Position numbers and translations under genes: made by a program
Assembly: GCA_024398435.1 (NCBI GenBank)
Contig: JAKSJD010000001.1
Span: 248,001 to 312,000, forward strand
DNA length: 64,000 nucleotides
Source: Bacteroidaceae bacterium
GTDB taxonomy: Bacteria > Bacteroidota > Bacteroidia > Bacteroidales > Bacteroidaceae
Direction of reading: 5' to 3'
Notes under the pieces: generated by a model
The model's input: only the letters and a program-made list of their open reading frames with translations
The model's database searches: none
Told to the model about the DNA's origin: nothing
Part shown: positions 1-64,000 of the stretch, one piece after another
Position numbering within the stretch: the stretch's first letter is position 1
How the letters are laid out: every line of letters begins with the position of its first letter

Positions 1-1513
1 GAGTCGCAGTAACCGCTTGGACTGTATCGTCGGATGCATATTTGTCGGCCAGCACCTTACGTGCCTCGGCAAGTACAGAGGCCAGTTGTGTACGCACAGG
101 TGCCTGCAGTTTATCATTCAGGTATTCCTCAGCCACCTTACATTCAGCCTCAAGATAGCCTCGCAATGCGTTGGCATCCACATTGCCTAAATAATACAAA
201 TGGAAGTTATCGCATGCCACCCAGTTGCCCGTGGCACCTCCGGTTTTTACGCCGAGGTCAACACTGGCATCCTCTGCATTTACCACAAAGTCGAGCTCGT
301 AACTGTTCATGCGTGTTATCGAAGTCTTGTAGTTACCAGCAAAAAGATATGCACCCGTTTGGGCTGCGCCAGAATTCTGTGTACTGCCACTGCCAGTCTG
401 CTGGATATGCAATGCAGCAGCAGTCAGACGATACTTTCCTACAGGCAAATTCGTGAGCGTCTGCGTGAGACTGACATCCGAAACACAACTTCCTATACCA
501 GTCCATTTCTCCATGTAGTAAGAACCTTCCTTCATCGTGAAGTTACTGTTGCTCTGTCTCGACATTCCTGCAGCCACCCATCCTTTCGTTCCATCCTCGA
601 AGCTCGGGTTCACGAGATAGCGGTCAGTAATGTTGAGCGGAGTGCTCTCCGTAGCATTGGCAAACTGATACTTCTCAGTGGCAGACAGCAGAATATTCCG
701 CATAGCCAACTGCTCGTCGAAGTTCGCCGTACCTTCATCATACATACACTGAGCCTTTTCTATCAACTCATTCAGTTCATTCAATCCCACACACTCGCCT
801 GTACCTGCCACACTGCGGGCTTCTGCCAAAGCCTTCGCGAGATAGGTATGTACCAAATCGAGTGCCTGTGCATCATTGGTCATATAGAGTTTCACATAGT
901 CCAACACTACCTTAGCCGAGTTGGCACTGCCTCCGCTGACAGCAAGGAACCCTATTTGTACCTTTCCTGTGGTCTGCTTCGTCAGATTGAACACCACCTT
1001 GTCCAGCGTCCATTTGCCACCCATAGGAAAACTCGACACATTCGACAATATACTGGTGCCTCCGTCGGGAATCCATCCCACACGACTCTTTCCTCCCGTC
1101 TTGTCACTATTATTATACCATGCTGCACTCAGGTAATAACTGCCAGTAGGAAGAGAGACCGCCTGACTATACACGAGCGACACATCCCAGCCAGTACTCA
1201 AAGCCAGACAACCCTCCGAACCATCATATCCCGATGCGGGAACCTTGCCGTAGGTATTAAATGTCTTCTTCGTACCAAATTGGTATGTTCCGACGATAGT
1301 ATAGTCCACATTGTGATCCTGAGTCCATCCCGGAACCTGTTTGATTTCCTTCTCCACATTACCAGAGGCATTCTTTTCGTAGTTGAAATCGGAGTCGAAG
1401 CCCCAGTTGGTTAGGAACAATGCCGAAACATCAGTGTCGGCATACCCAGCCAGAGAAGCACATAGAGCCATGAAGCATAAACTCGTGCGCAAAATATATG
1501 ATTTGATATTCAT
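1..1513 (-). CDS. Secreted multi-module protein, C-terminal part off the window
   Basis: The minus-strand frame is open from the ATG at 1513 to the window edge (504 codons), so the stop lies outside. The protein starts with a signal peptide (MNIKSYILRTSLCFMALCAS..., cleavage near AGYA). A first jelly-roll-like module follows (about residues 30-210: 'NWGFDSDF...LPTGSYYLSAAWYNN...VVLDYVKLYM'), then a helical FIVAR-like stretch, then a second module (about 290-440: 'NPSFEDGTKGWV...LPVGKYRLTAAAL...VACDNFHLYY'), then another helical segment. The second module resembles the N-terminus of the HExxH protein at 13345-15423. Such modules are usually carbohydrate-binding-like, but no enzyme domain is visible here. 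It has its own promoter (1552-1559). Exact function unknown. Confidence 0.8.
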   Translation of the reverse strand, partial: MNIKSYILRTSLCFMALCASLAGYADTDVSALFLTNWGFDSDFNYEKNASGNVEKEIKQVPGWTQDHNVDYTIVGTYQFGTKKTFNTYGKVPASGYDGSEGCLALSTGWDVSLVYSQAVSLPTGSYYLSAAWYNNSDKTGGKSRVGWIPDGGTSILSNVSSFPMGGKWTLDKVVFNLTKQTTGKVQIGFLAVSGGSANSAKVVLDYVKLYMTNDAQALDLVHTYLAKALAEARSVAGTGECVGLNELNELIEKAQCMYDEGTANFDEQLAMRNILLSATEKYQFANATESTPLNITDRYLVNPSFEDGTKGWVAAGMSRQSNSNFTMKEGSYYMEKWTGIGSCVSDVSLTQTLTNLPVGKYRLTAAALHIQQTGSGSTQNSGAAQTGAYLFAGNYKTSITRMNSYELDFVVNAEDASVDLGVKTGGATGNWVACDNFHLYYLGNVDANALRGYLEAECKVAEEYLNDKLQAPVRTQLASVLAEARKVLADKYASDDTVQAVTAT

Positions 1514-1551
1514 GTCTGAAAACTATTAGAAGTTACACTATTTCGATGGTG

Positions 1552-1617
1552 CAAAATTACGAATTATCCATGTATAATCTCGCACAGCTTGGATCAATAT
1601 ATGGTAATATGGCAACA
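1552..1617 (-). promoter_or_regulatory. Promoter and upstream box of the 1513 gene
   Basis: Read on the minus strand, TAATTTTG (1552-1559) fits the Bacteroidota -7 consensus TAnnTTTG. The -33 region (about 1580-1584) has only a weak match to TTTG. Upstream of it lies ATGGTAATATGGCAACA (plus-strand reading, 1601-1617). This matches 13 of 17 positions of the box found upstream of the promoters at 9903 and 18481, at nearly the same distance, which suggests co-regulation. Confidence 0.5.
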
Positions 1618-1619
1618 TA

Positions 1620-1811
1620 TCAATTCCACATATTGTTTTCGCCAGAAAGTCCTGCGCCGAACATGGTTTGATCTTCTTCCCACATATCACGCTCCTTCAC
1701 GAGTGCATCTTGATTGGTATCAGACCCTGTATCTGTATACGACATTGCAATCATTTCCTCAAGAAAAATGGTCGTGGCAGTAATTGCCGGTACGATATAA
1801 TTTCTTTTCAT
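1620..1811 (-). CDS. Small hypothetical protein, 63 aa
   Basis: The ORF starts 11 bases after the stop of the 545-aa gene upstream and begins MKRNYIVPAITATTIFLEEM. Short Prevotella/Bacteroides proteins with an MK(K/R)-Y-I-x-P start are common next to secreted proteins and have no known function. The C-terminal half is acidic (DMWEEDQTMFGAG). There is no convincing signal peptide or membrane helix. It ends about 110 bases before the next gene's start, so it is probably the last gene of the operon that starts at 9852. I do not recognise a function. Confidence 0.55.
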   Translation of the reverse strand: MKRNYIVPAITATTIFLEEMIAMSYTDTGSDTNQDALVKERDMWEEDQTMFGAGLSGENNMWN

Positions 1812-1822
1812 AACTATATTAT

Positions 1823-3460
1823 TTACTTATTGAGTTGTTTCTTTCCATTCTTGATGACAATTCCCTTGAATTCGTCACCGACTCTCTGACCTGCGAGATT
1901 GAACGCCTGGCTGTTGTTACCCAATACAGGAACTACATCAATGATTCCTGTTGTACCTTCGAAGGCAAATGCCTTGACATTGCTTGTTGCAGGGATATTT
2001 AAATATGAATGATTTGCCTTTAAAAGGTGACCATCTTCTGAAGTGACCTTGTAGAACTTCACGCCTTCGCTGAGGTTCTGGAGCACATAAGAACCTTCTG
2101 GTGCCTTTGTTTCAACATATGAACCAACAAGATACCCTTTCGTAACCTCATCCAACTCGGGTTTAACATCGGGTTTAACATTGCTGTAGCCTACAGTCGC
2201 TGCCGAATATCCACCAGCTGCCTCAAGAATTACAGGTGTGTTGGCTGGAATGGTAGTTTCGACTTCTGTGAGAGTGAGTGTCTCGCCATCGACAGCATCG
2301 CATGAATATGCTTTCACACCGGAAGGAACCTCCACATCTATCGGAGCCATGTATGTGGCATAGCCTGCAGCAGTAACTGAGGGACCCGGAATTTCATTAG
2401 CCTCAACTATTTCGAAATCGATATGGCTGTTAACTGTATAGAAACCAGCATCCTGAGAACCGATAAACTTGTTTGCCGCTGTGTTCCAGAGATTCCACTG
2501 TCCGTCAGAAGCCGTAACACGAGCCACCTCAACTACGAGAGCAGAATCTTTCTCAGTTGTTGTACGAATCTGTAATGCATTGCCTCCATAAGGAACACCT
2601 GTACAGATATATCTCTCCTTGCCATCTGCATCAATCTGGCTGAGCAGGTACTGATTGTCAGCTCCATCCACTGCTGTGAACCTGAACGCCTGTGGATAGT
2701 TGGCATTCGCTTCGTGTAGGTAGCTGACAGAATAGTTGCCTGCGTCAGTACGGCCACCAGCATCATATGTGACGGCCATGTTGTCATACTTCCATCCATC
2801 ATACTTGAGAATGATGTTGTAGCGAGCATCTGGATTAATGTCGACATGAGCATCTGGCATTTCTATTTCTGCAAGATTCAGGGCAGACAAAGCGACCATA
2901 CAGTCCCCCGTTCTGTCAGCAGCAAATGTCAGTGAGATTTCATCTGTCTGAGAGACATCAGCAGGTACTTTGAAAACGGATGAGGTTGCATATAGAGTTG
3001 TTTTATTGCCTATGTACTTCGACACAGAAGTAAGCTCTTTATCGCCAGCCAAGATTTTTGCTGTCACGGTAGGAGCATTGTTGTTGTTGTGCCAGCCTAC
3101 AAGAGCAGAATATGCGTACCACTGTCCAGGCTGAAGACCTGTAAAGGTATATGTAAAAGTCTCGTCTTTATCATTATAGCGAATCCAAAATATTCTACTG
3201 CTCAAATCAGAAGAAGAATCGTAGGAATAGCCTGTGCCATCTTCCAACTTATAATTAGAATATGTCGTCGTTATTCGCATACCGCTTCCTGCATTCAAAC
3301 CATTAAAAGTCTTGCCTTTACTTGAACTCCATCCAAAGTTTGAAGGCGAGTCGTTACGCTCTCCTCCATCCCATCCGGCGAGGAGATTTCCTGACTGTCC
3401 CCACACGCCACTGCAAAAGAGAGAGAGCAGGGAGAGGGTTAATAATTTACTTTTTTTCAT
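1823..3460 (-). CDS. Secreted protein with C-terminal sorting-like tail, 545 aa
   Basis: The signal peptide is MKKSKLLTLSLLSLFCSGVWGQ. Residues about 25-200 form a beta-rich module ('LLAGWDGGERNDSPSNFGWSS...LQPGQWYAYSALVGW...LAEIEMPD'). Residues about 205-360 contain Trp/Asn/Asp-rich beta repeats ('NPDARYNIILKYDGWKYDN...QYLLSQIDADGKERYI', 'WNLWNTAANKFIGSQDAGF') of ricin-B or jelly-roll flavour. The C-terminus ends with the tail 'FNLAGQRV...GIVIKNGKKQLNK', shared with other secreted proteins here. It sits 50 bases downstream of the GH95 gene, in the same direction. No catalytic domain is recognised; a glycan-binding or surface role is an inference. Confidence 0.8.
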   Translation of the reverse strand: MKKSKLLTLSLLSLFCSGVWGQSGNLLAGWDGGERNDSPSNFGWSSSKGKTFNGLNAGSGMRITTTYSNYKLEDGTGYSYDSSSDLSSRIFWIRYNDKDETFTYTFTGLQPGQWYAYSALVGWHNNNNAPTVTAKILAGDKELTSVSKYIGNKTTLYATSSVFKVPADVSQTDEISLTFAADRTGDCMVALSALNLAEIEMPDAHVDINPDARYNIILKYDGWKYDNMAVTYDAGGRTDAGNYSVSYLHEANANYPQAFRFTAVDGADNQYLLSQIDADGKERYICTGVPYGGNALQIRTTTEKDSALVVEVARVTASDGQWNLWNTAANKFIGSQDAGFYTVNSHIDFEIVEANEIPGPSVTAAGYATYMAPIDVEVPSGVKAYSCDAVDGETLTLTEVETTIPANTPVILEAAGGYSAATVGYSNVKPDVKPELDEVTKGYLVGSYVETKAPEGSYVLQNLSEGVKFYKVTSEDGHLLKANHSYLNIPATSNVKAFAFEGTTGIIDVVPVLGNNSQAFNLAGQRVGDEFKGIVIKNGKKQLNK

Positions 3461-3510
3461 AAATATTTATTTTAATACAGTTTATTATTCATATTTCTTA
3501 AGTTCGTATA

Positions 3511-6099
3511 TTATTGATTTGTCAGTCCCGTCAGGTATGAAACCAGAGAAGCCTTATCGCGATAAATATAATATCGAGAACCAGCTAATGTAGGGAACTC
3601 TATAGTGTTGGCATCAATCTTAGAGAATGCAATTTTTTCACCCGCCATGGTGGTAATCTGGAAATCAGCTATACCCCTATACTGAATAGCACAAGTCATA
3701 CCACTGCCAGAGAAAACGCTAGCCACGACAAGTTGGCCGTCAGTCCAATCTTCATCGACTTCAAAATTTCCTACAGCCTTCATTCCGTGGATATGTCCGT
3801 TAGCCCATTCCTTGGGTAGGGCCGGGAGGAAAAGGAGTGTGTCAGTCTGACTTTGTAGAAGCATTTCCCCGATACCGGCACAGGAACCGAAGTTTCCGTC
3901 TATCTGGAAGGGTGAGTGGGAATCGTAGAGATTATAATAGATTCCTCCCCGCGACTGGTCAATGCCATAACTGGTAGAATGACGCAATGCGTTCTTCAGG
4001 ATGGTGTGGGCATGATTGCCGTCAAGGGCATGAGCCCAAAGGCAGATTTTCCATCCCATGCTCCATCCCGTTGCGGCATCGCCACGGAGTTTAAGACTAT
4101 TGACAGCTGCCGCAAAATAAGGACTTGACGGACCTATCTGTACAAGGGGATAGAGACACATGAGATGGCTGAGGTGACGGTGTCCCGGATCGTCGCTCAC
4201 GTCGTATGGACTGTATTTCCATTCACGAAGGATGGTATCGTCCTTAGCCACTCCGTTGCGAGGGTTGGTCCAGTTGGCATTGAGTGCAGTATTTGCTGTG
4301 TAGGCCTCTGTGTGAAGGCCGTTGTCCGCCTTACTGAGATATTCGTCAAGTTTGCTGATGTCCCTATCGGAAAGTCCAGTGATAGTATTGCCGAGAATAT
4401 CGGCTGCCTGACGGACACTGCAAAGTAGCGAGTAGATGAGTTGCTGGGCATGTGCCGTACCATCCTCATGGGTGTGAGCATTCTGTTCAGGGCTGTATTC
4501 CTGTGGTGCCACAAATGTGCCGTCAGGACTGAAGAAATACGGTGTTCCCTTGTAGCTGGGGTTATCCTTATTACTGTCATAGCCCTTATCCTCAATCATG
4601 CGTTCCATCCAAAACTGTGCGCAACTCCACATTGCAGGAAATGCGCGGGACAGAAACCCCTCATCGCGAGTAAAACGGAAATGTTGCCACAGGTGACTGC
4701 AATACCAAGCATTAGCGACTACATAATTGTTTCCCCATGTGGTCATTCCACCGTAGATATTTGATTCCGTGAGTACCGTCCATCCATTCTGCACGTTTCC
4801 CCAATGTTTTGCAGCGTTCCTCCATGAATCACTGTCAGCATTGTCTATAATGTAGTTGAGGAACGGCATATGAGTCTCGCTAAGGTTAGTGGTCTCAGCT
4901 GGCCAATAGTTCATCTGCACATTGATATTGGTATGTATGTCGCTACCCCACGGCGCTTTGCTCTTGTTGTTCCATAGCCCCTGAAGATTGCTCGGAACAT
5001 TCATTCCACGGCTGCTGCTAACTTCGAGATAGCGGCCAAAATAAAAATATAGTTGTTCGAGGAAGCGAGCCTCAGGATTGTCAAGGTCGGAAAGGGTGTT
5101 ATAGTATTTCACCAATTCCTCTGTTGTTCGACTGCTTTCTGACTCAAGTTGGAAGTCAACCCGACCAACCAGTGACTGGTAGTCGCGTACATGGTCAGCA
5201 TATAGGGCATCGAAACCTTTTGACATTGCCTGGCGTATCGTATTTTGGTTGCCGTTGAGCAAATGATCAACGGATGCACCTGTGGTGCGTGATGCCTGCT
5301 CACTCGTAAAATTCGTCTTAGCAGCAAGATAAAGAGTCACTTGCTTTGCTCCTGACACGTCGATACCTTTAGAGATACGCTCTATGATGCCATCGGACAC
5401 TATCTGTAGGCGAGCCTGATATTTTACTACTTCAAGAGATCCACCGAAGTTGATGTCGGCCATCATGGAGCCTCCTTTGCAAGCCGTTAACTCGGAGGAA
5501 TCGCCTAAACAGCAAATTACGGGTGATGCATTGATGCCTTCACCAGGTTGCATCGTGATGAAGAAATGGAGTGAGGCATTGCCCTCTGCCGTGTAGCGGA
5601 CAGCAAGGACCTTGTCGGGATTGCTTGCAAAGTATATGCGGTCGTAGATTGTCTGTCCATCGGTACTCGAGAAATGTACCTTACTCACTCCCTTTTCGAG
5701 GTCGAGGCTTCGCCAGTAGTCCTTGACACACTGGTCCTTGCCGAATCCGAATTGTCCGCTTCTGTCCTCTACGATGATAGAACCAAAGTTCATGTACAGT
5801 CCGCGTTCGGATGTATTTCCTGTCCAAAGGGTCTTCTCGTTGAACTGTATTTCGTCTACTTTGATTCCACCATAGAGACTTGCGCCAAGTTCTCCGTTTC
5901 CGATAGGCAGGGAATATTCCATCCATTGGTCTGCCACATCCATGGCGGTTGCAGGAGCATCGTACCACATGGTCATCTTGCTCTCTGGAGAGAATGACTT
6001 AGCTGGTGATACAGAGAACTCCCGAATGCCTAGATTCATCACACTCTTTGCCATCATTGATACAACAAATACAATAAGGAAGAGAATTATTCTTTTCAT
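3511..6099 (-). CDS. GH95-family alpha-L-fucosidase-like glycoside hydrolase
   Basis: 862 aa with an N-terminal hydrophobic signal-like segment. The GH95 N-terminal signature is plain: 'MWYDAPA...YSLPIGNGELGASLYGG...IQFNEKTLWTG' (about 44-94). The catalytic domain carries 'NINVQMNYWPAE' (about 391-402), 'SPEQ' (about 536-539) and 'QIDGNFG' (about 733-739). In the characterised Bifidobacterium AfcA the matching positions are the Asn pair, the general acid Glu and the Asp, so the active site looks intact. GH95 enzymes are inverting and mostly cleave terminal alpha-1,2-fucose; some cleave alpha-L-galactose. Unlike its neighbours it ends without the G-K-K tail (YRDKASLVSYLTGLTNQ), so it may be periplasmic rather than exported. 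Middle gene of the 9852-1620 operon. Confidence 0.92.
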   Translation of the reverse strand: MKRIILFLIVFVVSMMAKSVMNLGIREFSVSPAKSFSPESKMTMWYDAPATAMDVADQWMEYSLPIGNGELGASLYGGIKVDEIQFNEKTLWTGNTSERGLYMNFGSIIVEDRSGQFGFGKDQCVKDYWRSLDLEKGVSKVHFSSTDGQTIYDRIYFASNPDKVLAVRYTAEGNASLHFFITMQPGEGINASPVICCLGDSSELTACKGGSMMADINFGGSLEVVKYQARLQIVSDGIIERISKGIDVSGAKQVTLYLAAKTNFTSEQASRTTGASVDHLLNGNQNTIRQAMSKGFDALYADHVRDYQSLVGRVDFQLESESSRTTEELVKYYNTLSDLDNPEARFLEQLYFYFGRYLEVSSSRGMNVPSNLQGLWNNKSKAPWGSDIHTNINVQMNYWPAETTNLSETHMPFLNYIIDNADSDSWRNAAKHWGNVQNGWTVLTESNIYGGMTTWGNNYVVANAWYCSHLWQHFRFTRDEGFLSRAFPAMWSCAQFWMERMIEDKGYDSNKDNPSYKGTPYFFSPDGTFVAPQEYSPEQNAHTHEDGTAHAQQLIYSLLCSVRQAADILGNTITGLSDRDISKLDEYLSKADNGLHTEAYTANTALNANWTNPRNGVAKDDTILREWKYSPYDVSDDPGHRHLSHLMCLYPLVQIGPSSPYFAAAVNSLKLRGDAATGWSMGWKICLWAHALDGNHAHTILKNALRHSTSYGIDQSRGGIYYNLYDSHSPFQIDGNFGSCAGIGEMLLQSQTDTLLFLPALPKEWANGHIHGMKAVGNFEVDEDWTDGQLVVASVFSGSGMTCAIQYRGIADFQITTMAGEKIAFSKIDANTIEFPTLAGSRYYIYRDKASLVSYLTGLTNQ

Positions 6100-6124
6100 C
6101 TACAAAGTGGGGCTTAATCATACA

Positions 6125-6186
6125 TACATGGCACCTCTCTGCACCGAGAGAGTGGTGCCGCATATGCATAAAGGGAAAAAGAGAGC
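6125..6186 (-). other. Inter-cistronic hairpin between 6187-9852 and GH95 genes
   Basis: GGCACC at about 6130 and GGTGCC at about 6159 flank complementary CTCTC/GAGAG blocks around a short loop, a strong stem in RNA. On the coding (minus) strand no T-run follows, so it looks like an mRNA processing or stability hairpin rather than an intrinsic terminator. It lies between the stop of the 1221-aa gene and the GH95 start. Confidence 0.45.
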
Positions 6187-9100
6187 TTACTTCAACAAGA
6201 TTTTCTTGCCATTGATGATGTAGAGACCTCTTTGGGCCTTGCTGACCTTACGACCGGACAAGTCGTAGATGCCAGTATTAGTAAGTGTTGGTTCGACAAC
6301 AACTTCGCTTATGTCTGTTGGTACCTTAGTTCCCAAATACATCAGACGGAAGTTGTCAGCCTTATACCATGCATTGACCGTTGAAAGGCCAAGATTCATT
6401 GTTTCGCCCTTGCTGCCAAACACCACTGACAGGTCTCTGCCGATAGTCTTTGAGGCAATCGTATTGCCTTCGGCATCGAGGGAATCAGTAAATGTCAATT
6501 CAGAGTAGGCTTCCTCTCCTGCATGCAGACGGATTACCTTGTCAGCAATACTTGCCACAACACATTTAAGCACATAGTATCCTGCTGGTAGGCAGACATC
6601 CTGGTCGATGGCATAGCCTACTTCTGGTTGATTCCATGTATTGAAGAGGTAATTGCCGTCGCAGCCTGTAATAGTATATGTAGCATTCTCATTCGAGCGG
6701 ATTCCGGTGTCCCCATCCTTCTTCTCGACATTCCACACTCTCAGACCGATTCCGTCCTCATCGAGATTTTCGAAACTTGGATTGAGGATAACTGCTGACA
6801 CATCTATTGGATTGTCTTCACTTGCTGCTGATATCTTGTCCTGACCGAAAATAAATGAGCTCCATGCCTCTGGGAACGATTCTATGACACTCTCGATTTC
6901 CTCGATGGATACTGCACCCTCTTCAGGGTCACGGCCGAGCAAACTGTTTAGTTGTTCATCACTGCTTTGGAATTCTGGATTCTCTGTAACTTCAGCCTGT
7001 AGCAGTTCGTAGAGACTGCGGATGTCAATCCATTTCACAAGAGCTGCCTCGCTACCCTGAGCATATTCAATAGCAGAATTAAGAGCGTCGATGGCCGACA
7101 GTTTCTGGTCGAGCGATGAGGTGACAAGTGCTTCTTCTGCCAAGCCGATGGCCTGAGAAATGCCGAGGGATGACTTGTCGATAAGCTGGACATAATCGTT
7201 GAGACCGAGGCTGGAAGCATCTTCAATGAGCGACTGAATCTGACCGTTAGCAGATTGAAGTGCCAAGTTGGTGTCCTGTCCAAGATATGTGACAGTGAAT
7301 GCACCCCAGCATACCCATGAGCCACCTTCTTCCAAACCAGTGGCAGTAGTACCAAGCTGAAGTGGTCCATCCTGGAAGAGGGCTGTAATGATGGTATTGG
7401 TCATGTCGTACTCTGTATCGTCGTAGAAGATGGTCTGAGCAGCCGACTGTCCGTTTGGAAGATATACATCGCCTACAGTGGCATTGTGGAGGTCGTCCTG
7501 TTCATCTACCGCCATCTCTGCCTGATTGTGCATCTTCTCACGGTTGCCGTTTGCTATCAAATAAGCAACCGGAGCATCCATACCGGTGGCATAAGCCTCG
7601 TAGTTGGCTGTGATGCTACCATTGCGATAGAATCCCGGTGTCTGAATCTGATAGAGACCTGCAGGGAGACTGTCAGTAGTGATAGTGGCAGTGAATGTTA
7701 TAGGATTATTGCTCCATATCTCTACAACGCCAACTTGCTGACTTTCAAACTTACCACTCGACTGCTGCACAGTCCAGCCACTCGTGCTCTTATTAGCGAA
7801 ACTGAGATTCTTATTGATGAGACGGGTGATGTCGATATCGTGACCACCATCTCCAGCTGCAACAGCAGCATCGAAAGCATTCTGAACAGCTGTATCGACT
7901 CTTGTATCGAATCCTCCAATGATTTCATCTATTTGTTCTGTGGCAAGTTCTCCTGTATCATAATACAATTGATAATCCGAGTAGTCGGCACCTAACTCTT
8001 CGGCGAAGCTTGTCATATCCTCACTCTTGGCAAGAGACTCGATGGTCTCTGCCATCTTTTCATCCAAGAATGTCTTGAACTTGGCATATTTGTCGCGACT
8101 GATACTGATTTCTGTAATAACATTATTTATATTATTAGTTGCCGACAAGTTGGCTTCCACATCTTCACTGGCTGCATCTATCAAGGTCTGCCCCGCCTCT
8201 ACAGCTTCCTTCAACTGCGAAACAAGTTCAAATTCATAAGGTTCCTGAGAGAAGAGGCAATTATTGGCATTGTTCACTGCTCCACGCAATGCAATCAAAC
8301 TTGGGTCTATGTCGATAAGTCCGTTAAAGGTAAGCACAAACTCGTCGATGAAAAGGTGTGGCATGCTTCCAGAACCACAGTTTGGGTCGGCTGTATAGCC
8401 AATGGAAATCTTACCTGAGGTCTCTGCATCGAGAGTGAACTTGATGGTCTCTCTCGTCCAAATGTTGACAGGGAAGACAGTAGTCTCGCCCAGATATTCC
8501 ATGCCATCGTCGGCAATAAATCCACATAGGTTCTTCTGAATGGCATTAGTACCGCCAATAGAGTTGTATGTAGGGATGGTGATGGTGTAAGAACCTGCTG
8601 GAAGGGTCACATTCTGATAGTAGTAGGCTGTAGCTCCCCAGCAACTTACGAAGCCAAACACATTGCCTTCAGTAGCCCCATCTGCCTTGGTTGCAGGAGC
8701 CACGAAGCCTTTGCCCTTGGATCCAAGCCATATAGTATCATCACTTCCAACAGCAAAGAGTCCTGAAGCTACGGCATCTGTATTAGGTGCGTTAGGTGTC
8801 CAGTATGGAATTGGCTGCATGCCCGAATAGATTGTTCCGTTGGATTCCATATCCCTTGCATAGGTACAGACTCCATTGTCGAGAGGTGTACCATTGACGA
8901 AGTGGGCATTATTAATGAAATAGTCGGTGAAATCCGTCATCTGCCCACTGTTAAGTTCCTTTTGATTCTCGATTGCTTTCAATACTTCATCCATTGTTGC
9001 TGCAGGATTGTCGTAAACAGCCTGTGAAGCACTGACATCTGCTCCGAGTTCCAACCCGGCCTCAATGAGAGGCAATAGTTGATTCTCCTTAACTGCATCG

Positions 9101-9852
9101 ATGCGAGCCTTGATGATGGCAGCTGCATCCGCCTCTACAATCTTGATATAGTCGAAAAAAAGGTGAGGCATCGACTTTGAACCTGCACTGCCATTTGATG
9201 TGTAACCAAGCGAGATAACTCCTGTGGTCTCCTCTTCGAGCAGGAAGGTCACTTCGTCCATCTCCCATTCGTAGTTCATCGACCACGACTTACGGTCTAC
9301 AACATAGCTCGTACCATCGTCGGCAATGAATCCACAAAGATTTGAAGTGACACCACTTGTACCGCCGACATTGTATACAGGGACCTGAATGGTGTAGGCA
9401 CCGGCTGGCAGCGTCACATTCTGGGTATACTGCACTTTCGCGCCCCATACTGCCACCATACCAAGAGCACTGCCTGTGGCATAGTTACCATACGAATCAA
9501 TGTCGGGAGCATAGTACTCTCCTCCCAATTCGGCAAGGTCGTAGCCTTCCTCATCAAAGCCTCCTATGGCAAAGACACCGGCAGCACGGGCATTGGCACC
9601 GTCCTCACGGTCGGGTATTTCGATATTGTCACTTGGATGAGAAGCTGTCCAACCTATTACTGCCTGCTGACCAAAGAGGAGATAGCCCCCCTTACTCATA
9701 TCGTAGTCGTAGGTACAGATTCGTCCAACGACTGGGGTGTCCTGACTGAAATCGGCATTCTTCAGATACTGATTGGTGAGGTCATCACCCACTGCTGCAT
9801 AAGCAGCTATGCCCGACATCAGACACATGAATGAAAGAAATAATTTTTTCAT
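6187..9852 (-). CDS. Very large secreted protein with duplicated jelly-roll modules, 1221 aa
   Basis: Signal peptide MKKLFLSFMCLMSGIAAYA. Two homologous modules follow: about 25-240 ('NQYLKNADFSQDTP...QNVTLPAGAYTIQVPVYNVGG...CGFIADDG...LFFDYIKIV') and about 300-515 ('NNAHFVNGTPL...QNVTLPAGSYTITIPTYNSIGG...CGFIADDG...LFIDEFVL'). Helical FIVAR-like segments separate these from a third module (about 690-870) and a C-terminal one (about 1030-1180). The protein ends with the tail 'GIYDLSGRKV...GLYIINGKKILLK'. No catalytic motif is visible. The modules resemble carbohydrate-binding jelly rolls, so a surface glycan-binding protein is the best guess. It is the first gene after the promoter at 9903-9934 and is followed by GH95. 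Confidence 0.85.
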   Translation of the reverse strand: MKKLFLSFMCLMSGIAAYAAVGDDLTNQYLKNADFSQDTPVVGRICTYDYDMSKGGYLLFGQQAVIGWTASHPSDNIEIPDREDGANARAAGVFAIGGFDEEGYDLAELGGEYYAPDIDSYGNYATGSALGMVAVWGAKVQYTQNVTLPAGAYTIQVPVYNVGGTSGVTSNLCGFIADDGTSYVVDRKSWSMNYEWEMDEVTFLLEEETTGVISLGYTSNGSAGSKSMPHLFFDYIKIVEADAAAIIKARIDAVKENQLLPLIEAGLELGADVSASQAVYDNPAATMDEVLKAIENQKELNSGQMTDFTDYFINNAHFVNGTPLDNGVCTYARDMESNGTIYSGMQPIPYWTPNAPNTDAVASGLFAVGSDDTIWLGSKGKGFVAPATKADGATEGNVFGFVSCWGATAYYYQNVTLPAGSYTITIPTYNSIGGTNAIQKNLCGFIADDGMEYLGETTVFPVNIWTRETIKFTLDAETSGKISIGYTADPNCGSGSMPHLFIDEFVLTFNGLIDIDPSLIALRGAVNNANNCLFSQEPYEFELVSQLKEAVEAGQTLIDAASEDVEANLSATNNINNVITEISISRDKYAKFKTFLDEKMAETIESLAKSEDMTSFAEELGADYSDYQLYYDTGELATEQIDEIIGGFDTRVDTAVQNAFDAAVAAGDGGHDIDITRLINKNLSFANKSTSGWTVQQSSGKFESQQVGVVEIWSNNPITFTATITTDSLPAGLYQIQTPGFYRNGSITANYEAYATGMDAPVAYLIANGNREKMHNQAEMAVDEQDDLHNATVGDVYLPNGQSAAQTIFYDDTEYDMTNTIITALFQDGPLQLGTTATGLEEGGSWVCWGAFTVTYLGQDTNLALQSANGQIQSLIEDASSLGLNDYVQLIDKSSLGISQAIGLAEEALVTSSLDQKLSAIDALNSAIEYAQGSEAALVKWIDIRSLYELLQAEVTENPEFQSSDEQLNSLLGRDPEEGAVSIEEIESVIESFPEAWSSFIFGQDKISAASEDNPIDVSAVILNPSFENLDEDGIGLRVWNVEKKDGDTGIRSNENATYTITGCDGNYLFNTWNQPEVGYAIDQDVCLPAGYYVLKCVVASIADKVIRLHAGEEAYSELTFTDSLDAEGNTIASKTIGRDLSVVFGSKGETMNLGLSTVNAWYKADNFRLMYLGTKVPTDISEVVVEPTLTNTGIYDLSGRKVSKAQRGLYIINGKKILLK

Positions 9853-9902
9853 AAAATAAGTTTTTTTAAATTGGTTATTATCGTCGTTTATGAATTTCGC
9901 TG

Positions 9903-9968
9903 CAAAATTAGTTTATATAATATCATCGTACAAAATTTTTGGTAACAGATAATGGCAATGTCGTAACA
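9903..9968 (-). promoter_or_regulatory. Promoter with upstream 17-bp box for the 1221-aa gene operon
   Basis: On the minus strand, -7 TAATTTTG (9903-9910) and -33 TTTG (9931-9934) are separated by 20 bases, an excellent fit to the Bacteroidota sigma-ABfr promoter. Seventeen bases upstream of the -33 box lies TGTTACGACATTGCCAT (minus reading of 9952-9968). The same 17 bases occur at the same spacing upstream of the GH2 operon (18531-18547). This is probably an activator site, but the regulator is not in the window. Confidence 0.65.
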
Positions 9969-9985
9969 AACAACACGAAAGCCCG

Positions 9986-12900
9986 TTACGGTCTGTACCA
10001 ATATTTCTTGCCTCCTCGGATTATAATGCCCTTAGTATTGAGATTGGCCACTCTGCCATCGAGCGAATAGACAGCAGCATGGTTGGATGGGACGATGACT
10101 GAGGTTATGCCATCAAGCTGATTCGGCATCAGAGCGAAGTTGTCGAAACCGCAAATGAATTCGTCGGCAGTATGATCGGCCATAAAACCGATGCGAAGCG
10201 GAGTCTCGCCATCCGACCAGAAAACAAAACTGACAGTCTGCCATACACTCTTGGCAGAGGGCGACTTACGGTTGCCGTCAACATAGACATAAGCCTTATT
10301 GTCCGAGTTGCTGCCGGAAGAATATACCTGGGCAGTGAGTGTGTATTCACCTGCTGGTAGGAGCACATTTTGTGAATAGTCGAGAATACTGGCTGCCCAG
10401 CGCTGTCGAATCCAGAACGTGTGCTGACCTGCATCGGGACACTGGCGCTTGTCAGCAAAGAAATTGCTATAATACAAATCCCCGCTCTGCAATGCAGTAA
10501 TGTCATAGGGGTCGCGGGGACTATAATCGAGTGTCCACCCCTCTGGCACATGGATGGCCCGGTCTGATTCCACGCCCGAATTCTGCATCACAGAATAGGA
10601 TGCCTCGAAATCTCCATTGTCGAAGGATGTCTTGTATCCTGATGGTATGTAGGGTATGTCTTGCAATTTGCAGATGTCACTCAATGAAAGGACTGTGTTG
10701 TACATCATAAAATTATCGATTGTTCCCTTGAAGTCGGCATTGTCGCCGCTGTACGAGGTGTCCCACCATTGTGTTCGTCCTATATAATTACGAACACAAG
10801 AGTTTGACTGACTGATAAGATAGGGTTCGTTGACATTTTCACGGCCTGAGGCTGCAAGTTGACCGTCGACATAGATGCAAGTGGTATGGTCCTCCGCATC
10901 GTAAGTGACGGCTATCTTATAGGTCTTACCCACTTCAAGAGACTGACTGCTATGGGTGAGTGTGGTAGTGCCACCAGAATACTTTATACCTGCGCTCAAT
11001 TTATTGGCACGCAGGAACATGCTGTTTCCGCTGTCCCATCCGAAATCGTAGATACGAGGCGAAGCATTGAGGCTTTGCGGGGTTATGTCAACGAGTATGG
11101 TGTAACTGCGCAGACTGTCCATGACAACAGCTGGCAACAAGGCATAACCATTTGTTTTAAAACCACTCTGGGTGTTGGCTGTAAGGTTGAGGGTTCCATC
11201 CAACTTAGCGCTTCCCATAAGGGTCAGATCATTGCCTCTTCCGCTCTTGTCGGACACTTTACTGTTCGTGTGTGATTCAAAATCGTAACTGGCAAGCAGG
11301 TTCTGACAGATGTCGTAAGCCTTTACCAATAAAGTGAAGGTACTGTCGCAGTGCAATGTACTGGCGGTAAGACTGACATAAGTATCGCTCTTCGGGCGCT
11401 TGTAGATTCCTTGAGGAGTGAGGACTTCTTCATTGCTGCTCGACCATTTTATCGTCTCTCCCCCGATTTTGTAGGGCAGTACGATATCTGCTGAAGTCTG
11501 TGCTGGCACATATATTCCACGGAATACTTGCGACTCTATGCGATGCTGTATCTGCTGCTGTGGCTGGCATCCATCGAGTGCCGTGGCTGGTGCTGGCAAT
11601 TCCTTTTCCAATTGGATGCACTGGTCGATAAGTCCGTTGCGGTAAGTGGTCAGGATTTTCTGAAGGGAATCATAGGTAATGGTGAGATTCCACTCGGTCA
11701 GTTTGCTTGGATAATTCTTGCCATCGGTAGAACCTGACGGACATGAAAGTGCCCAGCCATCGCTGGTATAGAGGATATTCTGACTCTTGAAAGTCTGACC
11801 CGCAACGGTGATTTCGGGATAAAGCGTCTGGCGGTTCAAGGTGTACTCAATATCGCCATCATGCAAAAGTTCTCCATAATATCGATCGGACTGCATCGTA
11901 ATGTTCGTGCTAATGGTCCATCCCTTTGCGGCTGACTGAGCCTGATGAAGTGCATTCCAATCATAATCGCAGACTATGCTGGTAGGGAAACCTTCGGGAT
12001 GACCTGTACTCACAATCCAATGGTAGTAGTCGCCATTCATCCACAAGAGGCGCATGGGGCTGTTCTGCGAACCAGGCATGATGAACGGACGCACATTGTT
12101 TTTAAGGGAGTTCTGGGTGACTGGCTCACTATCAACCACCTTTCCACTGTCATTCAGTGTGTATTTCCATATCTCAAATACTGCCCCGTAGGTTCCGTCG
12201 GTTGGACGGCTTACATACATGACATTAGGATTCTGAGGGTCGAGCGCTTCGCCGCCACTATAGCAATACTCCGTGTTGGACAGGTGGAACTTGCCCCCTC
12301 CGCTGCAGATGTCGGTAAGTGCCCATCGAGTGCCAATCCAGCGGGCATAATAGTATTCGTGTTGTTTCTTGTCGCTGCTAATACGCACCATGGCTATCCT
12401 TGGACTCTCATTCTCATCGAGCGCAATCTGCCACACCCAGTCGCGGATGCCGCCAGTTGGTGCATCAACCACGGTGTTTGGGTAGCTGTTCTTGTAACTG
12501 TCGGTCTTGGCTATCTGGAAAGGACCGTTCTTTATGGTAGAGAGTTTCTTGCCACGGATGTCCTCCAGCGTAGGTTCACCTCCGCCATTGATGTTGATGA
12601 CATTGAAATAGACCCAGTTGGGAGATTCGTTATCGGGATGGCCAGTGGTGTAGGTGACGTACATCTTGTCTTTGCCATTGCTATAATATTTGGCATATGG
12701 TCGTTCGGCGGGTCCCTGCACGATTTGGTATGGTCCCCAATCGAAGCTACAGTCGCCCTCCTCATCAGGAATGGTAAGACGAGCAATGGTAGGATGCCAG
12801 TTTATACCACGCCAGCACATATACCAATGTGTAGGGTCGTCGCTTAGAATGAACGGACTTGGATATGTAGTCTTCTGCTCAGTAACAAGACATTTCTCTT

Positions 12901-13297
12901 CACCGAGCATGGTTATATCCCCAGGATGCAGCGACACGCGGTAATAGAATGCTCGCTCATCGGTATGACGACTATAAATGATAAGCACACGCTCATCGGG
13001 CAATATCAGGAATGTAGGGTTGTTGTGGTCGTCGGGCTGGAAGTTGCTGCGTACCAACACATCTTGTTTCTCGCCAGTGAGCCAGTTGTACTGCGTAGCC
13101 TTAACATTGCCATGCACATCAATATAACCGATATACGACATGTTAATGGTACCGCTATCATTATTGTAGTGGAGGGCACGGGGGTCAGCAAACCAACACC
13201 AAGCACCTTCACAGGCAACAACATTGCCGCTATATGTCTGGGTAAAACATTGCGTGCTCCAAACGACTAACATCAGAATCAGAATGTTTCTCTTCAT
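9986..13297 (-). CDS. Secreted BNR_4 beta-propeller / LamG protein, 1103 aa
   Basis: Signal peptide MKRNILILMLVVWSTQCFTQ. Residues about 25-480 match the BNR_4 propeller type ('GAWCWFADPRALHYN', 'SNFQPDDHNNPTFLILPD', 'IIYSRH', 'RPYAKYYSNGKDKMYVTYT'). This fold includes sialidase-like proteins and ulvan lyases of PL24/PL25; the His in DDHNNP and YSRH are typical of that group, but the substrate cannot be read from sequence. Then comes an atrophied-Ig-like segment (about 600-670, 'IKWSSSNEEVLTPQGIY'), a LamG/concanavalin domain (about 680-870) and a C-terminal jelly roll ('NVLLPAGEYTLTAQVY...CGFDNFALMP'). The tail is 'AVYSLDGRV...GIIIRGGKKYWYRP'. Last gene of the operon starting with GH2 at 18457. 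Confidence 0.85.
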   Translation of the reverse strand: MKRNILILMLVVWSTQCFTQTYSGNVVACEGAWCWFADPRALHYNNDSGTINMSYIGYIDVHGNVKATQYNWLTGEKQDVLVRSNFQPDDHNNPTFLILPDERVLIIYSRHTDERAFYYRVSLHPGDITMLGEEKCLVTEQKTTYPSPFILSDDPTHWYMCWRGINWHPTIARLTIPDEEGDCSFDWGPYQIVQGPAERPYAKYYSNGKDKMYVTYTTGHPDNESPNWVYFNVININGGGEPTLEDIRGKKLSTIKNGPFQIAKTDSYKNSYPNTVVDAPTGGIRDWVWQIALDENESPRIAMVRISSDKKQHEYYYARWIGTRWALTDICSGGGKFHLSNTEYCYSGGEALDPQNPNVMYVSRPTDGTYGAVFEIWKYTLNDSGKVVDSEPVTQNSLKNNVRPFIMPGSQNSPMRLLWMNGDYYHWIVSTGHPEGFPTSIVCDYDWNALHQAQSAAKGWTISTNITMQSDRYYGELLHDGDIEYTLNRQTLYPEITVAGQTFKSQNILYTSDGWALSCPSGSTDGKNYPSKLTEWNLTITYDSLQKILTTYRNGLIDQCIQLEKELPAPATALDGCQPQQQIQHRIESQVFRGIYVPAQTSADIVLPYKIGGETIKWSSSNEEVLTPQGIYKRPKSDTYVSLTASTLHCDSTFTLLVKAYDICQNLLASYDFESHTNSKVSDKSGRGNDLTLMGSAKLDGTLNLTANTQSGFKTNGYALLPAVVMDSLRSYTILVDITPQSLNASPRIYDFGWDSGNSMFLRANKLSAGIKYSGGTTTLTHSSQSLEVGKTYKIAVTYDAEDHTTCIYVDGQLAASGRENVNEPYLISQSNSCVRNYIGRTQWWDTSYSGDNADFKGTIDNFMMYNTVLSLSDICKLQDIPYIPSGYKTSFDNGDFEASYSVMQNSGVESDRAIHVPEGWTLDYSPRDPYDITALQSGDLYYSNFFADKRQCPDAGQHTFWIRQRWAASILDYSQNVLLPAGEYTLTAQVYSSGSNSDNKAYVYVDGNRKSPSAKSVWQTVSFVFWSDGETPLRIGFMADHTADEFICGFDNFALMPNQLDGITSVIVPSNHAAVYSLDGRVANLNTKGIIIRGGKKYWYRP

Positions 13298-13344
13298 ATT
13301 TTTGTATTTATTTTTTTATCCACAGTCGCTTATTGTCAAACTTC

Positions 13345-15423
13345 TCAGAGATTGTGAATTGGTCCTAATACCTTCTTTCCATTTACTATATAAATTCCAA
13401 ACCTACTTGTATCGTATACTCTGCGTCCTGAGAGGTCGTATACGGTCCGAGTGGCTGTACTTTCCTTATCAGCTGGAACAGGCTCAATACCCGTCGACAG
13501 GGCATCCAATTCGTCGGCAGTGAGCAGGAACCATTGCTGAGAAATAGCTTCGTTGCCCAAATCCACCTTGCTCTCGACTACAGACTTAGCGGTAGCTGTA
13601 AGTGCTGGCGAACTATATTTATTAGGATGCAGAATCCAATAGGCCGTACTACGTATGCTGACATTGTCATTGCCAAGTTCCGACTCAACGCGGGCTGGCA
13701 ACAAGTGGAACAACTCTGCAGAAGTAGGTGTGGTGCATGTTGTCACCCTAAAGCCCGAGTCATAGGTCAGAGCCTTGCCTGTAGCCACATTGATGAAATA
13801 GTAGTAGCGCTTCCTTGGCTCGTATCTGACATACCATGCAAAACTGTCGTCGGCCTTTAGTTCCTCTATGCTAACATCCTTGAACTTCACCGATAGTTTG
13901 GTACCATACATATAACCCGTTGCAAAAGCATTGTTACGAAGATAATACTTGGTAGTGTCACACTGTTCGAAGAGATAAGCCGGAGAGGCAAAACCTACAG
14001 AACCGGAACATGGTATGCCATCCTGATGCAAGGCATGGGTGAGGAATATATTATAGAAGTATAGTGGGATGTTGGATGGCTGGTAAGAGTCTTCGTTCGC
14101 TCCGTTAATGCCATATGGCCACATGTGCGACTTGTCGCCATCCATCAGCGATGTGGTGTTGTTGTTGATGAATCGAACCATCTTCGTTGCTATAGGTCCC
14201 AACCATTTACCACGACTTGTCTCTGAACGCAGGTTGGAGTTGTTGGTCCATTCCCATGTGGTGCCTATACCCACTGCATGGTTTGTCTCGTGCAGAATGG
14301 TACCTGTCTGCTGATATGGAACATTTTGACTTACTCGCAACCATCCGCCATAACTACAGTCGGCTGTACCATCACCAGCTCCAGCTCCACGGTTGTAGTG
14401 TACGCTGAGACTGAATCCCGGGATATAGGTCAATTGATTATACATCCAAATACATTCAGCAGAGGCACTATTGATGCGTGCATTGACATCAAGAGCCTGC
14501 TGTTCGGTATATTTGGTATCATTCAGTGCTGCATTATCATAGCTGTAGATTATGTTACCGGATGGCAATGTAACAATCTTATGAACTTCACCATAAGCCA
14601 CATATCCGCCACTTGTCATAGCGTATGCACGAACATAATAAGGTGTGGCAGGAGAGAGACCGCGCATTACATATATGCTCGTGCCGTCCAAAGTCTCCGT
14701 GGTGTGTTCGTCGAAGATAGTAGGTTCCGAGTGTGTGCTCCAGCAGAAGCCCTTCTCCTTGCAGGTGCCACTGACTGTACTCCTACCCAGAGCTATAGTC
14801 TTACCTGTAGGTACAAACTCGTATGTGCTAACTTTCAGGGAAGTTGGCGAGGCTTTTTCTATCTTATCAGCCATGGCTTTCAGTTGCTCATCCACACGCT
14901 TCTGCTCTGCAGCCATGCTGTCTGTATTTTCTCCACAGTAATATAAACGGAAATTGTCGATACACACCCAATTCCCGTTACACGATTTAAGTCGCACTCC
15001 CACATCTGCCTTCCCGTTCACTACGGTAAATGTGACATAGTAATCGCCAGGCACATTGATGGCAGTCTGCTCCTGACCTGCATAAAGGTAAGCACCGGTA
15101 CATATCTGGGCAGTTTTGGTCTGGTCGACATTCTTGGCAGCTGCCACTAAAGTGTATGTACCATTTGGCAGGTTGCGCAGTGTCTGATAAATACCCGTAT
15201 TCGTTCCCAGTGTATTTCCTCTTGAAACCCATTTTTCCATCCATACTTGCCCACTCTTCCCTTCGAAGGTGTTGGCTATGTTGTAGGTAAACTTCCCGGG
15301 ATTGACCCATGCTGCAAAGCGTGCAGCAAAGTCGGGATTCTCCACATACTGACTGGTGACATCCACTGGCTGCGCCCATGCAGCCGTGCCTAACAAGGCA
15401 AATCCAAATAATAGTCTTTTCAT
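13345..15423 (-). CDS. Secreted putative zinc metalloprotease with Fn3-like domain, 692 aa
   Basis: Signal peptide MKRLLFGFALLGTAAWAQ. Residues about 25-165 are a jelly-roll module ('LPNGTYTLVAAAKNVD...WVCIDNFRLYYCG') like the one in the 1-1513 gene. About 195-285 look like a fibronectin-III domain ('GLSPATPYYVRAYAMTSGGYVAYGE'). The putative catalytic domain has 'ILHETNHAVGIG' (about 376-387), an HExxHxxG zinc motif, but the position used by metzincins for a third ligand is Thr, so the third ligand must come from elsewhere. A C-terminal beta domain ('YYLRNNAFATGYMYG...YYYFINVATGKALTY') is followed by 'TVYDLSGRRV...GIYIVNGKKV' with an unusual LGPIHNL extension. It starts 13 bases after the GH2 stop. 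Confidence 0.75.
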   Translation of the reverse strand: MKRLLFGFALLGTAAWAQPVDVTSQYVENPDFAARFAAWVNPGKFTYNIANTFEGKSGQVWMEKWVSRGNTLGTNTGIYQTLRNLPNGTYTLVAAAKNVDQTKTAQICTGAYLYAGQEQTAINVPGDYYVTFTVVNGKADVGVRLKSCNGNWVCIDNFRLYYCGENTDSMAAEQKRVDEQLKAMADKIEKASPTSLKVSTYEFVPTGKTIALGRSTVSGTCKEKGFCWSTHSEPTIFDEHTTETLDGTSIYVMRGLSPATPYYVRAYAMTSGGYVAYGEVHKIVTLPSGNIIYSYDNAALNDTKYTEQQALDVNARINSASAECIWMYNQLTYIPGFSLSVHYNRGAGAGDGTADCSYGGWLRVSQNVPYQQTGTILHETNHAVGIGTTWEWTNNSNLRSETSRGKWLGPIATKMVRFINNNTTSLMDGDKSHMWPYGINGANEDSYQPSNIPLYFYNIFLTHALHQDGIPCSGSVGFASPAYLFEQCDTTKYYLRNNAFATGYMYGTKLSVKFKDVSIEELKADDSFAWYVRYEPRKRYYYFINVATGKALTYDSGFRVTTCTTPTSAELFHLLPARVESELGNDNVSIRSTAYWILHPNKYSSPALTATAKSVVESKVDLGNEAISQQWFLLTADELDALSTGIEPVPADKESTATRTVYDLSGRRVYDTSRFGIYIVNGKKVLGPIHNL

Positions 15424-15436
15424 ATTTTACGATAAT

Positions 15437-18547
<3,111 letters not shown>

Positions 18548-19295
18548 TAATAAACGTATAACGATAACGCTAACCAACAACTTTTTGTCCTATTACCTAT
18601 AATTATATATATAATGTGATTTATTTGTAACTTTGCTATGGCTATAGAATACATCGCGTTTCGAGGGGGTATGAACCGCGATGTTTGGGGTAATTTCTAT
18701 AGAGAAATGAGGTCGAGAACCTATAGAAATGAGGTCATTTCTCTATAACAATTGGCTCGCGAACCATAATGTTTTTCTAAAAAACAAATGATTTTTTTGA
18801 AAATATGTCGAACCTTCAGTTTTTGAGCTTAAACAAATGAATATCAACATATTAAAGACTGAAGGTAGTTCCGTTTTCCTTCAGTTTTCCTTCAGTTTCC
18901 TTCAGTTTCCTTCAGCCTTTAGACTTTTCGACAATTTTCTGTTGGATTTATTGGCTTTTCTGGTTCCAACTCATTAATTTCGCTTTTCTTTTTTCAAGAT
19001 ATTCTTTAATAAGTCAACCACAACCAGTGTTAGTATGAAAAAAAATCAACGAATTTCAGGGGTAAAAAGGACCGTTTGGCTGAAGGAACCTGAAGGAAAG
19101 CTGAAAGTAACTGAAGGTAAACCACCTTACCTTCAGCCTTTTATCCACTGATAATCAACGCATTACAACCAAAACTGAAACAAACGGCAAAAATCGGGAA
19201 AAATCATTTTTTAAAAGGCATCAGTTATCAGATATTGGATATTACTGGAAACAATAAAAGCCACTGAAAATCAGCAGCTTCAACTTATTGGCTTG
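18548..19295. other. Repeat-rich intergenic region without a recognisable gene
   Basis: No credible ORF is seen. It contains an inverted repeat TATAGAGAAATGA (18698-18710) / TCATTTCTCTATA (18735-18747), the words GAACCGCG and TCGCGAACC around 18670-18765, and a long zone (about 18811-19141) packed with CCTTCAG on one strand and CTGAAGG on the other, including a tandem run of TTTCCTTCAG (18875-18916). The zone ends near the tRNA genes. It could be the relic of an integrated element or a structured RNA; nothing coding supports either. Confidence 0.5.
18875..18916 (+). repeat. Tandem TTTCCTTCAG repeats
   Basis: Four near-identical 10-11 base units (TTTCCTTCAG, with one extra T between the first two) run head to tail. 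Inverted CTGAAGG copies lie at about 18858-18865 and 19079-19120, and further CCTTCAG words at about 18811 and 19130. Confidence 0.7.
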
Positions 19296-19369
19296 TGGAC
19301 CAGCCTGGGCTTGAACCAGGGACCTCCAGATTATGAGTCTGTTGCTCTAACCGACTGAGCTACAAGTCC
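19296..19369 (-). tRNA. tRNA-Met (anticodon CAT)
   Basis: The minus strand reads GGACTTGTAGCTCAG..., with a D arm (CTCAGTCGGTTAGAG), anticodon loop CTCATAA (CAT), T arm CCTGG-TTCAAGC-CCAGG and acceptor GGACTTG/CTGGTCC with one internal mismatch. CCA is not encoded. CAT could also be read by tRNA-Ile2 (lysidine) or initiator tRNA; the GGACTTGTAGCTCAG start is, from memory, that of the Bacteroidota elongator tRNA-Met. It lies 8 bases after the tRNA-Gln gene in the same direction. Confidence 0.9.
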
Positions 19370-19377
19370 TAATGGAG

Positions 19378-19448
19378 TTGTTCTACCAAGATTCGAACTT
19401 GGACTGAGGGAACCAAAAACCCTAGTGCTGCCATTACACTATAGAACA
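19378..19448 (-). tRNA. tRNA-Gln (anticodon TTG)
   Basis: The minus strand reads TGTTCTATAGTGTAATGGC.... The acceptor stem TGTTCTA/TAGAACA is perfect, the D stem is GTG/CAC, the anticodon loop TTTTGGT carries TTG, and the T arm is CCAAG-TTCGAAT-CTTGG. The 71-base length fits the short tRNA-Gln. One U-U pair closes the anticodon stem. It is co-transcribed with tRNA-Met downstream, from the promoter at 19483-19490. Confidence 0.9.
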
Positions 19449-19482
19449 ATACCTAAAAGCACTTCTTTTCGAAATGCGGGTG

Positions 19483-19526
19483 CAAAGGTAGTAATAATTC
19501 ACGAAAACGAAAACGAAAACGAAAAC
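19483..19526 (-). promoter_or_regulatory. tRNA operon promoter overlapped by hexamer repeat
   Basis: The minus strand carries -7 TACCTTTG (19483-19490) about 35 bases upstream of the tRNA-Gln 5' end. The expected -33 position falls in a run of GAAAAC hexamers (plus reading, 19501-19526, about four units), which reads GTTTTC on the promoter strand and supplies only TTTTC-like -33 sequence. Confidence 0.5.
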
Positions 19527-19624
19527 TTTTTTTTGTTTTCTTTCATTTTTTTTGGTTTACTATCCGTTTTTACCCTTTTTTCCTCGATTTTCATAGGCAA
19601 AACTAAAAAAATTGTACTTGGTAC

Positions 19625-19655
19625 ATTGTTCTTTGTACATAATTTATTATCTTTG
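19625..19655 (+). promoter_or_regulatory. Promoter of the psd operon
   Basis: -7 TATCTTTG (19648-19655) and -33 ATTG (19625-19628) with a 19-base spacer. The start point is predicted at about 19660-19662, so the upstream ATG at 19661 would be leaderless, while the one at 19676 would have a leader of about 15 bases. Confidence 0.6.
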
Positions 19656-19675
19656 CACCTATGAAAGAAAAAACA

Positions 19676-20374
19676 ATGATTCACAATAAGCGTAGAAACA
19701 AGATTCGCCTGCACAGCGAGGGTAAGGAAACCCTGCTCATCACGGGATTCATCGCTGCTGCCATTGCTTGGTTTTGTTTCTATATGCTCGACCACGATTT
19801 GGGTCCTGCTTGGATTTACTATACCATTGCCGGCATCACATTGGTGGTGTACCTCATCCTTCTCAACTTCTTCCGTTGCCCTATCCGTATGTTCCAAGGA
19901 CCTACGACCAAGACTGTCGTTGCTCCTGCCGACGGACATATCGTCGTGATTGAAGAGGTGGACGAGAACGATTACTTCCACGACCGCCGACTGATGGTCA
20001 GCATTTTCATGAGTCTGACTAACGTACATGCGAACTGGATTCCGTGTGAGGGCACAATCGTGAAGGTGGCTCATCAGGACGGCAACTTCCACAAGGCTTA
20101 CCTGCCTAAGGCAAGCGAGGAGAACGAGCGTTCGATGGTTGTGATCCGCACTCCTCACGGTGAGGAAATCATGGCTCGACAGATTGCAGGAGCAATGGCT
20201 CGACGAATCGTAACCTATTCGGAAGAAGGACAGGAATGCTTCATCGACGACCACATGGGATTCATCAAGTTTGGTTCGCGCGTAGACCTCTATCTCCCTC
20301 TTGATGCCGAACTCTACGTGAAGATGGGACAGGCCACTGTGGGCGACGAGACACTGATTGCAAAACTGAAATAA
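19676..20374 (+). CDS. psd: Phosphatidylserine decarboxylase, short Psd type
   Basis: Decarboxylates phosphatidylserine to phosphatidylethanolamine. Two membrane helices at the N-terminus ([32 protein letters not shown]) are followed by the Psd core ('[15 protein letters not shown]', '[15 protein letters not shown]', 'KFGSR'). The GS in FGSR is the self-cleavage site that makes the pyruvoyl group. I chose ATG 19676 ([16 protein letters not shown]) because it lines up with the N-terminus I remember for Bacteroides Psd and leaves a short leader; ATG 19661 in frame (MKEKT) is possible. 15 bases before pssA, so consecutive steps of phosphatidylethanolamine synthesis sit together. Confidence 0.93.
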
Positions 20375-20389
20375 CTCTCAAGAAAAAAA

Positions 20390-21130
20390 ATGAAACGCAA
20401 CATTCCAAACATAATTACCTGCCTCAACCTTATCTGCGGTTGCATCGCTACGGGGGCAGCTTTTCTTCATCATTTCCAGACTGCCTTCATCTTCATCCTG
20501 CTCGGTGCCGGATTCGACTTCTTCGACGGCATGACTGCCAGGGCTTTGAAGGTTTCGGGCAGAATGGGCGTGGAACTCGACTCTCTGGCCGACGTGGTGA
20601 CATTCGGCGTAGCTCCTTCAGCCATTTTGTTCACTATGTTCAACTTCGTAAGATACCCAGAAATGATATACAGCAACTTCTGGTTCACAGTTCTGCCATT
20701 CACGGCCTTCCTCATTGCAGCTTTCTCGGCTGTAAGATTGGCCAAATTCAATATCGACGAACGCCAACACACCACTTTCATCGGTCTGCCAACTCCTGCC
20801 AACGCAATCTTCTGGGCAGCACTGGTCAGCGGTAGCGAAGACTATCTCAGATCTCCAATGATGAATGCGCCATTCCTTCTTGCCTTCATCATTCTTTCAT
20901 GCTGGTTGCTCGTGTGCGAGATTCCGATGTTTGCCCTCAAATTCAAGAATATGTCGTGGGCAGACAACAAGATTAAATATATCTTCATTATGATTTGTGC
21001 CGTCATCTTGATCGGTGCAGTAGTGAGCGGTGCAGCAGGTGGTCACGTGTTGCATAGCATTGAAAAGGGATTGGCTGGATGCATCGGTTTGTATCTCGTC
21101 ATGAGTATCGGTGCAAGTCTGAAGAAATAA
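20390..21130 (+). CDS. pssA: CDP-diacylglycerol-serine O-phosphatidyltransferase
   Basis: Makes phosphatidylserine from CDP-diacylglycerol and serine, the substrate of the Psd encoded just upstream. 246 aa with about seven membrane helices. The CDP-alcohol phosphatidyltransferase motif DGx2ARx8Gx3Dx3D is complete: 'DGMTARALKVSGRM' followed by 'GVELDSLAD' (about residues 46-67). The start MKRNIPNIITCLNLICG is typical of the family, placing the first helix right at the N-terminus. Confidence 0.95.
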   Translation: MKRNIPNIITCLNLICGCIATGAAFLHHFQTAFIFILLGAGFDFFDGMTARALKVSGRMGVELDSLADVVTFGVAPSAILFTMFNFVRYPEMIYSNFWFTVLPFTAFLIAAFSAVRLAKFNIDERQHTTFIGLPTPANAIFWAALVSGSEDYLRSPMMNAPFLLAFIILSCWLLVCEIPMFALKFKNMSWADNKIKYIFIMICAVILIGAVVSGAAGGHVLHSIEKGLAGCIGLYLVMSIGASLKK

Positions 21131-21151
21131 CAATCGAATGTCGGGAAGCTT

Positions 21152-21397
21152 ATGGATATTATACTGTTCATTATAGTCATTCTACTTATTGCCGTCTTGG
21201 CTGTATTCTTTATTGCTGCAAAGTTTGTCATCAACCTGAAGCAGAAACTCTTCAATTTCCTTGGCATAGGCAATGACGGACAATCTCACGGAGGTCCTTC
21301 GCAGCAGACCAACACCAAACATGAATCAAAAGAAAAGATTTTCGACAAGAACGAAGGTCAATATGTGGATTTTGAGGAAGTGAAAGGCAATGAATGA
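21152..21397 (+). CDS. DUF4834 family membrane protein
   Basis: 81 aa. One N-terminal transmembrane helix (MDIILFIIVILLIAVLAVFFIAA) is followed by a charged tail ending 'IFDKNEGQYVDFEEVKG', the signature I associate with DUF4834, a small Bacteroidota-specific family of unknown role. Its last eight bases overlap the start of tadA, so the two are probably translationally coupled. Confidence 0.8.
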   Translation: MDIILFIIVILLIAVLAVFFIAAKFVINLKQKLFNFLGIGNDGQSHGGPSQQTNTKHESKEKIFDKNEGQYVDFEEVKGNE

Positions 21398-21824
21398 CGA
21401 CGAGCGCTTCATGAAGGAAGCTATTGCAGAAGCAAGGAATGCTCTCAAGGAAGGCGAAATACCTATAGGAGCCGTTGTTGTCAGTGGCGGAATGATCATT
21501 GGCCGCGGACACAACCTCACAGAAACTCTTCACGATATCACAGCCCATGCCGAGATGCAGGCCATCACGGCTGCCGAGGAATATCTCGGAGGCAAATATC
21601 TCACCGACTGCACACTATACGTAACAATCGAACCATGCGTGATGTGTGCGGGAGCTATCGGTTGGTCGCAACTGGGCCGACTGGTATTTGGGGCCCGGGA
21701 TGAGAAGAGAGGTTATCAGACATTTGCTCCCAATGCACTGCATCCAAAGACGGTGGTTGAAAATGGAGTGATGGAATCGGAAGCCGCACAGATGATGACT
21801 GACTTTTTCAAGCATAAAAGATAA
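21390..21824 (+). CDS. tadA: tRNA-specific adenosine deaminase TadA-like
   Basis: 144 aa zinc deaminase that converts A34 to inosine in tRNA. The motifs are complete: 'HAEMQAI' (His zinc ligand and proton-shuttle Glu) and 'PCVMCAGAI' (two Cys ligands), followed by the TadA-typical 'LVFGARDEKRGY'. Overlaps the upstream gene by 8 bases; birA starts on the base after its stop. Guanine deaminase is a distant alternative for this fold. Confidence 0.9.
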   Translation: MNDDERFMKEAIAEARNALKEGEIPIGAVVVSGGMIIGRGHNLTETLHDITAHAEMQAITAAEEYLGGKYLTDCTLYVTIEPCVMCAGAIGWSQLGRLVFGARDEKRGYQTFAPNALHPKTVVENGVMESEAAQMMTDFFKHKR

Positions 21825-22568
21825 ATGAAGATAGAGCGACACATACATCTCAATCAGGCAGTTTCGACCAACAGCTATATCAAGGAACTGCTTGGAATGA
21901 AGACTCCACTGCCCGAACTGTCTCTCGTGGATGCTGAATTCCAAACGGGAGGAAGAGGTCAGGCCGGCAACTCGTGGGAAAGCGAAAAAGGAAAGAACCT
22001 TACTTTCTCGTTGCTTTGCACTCCTTTCTTCATTCCTGCCCATCGGCAATTCGTCATTTCGCAAGTCATCGCATTGGCCGTCAGACAAACCCTCAACGAA
22101 TATATAGATGATGTGGAGGTGAAATGGCCAAACGACATCTATTGGCACGACAAGAAGATTGCAGGCATATTGATTGAATGCGAACTGATGGGAGCTTTCA
22201 TCCGCAACTGCATCATCGGAGTGGGACTCAATGTCAATCAGAAGGAGTTCGTGAGCGATGCTCCAAATCCTGTGTCACTTGCCCAAATCATAGGATTCTC
22301 AATGAACCGAGAATTCCTGCTCAACAAGATTATCGAGAACTTCATCGCCCTCTACGAGAAAGCAAAGCAAGGAGAGGCAAGCGAAATAGCAAAAGAATAC
22401 ATGAATGTGCTCTACCGAAGAGAGGGACTTTACCAATATGAAAAGCCCGACGGCTCACGATTCATGGCTGAAATAGCGGAGGTGAAGCCTACCGGCCACC
22501 TTGTCTTGAAAAAAGAAGACGGAACGGAAGAGACATTCGAATTCAAGGAAGTTAAATTTGTGATATGA
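21825..22568 (+). CDS. birA: Biotin-[acetyl-CoA-carboxylase] ligase, monofunctional
   Basis: 247 aa, the length of catalytic-domain-only (group I) BirA with no N-terminal DNA-binding domain. Visible motifs are 'FQTGGRGQAGNSWES' (biotinyl-AMP loop, GRGxxG), 'VKWPNDIYW' and 'KIAGILIE', then 'IGVGLNVN'. It attaches biotin to carboxylase carrier proteins. Start ATG lies directly after the tadA stop; the stop overlaps the queA start as ATGA. Confidence 0.93.
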   Translation: MKIERHIHLNQAVSTNSYIKELLGMKTPLPELSLVDAEFQTGGRGQAGNSWESEKGKNLTFSLLCTPFFIPAHRQFVISQVIALAVRQTLNEYIDDVEVKWPNDIYWHDKKIAGILIECELMGAFIRNCIIGVGLNVNQKEFVSDAPNPVSLAQIIGFSMNREFLLNKIIENFIALYEKAKQGEASEIAKEYMNVLYRREGLYQYEKPDGSRFMAEIAEVKPTGHLVLKKEDGTEETFEFKEVKFVI

Positions 22569-23788
22569 ACGAAAATAAAACAAAAAGCATAAAGATTGCC
22601 GACTATAACTATCCACTGGCCGACGAACGCATTGCAAAGTTTCCATTGGCAGAGAGAGACCATAGCAAACTGCTCATATACGACAAAGGGGAAGTGAAGG
22701 AAGATATTTTCACTTCATTGCCTACATATCTGCCAAAGGGTGCGCTGATGGTGTTCAACAACACAAAGGTAATTCAGGCCCGCCTACGATTCATGAAAGA
22801 GACAGGCGCACAGATTGAAGTGTTCCTACTCGAACCAGCCAACCCAATCGACTATGCAGTAAGTTTTGCGACAAAGGGCAAATGCACTTGGCAGTGCATG
22901 ATTGGCAACCTCAAGCGCTGGAAGGAAGGATTGTTGCAAAAGGAAATCAATGTAGGTGGCGAAACCGTCACTCTGGCCGTCAACAAACTTCGCCCAATGG
23001 GTACAAGTCATGAAGTGGAATTCACTTGGACGGGCGACTATACCTTCGCAGAAATTCTCGAAGCTGTGGGCGAACTGCCAATTCCTCCATATCTCAATCG
23101 TGAAACTCAGGAAAGCGACAAGCGAACATACCAAACCGTATATTCAAAGATAAAGGGAAGTGTGGCTGCACCAACGGCCGGACTTCATTTCACGGAGAAT
23201 GTTCTCAACGAGTTGGATAAGGTAGGAATCGACCGAGAGGAACTTACACTACATGTAGGAGCCGGAACTTTCAAGCCAGTAAAGAGTGAGGAAATTGCCG
23301 ACCATGAGATGCATTCAGAATATATCGTAGTGAAACGCCAAACAATCGAGAAACTTATCAAGCATGATGGTTGGGCCATTGCCGTCGGCACCACATCCGT
23401 ACGAACTCTCGAAAGCCTTTATTATATAGGCAAGAAGATTCTCCGAAATCCAGATGCCTCGGAAGAAGAACTGCATGTATGCCAGTGGGAACCTTATGAG
23501 GAAGATGCTTCCAACATCTCGACTTTGGAAAGCCTCAAGGCTATTCTCGACTATCTCTACCGCCACAACCTTCCTGCACTGCATACGACCACACAGATTA
23601 TCATTGCCCCTGGCTATGAATACCATATCGTGAAGATGATGCTCACAAACTTCCATCAGCCACAGAGCACACTGCTTCTCCTCGTTTCGGCATTCGTCAA
23701 GGGTGATTGGAGAACAATCTACGACTATGCTCTCAGCCACGATTTCCGTTTCCTCAGCTATGGAGACAGTTCGTTGCTGATGCCGTAG
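22565..23788 (+). CDS. queA: tRNA preQ1(34) S-adenosylmethionine ribosyltransferase-isomerase
   Basis: 407 aa. Penultimate step of queuosine synthesis: transfers the ribosyl part of SAM to preQ1 in tRNA. Typical motifs: 'YPLADERIAKFPLAERDHSKLL', 'FNNTKVIQARL', 'VAAPTAGLHFT', 'LHVGAGTFKPV', 'TTSVRTLES' and 'TNFHQPQSTLLLLVSAF'. Overlaps birA by four bases (ATGA). About 125 bases of AT-rich simple sequence separate it from the next gene. Confidence 0.96.
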   Translation: MNENKTKSIKIADYNYPLADERIAKFPLAERDHSKLLIYDKGEVKEDIFTSLPTYLPKGALMVFNNTKVIQARLRFMKETGAQIEVFLLEPANPIDYAVSFATKGKCTWQCMIGNLKRWKEGLLQKEINVGGETVTLAVNKLRPMGTSHEVEFTWTGDYTFAEILEAVGELPIPPYLNRETQESDKRTYQTVYSKIKGSVAAPTAGLHFTENVLNELDKVGIDREELTLHVGAGTFKPVKSEEIADHEMHSEYIVVKRQTIEKLIKHDGWAIAVGTTSVRTLESLYYIGKKILRNPDASEEELHVCQWEPYEEDASNISTLESLKAILDYLYRHNLPALHTTTQIIIAPGYEYHIVKMMLTNFHQPQSTLLLLVSAFVKGDWRTIYDYALSHDFRFLSYGDSSLLMP

Positions 23789-23915
23789 GAGGAGATTAGA
23801 GGATTCAAGAGCGAAACTCTTGAACACGAAACATTGGTCAGAGATTACAGATTACAGATAAAAGCTGAATGCTGAAAGCTAAACGAATTAGAGATAAAGA
23901 TAATAAGTGATAAAG

Positions 23916-24821
23916 ATGAAACGTACATTCAAAGATTGGGTCATAGCTACCCGCCCTTGGTCATTCCCCGCATCGTCAATGTCGGTAGTGGTGACCGTTG
24001 CATATTTATGGTTTGTATCTCAAAAAGGTGGAAACGAAATCAATTGGACCAATTCCGTATTGGCATTGCTGATGATGGTATTCTTCCAAGCAGCAGGAAA
24101 TCTCATAAGCGACTATTACGACCATATTCGTGGAGTCGACCTTCCAGGCAGTTATAATGGTGTGCGCCACATTCAGTCGGGCATGTTCACACCAAAGGAA
24201 ATACTTCATTTTGGCTATACTCTTCTTGCTGTGGCATCTGTTTTGGGTATTATCATAACACTCAACTCAGGTATTCAGGTGTTGTGGATAGGCATTGCCG
24301 GAGTGTTGCTTGCAGCATTCTATCCTTGGCTTAAATATCATGCCATGGGCGATTACGACATTCTGCTTTGCTATGCCATGTTGCCATCAATAGGTACAAG
24401 TTTTGCAGTTACGGGAAGTTTCGAGCCAACCGTCATGCTCATTAGCCTTACCTATGGACTGATGACTGTGGCCATACTTCATGCAAACAATACTCGTGAC
24501 ATAAAGAACGATTCTCGTGCCGGCATCACTACCCTTGCCATCCAACTTGGCGGTCGCACTTGCCAATATGTCTATGCAGCGGAAATGCTCGTGCCATTCG
24601 TGCTCGTGGTGGTTTATTGCCTTTGCGGAATGACTTCCATCTTCACCGTTTTGGCTTTCATCGCCTTGCCTCAAGTTATCAAGAGAGTGAAAACAATGAT
24701 GAATGCCGAACCAAATGCCGACCTTCCTATCGCAACTCTCGACCAACAGACAGCCCAACTCCAGTTGCAATTCAGCCTTCTTTCAGTTGTTGGTTTCATC
24801 ATCGGTGGTCTTCTCCTATAA
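23916..24821 (+). CDS. menA: UbiA-family prenyltransferase, probable MenA
   Basis: 301 aa integral membrane protein with about eight to nine helices. It starts MKRTFKDWVIATRPWSFPAS, the usual MenA opening, and has 'NLISDYYDHIRGVD' (NDxxDxxxD-type Mg-diphosphate motif) and a second Asp-rich motif 'NNTRDIKNDSRAGITTLA'. It is likely to attach a polyprenyl chain to 1,4-dihydroxy-2-naphthoate in menaquinone synthesis. ATG 23916 preferred over the in-frame GTG at 23907. The CPBP gene starts 8 bases after its stop. Confidence 0.88.
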   Translation: MKRTFKDWVIATRPWSFPASSMSVVVTVAYLWFVSQKGGNEINWTNSVLALLMMVFFQAAGNLISDYYDHIRGVDLPGSYNGVRHIQSGMFTPKEILHFGYTLLAVASVLGIIITLNSGIQVLWIGIAGVLLAAFYPWLKYHAMGDYDILLCYAMLPSIGTSFAVTGSFEPTVMLISLTYGLMTVAILHANNTRDIKNDSRAGITTLAIQLGGRTCQYVYAAEMLVPFVLVVVYCLCGMTSIFTVLAFIALPQVIKRVKTMMNAEPNADLPIATLDQQTAQLQLQFSLLSVVGFIIGGLLL

Positions 24822-24828
24822 TAATTAT

Positions 24829-25446
24829 ATGAAAGGAAAACTCATACTCTCCATATTGATAGCAGCCTTTCTGTGGTTTGTGATGTTCTCTCCATGGACA
24901 GCAGGAAAGGTGAACTTCTGGTATGCAATGACCTTCTCAGCCATAACACTTATCATCCTCGCCCTCTCGTTTGGAAAGGAAGGACTGAAGGGATTGCGAT
25001 TCACATGGAAGCAAATCATGTTTGGAATCGTGATTGCAGCCGTACTTTGGGGAGTGTTCTGGGTTGGAGACAAAGTAAGCCAAATGATGTTCGACTTTGC
25101 CCGTCCCGGCATCGACAGCATCTATGGGATGAAAGGTTCGACCAATTCCTTGTTCATTGCCTTGGCTTTGTTGTTTATCATCGGTCCGGCAGAAGAATTG
25201 TTTTGGCGAGGATTCGTTCAGCATTCGCTCATGCAAAAGATGGGAAAATATTGGGGCTCGGCCCTTGCCATACTCATATATACGGGCATCCACGTGTGGT
25301 CATTCAATCCAATGCTTCTTCTTGCAGCCCTTGCATGTGGAGTGATTTGGGGAGTGCTCTATCTCTACAATCCCCGATGGCTTCCTGCCCTCATCATTTC
25401 CCATGCTATCTGGGATGCTTGCGCATTTGTTATATTTCCATTTTAA
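24829..25446 (+). CDS. CPBP-family intramembrane metalloprotease
   Basis: 205 aa, about six membrane helices. CPBP (Abi/CAAX) motifs: 'EELFWRGFVQ' (EExxxR), 'HVWSFN' and 'LIISHAIWDAC' (HxxxD type). The in-frame reading extends upstream to 24703 inside menA, but ATG 24829 (MKGKLILSILIAAFLWF) starts just before the first helix and is the natural start. Substrate unknown. Followed by a strong terminator. Confidence 0.88.
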   Translation: MKGKLILSILIAAFLWFVMFSPWTAGKVNFWYAMTFSAITLIILALSFGKEGLKGLRFTWKQIMFGIVIAAVLWGVFWVGDKVSQMMFDFARPGIDSIYGMKGSTNSLFIALALLFIIGPAEELFWRGFVQHSLMQKMGKYWGSALAILIYTGIHVWSFNPMLLLAALACGVIWGVLYLYNPRWLPALIISHAIWDACAFVIFPF

Positions 25447-25451
25447 GAAAA

Positions 25452-25490
25452 AGCCATAAGGATTTTCCAGTTCTTATGGCTATATTTTTT
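25452..25490 (+). terminator. Intrinsic terminator after the CPBP gene
   Basis: AGCCATAAG (25452-25460) pairs with CTTATGGCT (25473-25481), followed by TATATTTTTTG. It ends the operon that starts at psd. Confidence 0.8.
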
Positions 25491-25511
25491 GTTTTCTATA
25501 GGAATATTCTT

Positions 25512-25595
25512 AAATCAGCGACGCAATTTATATAAACGGCGACGTAATTTAAATAAACAGCGACGTAATTTAAATAAACGGCGACGTTAATTTAA
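25512..25595 (+). repeat. Four tandem 21-bp repeats
   Basis: The unit is about AAACGGCGACGTAATTTAAA plus one base, repeated four times at a 21-base period with small changes (CAGCGACGCAATTTAT, CGGCGACGTAATTTAA, CAGCGACGTAATTTAA, CGGCGACGTTAATTTAA). It lies between two convergent terminators, outside any gene. Confidence 0.8.
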
Positions 25596-25660
25596 GAATG
25601 TAACAAGGAATTTCAGGTTTTAAAGCAATCGAAAGCATAAAACGCAACTATTAAACAATA

Positions 25661-25700
25661 AAAAAGACCGCAGTTCAAAAGGTGGAACTTTGCGGTCTTT
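25661..25700 (-). terminator. Terminator downstream of rhaM, with sister hairpin
   Basis: AAAGACCGC (25663-25671) pairs with GCGGTCTTT (25692-25700), with an extra GTTC/GAAC pairing inside. On the minus strand the stem is followed by TTTTTT, a terminator for the rhaM transcript. A second related hairpin, GCGGTTC (25714-25720) / GAACCGC (25731-25737), sits beside it; both loops contain AGGTGGA. Confidence 0.75.
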
Positions 25701-25751
25701 AGGGTAAAACATTGCGGTTCGGAAGGTGGAGAACCGCGGTTCGTCAATCGT

Positions 25752-26069
25752 CTAATCCATGTGGAACATCTCTGGAAGAGGTATTGATATAGGAGAATTG
25801 TCTGGGTTTGTCTCCATGATGTCAGCCATATAGGCCCACCACTTCTGAACGATTTCGAGTCCGCCCATATCCTGACTGCCACCTTCGCCCTTAGTCTTTT
25901 GGAAGGCAAAGAGGATGTTTGTCTCCTCATCGAGATAAATGCTGTAGTCGTAAACTCCTCCATCGTGGAGCAACTGTCTCATCTCTGGCCACAAGGCTGC
26001 ATGTCTGCGCTTGTACTCATCCTTAAAACCTGGTTTAAGGAACATTTTGAATGCTTCTCTTTTTTCCAT
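25752..26069 (-). CDS. rhaM: L-rhamnose mutarotase
   Basis: 105 aa, the usual length. The family pattern is clear: 'AFKMFLKPGFKDEYKRRH', 'ALWPEM', 'YSIYLDEETNILFAFQ', 'VQKWWAYMADIMETNPDNSP'. It interconverts anomers of L-rhamnose; the His in KRRH and the WW pair belong to the active site in characterised RhaM. The start at 26069 overlaps the end of the C10 protease gene by 35 bases, so the two are co-transcribed. Its presence points to use of rhamnose released from rhamnogalacturonan. The family also contains proteins of untested sugar specificity. Confidence 0.92.
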   Translation of the reverse strand: MEKREAFKMFLKPGFKDEYKRRHAALWPEMRQLLHDGGVYDYSIYLDEETNILFAFQKTKGEGGSQDMGGLEIVQKWWAYMADIMETNPDNSPISIPLPEMFHMD

Positions 26070-27930
26070 CTGTTGTAATTATTATTTGATTAGGTTGTAA
26101 CGTATTGATTCGTCGGCCCGAAAGGTCGAACATAGGACCAACTGATTCCTTGTCTCTGCATATGCCATTGATTGAAGAGGCTTTGTTCGCCATCACTACT
26201 GGTTTGTCTTCCGCCAAAACGCAAAGCGAATCGGTGAAGAGGTCGAAATCGTAGAATATGCGAAGCTTATAGTTGCCTTCGGCTATATTGACAGGAGTAA
26301 GGCTAAAATTGAGTGAGAGGGTTTCGCCTGCACCAATGTACTGACCGAGAATAGAGAACGTATGGTTGCGGGTTGGGTTGTCATCGCTGTAAAGCGAGAA
26401 ATAGAACCTTCCGCAATATTCCATCTGGCTCTCATTCTTTATCTTGACCGAATATTCAGGACGAGTGCCTCGGATGATTGTGTCTGGGAAGTTGAGTTCG
26501 ACAAGCGAAAGATTGGCAAATGCCGAATTGATATCAAGTTGACTGACTTTGCCTGCCGACACATTTATATATATATAATTAGGTATGCCAGTCATTGTGC
26601 GAGCCTCCTTCCATTGGCCTCCTAGATGTTCAAAGACAGGCACAACTCTGTAATTACCATCTGCAAGTGCGGAAGGGATATCGAATGAAAGCGTGTCGCT
26701 ATATACCTCATCGGTTATCTCTTCAAGGCCAAACTCATGGTCGATTGTAGCCATAAGTCCAACAAACTCACCATCGGCCCGCTTCAACGCAATTCCAACT
26801 CTGCCATTATGAATGTTCCAACCTACATTCGAGAGGTCGTGGGCACATACTGTAAGCCGTCCGTCTTCAATACCAAGCAACTCCATGTGGGAGAAGGCAA
26901 ACTCAAAGGTTTCACGGATGTCCAATGTCTCCAACTCTGGCTGAATTCCAACACAATAGCATTGCAGAATATTCCATCCACCCTCAGGACTGTTAGGGTC
27001 GTGATACCACATTGGTTGGTCGGGCGACATATAGTCGATATTGTAGAATCCGTCACACCATCCATCACCAAGTCCCCAAAGAATGTGGAATAGTCCGTTC
27101 TCATCGTAACCGTCAATCACGAAAGCATGACCACTCGAAGGAGTCCAACCGCTTACGAGGATTGGATGCCCCTTTGCAAGGTCTTGCTTCAAGATGTTAT
27201 GAAGTTCGGAACGGGTGTAGAAATCACGATAGATCATCCGAACGGAACGGTCGTAACCGAAATAGTTGACGAGTGCCTGTGGTTGATATACAGGTTCTGC
27301 CCCACTTGCCTCAGGTGTGTATTGCATATTCACGGAAATGCCACAATCACTCAACAATTGAGCAACAACCAAAGCCTGGCGTTCGGAATATTCTCCTTCG
27401 TGATAGACATCAAGTATATAATCCCAATCATAACGATGCTCACCAAAGTTGGCTGTGAGCAGCTGCTTGCACCCAACCGAATCAAAATATGTGTACGAAC
27501 CGGTTCCTTGCTCTGGATACTTATAGTAGTAGAGAACTTCCGCCATTGCATGAGCCACACATCCTGTGGCACAATGGATGGAATCCGTGATTGGAGTGAG
27601 GTTGTAGTATGGTTCAAACTGATGCCAAAGGTCGGTGCAAAGTGGTTCAACCCTATCAGGAAGATTGGCATCCATCAGCATTCGGTCCGAACGCAAACGA
27701 GTTTGCTTTGCCAGGTATTCCATCACACGGCCAAACACAGGATTCTTCTCAAGGGCCTTATCGAAATTGCCCGTTTCGGAATAAGCCAACACCACATCCT
27801 CTCCCTCTATCTCCTTCGTAACAGTGAAGCCCTGACGATCCATCCGTTTTACCTTCAACGGACCACTCTGAGCCCATGACAATGAAACGGCAAATGCCAG
27901 AAACATTATTGAGATTATTCTTTTCATCAT
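26035..27930 (-). CDS. Secreted C10-family cysteine protease (streptopain-like)
   Basis: 631 aa. Signal peptide MMKRIISIMFLAFAVSLSWAQ; the second Met (27927) is equally possible. A C10 propeptide-like region is followed by the Cys motif 'CATGCVAHAMAEVLYYY' (nucleophile about C124) and the His motif 'SGHAFVIDGYDENGLFHILWG' (His about 271). The usual NWGWGG is here LWGLGD. The C-terminal half is beta-rich, Ig-like, ending with 'PMFDLSGRRI...IIITTDGKK' plus a short RSIQNVP extension. It starts one base after the esterase stop. A secreted protease inside a pectin operon is unusual. Confidence 0.88.
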   Translation of the reverse strand: MMKRIISIMFLAFAVSLSWAQSGPLKVKRMDRQGFTVTKEIEGEDVVLAYSETGNFDKALEKNPVFGRVMEYLAKQTRLRSDRMLMDANLPDRVEPLCTDLWHQFEPYYNLTPITDSIHCATGCVAHAMAEVLYYYKYPEQGTGSYTYFDSVGCKQLLTANFGEHRYDWDYILDVYHEGEYSERQALVVAQLLSDCGISVNMQYTPEASGAEPVYQPQALVNYFGYDRSVRMIYRDFYTRSELHNILKQDLAKGHPILVSGWTPSSGHAFVIDGYDENGLFHILWGLGDGWCDGFYNIDYMSPDQPMWYHDPNSPEGGWNILQCYCVGIQPELETLDIRETFEFAFSHMELLGIEDGRLTVCAHDLSNVGWNIHNGRVGIALKRADGEFVGLMATIDHEFGLEEITDEVYSDTLSFDIPSALADGNYRVVPVFEHLGGQWKEARTMTGIPNYIYINVSAGKVSQLDINSAFANLSLVELNFPDTIIRGTRPEYSVKIKNESQMEYCGRFYFSLYSDDNPTRNHTFSILGQYIGAGETLSLNFSLTPVNIAEGNYKLRIFYDFDLFTDSLCVLAEDKPVVMANKASSINGICRDKESVGPMFDLSGRRINTLQPNQIIITTDGKKRSIQNVP

Positions 27931-27931
27931 T

Positions 27932-29569
27932 CTATTTCAAATATTTAGCTAACGGACTCTTATTGGCCTTCAAGCCATCGGCCACACTCTGGGCATTCAT
28001 CTTTGCACCAGCCTTCGATGTGTGAGTATGGTCTTTCACATACATTGCCTTGGCTGCCTCGCGTCCCATCTTATCTAGTTTATCGGCTGTAATATTGTGG
28101 ACATCAACGAATTCAACACCTGTCTCTGCCACAACTTCACGATACCATTTGCCATAGGAATCGTTTCTGCGTTCCACCTTTCCGCCTGGCCATTCATTTC
28201 TTGGAGTAAGACTCAGAAGAATTGGAGTTGCGCCCTTTTCCCTGACATCCTGGATGAACTTCTTCAGATACCAACCAAACGAATAAATCACCTTATATTG
28301 TCCGTTCGATTGAAGATGATAAACATGGCAAGTGTCCTTTGCCGAAGCAATCACTCCACGTTCCTTATCTCGGTCGATTCCTCCAATATCGTTATGTCCG
28401 AACTGAATCAGAACATAATCACCTGGTTCGAGAGAATTATACACTTTATCCCAACGACCTTCATAAAGGAATGTTCTCGTGCTCCTGCCTGCCATTCCGG
28501 CATTGATTACTGTGCACTTAGACTCATCGAATACAGTATTGGCAACTGCTCCCCAGCCCCACATTCCGTCTTCGTCCTTATCGGTATTCTTCATCGTGGA
28601 ATCACCCGTTGTGAACACCACTGGTTTTCCCTTCTTTCGGGCTTGGTCGATTCGTTGAGGATGAATCATATCTTGGCGAATGAAGGTCTTCAGCAATGCC
28701 ACATCCTTATGCTGGCATGCATCGATTCCTTCTGCACACGATTGGGCATTCATCTTTGCACCAAACTCACTCGAATGAATCTTGTCACCGAAGAAATGGT
28801 AATTCGTCTTCCATTTGCCAAACTTCTCCAACTTCAAAGCCGAAATATCATTCAAATCGACGAATGGAGTGTTCAATTCCTCAGCCATTGCCTTGATCCA
28901 AGGAGTGAACGAATCGAGCTTGCGCTGAATCTTTGTTGGGTCGTTTGGTTCGTAATCATTTCGAGGAGTCAATGTGAGAAGAATTGGAATTGCTCCCTTT
29001 GCACGGATTTCTGCCACATATTTGCGGACATACCCACCAAAGGTGTAAACCCATTCCTGCTTACCCGTTTCCTTGATTGTAACGAAAGTGGAATCGTTCG
29101 TTATGCCTTTAATGCAAGAACGTGCACGACCCGAATCGAGTGGACCATTATCGTTGTGTCCAAGTTCAAGAACAACATAGTCGCCCTTCTGAATGCCCTT
29201 CAATACGGGTTTCCACAAGTCGCGATAGAACGTGCGGGTACTCATTCCTCCAAGTGCATGGTTTTCCACAGTTATCTTGTTCTCATCAAAGAACAAATGC
29301 TCGAAATAGCCCCAACCCCACTGGCCATTGTTGCCATTACCGAGCGTACCATTTCGCATTGTGGAATTACCCACAAGGAAAAGAACAGGATTCGAACCTT
29401 TACGACTCGACCCACTTACCGGACGCACTTGATTGGCCTTTTCAAGACTGTCGGCAGTTAGGTCTTTCACTCCATTTACATCACGCATACCCTCAAAACG
29501 AGGACGATTTTGAGCCATTGCTGCAGAAGCCAAAGCAACACAGAGAATAAATATAGTATACTTTTTCAT
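27932..29569 (-). CDS. Tandem SGNH esterase, rhamnogalacturonan acetylesterase type
   Basis: 545 aa with signal peptide MKKYTIFILCVALASAAMAQ; I use ATG 29569 because the frame upstream adds only a non-signal sequence. Two full SGNH domains. Domain 1: 'LVGNSTMRNG' (S69), 'GGMSTRTF', 'GHNDNGP', 'DKIHSSEFG' (D262/H265). Domain 2: 'TTGDSTMKN' (S324), 'AGRSTRTF', 'GHNDIGG', 'DHTHTSKAG' (D513/H516). All catalytic residues are kept in both, though domain 1 has GNS instead of GDS. The STR block is typical of CE12-like rhamnogalacturonan acetylesterases, which remove acetyl groups from pectin backbones. Operon with C10 and rhaM. Confidence 0.9.
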   Translation of the reverse strand: MKKYTIFILCVALASAAMAQNRPRFEGMRDVNGVKDLTADSLEKANQVRPVSGSSRKGSNPVLFLVGNSTMRNGTLGNGNNGQWGWGYFEHLFFDENKITVENHALGGMSTRTFYRDLWKPVLKGIQKGDYVVLELGHNDNGPLDSGRARSCIKGITNDSTFVTIKETGKQEWVYTFGGYVRKYVAEIRAKGAIPILLTLTPRNDYEPNDPTKIQRKLDSFTPWIKAMAEELNTPFVDLNDISALKLEKFGKWKTNYHFFGDKIHSSEFGAKMNAQSCAEGIDACQHKDVALLKTFIRQDMIHPQRIDQARKKGKPVVFTTGDSTMKNTDKDEDGMWGWGAVANTVFDESKCTVINAGMAGRSTRTFLYEGRWDKVYNSLEPGDYVLIQFGHNDIGGIDRDKERGVIASAKDTCHVYHLQSNGQYKVIYSFGWYLKKFIQDVREKGATPILLSLTPRNEWPGGKVERRNDSYGKWYREVVAETGVEFVDVHNITADKLDKMGREAAKAMYVKDHTHTSKAGAKMNAQSVADGLKANKSPLAKYLK

Positions 29570-29602
29570 GTAAAAACAAATATATCTGTTAGTAATCGAT
29601 TG

Positions 29603-29610
29603 CAAATATA
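29603..29610 (-). promoter_or_regulatory. -7 element of the esterase-protease-rhaM operon
   Basis: On the minus strand TATATTTG fits TAnnTTTG, about 34 bases upstream of the ATG at 29569. No clear TTTG is seen at -33, so expression may need an activator. Confidence 0.45.
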
Positions 29611-29694
29611 ATAAATAATGAATAAAATATCATAAAGAATGAAGAATAATTAACTTTTTCAGCTATTCTCTTATCACTTTTCACGTAATTTCAT

Positions 29695-29702
29695 TATCTT
29701 TG
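29695..29702 (+). promoter_or_regulatory. -7 element of the GH43 gene
   Basis: TATCTTTG fits TAnnTTTG, about 20 bases upstream of ATG 29723. The -33 region has only a TTTT. It is divergent from the esterase operon promoter, with about 85 bases between the two -7 boxes. Confidence 0.5.
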
Positions 29703-29722
29703 CATTCGAAACTAACAACTAA

Positions 29723-31870
29723 ATGAAAACCAATATGGAAAAACGTTATCTCATTCTCCTAACCTTATTGTCTCTCACAATTTCTATGTCTGCCCTTGAT
29801 ATGGACAAGGATTCCATTATATCAATGACAGCCACACAAGCCAAGAGCCTTTACAAGACGGCCTCTTTCGGTGCCCGAGTAAGTGTTCACGACCCTTCTA
29901 TCGTTCGTGATGGCAACAACTACTATATTTTTGGTTCGCATCGTGGATGCGGTCGCTCTACCGACTTGAAAAGTTGGTACGGACAAAGTTGGGACTATGG
30001 CATCGTTTCATCAACTGGTACGGTTACAAGCACCACCAATTGTGCCAATGTATTCACAAAAAACCAAACAACTAAAGTAAGAGTATTGAGCGGAAGCGAT
30101 ACAGTCACTGTCGATTTCGGACCTTTCGACACTGATGCATGGCGATATACAGCCAACAACCCAAGTCTCGCCGGCAACCAATGGGCTCCGGATGTGATTT
30201 GGAATCCTACGATGAAGAAGTGGTGCATGTACATGAGTCTCAATGGTGATGATTGGCGTTCATCCATCGCACTCCTCACATCCGACAACATAATGGGTCC
30301 TTACATCTATCAGGGTCCTGTAGTGTTCTCCGGTTTCCATTGGGGCGATGTAAACTACAAAAAGAATACCGACATCGAACTTGTTCTCGGCACACTCAAC
30401 AGTCTGCCTTCACGCTATACCGATATGGGAGTGTGGGGCAACCGCTGGCCAAACAACATCGACCCTTGTACTTTCTATGATGAAGAAGGTGAACTATGGA
30501 TGATTTACGGTTCGTGGAGTGGAGGTATCTTCATTCTCAAGCTCGACAAAGAAACAGGTCTTCGCGACTACACATATACTTATAAGGTTGTTGGTTCTGG
30601 CAACAGCCAAACATCCGACCCTTATTTCGGCAAGAAGATAGCAGGCGGTTGCTATGTTTCGGGCGAAGGTGCATATATCGAGCATATCGGTAACTACTAT
30701 TATCTTTTCGTAACAAACGGCGGACTTGAAGCATCTAGGGGTTATGAAATGCACTATTTCCGTTCAAAGAATCCTGACGGACCATTTACCGATGCCTCTG
30801 GCAACAGTGCAATCTATACAAGTTATGAAATGAACTACGGTCCAAGTGCTCCTCACACCAAGGGTATGAAGATATTGGGCACCCACCAATGGGAAAACAT
30901 GAATGTAGCCGAACTCAGTCAGGGCCACAACTCTTTGCTTCTCGACGAAGACGGACGCGCATACCTTATCTACCACACTCGCTTCAACACGGGCAATGAA
31001 GGCTTTGAAGACCGAGTTCATCAGATGTGGGTGAATTCTCAAGGATGGCTCGTTGCTGCTCCTTTCGAATTTGCCGGCAAGACGGAGAAATACAGCAAGT
31101 TTACTCAATTCGATGTTGATTCCACCGCACTTTGTACAACAAACGATATCGTGGGAACATATCAGTTTATGCTCCATCCATACAAGGTAAACTTTGAGGC
31201 TAATGCCTATTCAAAGCCAGTCACTGCCACTCTGAATGCTGAAGGACGCGTATCGGGCGACTATTTTGGAACATGGAAAGTCACAGAAGGTACAAGCCAG
31301 ATTCGTCTGCATGTCCGTACCAAGTCCAACTCCACTTATATCGATTATTATGGTGTAATCCTTCCTCAGACTGTTGTTGGCACGAATATGCCATCAATCT
31401 GTTTCACGGCAATAGCATCTAACGGAGTAAGTCTTTGGGGATGCAATGTTGATGGAAACTATGCTGTAAGTTGTGCATATCTCGGTTACACTTGTCCTGT
31501 CAAGTCACTGCAAAAAGTTACAAAAGACCTCGACCTCTCTGCCCAGACATTCAAATACGGTGCTACACTTACATGGAAATCTGAAATGCCTGACATCATT
31601 TCAGACAAGGGGAAACTCACTATTCCAGGATGTGACAGCATCGTAAGTGTTCCTCTCGTCTATACTATCCAAAAAGACAACTATGCATACAGCCACACAG
31701 TAAAAGTTCGTGTTCAAGGCGACGGAACATCCGTGAACAGTATTGAGACCGACCCTCTTGCTATCCGCAGCATTTACCGACTCAACGGAACGAAGGTCAA
31801 TGCCAACGCTGTTGAAAGCCTTACTCCTGGCATCTACATTATCGATGGCAAGAAACGTTTGGTAAAGTAA
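29723..31870 (+). CDS. Secreted GH43 glycosidase, probable endo-arabinanase type
   Basis: 715 aa with signal peptide (MKTNMEKRYLILLTLLSLTISMSA; the second Met at 29735 also possible). GH43 five-bladed propeller: base Asp in 'VHDPSIVRDG', 'NQWAPDVIWN', pKa-tuning Asp in 'NIDPCTFYDEEGE', acid Glu in 'SGEGAYIEH', and the arabinanase-like 'GHNSLLLDEDGRAYLIYHTR'. A lipocalin-like or beta domain follows (about 470-620), then an atrophied Ig-like segment ('ATLTWKSEMPDIISDKGKL'), and the tail 'SIYRLNGTKV...PGIYIIDGKKRLVK'. It likely cuts alpha-1,5-arabinan; GH43 also holds xylosidases and galactosidases, so the substrate is inferred. Confidence 0.9.
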   Translation: MKTNMEKRYLILLTLLSLTISMSALDMDKDSIISMTATQAKSLYKTASFGARVSVHDPSIVRDGNNYYIFGSHRGCGRSTDLKSWYGQSWDYGIVSSTGTVTSTTNCANVFTKNQTTKVRVLSGSDTVTVDFGPFDTDAWRYTANNPSLAGNQWAPDVIWNPTMKKWCMYMSLNGDDWRSSIALLTSDNIMGPYIYQGPVVFSGFHWGDVNYKKNTDIELVLGTLNSLPSRYTDMGVWGNRWPNNIDPCTFYDEEGELWMIYGSWSGGIFILKLDKETGLRDYTYTYKVVGSGNSQTSDPYFGKKIAGGCYVSGEGAYIEHIGNYYYLFVTNGGLEASRGYEMHYFRSKNPDGPFTDASGNSAIYTSYEMNYGPSAPHTKGMKILGTHQWENMNVAELSQGHNSLLLDEDGRAYLIYHTRFNTGNEGFEDRVHQMWVNSQGWLVAAPFEFAGKTEKYSKFTQFDVDSTALCTTNDIVGTYQFMLHPYKVNFEANAYSKPVTATLNAEGRVSGDYFGTWKVTEGTSQIRLHVRTKSNSTYIDYYGVILPQTVVGTNMPSICFTAIASNGVSLWGCNVDGNYAVSCAYLGYTCPVKSLQKVTKDLDLSAQTFKYGATLTWKSEMPDIISDKGKLTIPGCDSIVSVPLVYTIQKDNYAYSHTVKVRVQGDGTSVNSIETDPLAIRSIYRLNGTKVNANAVESLTPGIYIIDGKKRLVK

Positions 31871-31891
31871 CAAATACTACATAAAAACAAC

Positions 31892-31930
31892 AAAGGGAAC
31901 AACGCTTCAAAAGCATTGCTCCCTTTTATT
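31892..31930. terminator. Bidirectional terminator between GH43 and ackA
   Basis: A long stem AAAGGGA...GCTT / AAGC...TCCCTTT with two mismatches and T/A runs on both flanks lies between the convergent ends of GH43 (31870) and ackA (31947). It can serve both strands. Confidence 0.8.
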
Positions 31931-31946
31931 TATTGTCTTGATTGCC

Positions 31947-33146
31947 TTAACCCTGAACGATACGGAGAGTATCAGTTGCAATCATGAGTTCTTCGTCTGT
32001 AGGAACCACACAAACAGTCACCTTACTTTCTGGCTTACTGATGATAGCCTCTGTGGCACGGATGCTATGGTTCTTCTCTTCATCCATTACAACTCCCATA
32101 AACTCGAGATCCTTTGTAGCACCTTCGCGAACTTCCCACTGGTTTTCGCCCGCACCACCTGTGAAGAGGATGATATCCACACCACCCATAGCTGCAGCAT
32201 ACTCACCGATATATTTCTTGATGCGATAAGTGTACATTTCTTTTGCAAGACGGGCACGGTCGTCACCTGAAGCAATGGCTGCAAGGATGTCACGGAAGTC
32301 ACTGCTACCATGACTTACACCTGCAAGACCAGACTTCTTGTTGAGGAGATGACTTACACCTGTTGTGTCGAGACCAAGCTTATCCATGATGAATGTGACG
32401 GCACCGGCATCGATATCACCACTGCGAGTACCCATGATAAGTCCTTCGAGAGGAGTGAGGCCCATTGATGTGTCGACACACTTACCGAACTTAACTGCTG
32501 CAATTGAAGCACCATTACCGATGTGGCAAGTAATGATTCGCTTTTCCTCAGGATTGCATCCGAGCATCTCACAAACTCGTTGGCTTACATAGCGGTGGCT
32601 CGTTCCGTGGAAACCATAACGACGGACACCATACTTCTCATAAAGTTCGTAAGGAACTGCATACATATAAGCATAATCTGGCATAGTCTGATGGAATGCT
32701 GTATCGAACACGCCAACTTGTGGAACGCCTGGAAGATTTGCACTAACCGCCTCCACTCCCTTGATGTTTGCAGGGTTGTGAAGAGGTGCAAGGTCGTTAC
32801 ATTCAGCGAATGCCTTCATTACCTCTGGAGTGAGCAATACACTCTGGTTGAACTTCTCACCTCCGTGAACCATTCTGTGGCCCACTGCATCGATTTCGTC
32901 GAGGCTCTTGAGAACAGCATTTTCACCTTGTGTAAGGCATTGGAAGATAAACTGAACTCCCTTTGTGTGCTCTGGGATTGGTTCGTTTATCTGAACTTTC
33001 TTTCCATCGGCTGTCTTTATCTTGATAAATGAATCAGGAAGACCTATTTTCTCGATACCACCACTTGTGATGACATCCTTTGTTTCCATATCATACAATG
33101 CGTACTTAATGGAACTGCTACCGCAGTTTAATACAAGAATTTTCAT
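31947..33146 (-). CDS. ackA: Acetate kinase
   Basis: 399 aa, the usual length. Forms acetate and ATP from acetyl phosphate and ADP. Family motifs: 'LVLNCGSSSIKYALYD' (N-terminal phosphate motif), 'VGHRMVHGGEKF', 'FDTAFHQTMP', 'RRYGFHGTSHRYV', 'ITCHIGNGASIAAV' and 'LFTGGAGEN'. It follows pta by 77 bases in the same direction, giving the usual pta-ackA pair for mixed fermentation. A GC-rich palindromic repeat lies in the gap. Confidence 0.97.
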   Translation of the reverse strand: MKILVLNCGSSSIKYALYDMETKDVITSGGIEKIGLPDSFIKIKTADGKKVQINEPIPEHTKGVQFIFQCLTQGENAVLKSLDEIDAVGHRMVHGGEKFNQSVLLTPEVMKAFAECNDLAPLHNPANIKGVEAVSANLPGVPQVGVFDTAFHQTMPDYAYMYAVPYELYEKYGVRRYGFHGTSHRYVSQRVCEMLGCNPEEKRIITCHIGNGASIAAVKFGKCVDTSMGLTPLEGLIMGTRSGDIDAGAVTFIMDKLGLDTTGVSHLLNKKSGLAGVSHGSSDFRDILAAIASGDDRARLAKEMYTYRIKKYIGEYAAAMGGVDIILFTGGAGENQWEVREGATKDLEFMGVVMDEEKNHSIRATEAIISKPESKVTVCVVPTDEELMIATDTLRIVQG

Positions 33147-33191
33147 TATGTTGTATTCTAACTTTTATTTGAATCTATTTTATATTTATAT

Positions 33192-33222
33192 CCTCCCCTT
33201 GAGGAGAATAAAAGAGGGGGAT
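33192..33222 (+). repeat. GC-rich palindromic repeat, copy A (pta stop)
   Basis: CTCCCCTTGAGGAG followed by AATAAAAGAGGGGG. The distal GGGGG end lies 3 bases from the pta stop codon (33224-33226 on minus). Same plan as copies at 34324, 52968 and 53411, with one mismatch pair in the palindrome. Confidence 0.75.
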
Positions 33223-33223
33223 A

Positions 33224-34228
33224 TTACTTTGACTGTGCCTGACAAGCAGTGATGGCAACCATCTTGTAGATGTCATCAACACTGCAACCACGAGAGAGGT
33301 CGTTTACAGGACGAGCGATACCTTGAAGGATTGGACCGATGGCATCGGCACCACCGAGACGCTGAACGAGCTTATAGCCGATATTTCCTACTTCGAGGTT
33401 AGGGAATACAAGTACATTTGCCTTTCCTGCGATTTCACTGCCTGGAGCCTTCTTTGCACCTACACTTGGAACGAGAGCAGCATCGGCCTGGAGTTCTCCG
33501 TCGATCTTGAGTTCTGAAGCAAGTTCACGAGCCAGACGTGTAGCCTCAACCACCTTATCGATTACCTCATGTTTTGCACTTCCTTTTGTTGAGAAACTGA
33601 GCATAGCAACTCGTGGGTCGTCGAAACCGGCAACACTCTTGGCTGTCTGAGCCGTACAAACTGCAATCTGTGCCAACTGAGAAGCATCTGGCATTGGAGT
33701 AACTGCAACATCACCTACAACAAGTACGCCTTCCTCACCATATTGAGTGGCAGGAGTGATGAGAAGCATTGCACCACTGACACAAGTGATACCTGGAGTA
33801 CACTTAATGATTTGGAGTGCTGGACGAAGTGTATCACCAGTTGTACTGAGAGCACCCGAAATCTGTCCGTCGGCATCTCCGTTCTTGATGATAAGGCAAC
33901 CGAGATACAATGGGTTGAGCACCTTCTTCTGAGCCTCTTCGATTGTCATTCCCTTGTTTTTGCGAAGTTCGAAGAGAAGGTTTGTGTACTCTTCTTTCTT
34001 TGGATGATTCTCTGGGTCGACGATTGTAGCCTCACCAATGTGAGTCAGGCCCAACTCCTTTGCTTTTGCAAAGATTTCCTCTGGATTGCCAATCAGAATG
34101 ATTTCAGCCAATCCGTCAGCCAAAGCACGGTCGGCAGCTGTGATTGTGCGTTCTTCCAAACTCTCTGGAAGTACGATGCGCTGCTTGTTTTGCTTTGCTC
34201 TTTCAATGATAGATTCAATCAATGACAT
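33224..34228 (-). CDS. pta: Phosphate acetyltransferase
   Basis: 334 aa, catalytic-domain-only form. Converts acetyl-CoA and phosphate to acetyl phosphate, the substrate of AckA. Motifs: 'RIVLPESLEERTI', 'GQISGALSTTGDTLRPALQ', 'SGAMLLI', 'FSTKGSAKHE', 'LQADAALVP' and 'NVLVFPNLEVGNIGYKLVQR'. It starts MSLIESIIERAKQNKQRIVLPE, typical. No clear TAnnTTTG is seen in the 121 bases upstream, which hold a CGGATTA triplet repeat and a palindromic repeat. Confidence 0.97.
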   Translation of the reverse strand: MSLIESIIERAKQNKQRIVLPESLEERTITAADRALADGLAEIILIGNPEEIFAKAKELGLTHIGEATIVDPENHPKKEEYTNLLFELRKNKGMTIEEAQKKVLNPLYLGCLIIKNGDADGQISGALSTTGDTLRPALQIIKCTPGITCVSGAMLLITPATQYGEEGVLVVGDVAVTPMPDASQLAQIAVCTAQTAKSVAGFDDPRVAMLSFSTKGSAKHEVIDKVVEATRLARELASELKIDGELQADAALVPSVGAKKAPGSEIAGKANVLVFPNLEVGNIGYKLVQRLGGADAIGPILQGIARPVNDLSRGCSVDDIYKMVAITACQAQSK

Positions 34229-34323
34229 AGTTTTATTTTTTATATTTATAAATTAACTTCATTTATGCGAAGAGTCTCTAACGGATTACGGATTACGGAT
34301 TACCGATAACCGTGAACCATCTT

Positions 34324-34352
34324 TCCCCCTTGGGGGAATAAGAAGGGGGCTA
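34324..34352 (+). repeat. GC-rich palindromic repeat, copy B (proA stop)
   Basis: TCCCCCTTGGGGGA followed by ATAAGAAGGGGGC. The GGGGG end directly touches the proA stop codon (CTA on plus at 34350-34352). Upstream of it (34275-34310) lie three CGGATTA units. Confidence 0.85.
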
Positions 34353-35600
34353 ACCCCTAACCTGTCCATCACCATGGATAAGCCACTTATAAGTGGTCAT
34401 TTCCTCGAGTGCCATAGGTCCACGTGCATGGAGTTTTTGTGTGGATATTCCGATTTCGGCACCCAAGCCAAACTGAGCCCCATCCGTGAAAGCTGTTGGT
34501 GCATTGCTGTACACACAGGCCGCATCCACCATCTGAAGGAACTTGTCTGAAGTGTCCTCGTTTTCGGTGATGATACATTCGCTGTGACCAGAACCGAATC
34601 TTGCAATATGTCCGAGTGCTTCTTCGAGCGAACCGACAGTCTTTATTGCCATCGTATAAGCCTGAAATTCCGTACCATAACTTTCCTCTGTCGATGGGTT
34701 GAGGAGTTCCTCTGGATAGTTGCCTTGCAAGGCAGCCAAAGCAGGTTCGTCGGCAAAGAGATTCACACGGCTTGCCTTCAATGGTTCGCATATTGCCGGA
34801 AGGTCGGCCAAGCGGTCGAAATGCATGATAGTGCAGTCGAGGGCATTGCAGACACTCACTCTGCGGGTCTTTGCATTGTTTATGATTCGTGCTCCCTTCT
34901 GTGTGTCTCCGTCTTTGTCGAAATAGGCGTGGCACACACCTGCTCCTGTTTCAATCACAGGCACAGAAGCCTCGTCTCTGACAAAACGAATCAACCTACT
35001 GCTTCCGCGAGGAATCACAACATCAATCAATCCGTTGGCATGGAGCATATCGGCTGTGGCTTCGTGGTTGGCAGGAAGGAGTTCGATGATATGTTCGTCG
35101 ATTCCATGCTTTGCGAGCACTTGTTTGATTATACCTACAATGGCTCTGTTTGAGTTGTCGGCATCTTTTCCGCCTTTCAACACACAGGCATTCCCACTCT
35201 TGAGGCAGAGTGAGAACACGTCGAATGTAACATTTGGTCGGGCCTCATACACGATTCCAATCACTCCGAATGGCACACTCACCCGTTTGAGGTCGAGTCC
35301 GTTGGGAAGTACTGTATGTTTCAGAATCCGTCCGAGAGGCGAAGGCAGTTTGCTCACATTTCGTGTATCTGCTGCAATGGCTTCGATTCGTTCCTTTGTG
35401 AGTCGGAGTCGGTCGTACATGGGATTCGAAGGGTCCATCAGTGCGAGGTCGGCCTCGTTGGCTTGAAGGATTTCCTCCGTATGTTCGATAGCAGCATCAG
35501 CCACATCGATGAGTATTTCGTTTATCTTGTCGTCGGCAAGGGTGGTCAGTGTTCGACTGGCACGTTTTGTCGATTCGAATATTTCTCTGTTTGTCATCAT
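34350..35600 (-). CDS. proA: Glutamate-5-semialdehyde dehydrogenase (gamma-glutamyl phosphate reductase)
   Basis: 416 aa. Reduces gamma-glutamyl phosphate to glutamate semialdehyde in proline synthesis. Motifs: '[17 protein letters not shown]', '[15 protein letters not shown]', '[10 protein letters not shown]', '[14 protein letters not shown]', '[16 protein letters not shown]' (catalytic Cys) and '[19 protein letters not shown]'. It begins MMTNREIF (second Met 35597 equally likely) 14 bases after the proB stop. The last residues (QVRG and stop) abut a palindromic repeat. Confidence 0.96.
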
Positions 35601-35614
35601 CAGCCCTATTTACC

Positions 35615-36406
35615 TTATTTACAGAATTCAGAATGAGGCACAGAGTCCTTGTTTGTAATCAAATCGATAATCACGTTCTCCCTGCATCCGTTGGCTATCA
35701 TCACCGTTGTTCCATTGGCTGCAATCTGTTGTGCGATACTGCTTTTCGACTGCATTCCGCCTCGTCCAAGCGTTGATTTCGACGATTGTATGTATTGGTT
35801 GAGGTCGTCGTCGCTGTGGATGAGAGTGAGCAATCGAGAGTTCTCATCGTTTGGACAGCCCGTGTACACTCCGTCGATATTTGAGAGTATGATGAGCATT
35901 TCAGCTTCCATCATTGTGGTGATAAGTCCGGAAAGTTCGTCGTTATCAGTGAACATAAGTTCGGTGATGGAGACGGTGTCGTTCTCGTTGACGATAGGCA
36001 ACACATCGTTTCGGAGCATCATCGTCATACAGTTCATCTGGTTGCGGTAGAGTTCATCGACGATGAAGTTTTCCTTGGTAGTCAACACCTGACCTACATG
36101 TATCCCGTGGTCGCGGAACAACTCATAATATCTGTTCATGAGTTTGGCCTGACCGATGGCAGAATACAACTGGCGTTCGTCCACTTCGTGTTCGTTGCTC
36201 ACCATATGCAATCCCTGACGCTCCACCTGTCGTTTCAGTTCGCTCCGTCCGCTTGCCACAGCTCCCGAACTGACGAGAATCACTTCGATTCCCATCTTTC
36301 TCAGCGAGGCTATTTGGTCGACTATGGCCGACATTCGGGTCACATTGAGCGAACCGTCTTCACGTGTGAGCACATTGCTGCCCACCTTGATTGTGATTCT
36401 TTTCAT
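35615..36406 (-). CDS. proB: Glutamate 5-kinase
   Basis: 263 aa, the short form without a PUA domain. Phosphorylates glutamate in the first step of proline synthesis. Motifs: 'TIKVGSNVLT', 'VILVSSGAVASGR', 'AIGQAKLM', 'VNENDTVS', 'FTDNDELSGLI', 'NIDGVYT' and 'GRGGMQSK'. ATG 36406 (MKRITIKVGSN) is the proper start; the frame runs open upstream through proC but that part is a shadow. It begins 13 bases after the proC stop. Confidence 0.95.
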   Translation of the reverse strand: MKRITIKVGSNVLTREDGSLNVTRMSAIVDQIASLRKMGIEVILVSSGAVASGRSELKRQVERQGLHMVSNEHEVDERQLYSAIGQAKLMNRYYELFRDHGIHVGQVLTTKENFIVDELYRNQMNCMTMMLRNDVLPIVNENDTVSITELMFTDNDELSGLITTMMEAEMLIILSNIDGVYTGCPNDENSRLLTLIHSDDDLNQYIQSSKSTLGRGGMQSKSSIAQQIAANGTTVMIANGCRENVIIDLITNKDSVPHSEFCK

Positions 36407-36419
36407 TGCCACCTGCTTC

Positions 36420-37205
36420 CTACAAACCAGTCTTAAACACACGGATAACGGCCGAATTGAATCCTGCATGATCCATTTCGTTGAGTCCCTTGATTGTGTA
36501 ACCGCCTGGGGTTGTAACTCGGTCGATTGCTGCTTCTGGGTGTTCTCCCGTCTGGTGGAGAAGTTCGGCAGCTCCCTTGGCTGTCTGAATGGCAATTTTG
36601 AGTGCGTCGTTAGGATAGAATCCCATTTCCACGCCGGCTTCCGTCTGTACACGGAGGAAACGCATGACATAGGCAATTCCACACGAAGCCATGAGCATTC
36701 CCGGTGCGATGAGCTTTTCTGGGCAAACGAATGTGTCGCCCACCTGCTTGAAGGCGGTTTCCACCTGTTCGATTGTTTCTTTTGCCACATTTTCCGAAGC
36801 ACTGATGAAGGTCATGCTCTCACAGAATTCGGCTGCGATATTCGGAATCACATAGAATATTGATGGTTTCTCGCATCCTGCCTTTTCCACCATTGTGTTG
36901 AGGTCGGCGAGTGTCACTCCGGCTGCAAGTGAAACGAGAATCTGATTGCTTCTGATGTTTTTGCTGATGTCGCCAAGTACGGTTTCCACCTGCCAAGGCT
37001 TCACGGCGATTACTATCATGTCGGCATCCTTCACTGCCTCGGCATCGTCAGTTGTTACAGCCACATTGGGGCATTCAGCCTTTATTTTGTTGAGTTTTTC
37101 CCAGTGTACCCCCGACACTGTCAAACAAGTGTTGTCATTCTTTTTGCTCCAGCCCTTTGCCAAAGCACCTCCGATATTACCGGCTCCGATGATTGTAATG
37201 TTCAT
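36420..37205 (-). CDS. proC: Pyrroline-5-carboxylate reductase
   Basis: 261 aa. Last step of proline synthesis (NAD(P)H-dependent). Motifs: N-terminal Rossmann 'ITIIGAGNIGGALAKGW', 'MIVIAVKPWQVE', and the C-terminal signature 'VTTPGGYTIKGLNEMDHAG'. ATG 37205 (MNITIIGAGN) is the proper start; the open frame extends upstream without a conserved sequence. First gene of the proC-proB-proA operon, with its promoter at 37237-37244. Confidence 0.96.
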   Translation of the reverse strand: MNITIIGAGNIGGALAKGWSKKNDNTCLTVSGVHWEKLNKIKAECPNVAVTTDDAEAVKDADMIVIAVKPWQVETVLGDISKNIRSNQILVSLAAGVTLADLNTMVEKAGCEKPSIFYVIPNIAAEFCESMTFISASENVAKETIEQVETAFKQVGDTFVCPEKLIAPGMLMASCGIAYVMRFLRVQTEAGVEMGFYPNDALKIAIQTAKGAAELLHQTGEHPEAAIDRVTTPGGYTIKGLNEMDHAGFNSAVIRVFKTGL

Positions 37206-37236
37206 ATTGCGTTTGATGTTTGATGGTTTTGAAATG

Positions 37237-37244
37237 CAAAGATA
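37237..37244 (-). promoter_or_regulatory. -7 element of the proCBA operon
   Basis: On the minus strand TATCTTTG fits TAnnTTTG, about 32 bases upstream of the proC ATG. The -33 region has no clear TTTG. Confidence 0.5.
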
Positions 37245-37318
37245 GTGATTATTGGCGAAAATTGTAGATAGAATAGTGAAAAGTTTGTGATTTTGTTTTC
37301 TTTTAATAAGAAAAACAT

Positions 37319-37326
37319 TAATTTTG
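37319..37326 (+). promoter_or_regulatory. -7 element of the PL11 gene
   Basis: TAATTTTG fits TAnnTTTG, about 60 bases upstream of ATG 37386. A TTTG at 37292-37295 is 23 bases away, wider than ideal, so the promoter may depend on an activator. Confidence 0.45.
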
Positions 37327-37385
37327 TACCGACTAACTGCCAAGTACAGTCGTTTCTTTTGGACAAACTAAAAAATAAATATCAA

Positions 37386-40300
37386 ATGAAAAAACTTTTC
37401 ACAATCTTGTTGGCCATCATGGTTTCATGCGTGGCTTTCGCACAGCGACCAACCGACTTGCTCGACCGCGGTCTTGTAGCTATTCGCACATCAAACGGCA
37501 ATTTCGTTTCATGGCGAATCATGGGCGAGGAATACTACGACGTCACTTACAACCTCTATGCCGGGGGCAAGAAGATTGCATCCGACCTTCAGGTATCGAA
37601 CTATACCGACACTTCGGGTTCTACATCCACTTCATATCAGGTTGCAGCCGTGGTTCGTGGTGTGGAGCAACCTCTCTCGGGTGCAGTGAAGCCTTGGACC
37701 ACCGTCGATTCCAACAACAATATCTACATGGCAATCCGCATGAAGTCGATTACCGACCGCAACGGAGCCAACGCCACATCCGACTATCAGCTCAATGATG
37801 TTTCCCTTGCCGACCTCAACGGCGACGGCATCAGCGAATTCATCGTGAAGCGTCCTTGCGGAGTTACTACGGACACAAGTCAGAAGGTTCGTTTCCATGT
37901 GCTCGACTGCTACGATATCAATGGCAACCGCCTTTGGTGGATTGACCTCGGACCAAACATGCAAGCCGAGGCCGATGAGCAGTGGGATGCAGTGGCTTAC
38001 GACTGGGACGGCGACGGAAAGGCCGAAGTGCTGATGCGCGGTGCCGACAACATGATTATCCACCATGCCGACGGTTCGGTCACCAATATCGGAAGCATGA
38101 CAACCGACCACCGTGCCAACGGAGGTTTGCCTTATTGCAGTGTGGGCAACGAATACTTGCTCTATCTCGAAGGCGCAACTGCAAAGCCTTATCAGATTGG
38201 TCCTTCAAGCCATCCAAACTATGCCGACTACCCTCTCACCCGCGGAAACGACAGCGACTGGGGCAGCGGAATTGTGGGCCACCGTTCTACGAAGCACTTC
38301 TTCGGAGCTCCGTTCCTTAATGGTCGCAATGCCAGCATATTCCTTGCCCGAGGCATCTACACTAAGGAGAAGATGGTTGCCTACGATGTCGACCCTTCTA
38401 CCCACCAACTCACTCAGCGCTGGTATTGGGAATGCAATGTGAACGGTCCTTGGTTTGGTCAGGGCTACCACAACTATGCCATTGCCGATGTCGATTGGGA
38501 CGGACGCGATGAAATCGTTTATGGTTCGATGGTTATCGACGACAACGGAAAAGGTCTCTCCACCTGCGGACTCGGTCACGGCGATGCCCAGCATTGTTCC
38601 GACCTCGATCCTTACCGCCACGGACAGGAACAGTTTGCCTGCAACGAGAGCAGCCCTAACATGAACTGCCGCAATGCCACCACTTCCGAATTCTATTACC
38701 GCAGTGTGGGAACGGGCGACGACGGACGTGCCCTTGCCGGCAACTTCACCAACCTCTATCCTGGATGCATTGGCCGAAGCACAGCCACTGGAATGGTCAG
38801 TGCCACTGGCGATAAGGTAATCACCGAACTGGGCGACCTCATTGCATGGAGTGACCTCAATTTCCGCATCTATTGGGACGGCGACCTCTGCGAAGAAGTG
38901 GTCAACAGCCCTGGAACTGAGCGCGAGGCTGTGGTCATCAAACCGGGTTCGGGCCGAATCTTCCAATCAGGTGGTGTGAAGATGTGCAACTGGTCGAAAA
39001 ACAATCCTTGTGCCACTGGCGACATCATCGGCGACTGGCGTGAGGAACTCATCCTCCGTTCCGGCGACGATGCCGAACTCCGCATCTACACCACTCCTTA
39101 CCCTACTCAGTTCCGCAACTACACTCTCTGGCACGACCATCAGTATCGTCAGGCAATGGTTTGGGAATGCTTGGGCTACAACCAGCCTCCTCACACCTCA
39201 TATTTCCTCGGCGAGATGGAAGGCATCACGATTGCTCCGCCTCCATTCACTATGACCGGCCGCACCGAAGTGGCCAATGGCGGAACCATCACCAACGAGG
39301 ATAAGCACTTCATTGTTTGCGAAACCAACGACACGAAGGTCAGCATTGCCGATGGAGCAAGTCCTTACATCGTCACATTCAATGTTCCTTCATGGGTTCA
39401 GGGCACAGCTGGAAACAATCCAACAGCTTCGAAGCCTGCTATCAATTATACATATTTCACTTGCGACGTTACGGGTGGCGCACTCACAGGCACTACTCGC
39501 CTCGTGAAGCAAGGCGACGGCATTCTCAATCTGCCAAAAGTCAATATGACATATTCTGGTCCTACTGATATTTGGGCCGGTACACTCAATTTCGACGGAA
39601 CCCTCCACAATTCTGCCCTTTGGCTCAATCGCTTCAGCGAACTCAATTCCGACGGCGGCGAGTTCCGATCGATTAAGGCCGACTATGCTTCTGTCATCCG
39701 TCCTGGAGGCAAGGGCAAGGTAGGTACAATCACGGTTGACGGCGAACTCTCACTCGGATTCGGCAGTCGCATCGAGATTGATATCGATGGCGAAAATCAG
39801 ACCTCCGACTGCATCCGCGTTCAGACTCTCCATTCTGAGAAGAAGACCGCAGCCGCATGGGTCAACTATGGTCCTCGCGACCTCCAGCCAGTCATCGTCA
39901 TCAACAGCACCAACCTCGCAGCCGGTACATACACCATTGCCGAGGCCGAATCCATCAGCGGTTCGCTCTCCAATTTCAAGGTGGAAGGCACAGGCTCATT
40001 CAAGGTGGCGCTCGAATTCTTGGATGGTAAGGTACAGCTCACTCTGGGCAGCACTCGCGGAGCCGGCAGCATCGTTTGGACTGGTCAAAGCAGCAACATT
40101 TGGGACTTTGCCAAGACCGAGAACTTCGTGGTCGAAGGCGATGAAAGTCTCGCTCCTGATATCTTCGTCAGCGGCGATGCCGTTGAATTCAACGACAATG
40201 CAAGCAAGTTCAACGTCACTCTCAGCGACGAACTCACAGTCGACACTCTCCGCATGAACAACGAATCGAAGGCCTACACCCTCTCCGGCACGGGCAAGAT

Positions 40301-41891
40301 CGTCAGCGGAGCCTTCGTGAAGGAAGGTGCGGGCAAGGTAACGATTTCTACCGACAACACATACAAGGGCGGCAACTTCCTCCGCGGCGGAACGGTCAGC
40401 GTCAGCTCGCTCTCCAACGATGTCCTCGCCTATGGCAACCTCGGAGCCGTCACCACATCGGCAGCCAAGTTCGTCATCGAGAACGGAGCAGTACTCCAGA
40501 CAACAGCCGCCGTCACCAACGGTTCGCCAATCTCCCTTCGCTCATCAGAGGGTGGAGTGATCAACAACTCGGCCGACTTCGTTCAGCAGAAGGCATTCAC
40601 GGGTACACTCCTCACAAAGCGCGGTGCTGGATGGCTCAAGACTTCCGCTTCAGGCGCAAACCTCAGTCGAATGATCATCGCAGCCGGAACCGTTCAAAAC
40701 GGCAACGGAGTGGCAGCCAAGGTGGTTGAATTCCAAGGCGGTTCACTCGTCGACAATGTTGGTACCAACAACGAGCTCAACGTTCCAAAGGGCAAGACAG
40801 GCACATGGACAACAGCCAACCGCCAGTCGTACAGCAACAAGGTGACGGGCGAAGGTACACTCAACGTGAAATGTGCAGCCGAACAAGGCAGTGGATGGGT
40901 AGCCACACGCACACCGCTCACCCTCAATCTCTCGGCATTTGCCGGCACCATCGTAGCCGGAGCCACCATCATAGCCGACGGACGCTGCACCTTCGACACA
41001 AGCAGCGGATGCGACAAGTGGACTCTCAACATCCCATCAGGCGTTACGGTACAGAATTCGGGCAAGACACTCAAGGTAGGCACCGTCACAGGCAGTGGCC
41101 GACTCGGAGGCTACAGCAGTTTTGCCAACGACGGCAAGAATGTAGCCAACACATGGACCGTGGGCAATGCCAGCAACTTCAAGTTCGACGGAAAAGTCGT
41201 TGGAAGCGATAAGTTCACGAAAGTGGGCGAAGGCAAGATGACAGTCACAGCAGCATGGGAAACCAACGGAAGCGTGACCGTCAACGGCGGAGCAATCCAT
41301 CTCAACAGCGGAGCATCGCTCGGCACAGGCAGTCTCACAGTCGGCCAGTCGGGCCGTCTCTCCGGAGTGGGCAGTCTCACCAGCTCATCAGTCATCATCA
41401 ACGGATGGGTACAGGCAGGTTCAACCGACATCTCCACCAGCGGCACACTCGACTTCGGCGGCAAGAACCTCACCTTCAACGCAGGTTCCACATATTATAT
41501 ACTCGCACGCAAGTGCGCGACAGCGTCGAGCAACGGATGTGCCAACATCAGCAACATAGGCAAGCTGACCATGAACGGCACCGTCAAGGTGGAACTCTCC
41601 TCATCAGCCGAACTGGCAGAAGGCGACAGCATCCGCATCTTCGCTGCCAACTCATTCAGCGGCACACCAACGTTCGACCTTCCAGCCGAATATAAGTGGG
41701 ACACAAGTCGCATCAGCGAAGGACTCCTCTTCGTGGCAGGCATCTCCGACGGCATCAATGACGTTCGTCTCGATTCGCCAACCACCGACTCCTCCGTCTA
41801 CGACATGCAGGGTGTACGCCTCGGCACCTCTCTCGAAGGTCTCCGCCCAGGCATCTACATCCAGCGCGGGAAGAAGATTTTGGTGAAGTAA
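37386..41891 (+). CDS. PL11 rhamnogalacturonan lyase fused to autotransporter-type beta repeats
   Basis: 1501 aa, more than twice the usual PL11 length. ATG 37386 gives a signal peptide MKKLFTILLAIMVSCVAFAQ. Residues about 20-610 are a PL11 lyase: 'LLDRGLVAIRTSNGNFVSWR', then a propeller with Ca-binding DxDGDG-type blades ('DLNGDGISEF', 'DWDGDGKAEV', 'DVDWDGRDEI') and 'LWHDHQYRQAMVWECLGYNQPPH'. It should cleave the rhamnose-galacturonate backbone of RG-I. From about 620 to 1420 come many autotransporter-associated beta-strand repeats ('LVKQGDGILNL', 'FVKEGAGKVTI', 'LLTKRGAGWLKT', 'FTKVGEGKMTV'). The end is 'SVYDMQGVRL...PGIYIQRGKKILVK'. There is no autotransporter barrel. Confidence 0.9.
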   Translation: MKKLFTILLAIMVSCVAFAQRPTDLLDRGLVAIRTSNGNFVSWRIMGEEYYDVTYNLYAGGKKIASDLQVSNYTDTSGSTSTSYQVAAVVRGVEQPLSGAVKPWTTVDSNNNIYMAIRMKSITDRNGANATSDYQLNDVSLADLNGDGISEFIVKRPCGVTTDTSQKVRFHVLDCYDINGNRLWWIDLGPNMQAEADEQWDAVAYDWDGDGKAEVLMRGADNMIIHHADGSVTNIGSMTTDHRANGGLPYCSVGNEYLLYLEGATAKPYQIGPSSHPNYADYPLTRGNDSDWGSGIVGHRSTKHFFGAPFLNGRNASIFLARGIYTKEKMVAYDVDPSTHQLTQRWYWECNVNGPWFGQGYHNYAIADVDWDGRDEIVYGSMVIDDNGKGLSTCGLGHGDAQHCSDLDPYRHGQEQFACNESSPNMNCRNATTSEFYYRSVGTGDDGRALAGNFTNLYPGCIGRSTATGMVSATGDKVITELGDLIAWSDLNFRIYWDGDLCEEVVNSPGTEREAVVIKPGSGRIFQSGGVKMCNWSKNNPCATGDIIGDWREELILRSGDDAELRIYTTPYPTQFRNYTLWHDHQYRQAMVWECLGYNQPPHTSYFLGEMEGITIAPPPFTMTGRTEVANGGTITNEDKHFIVCETNDTKVSIADGASPYIVTFNVPSWVQGTAGNNPTASKPAINYTYFTCDVTGGALTGTTRLVKQGDGILNLPKVNMTYSGPTDIWAGTLNFDGTLHNSALWLNRFSELNSDGGEFRSIKADYASVIRPGGKGKVGTITVDGELSLGFGSRIEIDIDGENQTSDCIRVQTLHSEKKTAAAWVNYGPRDLQPVIVINSTNLAAGTYTIAEAESISGSLSNFKVEGTGSFKVALEFLDGKVQLTLGSTRGAGSIVWTGQSSNIWDFAKTENFVVEGDESLAPDIFVSGDAVEFNDNASKFNVTLSDELTVDTLRMNNESKAYTLSGTGKIVSGAFVKEGAGKVTISTDNTYKGGNFLRGGTVSVSSLSNDVLAYGNLGAVTTSAAKFVIENGAVLQTTAAVTNGSPISLRSSEGGVINNSADFVQQKAFTGTLLTKRGAGWLKTSASGANLSRMIIAAGTVQNGNGVAAKVVEFQGGSLVDNVGTNNELNVPKGKTGTWTTANRQSYSNKVTGEGTLNVKCAAEQGSGWVATRTPLTLNLSAFAGTIVAGATIIADGRCTFDTSSGCDKWTLNIPSGVTVQNSGKTLKVGTVTGSGRLGGYSSFANDGKNVANTWTVGNASNFKFDGKVVGSDKFTKVGEGKMTVTAAWETNGSVTVNGGAIHLNSGASLGTGSLTVGQSGRLSGVGSLTSSSVIINGWVQAGSTDISTSGTLDFGGKNLTFNAGSTYYILARKCATASSNGCANISNIGKLTMNGTVKVELSSSAELAEGDSIRIFAANSFSGTPTFDLPAEYKWDTSRISEGLLFVAGISDGINDVRLDSPTTDSSVYDMQGVRLGTSLEGLRPGIYIQRGKKILVK

Positions 41892-41904
41892 GAAGCCATA
41901 AGAA

Positions 41905-41936
41905 GGGTCAGCACTTTATGTGTTGGCCCTTTTTGG
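41905..41936 (+). terminator. Intrinsic terminator after the PL11 gene
   Basis: GGGTCAGCAC (41905-41914) pairs with GTGTTGGCCC (41920-41929) with one G-T and a mismatch, followed by TTTTT. Confidence 0.8.
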
Positions 41937-42706
41937 TTCAAAGTTCCAGGTTCAAAGTTTATAGTTAGAGTGGTATAGTATTTCAAGTATCACCTGCTTT
42001 GTTGGAAAAAGTTTCGCGGTTCGCGAGGTCATTTCTTGCTAATAATGGGCCCGAGTTTAGCAGTTCAATGAGTCGCGGCTTGCTGTATTTTTCAAAAGCA
42101 CTACAAAGGTACGAATAATTTATGAATTAAACAAACATTTTTATAAATATTTTTAATATTTATAAAATTTTCTTACTCAAAGGTATGTTTTGCAAATTCA
42201 GTATAGCAATTATGATATAAAACAACCAACATCCACCCCACATATTTTTTCAGGCACATATTAATATATATATCATCAGAGAAAAGTCAATTAGTCAATT
42301 TCACATTTTGCAGCACATCGAGTGACTGTCCATTTTCGTTCACCCTTTGCCATTTTCCCCATTATTTTTATTCATAATGTAGAAATGTGCAGTAGAGAAT
42401 AGATCAAAATGCATAGTTTTTGTGTTAATTTATAATGTGTCAGTTGTACATGAAACATAAGAAACATAAGAAACATAACTAGTTGATTTTCGCTGCATGA
42501 AGTTTCAAGTTGCATTGATTTGTATTGAATTTTATGAAATAGAGAAAATACGGAAGAAATACTTTTAGATTAATATATAATATGATATTATATATTAATC
42601 TAACCCATTATTACACTAGGAACTGGTTATGTTTCTTATGTTTTTTATGTTTGAAATCTAATATATTTACATATTTTAATACTTCATACTGAGTGTAAAA
42701 TTAATA
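41937..42706. other. AT-rich intergenic region with nested inverted repeats
   Basis: No credible ORF. It contains a GGTTCAAAGTT direct repeat (about 41936-41960), the words GCGGTTCGCGAGGTCATTTCT (42016-42036; part is shared with 18731-18742), AT-rich stretches, a MITE-like inverted repeat pair (42454-42653) and a 35-base perfect palindrome (42567-42601). Confidence 0.55.
42454..42653. repeat. MITE-like inverted repeat pair enclosing a perfect palindrome
   Basis: The left arm at 42462-42484 (AAACATAAGAAACATAAC then TAGTT) and the right arm at 42621-42643 (AACTG then GTTATGTTTCTTATGTTT) are reverse complements over 23 bases with one mismatch. A further AAACATAAG unit on the left and ATGTTT on the right extend them. 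Between them lies a 35-base perfect palindrome (42567-42601) with 17-base arms around one G. No target-site duplication is evident. Confidence 0.65.
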
Positions 42707-42770
42707 AATTTACTATAAAAATTATTTATAGTAAATTATTTGGTTATATCAAATATTTTTCGTATCTTTG
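42707..42770 (+). promoter_or_regulatory. Promoter and dyad operator of the LRR gene
   Basis: -33 TTTG (42739-42742) and -7 TATCTTTG (42763-42770) have a 20-base spacer, a near-perfect Bacteroidota promoter. Directly upstream, AATTTACTATAAA (42707-42719) and TTTATAGTAAATT (42725-42737) form a perfect 13-base dyad with a 5-base centre, ending one base before the -33 box. The leader is about 50 bases. Confidence 0.65.
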
Positions 42771-42826
42771 CACCGTGAAAGTATAAATAGGATAACTAAT
42801 TTATAAATAATAAAAACTTTGAAATT

Positions 42827-43936
42827 ATGAGGAAACTTTTACTTGTCATTGGCCTAGCACTGACTGGAATGACTAATGCCTTTGCTTACGACTTTCAGAC
42901 AACCGTGAATGACGTGGAAATGCAATTTACCATCACTTCATCCGAAGAAGGTATGTATGGCTATCCCGAAGTGGAACTTACAAAGGTGCTTGGTAATCCC
43001 GAAAAAGTAGTACTGCCTAAAACCGTAAATCGTAATATATTATTTATTACCACTGGTACCTACGCCATCACATCGATTGGTACGAATGCATTTGCTCCGG
43101 AAAATGGCGAATATTCAAACCTTTCTTCTTTCGAAGTCGAAAAGGGTTCTTACCTCACAAAAATATGTGCGAGGGCTTTCAATGAATGTGTAAATCTGAG
43201 AATCTTTCCTGTTTGGAACAATCTCGAAAACATTGTCGCTGATGCGTTCACGGGTTCTGGTATAGAAGAATTTGCGGAACCGGAAGGCTGCAGAAACACA
43301 TACAAGGCGCAGGGACAATGCTTGGTGGACAGGGACACAGAAACCAGGGTTATGGTATTTGCACCTAAAGCTGGCCCTGTCGTCCTTAATGAAAAGGTAA
43401 ACAAAATTGAGGCTTATGCTGCCAGTTGTTCAGATGCCAAAACTCCTTTGAAAGTTGTATTCACATGTCCGGGTCCTATCACTATCGCCGCCAGGGCATT
43501 TTCGCAGTCGTCATTAGTTGCTCTTCAATGCACTAATGGGGGCTATCTGGATGAGATTGAACAAGGTGCATTTGAGCATTGCTTTGGATTTTACCGAATC
43601 AGATTCGATGGCGGCCACTGGCCAAAAATATCTGAACAGGCATTCGATGGCTCAAACATCACTGTGATAGAATCCACTATAATGGAACCAAGCAGCATTT
43701 CATCGGCTTTTATTGCCCCTCAGGATAGATACACTTCTGAAAAGGCATATTTGCTTGTTCCAAACGGGGCAAAAAAGAATTATGTAGATGCTGGATATGG
43801 CAACAAGTTCGTCATCTATGAAGATACATCAGGTTCTGACAACGTAGGTAACGTGGGTGGTGAAGATGTAAACGGCGACGGAAAGGTGAACGCGACGGAT
43901 GTAATGCAGATATATAATTATATTCTCTCACATTAG
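42827..43936 (+). CDS. BspA-like leucine-rich repeat secreted protein with dockerin-like end
   Basis: 369 aa. Signal peptide MRKLLLVIGLALTGMTNAFA. The body carries irregular LRR_5 (BspA/Treponema type) units: 'ITSIGTNAFAPEN', 'LTKICARAFNECVNLR', 'ENIVADAFTGSG', 'ITIAARAFSQSSLV', 'LDEIEQGAFEHCFGF', 'PKISEQAFDGSN'. Such proteins are surface adhesins in oral and gut Bacteroidota. The C-terminus 'EDVNGDGKVNATDVMQIYNYILSH' is one dockerin-like F-hand (Ca-binding DxNxDG plus helix) rather than the usual two. It lacks the G-K-K tail of its neighbours. Confidence 0.85.
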   Translation: MRKLLLVIGLALTGMTNAFAYDFQTTVNDVEMQFTITSSEEGMYGYPEVELTKVLGNPEKVVLPKTVNRNILFITTGTYAITSIGTNAFAPENGEYSNLSSFEVEKGSYLTKICARAFNECVNLRIFPVWNNLENIVADAFTGSGIEEFAEPEGCRNTYKAQGQCLVDRDTETRVMVFAPKAGPVVLNEKVNKIEAYAASCSDAKTPLKVVFTCPGPITIAARAFSQSSLVALQCTNGGYLDEIEQGAFEHCFGFYRIRFDGGHWPKISEQAFDGSNITVIESTIMEPSSISSAFIAPQDRYTSEKAYLLVPNGAKKNYVDAGYGNKFVIYEDTSGSDNVGNVGGEDVNGDGKVNATDVMQIYNYILSH

Positions 43937-44312
43937 CAGTCAGCTCTCAGCGGTTAGCAGTTAGTAGATAGAAGATATTAGATAGTAGTTAATTTGACTC
44001 CGTCGAATTAAAATTTCTGTAATCTCTACACTCTAAACTCTACACTTTTATCGTTAGCGTTATTGGTCAGGGTTGTTTTTATGGTTTATTTTCTAAAAAA
44101 TCTACCTTGAACTTTGAACGTGGGGCTTGCACCCTTCAAACTTACAAAACGTAAGTAGAACACCTTAATAATATATATAACAGCGTAGTAAATGTATCAT
44201 TTTGACAGCTACAGATTGCAAAATGATAGTTTTGAGGGGAACTTTTGTGGGTGTTGGACATTTTTTTTGAAAAAAGTTTTAGTTTTTCTTTTCGTATCTC
44301 ATTTTTATTTCC
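43937..44312. other. Intergenic region upstream of gdhA
   Basis: No gene is seen. It holds simple repeated words (AGCGGTTAGCAGTTAGTAG, TCTACACTCTAAACTCTACAC) typical of intergenic micro-repeats in these genomes, and a T-rich stretch before the gdhA promoter. Confidence 0.5.
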
Positions 44313-44320
44313 TATATTTG
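44313..44320 (+). promoter_or_regulatory. -7 element of gdhA
   Basis: TATATTTG fits TAnnTTTG; the leader to ATG 44398 is about 72 bases. The -33 region (about 44289-44294) has TTTTCG only. Confidence 0.5.
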
Positions 44321-44397
44321 CACCGAAGAAACAAGAGACTTTCTCTTCGTCAATACTAACAACAACCGAAACAATAAACTAACAAACTCTAAAACCT

Positions 44398-45735
44398 ATG
44401 GAAATTGAAAAATTGATGAACCAACTGGAGGCTAAGCATCCTGGCGAAAAGGAATACCTCCAAGCTGTGAGAGAGGTGCTGATGTCTATCGAAGAGGTGT
44501 ACAACCAGCACCCTGAATTTGAAAAGGCTAAAATCATAGAACGACTCGTAGAACCTGAACGCATCATCACTTTCCGTGTGCCTTGGGTGGACGATAAGGG
44601 TGAGGTGCAGGTGAACCTCGGCTACAGAGTGCAGTTCAACAGTGCCATCGGCCCTTACAAGGGCGGTATCCGTTTCCATGCATCGGTCAACCTCAGCATC
44701 CTGAAGTTCCTCGGATTTGAACAGACTTTCAAGAACTCGCTCACTACCCTTCCTATGGGTGGCGGCAAGGGCGGTTCCGACTTCTCTCCTCGCGGCAAGA
44801 GCGACGCAGAGATCATGCGTTTCTGCCAAGCTTTCATGAGCGAACTGTTCCGCCATATTGGTCCTGAAATCGACGTGCCTGCCGGCGATATCGGCGTTGG
44901 CGCAAGAGAAGTGGGCTATATGTTCGGACAATACAAGAAACTGACTCGCGACTGGAGCGGCGTGCTCACAGGCAAGGGTCTTGAATTCGGCGGAAGCCTT
45001 GTACGTCCTGAGGCTACTGGCTTCGGCGGTCTCTACTTCGTGAACGATATGCTCAAGAGCAAGGGAATCGACATCAAGGGCAAGACGGTAGCTATCTCTG
45101 GTTTCGGCAATGTGGCTTGGGGTGCTGCAACGAAGGCAACCGAACTGGGTGCGAAGGTCATCACCATCTCTGGTCCTGACGGCTATATCTACGACCCTGA
45201 GGGCCTCAACAGCGAAAAGATTGAATACATGCTCGAACTCCGTGCAAGCGGCAACGATATCTGCGCTCCTTATGCTCAGCAGTTCCCTGGAAGCACATTC
45301 GTAGAGGGCAAGCGCCCTTGGGAAGTGAAGTGCGACATCGCCCTTCCTTGTGCTACCCAGAACGAGCTCAACGGTGAGGATGCACAGAACCTTATCAACA
45401 ACAAGGTGACTTGCGTGGGCGAAATCAGCAACATGGGTTGCACGCCTGAGGCTATCGACCTCTTCATCGAAAACAAGATTCTCTACGCTCCTGGAAAGGC
45501 TGTGAATGCTGGTGGAGTTGCTACTTCGGGTCTCGAAATGAGCCAGAACGCAATGCACCTCAGTTGGTCAGCTCAGGAAGTGGACGAGAAACTCCACGGA
45601 ATCATGCACGGAATCCACGAACAGTGCGTGAAGTACGGTACTCAGCCTGATGGCTACGTGAACTATGTGAAGGGCGCGAACATCGCCGGATTCATGAAGG
45701 TGGCTAAGGCTATGCTTGCTCAAGGAATTGTTTAA
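44398..45735 (+). CDS. gdhA: NADP-specific glutamate dehydrogenase
   Basis: 445 aa, hexameric bacterial type. Aminates 2-oxoglutarate to glutamate, the main ammonia entry in Bacteroidota. Motifs: 'YRVQFNSAIGPYKGGIRFH', 'LTTLPMGGGKGGSDFSPRGKS' (catalytic Lys), 'PAGDIGVGAREVGYMFGQY', Rossmann 'AISGFGNVAWGAATK', and 'GEISNMGCTPEAID'. It feeds glutamate to the nearby pro and arg genes. A terminator follows. Confidence 0.97.
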   Translation: MEIEKLMNQLEAKHPGEKEYLQAVREVLMSIEEVYNQHPEFEKAKIIERLVEPERIITFRVPWVDDKGEVQVNLGYRVQFNSAIGPYKGGIRFHASVNLSILKFLGFEQTFKNSLTTLPMGGGKGGSDFSPRGKSDAEIMRFCQAFMSELFRHIGPEIDVPAGDIGVGAREVGYMFGQYKKLTRDWSGVLTGKGLEFGGSLVRPEATGFGGLYFVNDMLKSKGIDIKGKTVAISGFGNVAWGAATKATELGAKVITISGPDGYIYDPEGLNSEKIEYMLELRASGNDICAPYAQQFPGSTFVEGKRPWEVKCDIALPCATQNELNGEDAQNLINNKVTCVGEISNMGCTPEAIDLFIENKILYAPGKAVNAGGVATSGLEMSQNAMHLSWSAQEVDEKLHGIMHGIHEQCVKYGTQPDGYVNYVKGANIAGFMKVAKAMLAQGIV

Positions 45736-45761
45736 GTTTTACATATTATCATTTTTGAAGG

Positions 45762-45792
45762 TCTCTCCCACACGGGAGAGATTTTCTTTTTT
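45762..45792 (+). terminator. Terminator after gdhA
   Basis: CTCTCCC (45763-45769) pairs with GGGAGAG (45774-45780) around ACAC, followed by ATTTTCTTTTTTT. The next gene starts at 45799. Confidence 0.85.
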
Positions 45793-45798
45793 TAAATT

Positions 45799-48198
45799 AT
45801 GACATTAAGACACTTCACCATTACCGCGATTTTTATCGCATGTGCATGCCTCGGCATCAACGCACAGGAACGAACCAGCACTCTGCTCAACTTTGGATGG
45901 AAATTCCACTTGGGCGACATCGAAAATGCCTGGAAGACAGATTTCGACGATTCGGATTGGCGCTCGCTCGACATTCCTCACGACTACCAGATGGAACTGC
46001 CATGGGACCAGAAAAGCGGTGGGGCAAGAGGTTTCAAGCCTATGAGCGACGCTTGGTACCGCAAGACTTTCCGCGCCGATGAGGGCTGGAAGGGCCAAAA
46101 GGTGCTTCTCGACTTCGAGGGCATGATGGCTTATGGCGATATCTATTTCAACGGCTCAAAGGTGGGCAGCATTCCTTATGGCTACCTCGGCGCAGAATTC
46201 GACATCAGCAAACTCATCAACTGGGATGGCGACAACACAGTGGCCGTGAAGACTTCCACAGGACGACTCGATGCTTCGAGATGGTACACAGGCGGAGGAT
46301 TGTTCCGCGACGTGCATATCTACACGAAGAATCCTGTCAACATCACCCGTCACGGATTGTTCATCACCACACCAAACATCTCCGACAGCAAGGCCGACGT
46401 GAGCCTTCAGGTGGAAATCGAAGGTGCACAGGCAAAGCGCTACAAGATGAGCCTCACGGCCAAAATCTATTCGCCAAAGGGCGACGTAGTGGCCGAAACG
46501 AGTTGTGAAGTGCCATCATACATCAAGGCTTCGCTCAACACAGTAAATATGCCTTTGGCAGAAGTGAAGAACCCACAGCTTTGGTCGTGCGAAGAACCAA
46601 ACCTCTACCGAGCAGAAGTGACTCTCACGAAAGACGGGGAAATCGTGGACAAGACGGACGACACATTCGGCATCCGAACCATCGAATTCACAGAGGAAGA
46701 GGGCTTCAAACTCAATGGCAAGAAGGTGTTTCTCAAGGGCGTGGCAAACCATCACGACTTGGGAGCCCTCGGTGCTGCTGCATTTGAAGACGGAATCGAA
46801 CGACTGGTGAAGACTCTCAAGGAGTTTGGCTACAACCACATCCGTACAAGCCACAACCCTTATTCGCCTGCCCTTCTCCGAATGGCCGACAAATACGGAA
46901 TACTCATCGTCGACGAACTGTTCGACAAATGGCAACAAGGAGGAGCCAACTGGGTGGCAAGCATTCCTTTCGACCAACTCTGGTACAAGGCTGAAACGGA
47001 ATGGATCAGACGCGACAGAAACCATCCAAGCGTAATCATGTGGAGCTTTGGCAACGAATTACAGATTCAGGAAGCGTGGGCAGGTCTGCCTACCAACGAC
47101 TGGGGCATCACTACCTACCGACTGATGAAGGTGTTGGAGCAGCGCTACGACCCTACAAGAAAAACAATGGTGGCCATGTTCCCAGCAAGAGCAAACGCCA
47201 TAAGGAACGACCCCGAATGGGAAGGCAACTTCACTCCACCTGAACTTTCACTCGCTACAGATATTGCCGCATACAACTATCAATACCCTGCCTACAAGGG
47301 TTACCTCGAACATGCTCCTCATCTCATAATCTATCAAAGTGAGGCTACAAGCAACGACCTTCTCGGTCCATTCGTCGGAATGAACAGGGACAAGATGGTG
47401 GGCCTCGCCTATTGGGGCGCAATGGAATACTGGGGCGAATCGAACGGATGGCCAAAGAAGGGATGGAACTTCAGCTACTTCAGTCATAATCTCGACCCTT
47501 ATCCTCAGGCTTACCTCATCAAGAGTGCCTTCACCGACGAGCCTATGTGCCGAATCGGTGTACAGGAAGGCAAGGGCGAGGAAATGTTGTGGAACGACAA
47601 CCTCGTTGGCACTACCTTCATCTCATCACACTGGAACCGTGCCGAAGGGTCGAAGCAGGAAGTGTGGGTTTACACCAACGCCGAAGAGGCCGAACTCATC
47701 GTGAACGGACAATCGCTTGGCACAAAGAAAAACGACGGGGAAGGCAACAAGACCAACAGAATACTCTGGAGCGGAGTGGAATACGGCAAAGGCGGTAAAA
47801 TCGTTGCCATTGCCCGCAAGGCAGGCAAGGAAGTGGCTCGCCACGAACTGCAAACCACCGGTAAGGCTGTGGCTCTCAAAATCGAAGCCGAGGACAACAA
47901 CTGGCGTGCCGACGGAATGGGATTGAAGTATGTGCATGTATATGCCGTCGACAGCAAAGGCAACCACGTGCCTACAGGACAGGCCGACGTGAAGTTCGAA
48001 CTTTCGGGCGAAGCAACCATCCATGCCATCGACAATGGCGACCACTACACCGACGAGTTGTTCAACGTGAATCCGAAGAAACTCTACAAGGGACAGGCGC
48101 TTGCCATTCTGCGTTCAACCCACACGGCTGGCAATGTGACTCTGAAAGTCTCCTCACCTACACTGAAAGGCACCACTGCCAAATTCGTAACGAAATAA
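45799..48198 (+). CDS. GH2 beta-galactosidase-like enzyme, 799 aa
   Basis: Signal peptide MTLRHFTITAIFIACACLGINAQ. It has the compact GH2 layout of Bacteroidota beta-galactosidases: sugar-binding domain ('SDAWYRKTFRADEGWKGQKV', 'RWYTGGGLFRDVHI'), Ig-like, barrel, then a DUF4982-like and an Ig-like C-terminal domain. The acid/base Glu is in 'WSFGNELQ' and the probable nucleophile in 'IYQSEATS'. 'GVANHHDLGALGAA' is the usual GH2 signature block. It differs strongly from the LacZ-type enzyme at 15437 in length and C-terminus and has no G-K-K tail, so it is likely periplasmic. Beta-galactosidase fits best; beta-glucuronidase-type activity is not excluded. Confidence 0.9.
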   Translation: MTLRHFTITAIFIACACLGINAQERTSTLLNFGWKFHLGDIENAWKTDFDDSDWRSLDIPHDYQMELPWDQKSGGARGFKPMSDAWYRKTFRADEGWKGQKVLLDFEGMMAYGDIYFNGSKVGSIPYGYLGAEFDISKLINWDGDNTVAVKTSTGRLDASRWYTGGGLFRDVHIYTKNPVNITRHGLFITTPNISDSKADVSLQVEIEGAQAKRYKMSLTAKIYSPKGDVVAETSCEVPSYIKASLNTVNMPLAEVKNPQLWSCEEPNLYRAEVTLTKDGEIVDKTDDTFGIRTIEFTEEEGFKLNGKKVFLKGVANHHDLGALGAAAFEDGIERLVKTLKEFGYNHIRTSHNPYSPALLRMADKYGILIVDELFDKWQQGGANWVASIPFDQLWYKAETEWIRRDRNHPSVIMWSFGNELQIQEAWAGLPTNDWGITTYRLMKVLEQRYDPTRKTMVAMFPARANAIRNDPEWEGNFTPPELSLATDIAAYNYQYPAYKGYLEHAPHLIIYQSEATSNDLLGPFVGMNRDKMVGLAYWGAMEYWGESNGWPKKGWNFSYFSHNLDPYPQAYLIKSAFTDEPMCRIGVQEGKGEEMLWNDNLVGTTFISSHWNRAEGSKQEVWVYTNAEEAELIVNGQSLGTKKNDGEGNKTNRILWSGVEYGKGGKIVAIARKAGKEVARHELQTTGKAVALKIEAEDNNWRADGMGLKYVHVYAVDSKGNHVPTGQADVKFELSGEATIHAIDNGDHYTDELFNVNPKKLYKGQALAILRSTHTAGNVTLKVSSPTLKGTTAKFVTK

Positions 48199-48201
48199 AA
48201 A

Positions 48202-48232
48202 AAGAGCGGACCGATGAGGTTCGCTCTTATTG
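48202..48232. terminator. Bidirectional terminator between GH2 and efp
   Basis: AAGAGCG (48202-48208) pairs with CGCTCTT (48222-48228) with an inner ACC/GGT pairing. It lies between the convergent ends of the GH2 gene and efp, with an A-run before and a T-rich sequence after. Confidence 0.8.
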
Positions 48233-48250
48233 TATGTTTAGGAAAATGGA

Positions 48251-48823
48251 TTAGCCCTTACGAGAAACGTAGCTTCCATCACGAGTGTCAACTTCGATAA
48301 GGTCGCCTTCGTTGATGAAGAGAGGCACGCGGATTTCAACACCTGTTTCGAGAGTTGCAGGCTTTGTAGCGTTTGTAGCTGTATCACCCTTGAGACCTGG
48401 TTCAGTGTAAGCAACCTTGAGGATAATCTTAACTGGAGCTTCAGCTGTAAGGATAGCACCTGTCTGGTCGTCGATTGAAGCCATTACCATAGTTTCGCCT
48501 TCCTTGAGGAAGTCACCACCTGTGATAAGGTCCTTAGCGATATTGATTTGTTCGTATGTTTCTGCGTTCATGAATACCATATCTTCTCCTTCCTTGTAGA
48601 GATACTGGAACTGCTGGTGAGAAACTGTAACATCATCAAGCTTTGCAGAAACAATCCATGTACGTTCGAGTACGCGACCGTCTTCTACATTGCGAAGCTT
48701 TGTAATCATGACTGTGTTTCCCTTACCTGGTTTCTTGTGAAGGAAATCGATAACTACCCAAATTTTGCCATCATCAAGGCGGAGGCAAACGCCCTTTTTG
48801 ATATCACCTGCTAAAATAGCCAT
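48251..48823 (-). CDS. efp: Elongation factor P
   Basis: 190 aa. Relieves ribosome stalling at polyproline. Starts MAILAGDIKKGVCLRLDDGK; the tip loop reads 'HKKPGKGNT', with Lys at the position modified in many bacteria. C-terminal OB domains: 'PVKIILKVAYTEPGLKGDTA' and 'IEVDTRDGSYVSRKG'. Divergent from rpmH, with its own promoter at 48880-48910. Confidence 0.97.
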   Translation of the reverse strand: MAILAGDIKKGVCLRLDDGKIWVVIDFLHKKPGKGNTVMITKLRNVEDGRVLERTWIVSAKLDDVTVSHQQFQYLYKEGEDMVFMNAETYEQINIAKDLITGGDFLKEGETMVMASIDDQTGAILTAEAPVKIILKVAYTEPGLKGDTATNATKPATLETGVEIRVPLFINEGDLIEVDTRDGSYVSRKG

Positions 48824-48879
48824 AATGTTTTGTTGTATTTAAAGTTTAAAATTCGTCCTTATTGACTTCTAATCGGGTA

Positions 48880-48910
48880 CAAAATTAGGTGTTTTTCATA
48901 AAATAGCAAA
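48880..48910 (-). promoter_or_regulatory. Promoter of efp
   Basis: On the minus strand -7 TAATTTTG (48880-48887) and -33 TTTG (48907-48910) with a 19-base spacer; leader about 50 bases. Confidence 0.65.
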
Positions 48911-48937
48911 AAAAGTTAGTAAAAAACCGCTGAAACT

Positions 48938-48968
48938 TTTGTCAATTTGCATAAAATCACTAATTTTG
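48938..48968 (+). promoter_or_regulatory. Promoter of rpmH
   Basis: -33 TTTG (48938-48941) and -7 TAATTTTG (48961-48968) with a 19-base spacer. The leader to the rpmH ATG is about 73 bases. Confidence 0.65.
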
Positions 48969-49046
48969 CACGCTGTTTGTGTACAATCATGACCAAATGG
49001 CCGTAATTGAGTGAAATTATAAATATCAAAATAAATATATAAAAAG

Positions 49047-49202
49047 ATGAAAAGAACATTCCAACCACACAACCGTAAGAGAATCAACAAGCACGGTTTC
49101 CGTCAGCGCATGACTACAAAGAATGGTCGTCGAGTTCTCTCAATGCGTCGTAAGAAGGGCCGCAAGTCTCTTTCAGTATCTAGCGAGAATCATGGCAAAT
49201 AA
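49047..49202 (+). CDS. rpmH: 50S ribosomal protein L34
   Basis: 51 aa: [20 protein letters not shown] at the start, then '[20 protein letters not shown]' and a short C-terminal [11 protein letters not shown]. The N-terminal part is the invariant L34 pattern; bacterial L34 is 44-52 aa. It stands alone here, not next to rnpA or dnaA as in many bacteria, and is followed by a terminator. Confidence 0.97.
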
Positions 49203-49222
49203 GCCTCTACGCAGATAAGAAT

Positions 49223-49255
49223 AAAGCAGGAACGATTTGTTCCTGCTTTTTCTTT
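49223..49255. terminator. Bidirectional terminator between rpmH and porin gene
   Basis: AAAGCAGGAAC (49223-49233) pairs with GTTCCTGCTTT (49239-49249), followed by TTTCTTTTT on plus and preceded by A-rich sequence. The two flanking genes are convergent. Confidence 0.85.
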
Positions 49256-49259
49256 TTCA

Positions 49260-50288
49260 TCAGAATCTCACGTAAGCCTGAATGTCACAAGTGTTGTAGT
49301 TGCGATCGACGGCTGTTCGATTGTGAGTGAACGTGTAGTTGGCCTGTAGGCGGAGATTCTTGCAGAGGGTGTAGCCAGCAGCAAGTCCGTAGTTGGTCAC
49401 CGTGGTGTTCCACGACTTATCAGAACGATAGACATCCCAACGTCCATAGATTTTCAACTTATCCACAACTGGGACTCCCACCAATGCATACCAGCCATCG
49501 GCTTCGCGGTCGCCAATATATTCGGCACGAACCGACCAATCCGACTCGTACTGAAGACCTGCTGTCCAGCGTTCGCGCTTCAGAGTGAGTCCTTCGGAAT
49601 TGACATAATTTCCCGACCATCCATAGATTCCTACCAAAAGGTCCTTCGTTGGTTCTACCCACAGACCGCCGATAAGGTCTTTATGCTTGTTCTTGTCGGA
49701 ATGGTTTACGCCCTGACCGTTGTAGATGCCTGCATGATAATGAAGGAACTTATGGTCGCCCATAGGGAAGAGGTCGCCCTGAAGAGCAAGACCTACATCG
49801 CGGCCATGACTCATCTGCTCGCCCACTCTGTCGACATAGCCTCCGAGATATGTGACACACTGGGAATAAGTGCCAAGACCTATATCCATTGGATGGTAAG
49901 GATTCTCAAACGTGAAAGCACGCTTCTGCTGACCAATCTTCACACGAAGGAAATCGTACTTCTGCCATTCAATCCATGCATCGACGATATGCGGACCTTC
50001 TTCCATCTTTCCACCCGAAACTCCCGTCATCTCCATCTGGAGCATATAGCCGAAGTCGAGTACCTTTCCTGCCACATGGGCACGAACTGAACGCACTTGG
50101 AAGTCGGTTTCGCTCTTCGATGCCTCATTGTCGGTCCATCCGGCACGGCCGATGATACAGCCTCCGAAAGTGGTGTTCTGAACGAAATCGTCCTTTACCT
50201 GCTCCAATGGGCCCGACTGGGCAAAAGCAGAAATCGTTGCTGACAACATTGTCACAAGGACAATGACTCTGTGTTTTGCTGTGTTCAT
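49260..50288 (-). CDS. Outer-membrane porin of the OprO/OprP-like family
   Basis: 342 aa. Signal peptide ending 'SATISAFAQ'. A beta-barrel pattern with alternating hydrophobic residues and aromatic girdles: 'KVLDFGYMLQMEMTGVSG', 'DAWIEWQKYDFLRVKIGQQKRAFTFENP', 'DVGLALQGDLFP', 'HYHAGIYNGQGVN', 'WTAGLQYESDWSVRAEYIG', 'YGLAAGYTLCKNLRLQANYTF'. It ends in Phe (IQAYVRF), the usual BAM signal. This fits 'porin O and P', but ion selectivity cannot be predicted. It follows upxY by 32 bases in the arg direction. Confidence 0.85.
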   Translation of the reverse strand: MNTAKHRVIVLVTMLSATISAFAQSGPLEQVKDDFVQNTTFGGCIIGRAGWTDNEASKSETDFQVRSVRAHVAGKVLDFGYMLQMEMTGVSGGKMEEGPHIVDAWIEWQKYDFLRVKIGQQKRAFTFENPYHPMDIGLGTYSQCVTYLGGYVDRVGEQMSHGRDVGLALQGDLFPMGDHKFLHYHAGIYNGQGVNHSDKNKHKDLIGGLWVEPTKDLLVGIYGWSGNYVNSEGLTLKRERWTAGLQYESDWSVRAEYIGDREADGWYALVGVPVVDKLKIYGRWDVYRSDKSWNTTVTNYGLAAGYTLCKNLRLQANYTFTHNRTAVDRNYNTCDIQAYVRF

Positions 50289-50320
50289 ATTATATAAAGT
50301 ATTATATACATATTATTACG

Positions 50321-50824
50321 TTATTCCTTCACCGGAACCAAATCGTCTAACGGCAGTTCCATAGCCGCACATCCCAACTGATAGAGTCGGACAATGACTT
50401 TCTTCGTGCCTCGGAACTCAACCAACTCTGCCAAATCACCAGCAAAGAGTTTGTTGTGGATTTTCACCTTCATTCCAGGAGCAAAATGCTCGGTAGAGAA
50501 CTCAATCGGAATGGATGTCTGACTGAGGAAAGTCTGAAACGCCTTCATCTGGCCATCAGGAATGATAAGTGGCTTATGAGTGATTCGGTCGGCAAGATAA
50601 TGAAGGCCAATGCTTCCCATGACGTAGGTCTTTGCACGGTCGGCATCCTCACAATGAACGAATATGGTACCACTAATCACCAGCTGGTCCTGAATCTTTA
50701 CACGGTCGGACCACTTTTTCTCCACACGTTGGCTTGGCAGATAGACTTCGATGCCTTGAGCTGCAATCTTCTCTGCCACACGCTTCTCCATGAAGCGCTT
50801 CACCAATAGCACATACCAATTCAT
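50321..50824 (-). CDS. UpxY-family NusG-like transcription antiterminator
   Basis: 167 aa. NusG N-terminal domain pattern: 'WYVLLVKRFMEKRVAEKIAA', 'EVYLPSQRVEKKWSDRVK' and 'GTIFVHCE'; then a short KOW-like end ('PGMKVKIHNKLFAGDLAELVEF'). UpxY/LoaP-type NusG paralogues act on one specific operon, in Bacteroidota usually capsule loci. Here there is no capsule locus in view: the gene sits 12 bases downstream of argD and upstream of a porin gene. Target unknown. Confidence 0.85.
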   Translation of the reverse strand: MNWYVLLVKRFMEKRVAEKIAAQGIEVYLPSQRVEKKWSDRVKIQDQLVISGTIFVHCEDADRAKTYVMGSIGLHYLADRITHKPLIIPDGQMKAFQTFLSQTSIPIEFSTEHFAPGMKVKIHNKLFAGDLAELVEFRGTKKVIVRLYQLGCAAMELPLDDLVPVKE

Positions 50825-50836
50825 ATATTCCTGTAT

Positions 50837-51964
50837 TTACAAAACTTTCTTGAATCGTTCGATGAAATCGTCCACATTCTCCTTCGAAAGACACAAAGGA
50901 GGAAGCAATCGGATGACATTCGTTCCACTGCAACCCGTGAAGCAATGCTGTTCCTTCACAAGTCGGGTACGGATTTCCTTATAAGAAACGTCCAACTCAA
51001 TGCCTACCATGAGTCCGCGTCCGCGAACATCCACTACATGTGGCAGATTCTCCTCCTTCAATCGCTTGATAAGATAATCTCCTACCTCACGGGCATTGTC
51101 GACGAGATTCTCCTGTTCCATCACATCAATCACAGCCAAAGCTGCAGTGCAGGCAAGGTGGTTTCCTCCGAAAGTGGTACCCAACTGACCATAAACTGCC
51201 TCAAACTTAGGAGAGATAAGCAAACCGCTCATCGGGAAACCGTTGCCGATTCCCTTGGCCACAGTGATGAGGTCGGGCTTTACATCCAGATGCTGATGAG
51301 CAAAGAACTTGCCCGAACGACCATAACCACACTGGATTTCGTCGCAGATAAGAACCGTATTGTATTGGTCGCACAATGCGCGCAACCCCTGAAGGAATGC
51401 CTTATCTACCATGCGGATTCCACCCACTCCCTGAATGCACTCAACTATGCAGGCACACACATCACCCTTCTCCAATTCCGGCTTCCATGCTTCAAGATTG
51501 TTGAGAGGCAGATAAGTGACGTGGCCATTGGCATTGATTGGAGCAATAATCTTTGGATTGTTTGTCACCTCAACTGCAAGGGAGGTGCGGCCGTGGAAAG
51601 CCTTCTCGAGAGAGAGAATGCGAGTGCGGCCGTTATAGAACGATGCCAACTTCATGGCATTCTCGTTGGCTTCAGCACCTGAATTTACAAGGAAAAGCGA
51701 ATAATCCTCATAGCCACTGATCTTGCCAAGGCGTTCTGCCAACTTGCGTTGGAGCGGATTCTGCACCGAATTGCTATAGAAACCGAGTGTATTGAGTTGG
51801 TTGGTCATCATCTCCACATAGTGAGGATGGCAATGACCGATACTAATCACTGCATGACCACCATAAAGATCGAGATATTCCTGTCCTTGATCGTCCCACA
51901 CCTTGCAACCTTTGCCCTTCTCGATGGCAATGTCGAAGAGAGGATAAACATCATATAGTTTCAT
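50837..51964 (-). CDS. argD: Acetylornithine (or succinylornithine) aminotransferase
   Basis: 375 aa, PLP class-III aminotransferase. Motifs: 'YLDLYGGHAVISIGHCHPHYV', 'LVNSGAEANENAMKLA', 'FHGRTSLAVEVT', 'VLICDEIQCGYGRSGKFFAHQ' and the PLP Lys in 'LITVAKGIGNGFPMSG'. ATG 51964 (MKLYDVYPLFDIAIEKGKGC) chosen over the upstream in-frame extension. In Bacteroides the pathway uses succinylated intermediates, so the substrate may be N-succinyl. 31 bases after argC. Confidence 0.94.
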   Translation of the reverse strand: MKLYDVYPLFDIAIEKGKGCKVWDDQGQEYLDLYGGHAVISIGHCHPHYVEMMTNQLNTLGFYSNSVQNPLQRKLAERLGKISGYEDYSLFLVNSGAEANENAMKLASFYNGRTRILSLEKAFHGRTSLAVEVTNNPKIIAPINANGHVTYLPLNNLEAWKPELEKGDVCACIVECIQGVGGIRMVDKAFLQGLRALCDQYNTVLICDEIQCGYGRSGKFFAHQHLDVKPDLITVAKGIGNGFPMSGLLISPKFEAVYGQLGTTFGGNHLACTAALAVIDVMEQENLVDNAREVGDYLIKRLKEENLPHVVDVRGRGLMVGIELDVSYKEIRTRLVKEQHCFTGCSGTNVIRLLPPLCLSKENVDDFIERFKKVL

Positions 51965-51995
51965 CGTTTGAATTGTTTTAATCTGTTGGTTAATG

Positions 51996-53036
51996 TTAGA
52001 ATGCACTTGCCTTCAGGCGAAGACCTGTTGTCTGGTCGAGGCCAAACATAAGATTCATATTCTGAACTGCCTGACCGACTGCACCCTTTAGGAGATTGTC
52101 GATTATGGAAGTTATGACCACCTTATTGTCGAACTTATCCACATGAACGAGACACTTGTTGGTGTTGACTACTTGTTTCAGGTCGAGAGCCTTATCCACA
52201 TAATGTGTGAAAGCCGCATCTTTGTAGAAGTCCTTATAGAGAGCCTCAACGTCAACATCCGAATTATCGAGCTTAACAACCTCTGTGCAGAAGATTCCGC
52301 GGGCAAAGTTGCCACGATATGGAATGAAGTCGATGCTCGATTCGAAACCATCCTGCAACTCCTTGACCGACTGATAAATCTCGTGGAGATGCTGATGTGT
52401 GAACACCTTATAGATGCTGAGGTTGTCGCTTCGCCAACTGTAATGAGTGGTACTTCCTGGTTTCTGACCAGCTCCCGTACTGCCTGTAATGGCATTCACA
52501 GACACATCGTGAGTGAGAAGTCCTGCCTTTGCCAAAGGGAGCAAACCAAGTTGGATGGCTGTGGCAAAGCATCCAGGATTGGCCAAGTGGCGACATTTCT
52601 TGATGGCTTCCAAATGAATTTCGGGAAGACCATAAACGAAATCGTGAGTATCAGCAGCAATGCGGAAGTCCTGAGCCAAATCGATTATCTTCACATTATC
52701 AGGAATCGTATGTTCCTTGAGGAATGCCTCGCTCTTTCCATGGCCGAAGCAGAAGAACACTACATCCACCTTATCGAATGGGAGTTCGCTTGTGAATTCG
52801 AGTTCTGTCTCGCCTACCAACCCTTCATGCACATCATACACCTTATTGCCGGCATTCGATTCCGAATTGGCAAATACTATCTCCACCTCGGGATGGCCGA
52901 GCAAAAGGCGAATAAGTTCGCCTCCCGTGTAACCTGCTGCACCTAGGATTCCGACTTTAATAGGCTCAAGCCCCCCTCGTCTCCCCCCAAGGGGGGATGA
53001 GTTGACTATATTATCAGTTCTATTTTCGTTCATCAA
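51996..53036 (-). CDS. argC: N-acetyl-gamma-glutamyl-phosphate reductase
   Basis: 346 aa. Motifs: 'VGILGAAGYTGGELIRLLLGHPE', 'ANPGCFATAIQLGLLPL' (catalytic Cys) and 'GSTGAGQKPG'. It reduces N-acyl-glutamyl phosphate in arginine synthesis. The conserved part starts at residue about 27 (KVGILG); before it is an atypical N-terminus MMNENRTDNIVNSSPLGGRRGGLEP. There is no other in-frame ATG between, so translation seems to start at 53036 or 53033, inside the end of the DUF559 gene, and run through the palindromic repeat at 52968-52998. The repeat has thus become part of the coding sequence. Confidence 0.93.
   Translation of the reverse strand: MMNENRTDNIVNSSPLGGRRGGLEPIKVGILGAAGYTGGELIRLLLGHPEVEIVFANSESNAGNKVYDVHEGLVGETELEFTSELPFDKVDVVFFCFGHGKSEAFLKEHTIPDNVKIIDLAQDFRIAADTHDFVYGLPEIHLEAIKKCRHLANPGCFATAIQLGLLPLAKAGLLTHDVSVNAITGSTGAGQKPGSTTHYSWRSDNLSIYKVFTHQHLHEIYQSVKELQDGFESSIDFIPYRGNFARGIFCTEVVKLDNSDVDVEALYKDFYKDAAFTHYVDKALDLKQVVNTNKCLVHVDKFDNKVVITSIIDNLLKGAVGQAVQNMNLMFGLDQTTGLRLKASAF
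52968..52998 (-). repeat. GC-rich palindromic repeat, copy C (left end of DUF559 element)
   Basis: Plus strand: AAGCCCCCCTCG then TCTCCCCCCAAGGGGGGAT. It is the inverted counterpart of copy D at 53411-53443 across the DUF559 gene. The palindrome half faces the DUF559 gene. It is read in frame within the argC 5' end. Confidence 0.85.
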
Positions 53037-53403
53037 TTATTACTTTTATTCGTTTCAAAACTTCATTTGTATTGGAAATAACTTCATCATTCGAAAAACG
53101 AATCACAAGGAAACCTTTACTTTGCAACCATCGTGTCCTTATTTCGTCACTATCCTGAACTTCGGGAAAATGATGATACCCTCCATCCAACTCAACAATT
53201 ACCTTAGCAGACAAACATATAAAATCTGCAATGTATTGGCCAATTATGTGTTGTCGACGAAAAGATTGTCCTAAAGCCTTTCTTTTCAAACAATCCCACA
53301 ATATTGCCTCTGCTTCTGTTGGATTCTTTCTCATCCATTTTGCATGCTCTTTGAGCAAATCATAAACAGATGGATCTGCTGTACTATAAGAATAATCATT
53401 CAT
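53020..53403 (-). CDS. DUF559 endonuclease-like protein (VSR/PD-(D/E)XK fold)
   Basis: 127 aa. Typical DUF559 pattern: 'HAKWMRKNPTEAEAILWDCL', 'GQSFRRQHIIGQYIADFICL', 'VIVELDGGYHH', 'RTRWLQSKGFLVIRFSNDEV'. The Asp in ADF and E-x-D in VELDG fit the VSR-like nuclease active site. The end overlaps argC by 17 bases. Both sides carry inverted copies of the CCCCCTTGGGGG repeat (52968-52998 and 53411-53443), so the gene and repeats form a unit of about 475 bases inside the arginine cluster. The role of DUF559 proteins is not established; mobility is my inference. Confidence 0.88.
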   Translation of the reverse strand: MNDYSYSTADPSVYDLLKEHAKWMRKNPTEAEAILWDCLKRKALGQSFRRQHIIGQYIADFICLSAKVIVELDGGYHHFPEVQDSDEIRTRWLQSKGFLVIRFSNDEVISNTNEVLKRIKVIIDERK

Positions 53404-53410
53404 ATAAAAT

Positions 53411-53443
53411 TTCTCCCCCTTGGGGGAGATTAAGAGGGGGCCT
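53411..53443 (+). repeat. GC-rich palindromic repeat, copy D (right end of DUF559 element)
   Basis: TTCTCCCCCTTGGGGGAGA then TTAAGAGGGGGCCT. It lies directly before the pspC stop codon (53444-53446 on minus) and 8 bases from the DUF559 start. The palindrome side faces the DUF559 gene. Confidence 0.87.
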
Positions 53444-53644
53444 CTATGTTAAAGGTTCCTCTGGAACAATGAATGCACAGACGATATAGAAGATGATGCC
53501 TGGAAGACCTGCCATGAACAATGTGACGAGTACGAAGATTAGGCGAACCAATGTTACATCCAAATCGAAGTACTTTGCCATTCCAGAGCATACTCCACAA
53601 ATCATCTTATCGGTCATTGACCTTGTGAATTTCTTTTCTGACAT
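53444..53644 (-). CDS. PspC-domain membrane protein
   Basis: 66 aa. PspC domain: 'KFTRSMTDKMICGVCSGMAKYFDLDVTLVRLIFVL' and one transmembrane helix (FVLVTLFMAGLPGIIFYIVCAFIV), ending PEEPLT. Stand-alone PspC proteins of this size are common in Bacteroidota; they are linked to membrane stress in other phyla. It sits between argG and the DUF559 unit, 43 bases after argG. Confidence 0.9.
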   Translation of the reverse strand: MSEKKFTRSMTDKMICGVCSGMAKYFDLDVTLVRLIFVLVTLFMAGLPGIIFYIVCAFIVPEEPLT

Positions 53645-53687
53645 ATTTTTCTTTACACATTATATTAATATTATAGGACTCGGCATC

Positions 53688-54899
53688 TTATCTCTCCTCG
53701 TCTGGATGAGCAAGATAGTAGGCACGAAGAGCTGTTGAAGTGACCTTGATGAAGCCCTTAGCATCTTCTGACGACCATGCTTTTGCTGTTTCACCATATT
53801 CGCCCAACTTGTTCTTTACCAAATCGTCAGGACTGTCGACTCCCACTGTCTGGAACATGAGCGGACGAAGTTCGAGTGTGACTTCACCATTCACATTGCG
53901 TTGACTGCTTTCGAGCATTGCCTCGATATCAGGCATCACTGGTTCGAGATACTGGCTCTCGTGGAGGAACATTCCGTACCAGTTGCTCACTTGGTCCTTC
54001 CAGTATTGCTGCCACTTTGAGAGTGTGTACTTCTCGAGGAAGCGGTGGGCACCGATGATAAGCATTGGAGCGGCTGCTTCAAAACCTACACGTCCCTTGA
54101 TTCCGATGATTGTGTCGCCAATGTGGCAATCGCGACCGATTCCGTAAGCGGCACCGATTTCCTCTACTGCCTGAATTGCCTTCACCTTATCTTCGTATTC
54201 CACGCCATTGACCGAACAGAGTTCGCCTTTCTTGAATCCGAGTTTCAGGAGTTCAGGGCCTTCCTTTGTTGGGTGTTTCAGATAAGCTGATTCTGGGAGT
54301 CCTTGCTTTGAATCGAGGATTTCGCCTCCGCAAATGCTTGTTCCCCAAAGGCCTACATTGTAGCTGTACTTGAGCTTTGCAAAGTCGGCATTGAATCCGT
54401 TGGCATTGAGGTAATCCACTTCTTCCTTTCGGCTGAGGTTGCCATCGCGTGTGAGTGTGATGATTTCAACTCCCGGAGCCATCACGAGGAAAGTCATATC
54501 GAATCGAATCTGGTCGTTTCCAGCGCCTGTACTTCCATGAGCAATTGCGTCGGCACCGATTTCCTTTGCATAGCGTGCGATTGCGAGTGCCTGGAAAATG
54601 CGTTCGCTACTTACAGAGATTGGATAGCAATTGTTGCGAAGGACATTGCCGTAAACCATGTAGCGAAGGCTCTTCTCGTAGTATTCCTGAGTGACATCGA
54701 GTGTAACATACTTTGTTGCCCCAAGTTTGTAGGCATTTTCCTCGTTTGTCTTGAGCTGTTCGTCACTGAATCCACCTGTGTTGGCACAAGCTGCATGTAC
54801 CTCATAACCTTTTTCCTTTGCGAGATACATCACTGTATATGAAGTGTCGAGACCTCCGGAGAAGGCTACAACCACTTTTTTCTTTCCTGTCTGTTCCAT
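53688..54899 (-). CDS. argG: Argininosuccinate synthase
   Basis: 403 aa. Joins citrulline and aspartate with ATP. Motifs: 'VVVAFSGGLDTSYTVMYLAKE' (ATP-binding SGGxDTS), 'AIAHGSTGAGNDQIRF' and 'SICGGEILD'. It follows the GNAT gene by 36 bases, in the argR-GNAT-argG order I recall from Bacteroides. Confidence 0.96.
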   Translation of the reverse strand: MEQTGKKKVVVAFSGGLDTSYTVMYLAKEKGYEVHAACANTGGFSDEQLKTNEENAYKLGATKYVTLDVTQEYYEKSLRYMVYGNVLRNNCYPISVSSERIFQALAIARYAKEIGADAIAHGSTGAGNDQIRFDMTFLVMAPGVEIITLTRDGNLSRKEEVDYLNANGFNADFAKLKYSYNVGLWGTSICGGEILDSKQGLPESAYLKHPTKEGPELLKLGFKKGELCSVNGVEYEDKVKAIQAVEEIGAAYGIGRDCHIGDTIIGIKGRVGFEAAAPMLIIGAHRFLEKYTLSKWQQYWKDQVSNWYGMFLHESQYLEPVMPDIEAMLESSQRNVNGEVTLELRPLMFQTVGVDSPDDLVKNKLGEYGETAKAWSSEDAKGFIKVTSTALRAYYLAHPDEER

Positions 54900-54935
54900 A
54901 TTGTCTTTTTTCTTTTGTTTCGGTTTCGTAATTGC

Positions 54936-55577
54936 CTATTCCTGCTCACATGAAGCAAGAATCTGCTTGATTTTGTTCACTTCTTCTTCGTCCACTGGAA
55001 GGGCTTCGCCTTGATGGTCCTTTGGGTCGTAGAGCATTGCAGTGCAAACACAATACTGACGGCCTGTGCGTTCGAGAACGTCACAATTCACGCAACAAGG
55101 ATTTTCGGGAGTTCCGCAACCTGCCCAGAAGGCATCATCGTCGGTAAGTTGGCCGAATGTTACAGGAACATATCCGAGTTGGGTATTGATTTTCATGACT
55201 GCATACTGGCTTGTAAGTCCGAAGAGCTTTGCCTCCGGCCAGCGAAGTCGACTGAGGGTGAATGCCATTTCCTTGATTCGAGTAGCCAGATGGTGCTTGC
55301 GGAATTTCTCCACAACGATAAGTCCTGAATTGGCTACATATTGCTTGTGACCCCAACTTTCGATGTAGCAGAAACCTGCAAACTCTTCTTCAGGTCCGGC
55401 AAGTGCTATGATTGCCTTCTTGTCTCTCATCTTTGAGGTCAGATACTCATGTGTACGTGTTGCGATTCCGCTTCCTCTCTTCTTTGCGGAATCATTGATA
55501 GTTGCGAGAATTACATCTACATACTTCTCATACGAAGCATCAGCTACCACCACTTTAATTCCATCATCGTATTTCAT
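54936..55577 (-). CDS. GNAT-family N-acyltransferase of the arginine cluster
   Basis: 213 aa. GNAT core: 'IALAGPEEEFAGFCYIESW', 'SGLIVVEKFRKHHLATRIKE' (acyl-CoA loop) and 'MKINTQLGYVPV'. The C-terminal part has several Cys ('WAGCGTPENPCCVNC', 'RQYCVC'), possibly a metal site. Its position between argR and argG suggests the first step of arginine synthesis (N-acylglutamate synthase, ArgA role) in a genome where classic argA/argJ is absent from the window. That function is an inference. Confidence 0.75.
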   Translation of the reverse strand: MKYDDGIKVVVADASYEKYVDVILATINDSAKKRGSGIATRTHEYLTSKMRDKKAIIALAGPEEEFAGFCYIESWGHKQYVANSGLIVVEKFRKHHLATRIKEMAFTLSRLRWPEAKLFGLTSQYAVMKINTQLGYVPVTFGQLTDDDAFWAGCGTPENPCCVNCDVLERTGRQYCVCTAMLYDPKDHQGEALPVDEEEVNKIKQILASCEQE

Positions 55578-55600
55578 TTTATTTGTCTTTAATAATGTCG

Positions 55601-55616
55601 CCCCTGCTCTGAGGGG
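55601..55616. other. Small hairpin in the argR-GNAT gap
   Basis: CCCCT (55601-55605) and AGGGG (55612-55616) form a short stem 24 bases upstream of the GNAT start. There is no T-run; it may be a leader hairpin. The rest of the 146-base gap holds nothing recognisable. Confidence 0.35.
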
Positions 55617-55723
55617 TATACGGTTAAATTGATTGATTTATAGACGTTTGCTTATTTTGTGGTTTGTCGGATTGGCGGCAAAAGACTTATTCGCTAATTT
55701 TGGTCGAACCATTGGCTTGACGG

Positions 55724-56194
55724 CTATTTCTGAAGTGCCGTTTGGAGTTTCATCTTCACCAAGTCGCGGGAAGAATCTTCCTGAAGGGCAATGATGATTG
55801 TATCGTCGCCGGCCACAGTTCCGATGATTTCGGGGATTGAGGCATTATCAATATCGTATGCCACACTGCCTGCATAGCCGGGACGGGTGCGGATAACACA
55901 GATGTTGCCCGTGAAATTGATGGACATCACACCGCCCATCGTCATCATTTCCTGCATTGGACGATGCTCGCGAACACGCTTGTACATCGTGTTGCTTGGC
56001 AACACATAGAACGATTTGCCGCTCATCGATGCGGCCTTTGCTACTTTCAATTGTTTCAAGTCGCGCGAAAGAGTTGCCTGGGTAATGTAGTGACCCTCTT
56101 TGGCAAGTTCCTTCAACATTTCCTCCTGACACCCAATCTCTCGGCTTGAGATGATGAGTCGGATGACTTCTAATCTTGCGTTTTTAGAATTCAT
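55724..56194 (-). CDS. argR: Arginine repressor
   Basis: 156 aa, the usual length. Winged-helix DNA-binding domain 'GHYITQATLSRDLKQLKVAK' (recognition helix TLSRDL) and the oligomerisation/arginine-binding domain 'RTRPGYAGSVAYDID', 'IIGTVAGDDTIIIAL'. Transcribed toward the arg genes, which it should repress with arginine as co-repressor. Dyads upstream suggest autoregulation. Confidence 0.95.
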   Translation of the reverse strand: MNSKNARLEVIRLIISSREIGCQEEMLKELAKEGHYITQATLSRDLKQLKVAKAASMSGKSFYVLPSNTMYKRVREHRPMQEMMTMGGVMSINFTGNICVIRTRPGYAGSVAYDIDNASIPEIIGTVAGDDTIIIALQEDSSRDLVKMKLQTALQK

Positions 56195-56223
56195 ATAATT
56201 GCATATTTATTCATTTTCGAGTG

Positions 56224-56282
56224 CAAAGATACGAATATTTATGCGAATAACAATGCGTTTATGCGATTTATTTTTGCATAAA
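56224..56282 (-). promoter_or_regulatory. argR promoter with ARG-box-like dyads
   Basis: On the minus strand -7 TATCTTTG (56224-56231) and -33 ATTG (56251-56254) with a 19-base spacer. Overlapping and upstream are TTTATGCGAATAA (56238-56250) and a dyad TTTATGC (56258-56264) / GCATAAA (56276-56282). The arm sequences resemble ArgR half-sites (TGCATA/TATGCA type). Confidence 0.55.
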
Positions 56283-56711
56283 ACCTATTTTTCTTTGTAT
56301 AATGCTATATTTTCGTGAATAATATGCTCTGAAATGCAAGAAACATACCTCAAACTGCAAAACCTTGCGAAGCCACAAACATTTTATCCCGTTCCTACAT
56401 ACATTTCCCTTTTTTATAGGAACAAAATCAAAATCATGTACATAATTAATATTAATATTGTACATAATTATTAATAATATTGGCATAATTATTTACCGCA
56501 ATGTACATAATTTTAGTTTTAGAGCCATGAGTTTTAGGTTTTTAAGCTAGGAGAAGAGGAAAATGGAGCAGGAAGTTTTGATAAAATCAAAAACTTGGTG
56601 AATCGGCCGAGAAACGAGCGATTTCGTGTGAATTGAGTGGCTATCGGCAGAAATAATAGTAATTATCGAAAATATTTACCGAATATGAATTCGAAGTTCT
56701 GCATTTTTTTG
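56283..56711. other. Intergenic region between argR and GT2
   Basis: No gene is seen. It holds three direct copies of TGTACATAATT (56437-56447, 56459-56469, 56502-56512). The same word occurs once upstream of psd (19634-19644). Confidence 0.5.
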
Positions 56712-56719
56712 TATCTTTG
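56712..56719 (+). promoter_or_regulatory. -7 element of GT2, five bases from the start codon
   Basis: TATCTTTG is a perfect TAnnTTTG. Five bases separate it from ATG 56725, so the transcript should start at or within two bases of the ATG: a leaderless mRNA. No clear -33 TTTG is present. Confidence 0.6.
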
Positions 56720-56724
56720 CAACC

Positions 56725-57738
56725 ATGAAATACTCAATAATCATTCCAGTGTTCAACCGCCCCGATGAAGTGGACGAACTGCTCCAAAGCCTGACCCTGC
56801 AGACGGAAACCGACTTTGAAGTGGTAATCGTTGAAGACGGTTCGACCAAGACGGCCGAGAAAGTGGTGGAGAAATATGCCGACCAACTCGCAATCCACTA
56901 CTTCAAGAAGGACAACAGCGGCCCTGGCCCTTCGCGCAACTATGGTGTGGAACGTGCCCAGGGAGAATACGTAGTCATTCTCGACAGCGATGTTGTGCTT
57001 CCAACAGGTTATCTTCAAGCCATCACCGACGAACTCTCGGCCAATCCATGCGATGCATTCGGAGGCCCTGATCGCGCCCACGAATCGTTCACACAAGTGC
57101 AGAAAGCCATCAGCTACAGCATGACAAGCTTCTTCACAACAGGCGGAATCCGTGGCGGAAAGAAGAAGATGGACAAGTTCTATCCTCGTTCGTTCAACAT
57201 GGGAGTGAACCGAAGCGTCTACAATGCCCTCGGAGGATTCTCCCGCATGCGTTTTGGCGAAGACATCGATTTCAGCATCCGCATATTCGAAGGAGGCTAC
57301 AAGTGCCGACTCTTCCCAGAAGCCTGGGTTTGGCACAAGAGAAGAACCGACATGGACAAGTTCTTCAAGCAAGTGTTCAACTCCGGAATCGCACGCATCA
57401 ACCTCGAGAAGCGCCACCCTGGAAGCATGAAACTCGTCCACCTCTTGCCAACCGTATTCACCATCGGCACAATACTTCTCATCGTGCTTGCACTCGTTGC
57501 CCGAATGCTCGGTTCGTGGACTTGGCTCTACTTCCTCCTCCCAATCGAAATCTTCTGCCTTTTGATATTCATCGACTCATCCATACAAAACAAGAGCCTC
57601 ACCGTGGGAGCCCTATCCATCGAAGCCGCATTCGTACAGCTCTACGGCTACGGATTCGGATTCCTCAAGGCTTGGTGGCAGAGATGCGTGCTGAAGAAAC
57701 CGGAATTCAGTGCTTACGAAAAAAACTTCTATGATTGA
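56725..57738 (+). CDS. Membrane-anchored family 2 glycosyltransferase
   Basis: 337 aa. GT-A fold starting right at the Met: 'MKYSIIIPVFNRPDEVDELL', 'VVIVEDGS', 'SGPGPSRNYGVERAQGEYVVILDSDV' (DxD), 'NMGVNRSVYNALGGF' and 'FGEDIDFSIRI'. Two or three C-terminal membrane helices (VFTIGTILLIVLALVARMLG; LLPIEIFCLLIFI). It probably makes a lipid-linked or surface glycan; donor and acceptor unknown. It overlaps radC by 8 bases. Confidence 0.92.
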   Translation: MKYSIIIPVFNRPDEVDELLQSLTLQTETDFEVVIVEDGSTKTAEKVVEKYADQLAIHYFKKDNSGPGPSRNYGVERAQGEYVVILDSDVVLPTGYLQAITDELSANPCDAFGGPDRAHESFTQVQKAISYSMTSFFTTGGIRGGKKKMDKFYPRSFNMGVNRSVYNALGGFSRMRFGEDIDFSIRIFEGGYKCRLFPEAWVWHKRRTDMDKFFKQVFNSGIARINLEKRHPGSMKLVHLLPTVFTIGTILLIVLALVARMLGSWTWLYFLLPIEIFCLLIFIDSSIQNKSLTVGALSIEAAFVQLYGYGFGFLKAWWQRCVLKKPEFSAYEKNFYD

Positions 57739-58432
57739 CGAAAACCTTTCCCGCAATTCCATCAAAAACCTGGCCGAAGACGACCGACCAAGGGAAAAGA
57801 TGATGAAACGAGGCGAATCGGCACTCACGAATGCCGAACTCCTCGCAATACTTATCGGTTCGGGCACACCCAAGCAAAATGCCGTACAACTGATGCAGGA
57901 AATCATGGAACACTGCGGAGGACAACTCTCGCGCCTCAGCAAACTGTCGATCAAGGAACTGACCAAATTCAACGGAATAGGCCTTGCGAAAGCAATCACC
58001 ATCAAGGCAGCAGCCGAAATCGGAAGAAGGCGAGCAATGGAAAAGGCCGAAGACATCAAGCAAATACACAATTCGAGCGACATTTACGAGATAATGCTGC
58101 CTGTGTTGAGAGACGTCGGCCACGAGGAATTCTGGGTGTTGATGCTCAACAACAACTCACGCCTACTCAAGAAAATCAGAATGAGCAGCGGAGGACTTAC
58201 ACAAACATCAGTCGACCTACGAATGGTGCTCAAGGAAGCAATACTGGCCGAAGCCACTTGCCTCGTCGTTTGCCACAACCACCCTTCAGGCACTCTTCGC
58301 CCAAGCAAGGACGACATCCAACTGACCGAACGGCTGAAACAAGCCTCACAAACAATGAACATACGCCTCATCGACCATGTAATCGTGACCGACGGCAACT
58401 ATTATAGTTTTGCAGACAATGGAAAAATTTGA
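57731..58432 (+). CDS. radC: RadC-family JAB-domain protein
   Basis: 233 aa. Helix-hairpin-helix N-terminal region ('NAELLAILIGSG', 'FNGIGLAKAITIKAAAEIGRR') and the JAB/MPN+ metalloprotease-like domain with 'EEFWVLMLNN' and 'VCHNHPSGTLRPSKDD' (HxHxSGx8-9D). ATG 57731 (MIDENLSRN) chosen; the frame opens further upstream only with GTG. Historic name 'DNA repair protein' is not supported by function studies. It overlaps GT2 and the SufT-like gene. Confidence 0.93.
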   Translation: MIDENLSRNSIKNLAEDDRPREKMMKRGESALTNAELLAILIGSGTPKQNAVQLMQEIMEHCGGQLSRLSKLSIKELTKFNGIGLAKAITIKAAAEIGRRRAMEKAEDIKQIHNSSDIYEIMLPVLRDVGHEEFWVLMLNNNSRLLKKIRMSSGGLTQTSVDLRMVLKEAILAEATCLVVCHNHPSGTLRPSKDDIQLTERLKQASQTMNIRLIDHVIVTDGNYYSFADNGKI

Positions 58433-58793
58433 CATAGAAGTGAGAGTGGTCGAAATGCTCCGAACAGTGTTCGACCCCGAAATCCCAGTCAACGTCTACG
58501 ACTTGGGATTAATCTACAAGGTGGAAGTGGAAGAAAAAGCCAACAGCAAACAGCTAACAGCTAACAGCCAACAGCCAACAGCTAACAGCCAACAGCCAAC
58601 CACCTTCAACGTCAATATCGACATGACTCTCACTGCCCCTTCATGCCCAGCAGCCGACTTCATCATCGAAGACATCCGCCAAAAGGTGGAATCAATCGAA
58701 GGAGTTGACGAAGTGGACATCGAACTAGTGTTCGAACCCGAATGGACAAAAGACATGATGAGCGAGGAAGCCCGACTCGACCTCGGCCTCTAA
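58419..58793 (+). CDS. SufT-like metal-sulfur assembly factor (DUF59) with repeat insertion
   Basis: 124 aa. DUF59/MIP18 fold: 'VVEMLRTVFDPEIPVNVYDLGLIY' and the Cys motif 'TLTAPSCPAADFI', ending 'LVFEPEWTKDMMSEEARLDLGL'. It helps Fe-S cluster delivery in the SUF pathway. Between strands, residues about 40-64 are a low-complexity run (SKQLTANSQQPTANSQQP) encoded by tandem ACAGCTAACAGCCA units (58540-58601), absent from ordinary family members. ATG 58419 used; it overlaps radC by 14 bases. Confidence 0.9.
   Translation: MEKFDIEVRVVEMLRTVFDPEIPVNVYDLGLIYKVEVEEKANSKQLTANSQQPTANSQQPTTFNVNIDMTLTAPSCPAADFIIEDIRQKVESIEGVDEVDIELVFEPEWTKDMMSEEARLDLGL
58540..58601 (+). repeat. In-frame tandem repeat in the SufT-like gene
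   Basis: Units of ACAGC(T/C)A repeat about eight times without breaking the reading frame. Similar words (AGCGGTTAGCAGTTAG, reverse sense) occur in intergenic DNA at about 43945-43965. Confidence 0.8.
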
Positions 58794-58886
58794 ACTCTCA
58801 CCACATCTCCCCACACATTATTATATATAATATACAGAGAGTGTGGCAAAACCAACAAACAGTAACCAACCAAAACAGATACAACC

Positions 58887-59654
58887 GTGATATACTTCAT
58901 CTCAGACGCCCACCTCGGAAGCCGTGCCTTCGACCACAAGCGCACACAGGAACGCCGACTCGTTAGATTCTTGGACAAAATCAAGGACAAAGCCGAAGCC
59001 GTTTATCTGCTTGGCGACATGTTCGACTTTTGGTTCGAGTATGCAGAAGTAGTACCTAAAGGCTACACTCGTTTCCTCGGCAAGCTGAGCGAACTGACCG
59101 ACAATGGAGTGGAAGTACACTTCTTCGTAGGCAACCACGATATGTGGATGGGTGACTATCTGAAGCGCGAGTGTGGAGTAATCATTCACAAGGAACCATG
59201 CCTTATCGAACTCCACGGAATGGAATTCTATCTTGCCCACGGCCATCAGTTCGATGTAGATCCACAGGATTGGAAAACCCGATTCATGTTCTGGGTGTTT
59301 GGAAACAAGACAATCCAACGAATGGCTCGATGGATTCATCCACATTGGTTCATCAATTTCGGATTGAACTGGGCAAAGCACAGTCGAGAGAAATACATGC
59401 ACGAAGGCGGAGAACCCCAGTATCTGGGCGAAAACGATGAACGCCTCGTTGTCTTTGCAAAGAAATATCTCGAAGAGCATCCAGGCGTCAATTGCTTCCT
59501 CTTCGGCCACCGCCACATAGAACTCGACCTCTTCCTCACCCACGAATGCCGAATGATGATTCTGGGCGAATGGTACAGCAAGTTCACTTACGCCAAGTTC
59601 GACGGCAAGGAAATCATCATGAACAACTACATCGAGGGAGAAACCGAACTATAA
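58887..59654 (+). CDS. lpxH: UDP-2,3-diacylglucosamine diphosphatase, LpxH type
   Basis: 255 aa calcineurin-like phosphoesterase. Metal motifs: 'FISDAHLGS', 'LLGDMFDFWFEY', 'FVGNHDMWM', 'LAHGHQFD', 'CFLFGHRHIELD'. Hydrolyses UDP-2,3-diacylglucosamine to lipid X in lipid A synthesis. Start codon is GTG at 58887; there is no ATG before the first metal motif. A few Bacteroidota proteins of this family have unclear specificity. Confidence 0.9.
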   Translation: MIYFISDAHLGSRAFDHKRTQERRLVRFLDKIKDKAEAVYLLGDMFDFWFEYAEVVPKGYTRFLGKLSELTDNGVEVHFFVGNHDMWMGDYLKRECGVIIHKEPCLIELHGMEFYLAHGHQFDVDPQDWKTRFMFWVFGNKTIQRMARWIHPHWFINFGLNWAKHSREKYMHEGGEPQYLGENDERLVVFAKKYLEEHPGVNCFLFGHRHIELDLFLTHECRMMILGEWYSKFTYAKFDGKEIIMNNYIEGETEL

Positions 59655-59679
59655 AGCAACCTACACAGCAAGCACGCTT

Positions 59680-60081
59680 ATGAAAGGAACCATCAAACTA
59701 CTCGCATTGCTCATTCTTTTGAGTTTGGGGCACACATTGTCTCAAGCCACAGGCATGAGCCAAAGCGAGCAAATGATTTCTGAAAGCACACAAAAGCCAA
59801 CTGCCACAGATCAGTTGGACAACACCAACACCACTTGCAACCTTTCGGGCAACATTTCGCGCACAATCTCCTTGCCAGAGACAACCTGTATAGTTCGCTC
59901 CATTTTCAGTTCGCCCGAATCGAAGCTTCCACGCTTGCTGACAAGCGGAGTCATCGCCTTGAAGAAACACTCTTTCGTCTCACATAAGTCTACAATCAAT
60001 CTTTCGGGCAGCAGTTGTCCGCACCCATTCTCACAGATGTGCGATTACTACGTCATTGCCCTTCGGGAAATAATCCGTTAG
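59680..60081 (+). CDS. Hypothetical small secreted protein, 133 aa
   Basis: The N-terminus MKGTIKLLALLILLSLGHTLSQA is a convincing signal peptide. The rest is Ser/Thr-rich with five Cys and no recognised domain. It starts 25 bases after lpxH in the same direction. No homologous family is recognised, so coding status is uncertain. Confidence 0.45.
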   Translation: MKGTIKLLALLILLSLGHTLSQATGMSQSEQMISESTQKPTATDQLDNTNTTCNLSGNISRTISLPETTCIVRSIFSSPESKLPRLLTSGVIALKKHSFVSHKSTINLSGSSCPHPFSQMCDYYVIALREIIR

Positions 60082-60222
60082 CAGATTTCTTATTGAAGTA
60101 AAAACACTTTTAGGCAGTCAGTCAAATGGCAGAGCCACCCGTCAGTGTGTCTCTTTGCCAAGACTTTCCGCCCATTGTGACGTATTCCCCTAATCATAAA
60201 TCATTCAATAAGACAACTGAAA

Positions 60223-60390
60223 ATGAAACTATTCCTTTATTTCCTCGCCACACTTGGTGGGCTGGCACTCTTTATGTGCAATTTCTGGATTCGTTGCGAC
60301 ACGAAATGCATCGAAGCCTCATTCGTTATATTCGGAGGCCTGCTCTTTTTCTATGGATTACACAAGATTTCTCACTATAAAAACAAATAG
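60223..60390 (+). CDS. Small two-helix membrane protein upstream of nhaD, 55 aa
   Basis: A 56-codon frame encodes MKLFLYFLATLGGLALFMCN then FWIRCDTKCIEASFVIFGGL and LFFYGLHKISHYKNK: two hydrophobic helices with a Cys/charged hinge and a basic tail. Its stop is 5 bases before the nhaD ATG, suggesting co-translation. No family is recognised. A role with the antiporter is only suggested by position. Confidence 0.6.
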   Translation: MKLFLYFLATLGGLALFMCNFWIRCDTKCIEASFVIFGGLLFFYGLHKISHYKNK

Positions 60391-60395
60391 ACACT

Positions 60396-61730
60396 ATGAG
60401 TACAACTATATTGATTATATTTCTCGTTGGCTACCTGTTCATTGCCTTCGAGAACCTTACGAAAGTAAACAAATCGGGAATTGCCCTGCTGATGAGCGTT
60501 GTCTGCTGGGCAGTGTATATGATGACGGCTGAAAGCAATGGTAGTTCGGTGTTTGCAAGTCATGTGGCCGACACGTGCGAAACCATTCTCTTCCTTATGG
60601 GTGCAATGACGATTGTGGAAGTGGTCGACTACAACGGAGGCTTCAGTTTCGTGACCAACCGCCTGAAGACCGACAATGCGAAGGCCTTGCTTTGGAAAAC
60701 CGTTTGCCTCACGTTTGTCCTCTCTGCCCTTCTCGACAATATGACCACTTGCATCGTGATTATAATGGTGTTGAAGAAACTTGTAGCCGACAAACATATG
60801 CGTATGCTCTATGCAGGGATGGTGGTGATTGCCGCCAATGCAGGTGGGGCATTCTCGCCTATCGGAGATGTGACAACCATCATGCTTTGGATAAAGGGTT
60901 GTGTGTCGGCCACTGGCATAATCATGGGATTGCTCATTCCGTCGATTGTCTGTGTGGTTGTACCAACGATGATTGTGTCGACGATGATTGATGGCAATAT
61001 GAAAACAACAGATGGAAGTTGTTCGGCAGACGACAGCACAAGCAACACTGACTATTCCCTCTCTCATTCCTGCCGAGTGATAATCTTCCTCATTGGCGTT
61101 GTGGGCCTTATATCGGTTCCAGGTTTTCACACTCTCACAGGACTTCCTCCGTTTGTAGGCGTGATGGGAGTATTGGCTGTTTTGTGGATTTCAACAGAAA
61201 TTATGATTGGCAGCAATAAGCGATTGATGCACGACGATTCGAAGGTGAGAGTGGCAAGCATATTGCACAAGATAGACATTTCCACCATCCTGTTCTTCCT
61301 CGGCATTCTGCTCACAGTCGGTGCATTGCAGGAAACGGGACTTCTGAATGAAATGGGAATTTGGCTCGACCACACGTTCGGCAATGTGTACATCGTGAAT
61401 GCAATGATAGGAATCGTCTCTTCGGTTGTAGACAATGTGCCACTCGTTGCCGGTGCGATGGGAATGTACCCAATTGAGTCGGCCGATGCCGTTGGAGCAC
61501 TTCAAGCCTATGCTCAGGACGGCACGTTCTGGCAGTTGCTTGCTTTTTGTGCAGGCACTGGAGGCAGCATTCTAATCATTGGTTCGGCTGCAGGAGTGAT
61601 AGCGATGGGATTGGAGAATATCTCCTTCGGATGGTATTTGAAGCGGTTCAGTTGGATTGCCCTTCTCGGCTATTTTGCAGGAATAGCCACCTATTGGCTG
61701 ATGAATGAATGTCTGTGCTATTCAATATAG
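60396..61730 (+). CDS. nhaD: NhaD-type Na+/H+ antiporter
   Basis: 444 aa, about eleven to twelve membrane helices. Belongs to the ion transporter superfamily: 'ILFLMGAMTIVEVVDYNGGF', 'SALLDNMTTCIVII', 'NAGGAFSPIGDVTTIMLW' (substrate-site GGxxSPIGDxTT) and the second repeat 'SSVVDNVPLVAGAMGM', 'GTGGSILIIGSAAG'. Exchanges Na+ or Li+ for H+. Its end overlaps the convergent porT gene by 13 bases. Confidence 0.94.
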   Translation: MSTTILIIFLVGYLFIAFENLTKVNKSGIALLMSVVCWAVYMMTAESNGSSVFASHVADTCETILFLMGAMTIVEVVDYNGGFSFVTNRLKTDNAKALLWKTVCLTFVLSALLDNMTTCIVIIMVLKKLVADKHMRMLYAGMVVIAANAGGAFSPIGDVTTIMLWIKGCVSATGIIMGLLIPSIVCVVVPTMIVSTMIDGNMKTTDGSCSADDSTSNTDYSLSHSCRVIIFLIGVVGLISVPGFHTLTGLPPFVGVMGVLAVLWISTEIMIGSNKRLMHDDSKVRVASILHKIDISTILFFLGILLTVGALQETGLLNEMGIWLDHTFGNVYIVNAMIGIVSSVVDNVPLVAGAMGMYPIESADAVGALQAYAQDGTFWQLLAFCAGTGGSILIIGSAAGVIAMGLENISFGWYLKRFSWIALLGYFAGIATYWLMNECLCYSI

Positions 61731-62452
61731 AACGAAACGACGAGCATCTTCGAGCGGCCCTTGTCCACTGAATTGGTAAAGATAAGAGGAGTGGTGTCGG
61801 TAAGGTCGGTTCGTTTCTTCTTCACGACATTCATCAAACCGTAGCAGAACTTGACCTCAGGAATAAACTTGAAGAAAGGCAAGTAGAAGTCGCATCCCAT
61901 TCCCACTTCGAGGAAGCAGTCGAAATTGTTGAGCAGGATGTTCTTTCCTTTCTTCACAGTGAGGTCGTACACTGGATTGACTCCGCACATCACGTAAGGA
62001 CGATAGTTGTTGAAGCGTTCGCCCGAGAACTTGAGGTCGACTGGCATTGAAATGTAGGTCGACTTCATTGTCTGGTATTCGTGGGAGCCGTCGAGCTGAT
62101 TCCAGAATGTGGTTGTCTTTTCGCCAAAGTGCATTGTAGGAATCACACGGAGAGCAATGTTCTTGTGGAGCATCATTTCGCCGAGGATACCCACGCTGAA
62201 TCCAGGGTCGTAGTTGGCCACGTCGGCATTCCATTGGTTGCCTTGTTCATCGACAAAGCCATTATTCTGGTACTCAATATCCTGAATGTTGATGCCTGCA
62301 AGGAAACCATAGTGAAATGGGCGTTGGTCGATATACGGACGGTTCATCACCTTCCTCACCTGAGCCGAAGAAGGCACACCGCCGACGAGTGCCACCACGA
62401 GGGTCAGCACCACTGCCACCATACGATTATATTTCCTTACATGCCTGTGCAT
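61718..62452 (-). CDS. porT: PorT-family outer-membrane protein of the type IX secretion system
   Basis: 244 aa. A signal peptide (MVAVVLTLVVALVGGVPSSAQ region) is followed by 'RPYIDQRPFHYGFLAGINIQDIEY', which I associate with PorT, and an eight-strand barrel pattern ('PGFSVGILGEMMLHKNIALRVIPTMHFGE', 'TYISMPVDLKFSGER', 'RPYVMCGVNPVYDL', 'CFLEVGMGCDFYLPFFKFIPEVKFCYGL') ending 'LVVSFYIE'. PorT is an accessory component of type IX secretion in Porphyromonas. If correct, the C-terminal tails on the secreted enzymes here have a matching export machine. Met 62422 is an alternative start. Confidence 0.82.
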   Translation of the reverse strand: MHRHVRKYNRMVAVVLTLVVALVGGVPSSAQVRKVMNRPYIDQRPFHYGFLAGINIQDIEYQNNGFVDEQGNQWNADVANYDPGFSVGILGEMMLHKNIALRVIPTMHFGEKTTTFWNQLDGSHEYQTMKSTYISMPVDLKFSGERFNNYRPYVMCGVNPVYDLTVKKGKNILLNNFDCFLEVGMGCDFYLPFFKFIPEVKFCYGLMNVVKKKRTDLTDTTPLIFTNSVDKGRSKMLVVSFYIE

Positions 62453-62495
62453 ACAATTTTAATAACGAAGTTATTGGGGATTTATTGCATTGAGT

Positions 62496-62535
62496 TTGAA
62501 AAAACCTTCCCGCAACGAGTGTTGTAGGAAGGTTT
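62496..62535 (-). terminator. Terminator downstream of the ferredoxin gene
   Basis: AAACCTTCC (62502-62510) pairs with GGAAGGTTT (62527-62535), with an inner CAAC/GTTG stem. On the minus strand it is followed by TTTTTT. Confidence 0.8.
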
Positions 62536-62609
62536 ATCTTTGTGGCTGAATGCCGTCAAAGTCGATTCCATGTCCTCCGAAAAAAGGACTGACCGATGTG
62601 TAAACGCGA

Positions 62610-62783
62610 TTATTCGCCTGGCTGGATTGCCTCTGATGGACAAGCGTCAGCGCATGTGCCACAATCAACACATACTTCAGGGTCGATAACATACTTGCCG
62701 TCGCCTTCGCTGATTGCCTCTGATGGACATTCACCTGCACAAGTGCCACACATTACACAATCGTCTGTAATTACGTAAGCCAT
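62610..62783 (-). CDS. 2[4Fe-4S] ferredoxin
   Basis: 57 aa: MAYVITDDCVMCGTCAGECP at the start, then a linker and 'CVDCGTCADACPSEAIQPGE'. Two CxxCxxCxxxCP motifs bind two [4Fe-4S] clusters, as in clostridial-type ferredoxins. It is a low-potential electron carrier, for instance for pyruvate:ferredoxin oxidoreductase. A GAAAGGA sequence lies 6 bases before the ATG, one of the few Shine-Dalgarno-like sites here. Promoter at 62833-62840. Confidence 0.96.
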   Translation of the reverse strand: MAYVITDDCVMCGTCAGECPSEAISEGDGKYVIDPEVCVDCGTCADACPSEAIQPGE

Positions 62784-62832
62784 AATATTTCCTTTCTATT
62801 AATTATATTGTTTATAAATATGTTTGCGGGTG

Positions 62833-62840
62833 CAAAGGTA
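62833..62840 (-). promoter_or_regulatory. -7 element of the ferredoxin gene
   Basis: On the minus strand TACCTTTG fits TAnnTTTG; TTTC at 62860-62863 with a 19-base spacer is a possible -33. Leader about 45 bases. Confidence 0.55.
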
Positions 62841-62931
62841 AGAAAAAAAACATAACACTGAAACATTCATGCGATAAAATCAATGCTTATTATAGTTTTT
62901 TTAATCTTGCAACGCCATTTATAACATTTTT

Positions 62932-64000
62932 TCACTGTTTTACTCTTCGTTCAATCAACTCAATGTCATCGAGCGAAAGCAATCGTCCATCGGGTGCGGA
63001 AGCGAGTTGGGTGCGCTCTGCCTGTTGCAGATAGATTGGATAGTCCTTGCCGAGAGGCAGGATGCGGAGTTCCACCTGCTTGCCAATCAGGTCGGCCACT
63101 CTGACGAGCATTGGTTTACCGTTCCAGAAGTTGTCTTCCACCATCTTTCCGTCGGCATAGACGCGTGCCACATCGCCCTTATAGCTGATTTCGAGGAAGA
63201 GGTCGTTGGCCTTTGCTGCCCATTTCTCAGGCACTTGAATCGTCCATACTGCAGCTTTCTCAAAGTCGGCATCCGATGGTTGTTCGGCCACTTTCTGACT
63301 GCCCATGCGTATGGTGCGCAATCCTCCGTCGGCCTGTGTCTGCTTGCAGTTTACCTTGCCGTTCCTTGTCCAATATTCCTCTACGATTCGTGTACCGTCG
63401 CGGAATGCGACTCCACCGTGCTTTGCCTTCACGAGTCGACCGTCAATCTTATACAGTTGGTTAGCTTCTGCCTGTGAGAGCACGCACACCTTCCTACCTG
63501 TTGAAGGTATTGTTATTGACTTTCCGGGCTTAGCAATGACTTCCTTTCCGTCGATGCCTATGATTGGCACTATTCCATCTACTGCCACAAGATAGGTGCA
63601 GTCGGTCGTGCGACAGAAGAGCTGAGCCAAGGCATAGTCAATTCCGTCGATATTCACTGGCATGCAGAATGATGCTCCTTCTGGTATTGCGATTGGCTTG
63701 AGTGGGAATCTCTGGATTTGTCCAGAATCGTGCATGAGCGTGAAGCGTATGCTTTTCCGCGAGAGCTGTTTCATTCGCTGGTAGTTGTTGACGAAGAGTA
63801 TGCCTCGCTCGCCGTCGGTGCGCACTGTCCAACGCAGATGGTTGTCGACATTGCCTTTCTCTGTGTTGGTTTCTGGGAATACCACGTTCCACATTGCCAG
63901 TTGCTCACCCCAGTCGGCCAACATCTGATGGAGTATGCGTGTAGGGTGGAACGAAGGATTCATCTGCCCCATCTCGCCCAGTGGCGACTGAAAATCGTAG
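62932..64000 (-). CDS. GH35-like beta-galactosidase, C-terminal part (gene runs off the window)
   Basis: The minus frame is open from the stop at 62932 to the window edge, so the N-terminus and catalytic residues lie outside. The visible start 'YDFQSPLGEMGQMNPSFHP' resembles the sequence that follows the barrel in Bacteroidota GH35 proteins ('SPxxExG' then an alpha-helical stretch). Then comes a beta-sandwich region ('GERGILFVNNYQRMKQL', 'FPLKPIAIPEGASFCMP', 'LFLEISYKGDVARVYADGKMVEDNFWNG', 'LRILPLGKDYPIYL'), a galactose-binding jelly roll typical of GH35 C-termini. There is no G-K-K tail (ends IELIERRVKQ). GH35 is the best match but the decisive part is missing. Confidence 0.65.
   Translation of the reverse strand, partial: YDFQSPLGEMGQMNPSFHPTRILHQMLADWGEQLAMWNVVFPETNTEKGNVDNHLRWTVRTDGERGILFVNNYQRMKQLSRKSIRFTLMHDSGQIQRFPLKPIAIPEGASFCMPVNIDGIDYALAQLFCRTTDCTYLVAVDGIVPIIGIDGKEVIAKPGKSITIPSTGRKVCVLSQAEANQLYKIDGRLVKAKHGGVAFRDGTRIVEEYWTRNGKVNCKQTQADGGLRTIRMGSQKVAEQPSDADFEKAAVWTIQVPEKWAAKANDLFLEISYKGDVARVYADGKMVEDNFWNGKPMLVRVADLIGKQVELRILPLGKDYPIYLQQAERTQLASAPDGRLLSLDDIELIERRVKQ

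Follow-up and report, generated by a model that had tools for sequence, protein, structure and literature searches.

A DUF559 nuclease gene bounded by tagged palindromes as a candidate REP-like mobile element

Among the closest described counterparts of the locus analysed here are the REP/RAYT systems. In these REPtrons, a small nuclease gene is flanked by inverted repeats that come in enzyme-specific flavours, and short tagged palindromes are dispersed as solo copies and as inverted pairs, known as REPINs. The units built around genes of the DUF559 family share all of these traits. They differ from REPtrons by encoding a DUF559 nuclease instead of an HUH transposase, by carrying a CCCTCA-CCC- or CCCCCTC-like tag instead of the GTAG tag of REPs, and by lying, in many cases, in frame within larger ORFs. 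CGTC REPs and Rickettsia palindromic elements are also tagged palindromes, some of which are located within genes. CGTC REPs are defined by a CGTC (or TGTC/CCTC) tag, with CCTC named as a variant, an 8-9 bp stem starting with A-T pairs and a CCA tail; according to the same study, such elements 'apparently lack a dedicated transposase' (PMC3733652). CCTC does occur within the DUF559 tag, but DUF559 stems begin with C-G pairs, and neither stem nor tail matches the description given there. Identity with CGTC REPs is not supported, two CGTC-type patterns being rare in the loci (7 and 3 of 270).

Two further groups resemble the DUF559 units in other respects. Vsr-fold homing endonucleases, among which we take 3r3p to belong, show sequence kinship to DUF559 (E 3.7e-5) and have empty alleles in relatives. 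Unlike them, DUF559 units have palindromic ends and many dispersed gene-less copies, and no intein domain is present in the fused ORFs that were scanned. Inteins are likewise inserted in frame in conserved housekeeping proteins, as DUF559 units are in LeuRS, RecG and MetH, but the scanned DUF559 fusions lack a Hint domain, and a DUF559 insert would remain in the protein. As for the domain family itself, YcjD (PRK09767) and VsrA of Caulobacter belong to it; they are annotated as being of unknown function or as predicted Vsr-like repair enzymes, VsrA being predicted to act as a Vsr-like mismatch-repair nuclease (PMC12907096). No link between DUF559 and palindromic repeats was found in a full-text literature search whose coverage excludes most subscription journals and preprints. 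Judged from sequence comparison, the unit described below may be a REPtron-like or homing-like element in which a Vsr-type nuclease would replace the RAYT.

The DUF559 unit in the arginine cluster

The window (the whole stretch of 64,000 nucleotides analysed, from a Bacteroidaceae bacterium) contains the following features:

53020..53403, minus strand: DUF559 (PF04480) nuclease gene, 127 aa (Pfam E 7e-35; solved relative 3hrl, E 1.3e-20)
52969..52997, plus strand: palindromic repeat copy C, a C-rich tail followed by a hairpin, with the hairpin side towards the nuclease gene (-7.9 kcal/mol as DNA, z -1.87)
53412..53443, minus strand: palindromic repeat copy D, inverted relative to copy C and also tail-out (-6.6 kcal/mol, z -0.20)
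51996..53033, minus strand: argC, named from its translation and Pfam semialdehyde dehydrogenase domains, with a presumptive start
53444..53644, minus strand: pspC-like ORF flanking the unit on the side opposite argC (named from reading the sequence)
34320..34351, minus strand: solo palindrome copy at the stop of a proA-like ORF (named from its translation), 81% complementary to copy C
33192..33220, minus strand: diverged solo palindrome between ackA-like and pta-like ORFs (named from their translations)

The sequence-only reading had described a DUF559 gene enclosed by an inverted pair of GC-rich palindromes, and its coordinates for the gene and the pair are right. Copy C reads AGCCCCCCTCGTCTCCCCCCAAGGGGGGA (plus strand, 52969-52997) and copy D AGGCCCCCTCTTAATCTCCCCCAAGGGGGAGA (minus strand, 53443 down to 53412). 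In both copies the C-rich tail is outside and the hairpin inside, so that the palindromes face the nuclease gene as had been noted. The unit is inserted between pspC and argC, splitting the arginine cluster, and it touches the pspC stop as proposed, the first base of copy D being the one directly after the TAG at 53444-53446. The C/D inverted pair is locally significant, not spectacular by itself: an inverted match as good within 60 nt on both sides occurred at 0 of 1031 sliding control positions of the same window, and with 350-nt flanks at 5 of 1011, while in the phylum flank survey the pair scores 29, just below the 99th-percentile cut of 30. When folded as single-stranded DNA, copy C was equalled by only 9 of 200 shuffles and copy D by 76 of 200, copy D thus folding no better than shuffles; it additionally scores as terminator-like on the minus strand.

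The further claim that the repeat provides the argC start needs correcting. The native start of relatives, ATG ATA AAA GT..., is gone in the window, and the argC frame is open back through copy C, but the likely start is the ATG at 53031-53033, which lies within the 3' end of the nuclease gene. The argC product would then likely carry a repeat-encoded N-terminal extension (...NSSPLGGRRGGLEP-IKVGILG); a TTG within repeat C is an alternative start. A second DUF559 gene of the same genome is located between nadA-like and mnmA-like frames (named from their translations) and has its own pair of different palindromes, in frame into both neighbours; this pair is below the cut of the formal flank test.

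The window protein shares the 15 positions that are invariant over 35 DUF559 sequences, including E32, D60, E71-x-D73 and H77. A profile of 35 DUF559 domains matches 3hrl (1.4e-31) and 3r3p, a 'Mobile intron protein' (3.7e-5), homology being by sequence only. Pfam found DUF559 and a sub-cut-off MTES_1575 match in the window protein and no Y1_Tnp (HUH tyrosine transposase) in the window unit. PF03852 (Vsr) gave no match at E<=0.001, and the score against PRK09767, the YcjD equivalog, was 86.9 bits, below the NCBIfam cut-off of 218. A defence system was rejected, PADLOC giving no match for the protein, and so was a known RNA family, the only Rfam match at both window copies being a sub-threshold whalefall-1 (17.3 and 16.5 bits, cut-off 37). 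Rfam returned only tRNA, SAM and group-II-intron matches for 14 loci at the gathering threshold, and only miRNA models, at one locus (L319), for 20 loci at E<=0.5. A phage vehicle was rejected as well: there were four phage records, and a single IMG/VR query, covering one of eight scans, gave no confirmed match.

A comparison of the arginine cluster within the genus, suggested along with the initial observation, revealed orthologous clusters that mostly lack gene and repeats together. The genus set comprises 17 genomes, 13 of them with a clear argC. Eight of these 13 sites are empty, with neither gene nor palindrome upstream (G001, G004, G005, G008, G009, G010, G011 and G012), four carry the unit (G000, G003, G014 and G015) and the remaining one, in G013, holds a solo repeat where argC starts, a second copy lying in frame within ArgC. 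At six of the eight empty sites the argG stop directly abuts the argC ATG; in G009 a spacer separates the two genes, and in G001 a pspC-like ORF lies between them, preceded by a C-rich non-palindromic stretch. The argC frame is extended through the repeat in each of the occupied sites, and in G003, G014 and G015 the new argC ATG overlaps the nuclease stop as ATGA. Since empty, occupied and solo-repeat sites exist among relatives, the nuclease gene and its repeats come and go at argC. The formal flank test was passed by 11 of 17 loci in the window's genus (19 of 23 loci taken, four weak or partial matches being left out, and L010 and L015 dropped at contig ends).

Palindromes at DUF559 genes elsewhere

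PF04480 at E<=0.001 matches 171 of 296 Bacteroidota genomes, many of them weakly. Eighty loci were taken from this phylum, one match per genome with the strongest E first, a set that favours strong matches; the window's own genome and four matches near contig ends were skipped, and ten loci cut by a contig end were kept with the domain set at 318 nt. Inverted repeats across the gene exceeded the 99th percentile of 3634 in-locus controls at 46 of the 80 loci, and direct repeats at 41. The latter are found because some DUF559 flanks contain entire inverted dimers or arrays. With 500-nt flanks, repeats of either type accompany 57 of 80 DUF559 loci and 1 of 29 Vsr genes of the same phylum (Fisher p 5e-11; L349 dropped as short), so that the association expected by the sequence-only reading is found well beyond the window. 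A public-genome scan extended this to 79 loci whose record titles name Chloroflexi, Proteobacteria, Nitrospinae, Omnitrophota, Gracilibacteria, Bacteroidetes, a cyanobacterium and others. Repeats of either type were found at 56 of these loci, as against 1.8% of 3910 controls, and inverted repeats alone at 50 (L150 dropped at a contig edge). The flank test was failed by 23 of 80 Bacteroidota loci and by 23 of 79 multi-phylum loci.

A common form of the repeat near DUF559 genes of the multi-phylum loci is CCCTCACCCC-n-CCCTCTCCC-nnn-GGGAGAGGG. Within 400 nt of DUF559, this combination of tag and hairpin, a motif defined once the flanks had been inspected, reaches 75 times the density that it has in the rest of these 80 multi-phylum loci (95 versus 15 copies). 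The tag is CCCCCTC in the window and CCCTCA-CC in 51 copies from many phyla, which were picked to start with CCCTCA. The hairpin-towards-gene layout of the window is not general: the tail points towards the gene in 61 of the 95 nearby copies and the hairpin in 34, the tail-out arrangement being the less common one. Among 10 of 40 plasmid-collection matches that were checked, those from Deinococcus, Sphingomonas, N. gonorrhoeae and Picosynechococcus exceed their own controls (4/10), and those from Azospirillum, Methylobacterium, Sinorhizobium, Shinella and Photobacterium, together with E. coli ycjD, are not clearly above theirs; at these six loci, such repeats are seen by eye on one side only. 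The DUF559 gene of Deinococcus psychrotolerans is bounded by inverted repeats of 56 nt with a single mismatch. We regard the link between DUF559 genes and repeats as real with near certainty.

Each nuclease gene within a genome tends to carry its own version of the repeat. Across 19 of the genomes with several listed DUF559 matches (one G054 gene was left out for its short flank), 46 of 58 genes match their own opposite flank above the mean cross-match to paralogues (Wilcoxon 2e-8). By the stricter measure of the best cross-match, 37 of 58 lie above (Wilcoxon 2e-4) and 19 below. Protein identity correlates with repeat similarity over 99 loci (Mantel rho 0.42, with 0 of 500 permutations as high), these being the loci out of 160 with a flank score of at least 36, full length and no stop. 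The correlation is higher across phyla (rho 0.63) and weak inside Bacteroidota (rho 0.15), and shared taxonomy may add to it.

Gene-less copies are dispersed through the same genomes. A covariance model, R1, was built from 51 of the 95 nearby copies (32-36 nt, starting with CCCTCA, at most two per locus, Bacteroidota-titled loci left out) and run on 32 DUF559 genomes, that of L193 being absent. At least five copies were found in 30 of the 32 and more than 100 in eight. Sequence from 21 of the 32 had contributed to the model; among the 11 that gave none, nine still have at least five matches genome-wide. Inverted repeat pairs occur at a regular spacing of 47-52 nt in G432 and G528. Co-occurrence was assessed with the exact motif in 187 genomes of the class to which a Nitrosomonadales MAG with both DUF559 and the repeat belongs. 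Where DUF559 matched strongly, 31 of 42 genomes have the motif, as compared with 3 of 22 where the match is weak and 14 of 123 lacking any match (Fisher p 6e-14, a value made optimistic by shared ancestry); the reversed motif was hit once across all 187 genomes. The 11 of 42 strong-DUF559 genomes in which the tested motif is absent perhaps use another repeat flavour. At three copies or more, the motif is found in 8 of the 123 genomes that have no DUF559 match at all.

Units embedded in larger proteins

The DUF559 domain lies in a stop-to-stop frame of at least 300 aa at 30 of the 80 Bacteroidota loci; 49 are stand-alone and one is interrupted. Nineteen of the 30 embedded units pass the 99th-percentile flank test. 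Pfam was run on 18 of the 30 fused ORFs, the other 12 being assigned, where named, by their junction sequences. Another Pfam family is present in 16 of the 18, L064 and L091 having DUF559 only. The hosts include LeuRS (two sites), MetH, RecG, HsdR, HsdM, type ISP and other restriction-modification enzymes, as well as methylmalonyl-CoA mutase, UvrD helicase, a GATase_5 protein, an amidohydrolase and an M23 peptidase. At several junctions the peptide is a palindrome in translated form, such as SPLPLGEDLGEG in L061. No Pfam intein/Hint splicing domain was found in the 18 fused ORFs scanned, and the intein reading was rejected on this ground.

RecG offers a comparison of occupied and empty sites within one genus. 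Among 41 genomes, three have an in-frame insert of 144-146 aa, 37 are uninterrupted and one gave no usable match; the junction was obtained from 29 of 30 sequences inspected, and an in-frame stop is counted somewhere in the match for 2 of the 3 genomes that have the insert and for 13 of the 37 uninterrupted ones. The inverted palindromes, visible by eye only, are clear in L242 and L243 and degenerate in the third, none of the three units passing the 99th-percentile flank test. By eye, no clear target-site duplication is present at the RecG or argC junctions. In a tree of low resolution, the copies embedded in MetH, RecG and LeuRS and four of the five in HsdR group by host gene, with another host nested within two of these groups. 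In one HsdR pair the nucleases are 78% identical, their hosts 51-56%, and the positions differ; in a second pair the nucleases are 40% identical and occupy the same region of hosts that are 71-77% identical. These two comparisons suggest that the nuclease may move between sites. With regard to coding capacity, the repeats have on average 4.68 of their six frames open, as compared with 4.90 for shuffled repeats of the same composition. They are no more open than these shuffles, and their low stop content is therefore a by-product of composition.

How the units may spread

An account of DUF559 units has to cover their association with repeats, the private flavours, the dispersed copies, the empty sites and the in-frame embedding. 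For the recognition, cutting and copying of the repeats, we infer the following mechanism. A DUF559 gene between a palindrome and its inverted counterpart would be the gene-bearing, autonomous form of a short mobile palindrome; solo palindromes, and inverted pairs set close together, are dispersed over the same genomes and would represent the forms that lack the gene. The DUF559 protein most likely recognises the C-rich tag and the hairpin of its own repeat flavour, and would cut or nick either at its own palindrome, as in REP systems, or at the empty target, as in homing. Repair after the cut would then place a copy of the repeat-bounded segment elsewhere. As GC-rich repeats hold few stop codons, the unit could be read through. 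This would allow units and solo repeats to persist within protein genes or at their ends, where they are translated into linkers (PSPLPLGEG-type peptides), with the nuclease kept as an embedded or translationally coupled domain. The idea of a RAYT-like system with a VSR-like nuclease, put forward in the sequence-only reading, fits these comparisons. It withstood both refuting checks named there: within the genus, most orthologous arg clusters lack gene and repeats together, and DUF559 genes elsewhere are strongly tied to flanking palindromes. That the unit is the autonomous form of a mobile palindrome family, spread by DUF559 cutting and repair and read through in genes, is in our estimate fairly probable, and we lean towards the DUF559 nuclease as the driver of the repeats.

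The palindromes might instead be spread by another enzyme, such as a RAYT/Y1 transposase, with DUF559 genes inserting into or recombining between existing palindromes, which we consider unlikely. Y1_Tnp genes are common in the class tested (132 of 187 genomes) and linked to the motif (OR 3.8, p 0.003), also in genomes without strong DUF559, where the motif is found in 16 of 97 with Y1_Tnp and 1 of 48 without (p 0.012). There are also genomes rich in the motif that have no DUF559 (G379 and G380), and at some units the repeats are long and direct instead of inverted, as though the unit had settled within an array of repeats. For DUF559, however, the link to the motif is much stronger (OR 21). 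In the 55 genomes without a Y1_Tnp match, the motif occurs in 5 of 7 with strong DUF559 versus 1 of 48 without, and within strong-DUF559 genomes Y1_Tnp makes no difference (26 of 35 with it, 5 of 7 without). Y1/RAYT as sole driver was rejected, as DUF559 predicts the motif without Y1_Tnp, some association with Y1_Tnp remaining. The tendency of nucleases to keep their own flavour within one genome and a window unit free of an HUH transposase also speak against such a passenger role. In a second alternative, homing without transposition, DUF559 would be a site-specific homing nuclease whose gene copies itself into the empty allele of its host gene; the palindromes would then serve mainly as recombination ends or stable linkers, and solo repeats would be what is left once the gene has been lost. 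The profile match to the mobile intron protein 3r3p is consistent with this, as are the solo repeat at an argC site where sister species hold the full unit and the embedded copies, which mostly cluster by host gene and site, in MetH and HsdR across taxonomic families. Yet related nucleases occupy different sites and hosts, and the repeats, from 5 to at least about 150 per genome in 30 of 32 genomes, far outnumber the DUF559 matches, which range from 1 to 10 per matching genome in the Bacteroidota scan (1 to 4 in the 187-genome set); the repeats can therefore hardly all be remnants of lost genes, and we give homing of this kind only a small chance.

It is very improbable that DUF559 has a host repair or Vsr-like function and that the GC palindromes are terminators or chance features around a horizontally acquired gene. 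Caulobacter VsrA is predicted to be a Vsr-like mismatch-repair nuclease (PMC12907096), and copy D is terminator-like and folds no better than shuffles. Vsr genes, which encode a similar small nuclease, are nevertheless flanked by repeats in only 1 of 29 cases, a specificity control that largely refutes ordinary cargo; on this control and the sliding controls, terminators or chance were rejected as an explanation. Tag, hairpin and paired layout moreover recur across phyla, and repeats are present within coding frames, where terminators make no sense.

Returning to spread by the DUF559 nuclease, repeats of this type have a direct candidate in a single small nuclease family accompanied by palindromes of its own across many phyla, and the pairing points to an undescribed kind of mobile DNA. 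DUF559, a poorly characterised family, also gains a function that can be tested. In its widest form, to which we assign even chances, the proposal is that DUF559 and tagged GC palindromes would constitute bacteria-wide minimal mobile elements, with a Vsr/homing-type nuclease as the 'transposase' of a REP-like repeat. Such elements would colonise essential genes in frame without splicing, their ends becoming peptide linkers and the nuclease a protein domain, and could be an origin for some enzyme-less REP-like repeats. If true, this would account for unusual low-complexity peptides of the PSPLPLGEG kind and for nuclease domains embedded in conserved proteins. It would also show how selfish DNA can reside within essential genes without splicing.

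As a mobility test, E. coli ycjD was discarded: two ycjD-less strains carry an RND efflux/TetR cluster beside fabI and show no clean excision. The gene is present in 3365 of 5426 E. coli genomes, and sequence resembling that beside ycjD in 5348 of the 5426, at a median of 14 places. The 'box C' repeats of E. coli were presumably first noted near fabI, the neighbour of ycjD.

Palindrome arrays and a solo repeat within a gene

At three loci (L077, L079 and L115), the DUF559 gene, which encodes a small Vsr-like nuclease, is bounded on either side by arrays of long repeated palindrome pairs, and the direct repeats that these flanking arrays form are 199 to 379 nt long. A solo repeat lies inside an enzyme in G013, a genome of the same genus, where argC (L236) carries the in-frame palindrome-derived stretch TPSKPPRGEAYSHSPSGETERGLGS within ArgC.

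DUF559 triplets in the genus

Three consecutive DUF559 matches, spaced by about 2-2.5 kb, are found in G004 (contig C39; L003, L013 and L018) and in G012 (contig C20; L004, L012 and L020). One match per triplet, L003 and L004 respectively, continues in frame into SSPLGGDKRGVSLKIAVL.GDGIGPE, which looks like the start of leuB.

Tandem repeats and the E. coli ycjD-fabI region

Two tandem direct repeats lie elsewhere in the window:
25513-25596, tandem direct repeat of 21-nt units
58535-58604, tandem direct repeat of 14-nt units, within a predicted reading frame

In E. coli, DUF559-type palindromic repeats are located between the DUF559 gene ycjD and fabI (L278, 2834-3133; L281, K-12 ycjD b1289). 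Each genome contains sequence resembling them at several sites, the median being 14. In the two strains examined that lack ycjD, an RND efflux/TetR cluster lies next to fabI.
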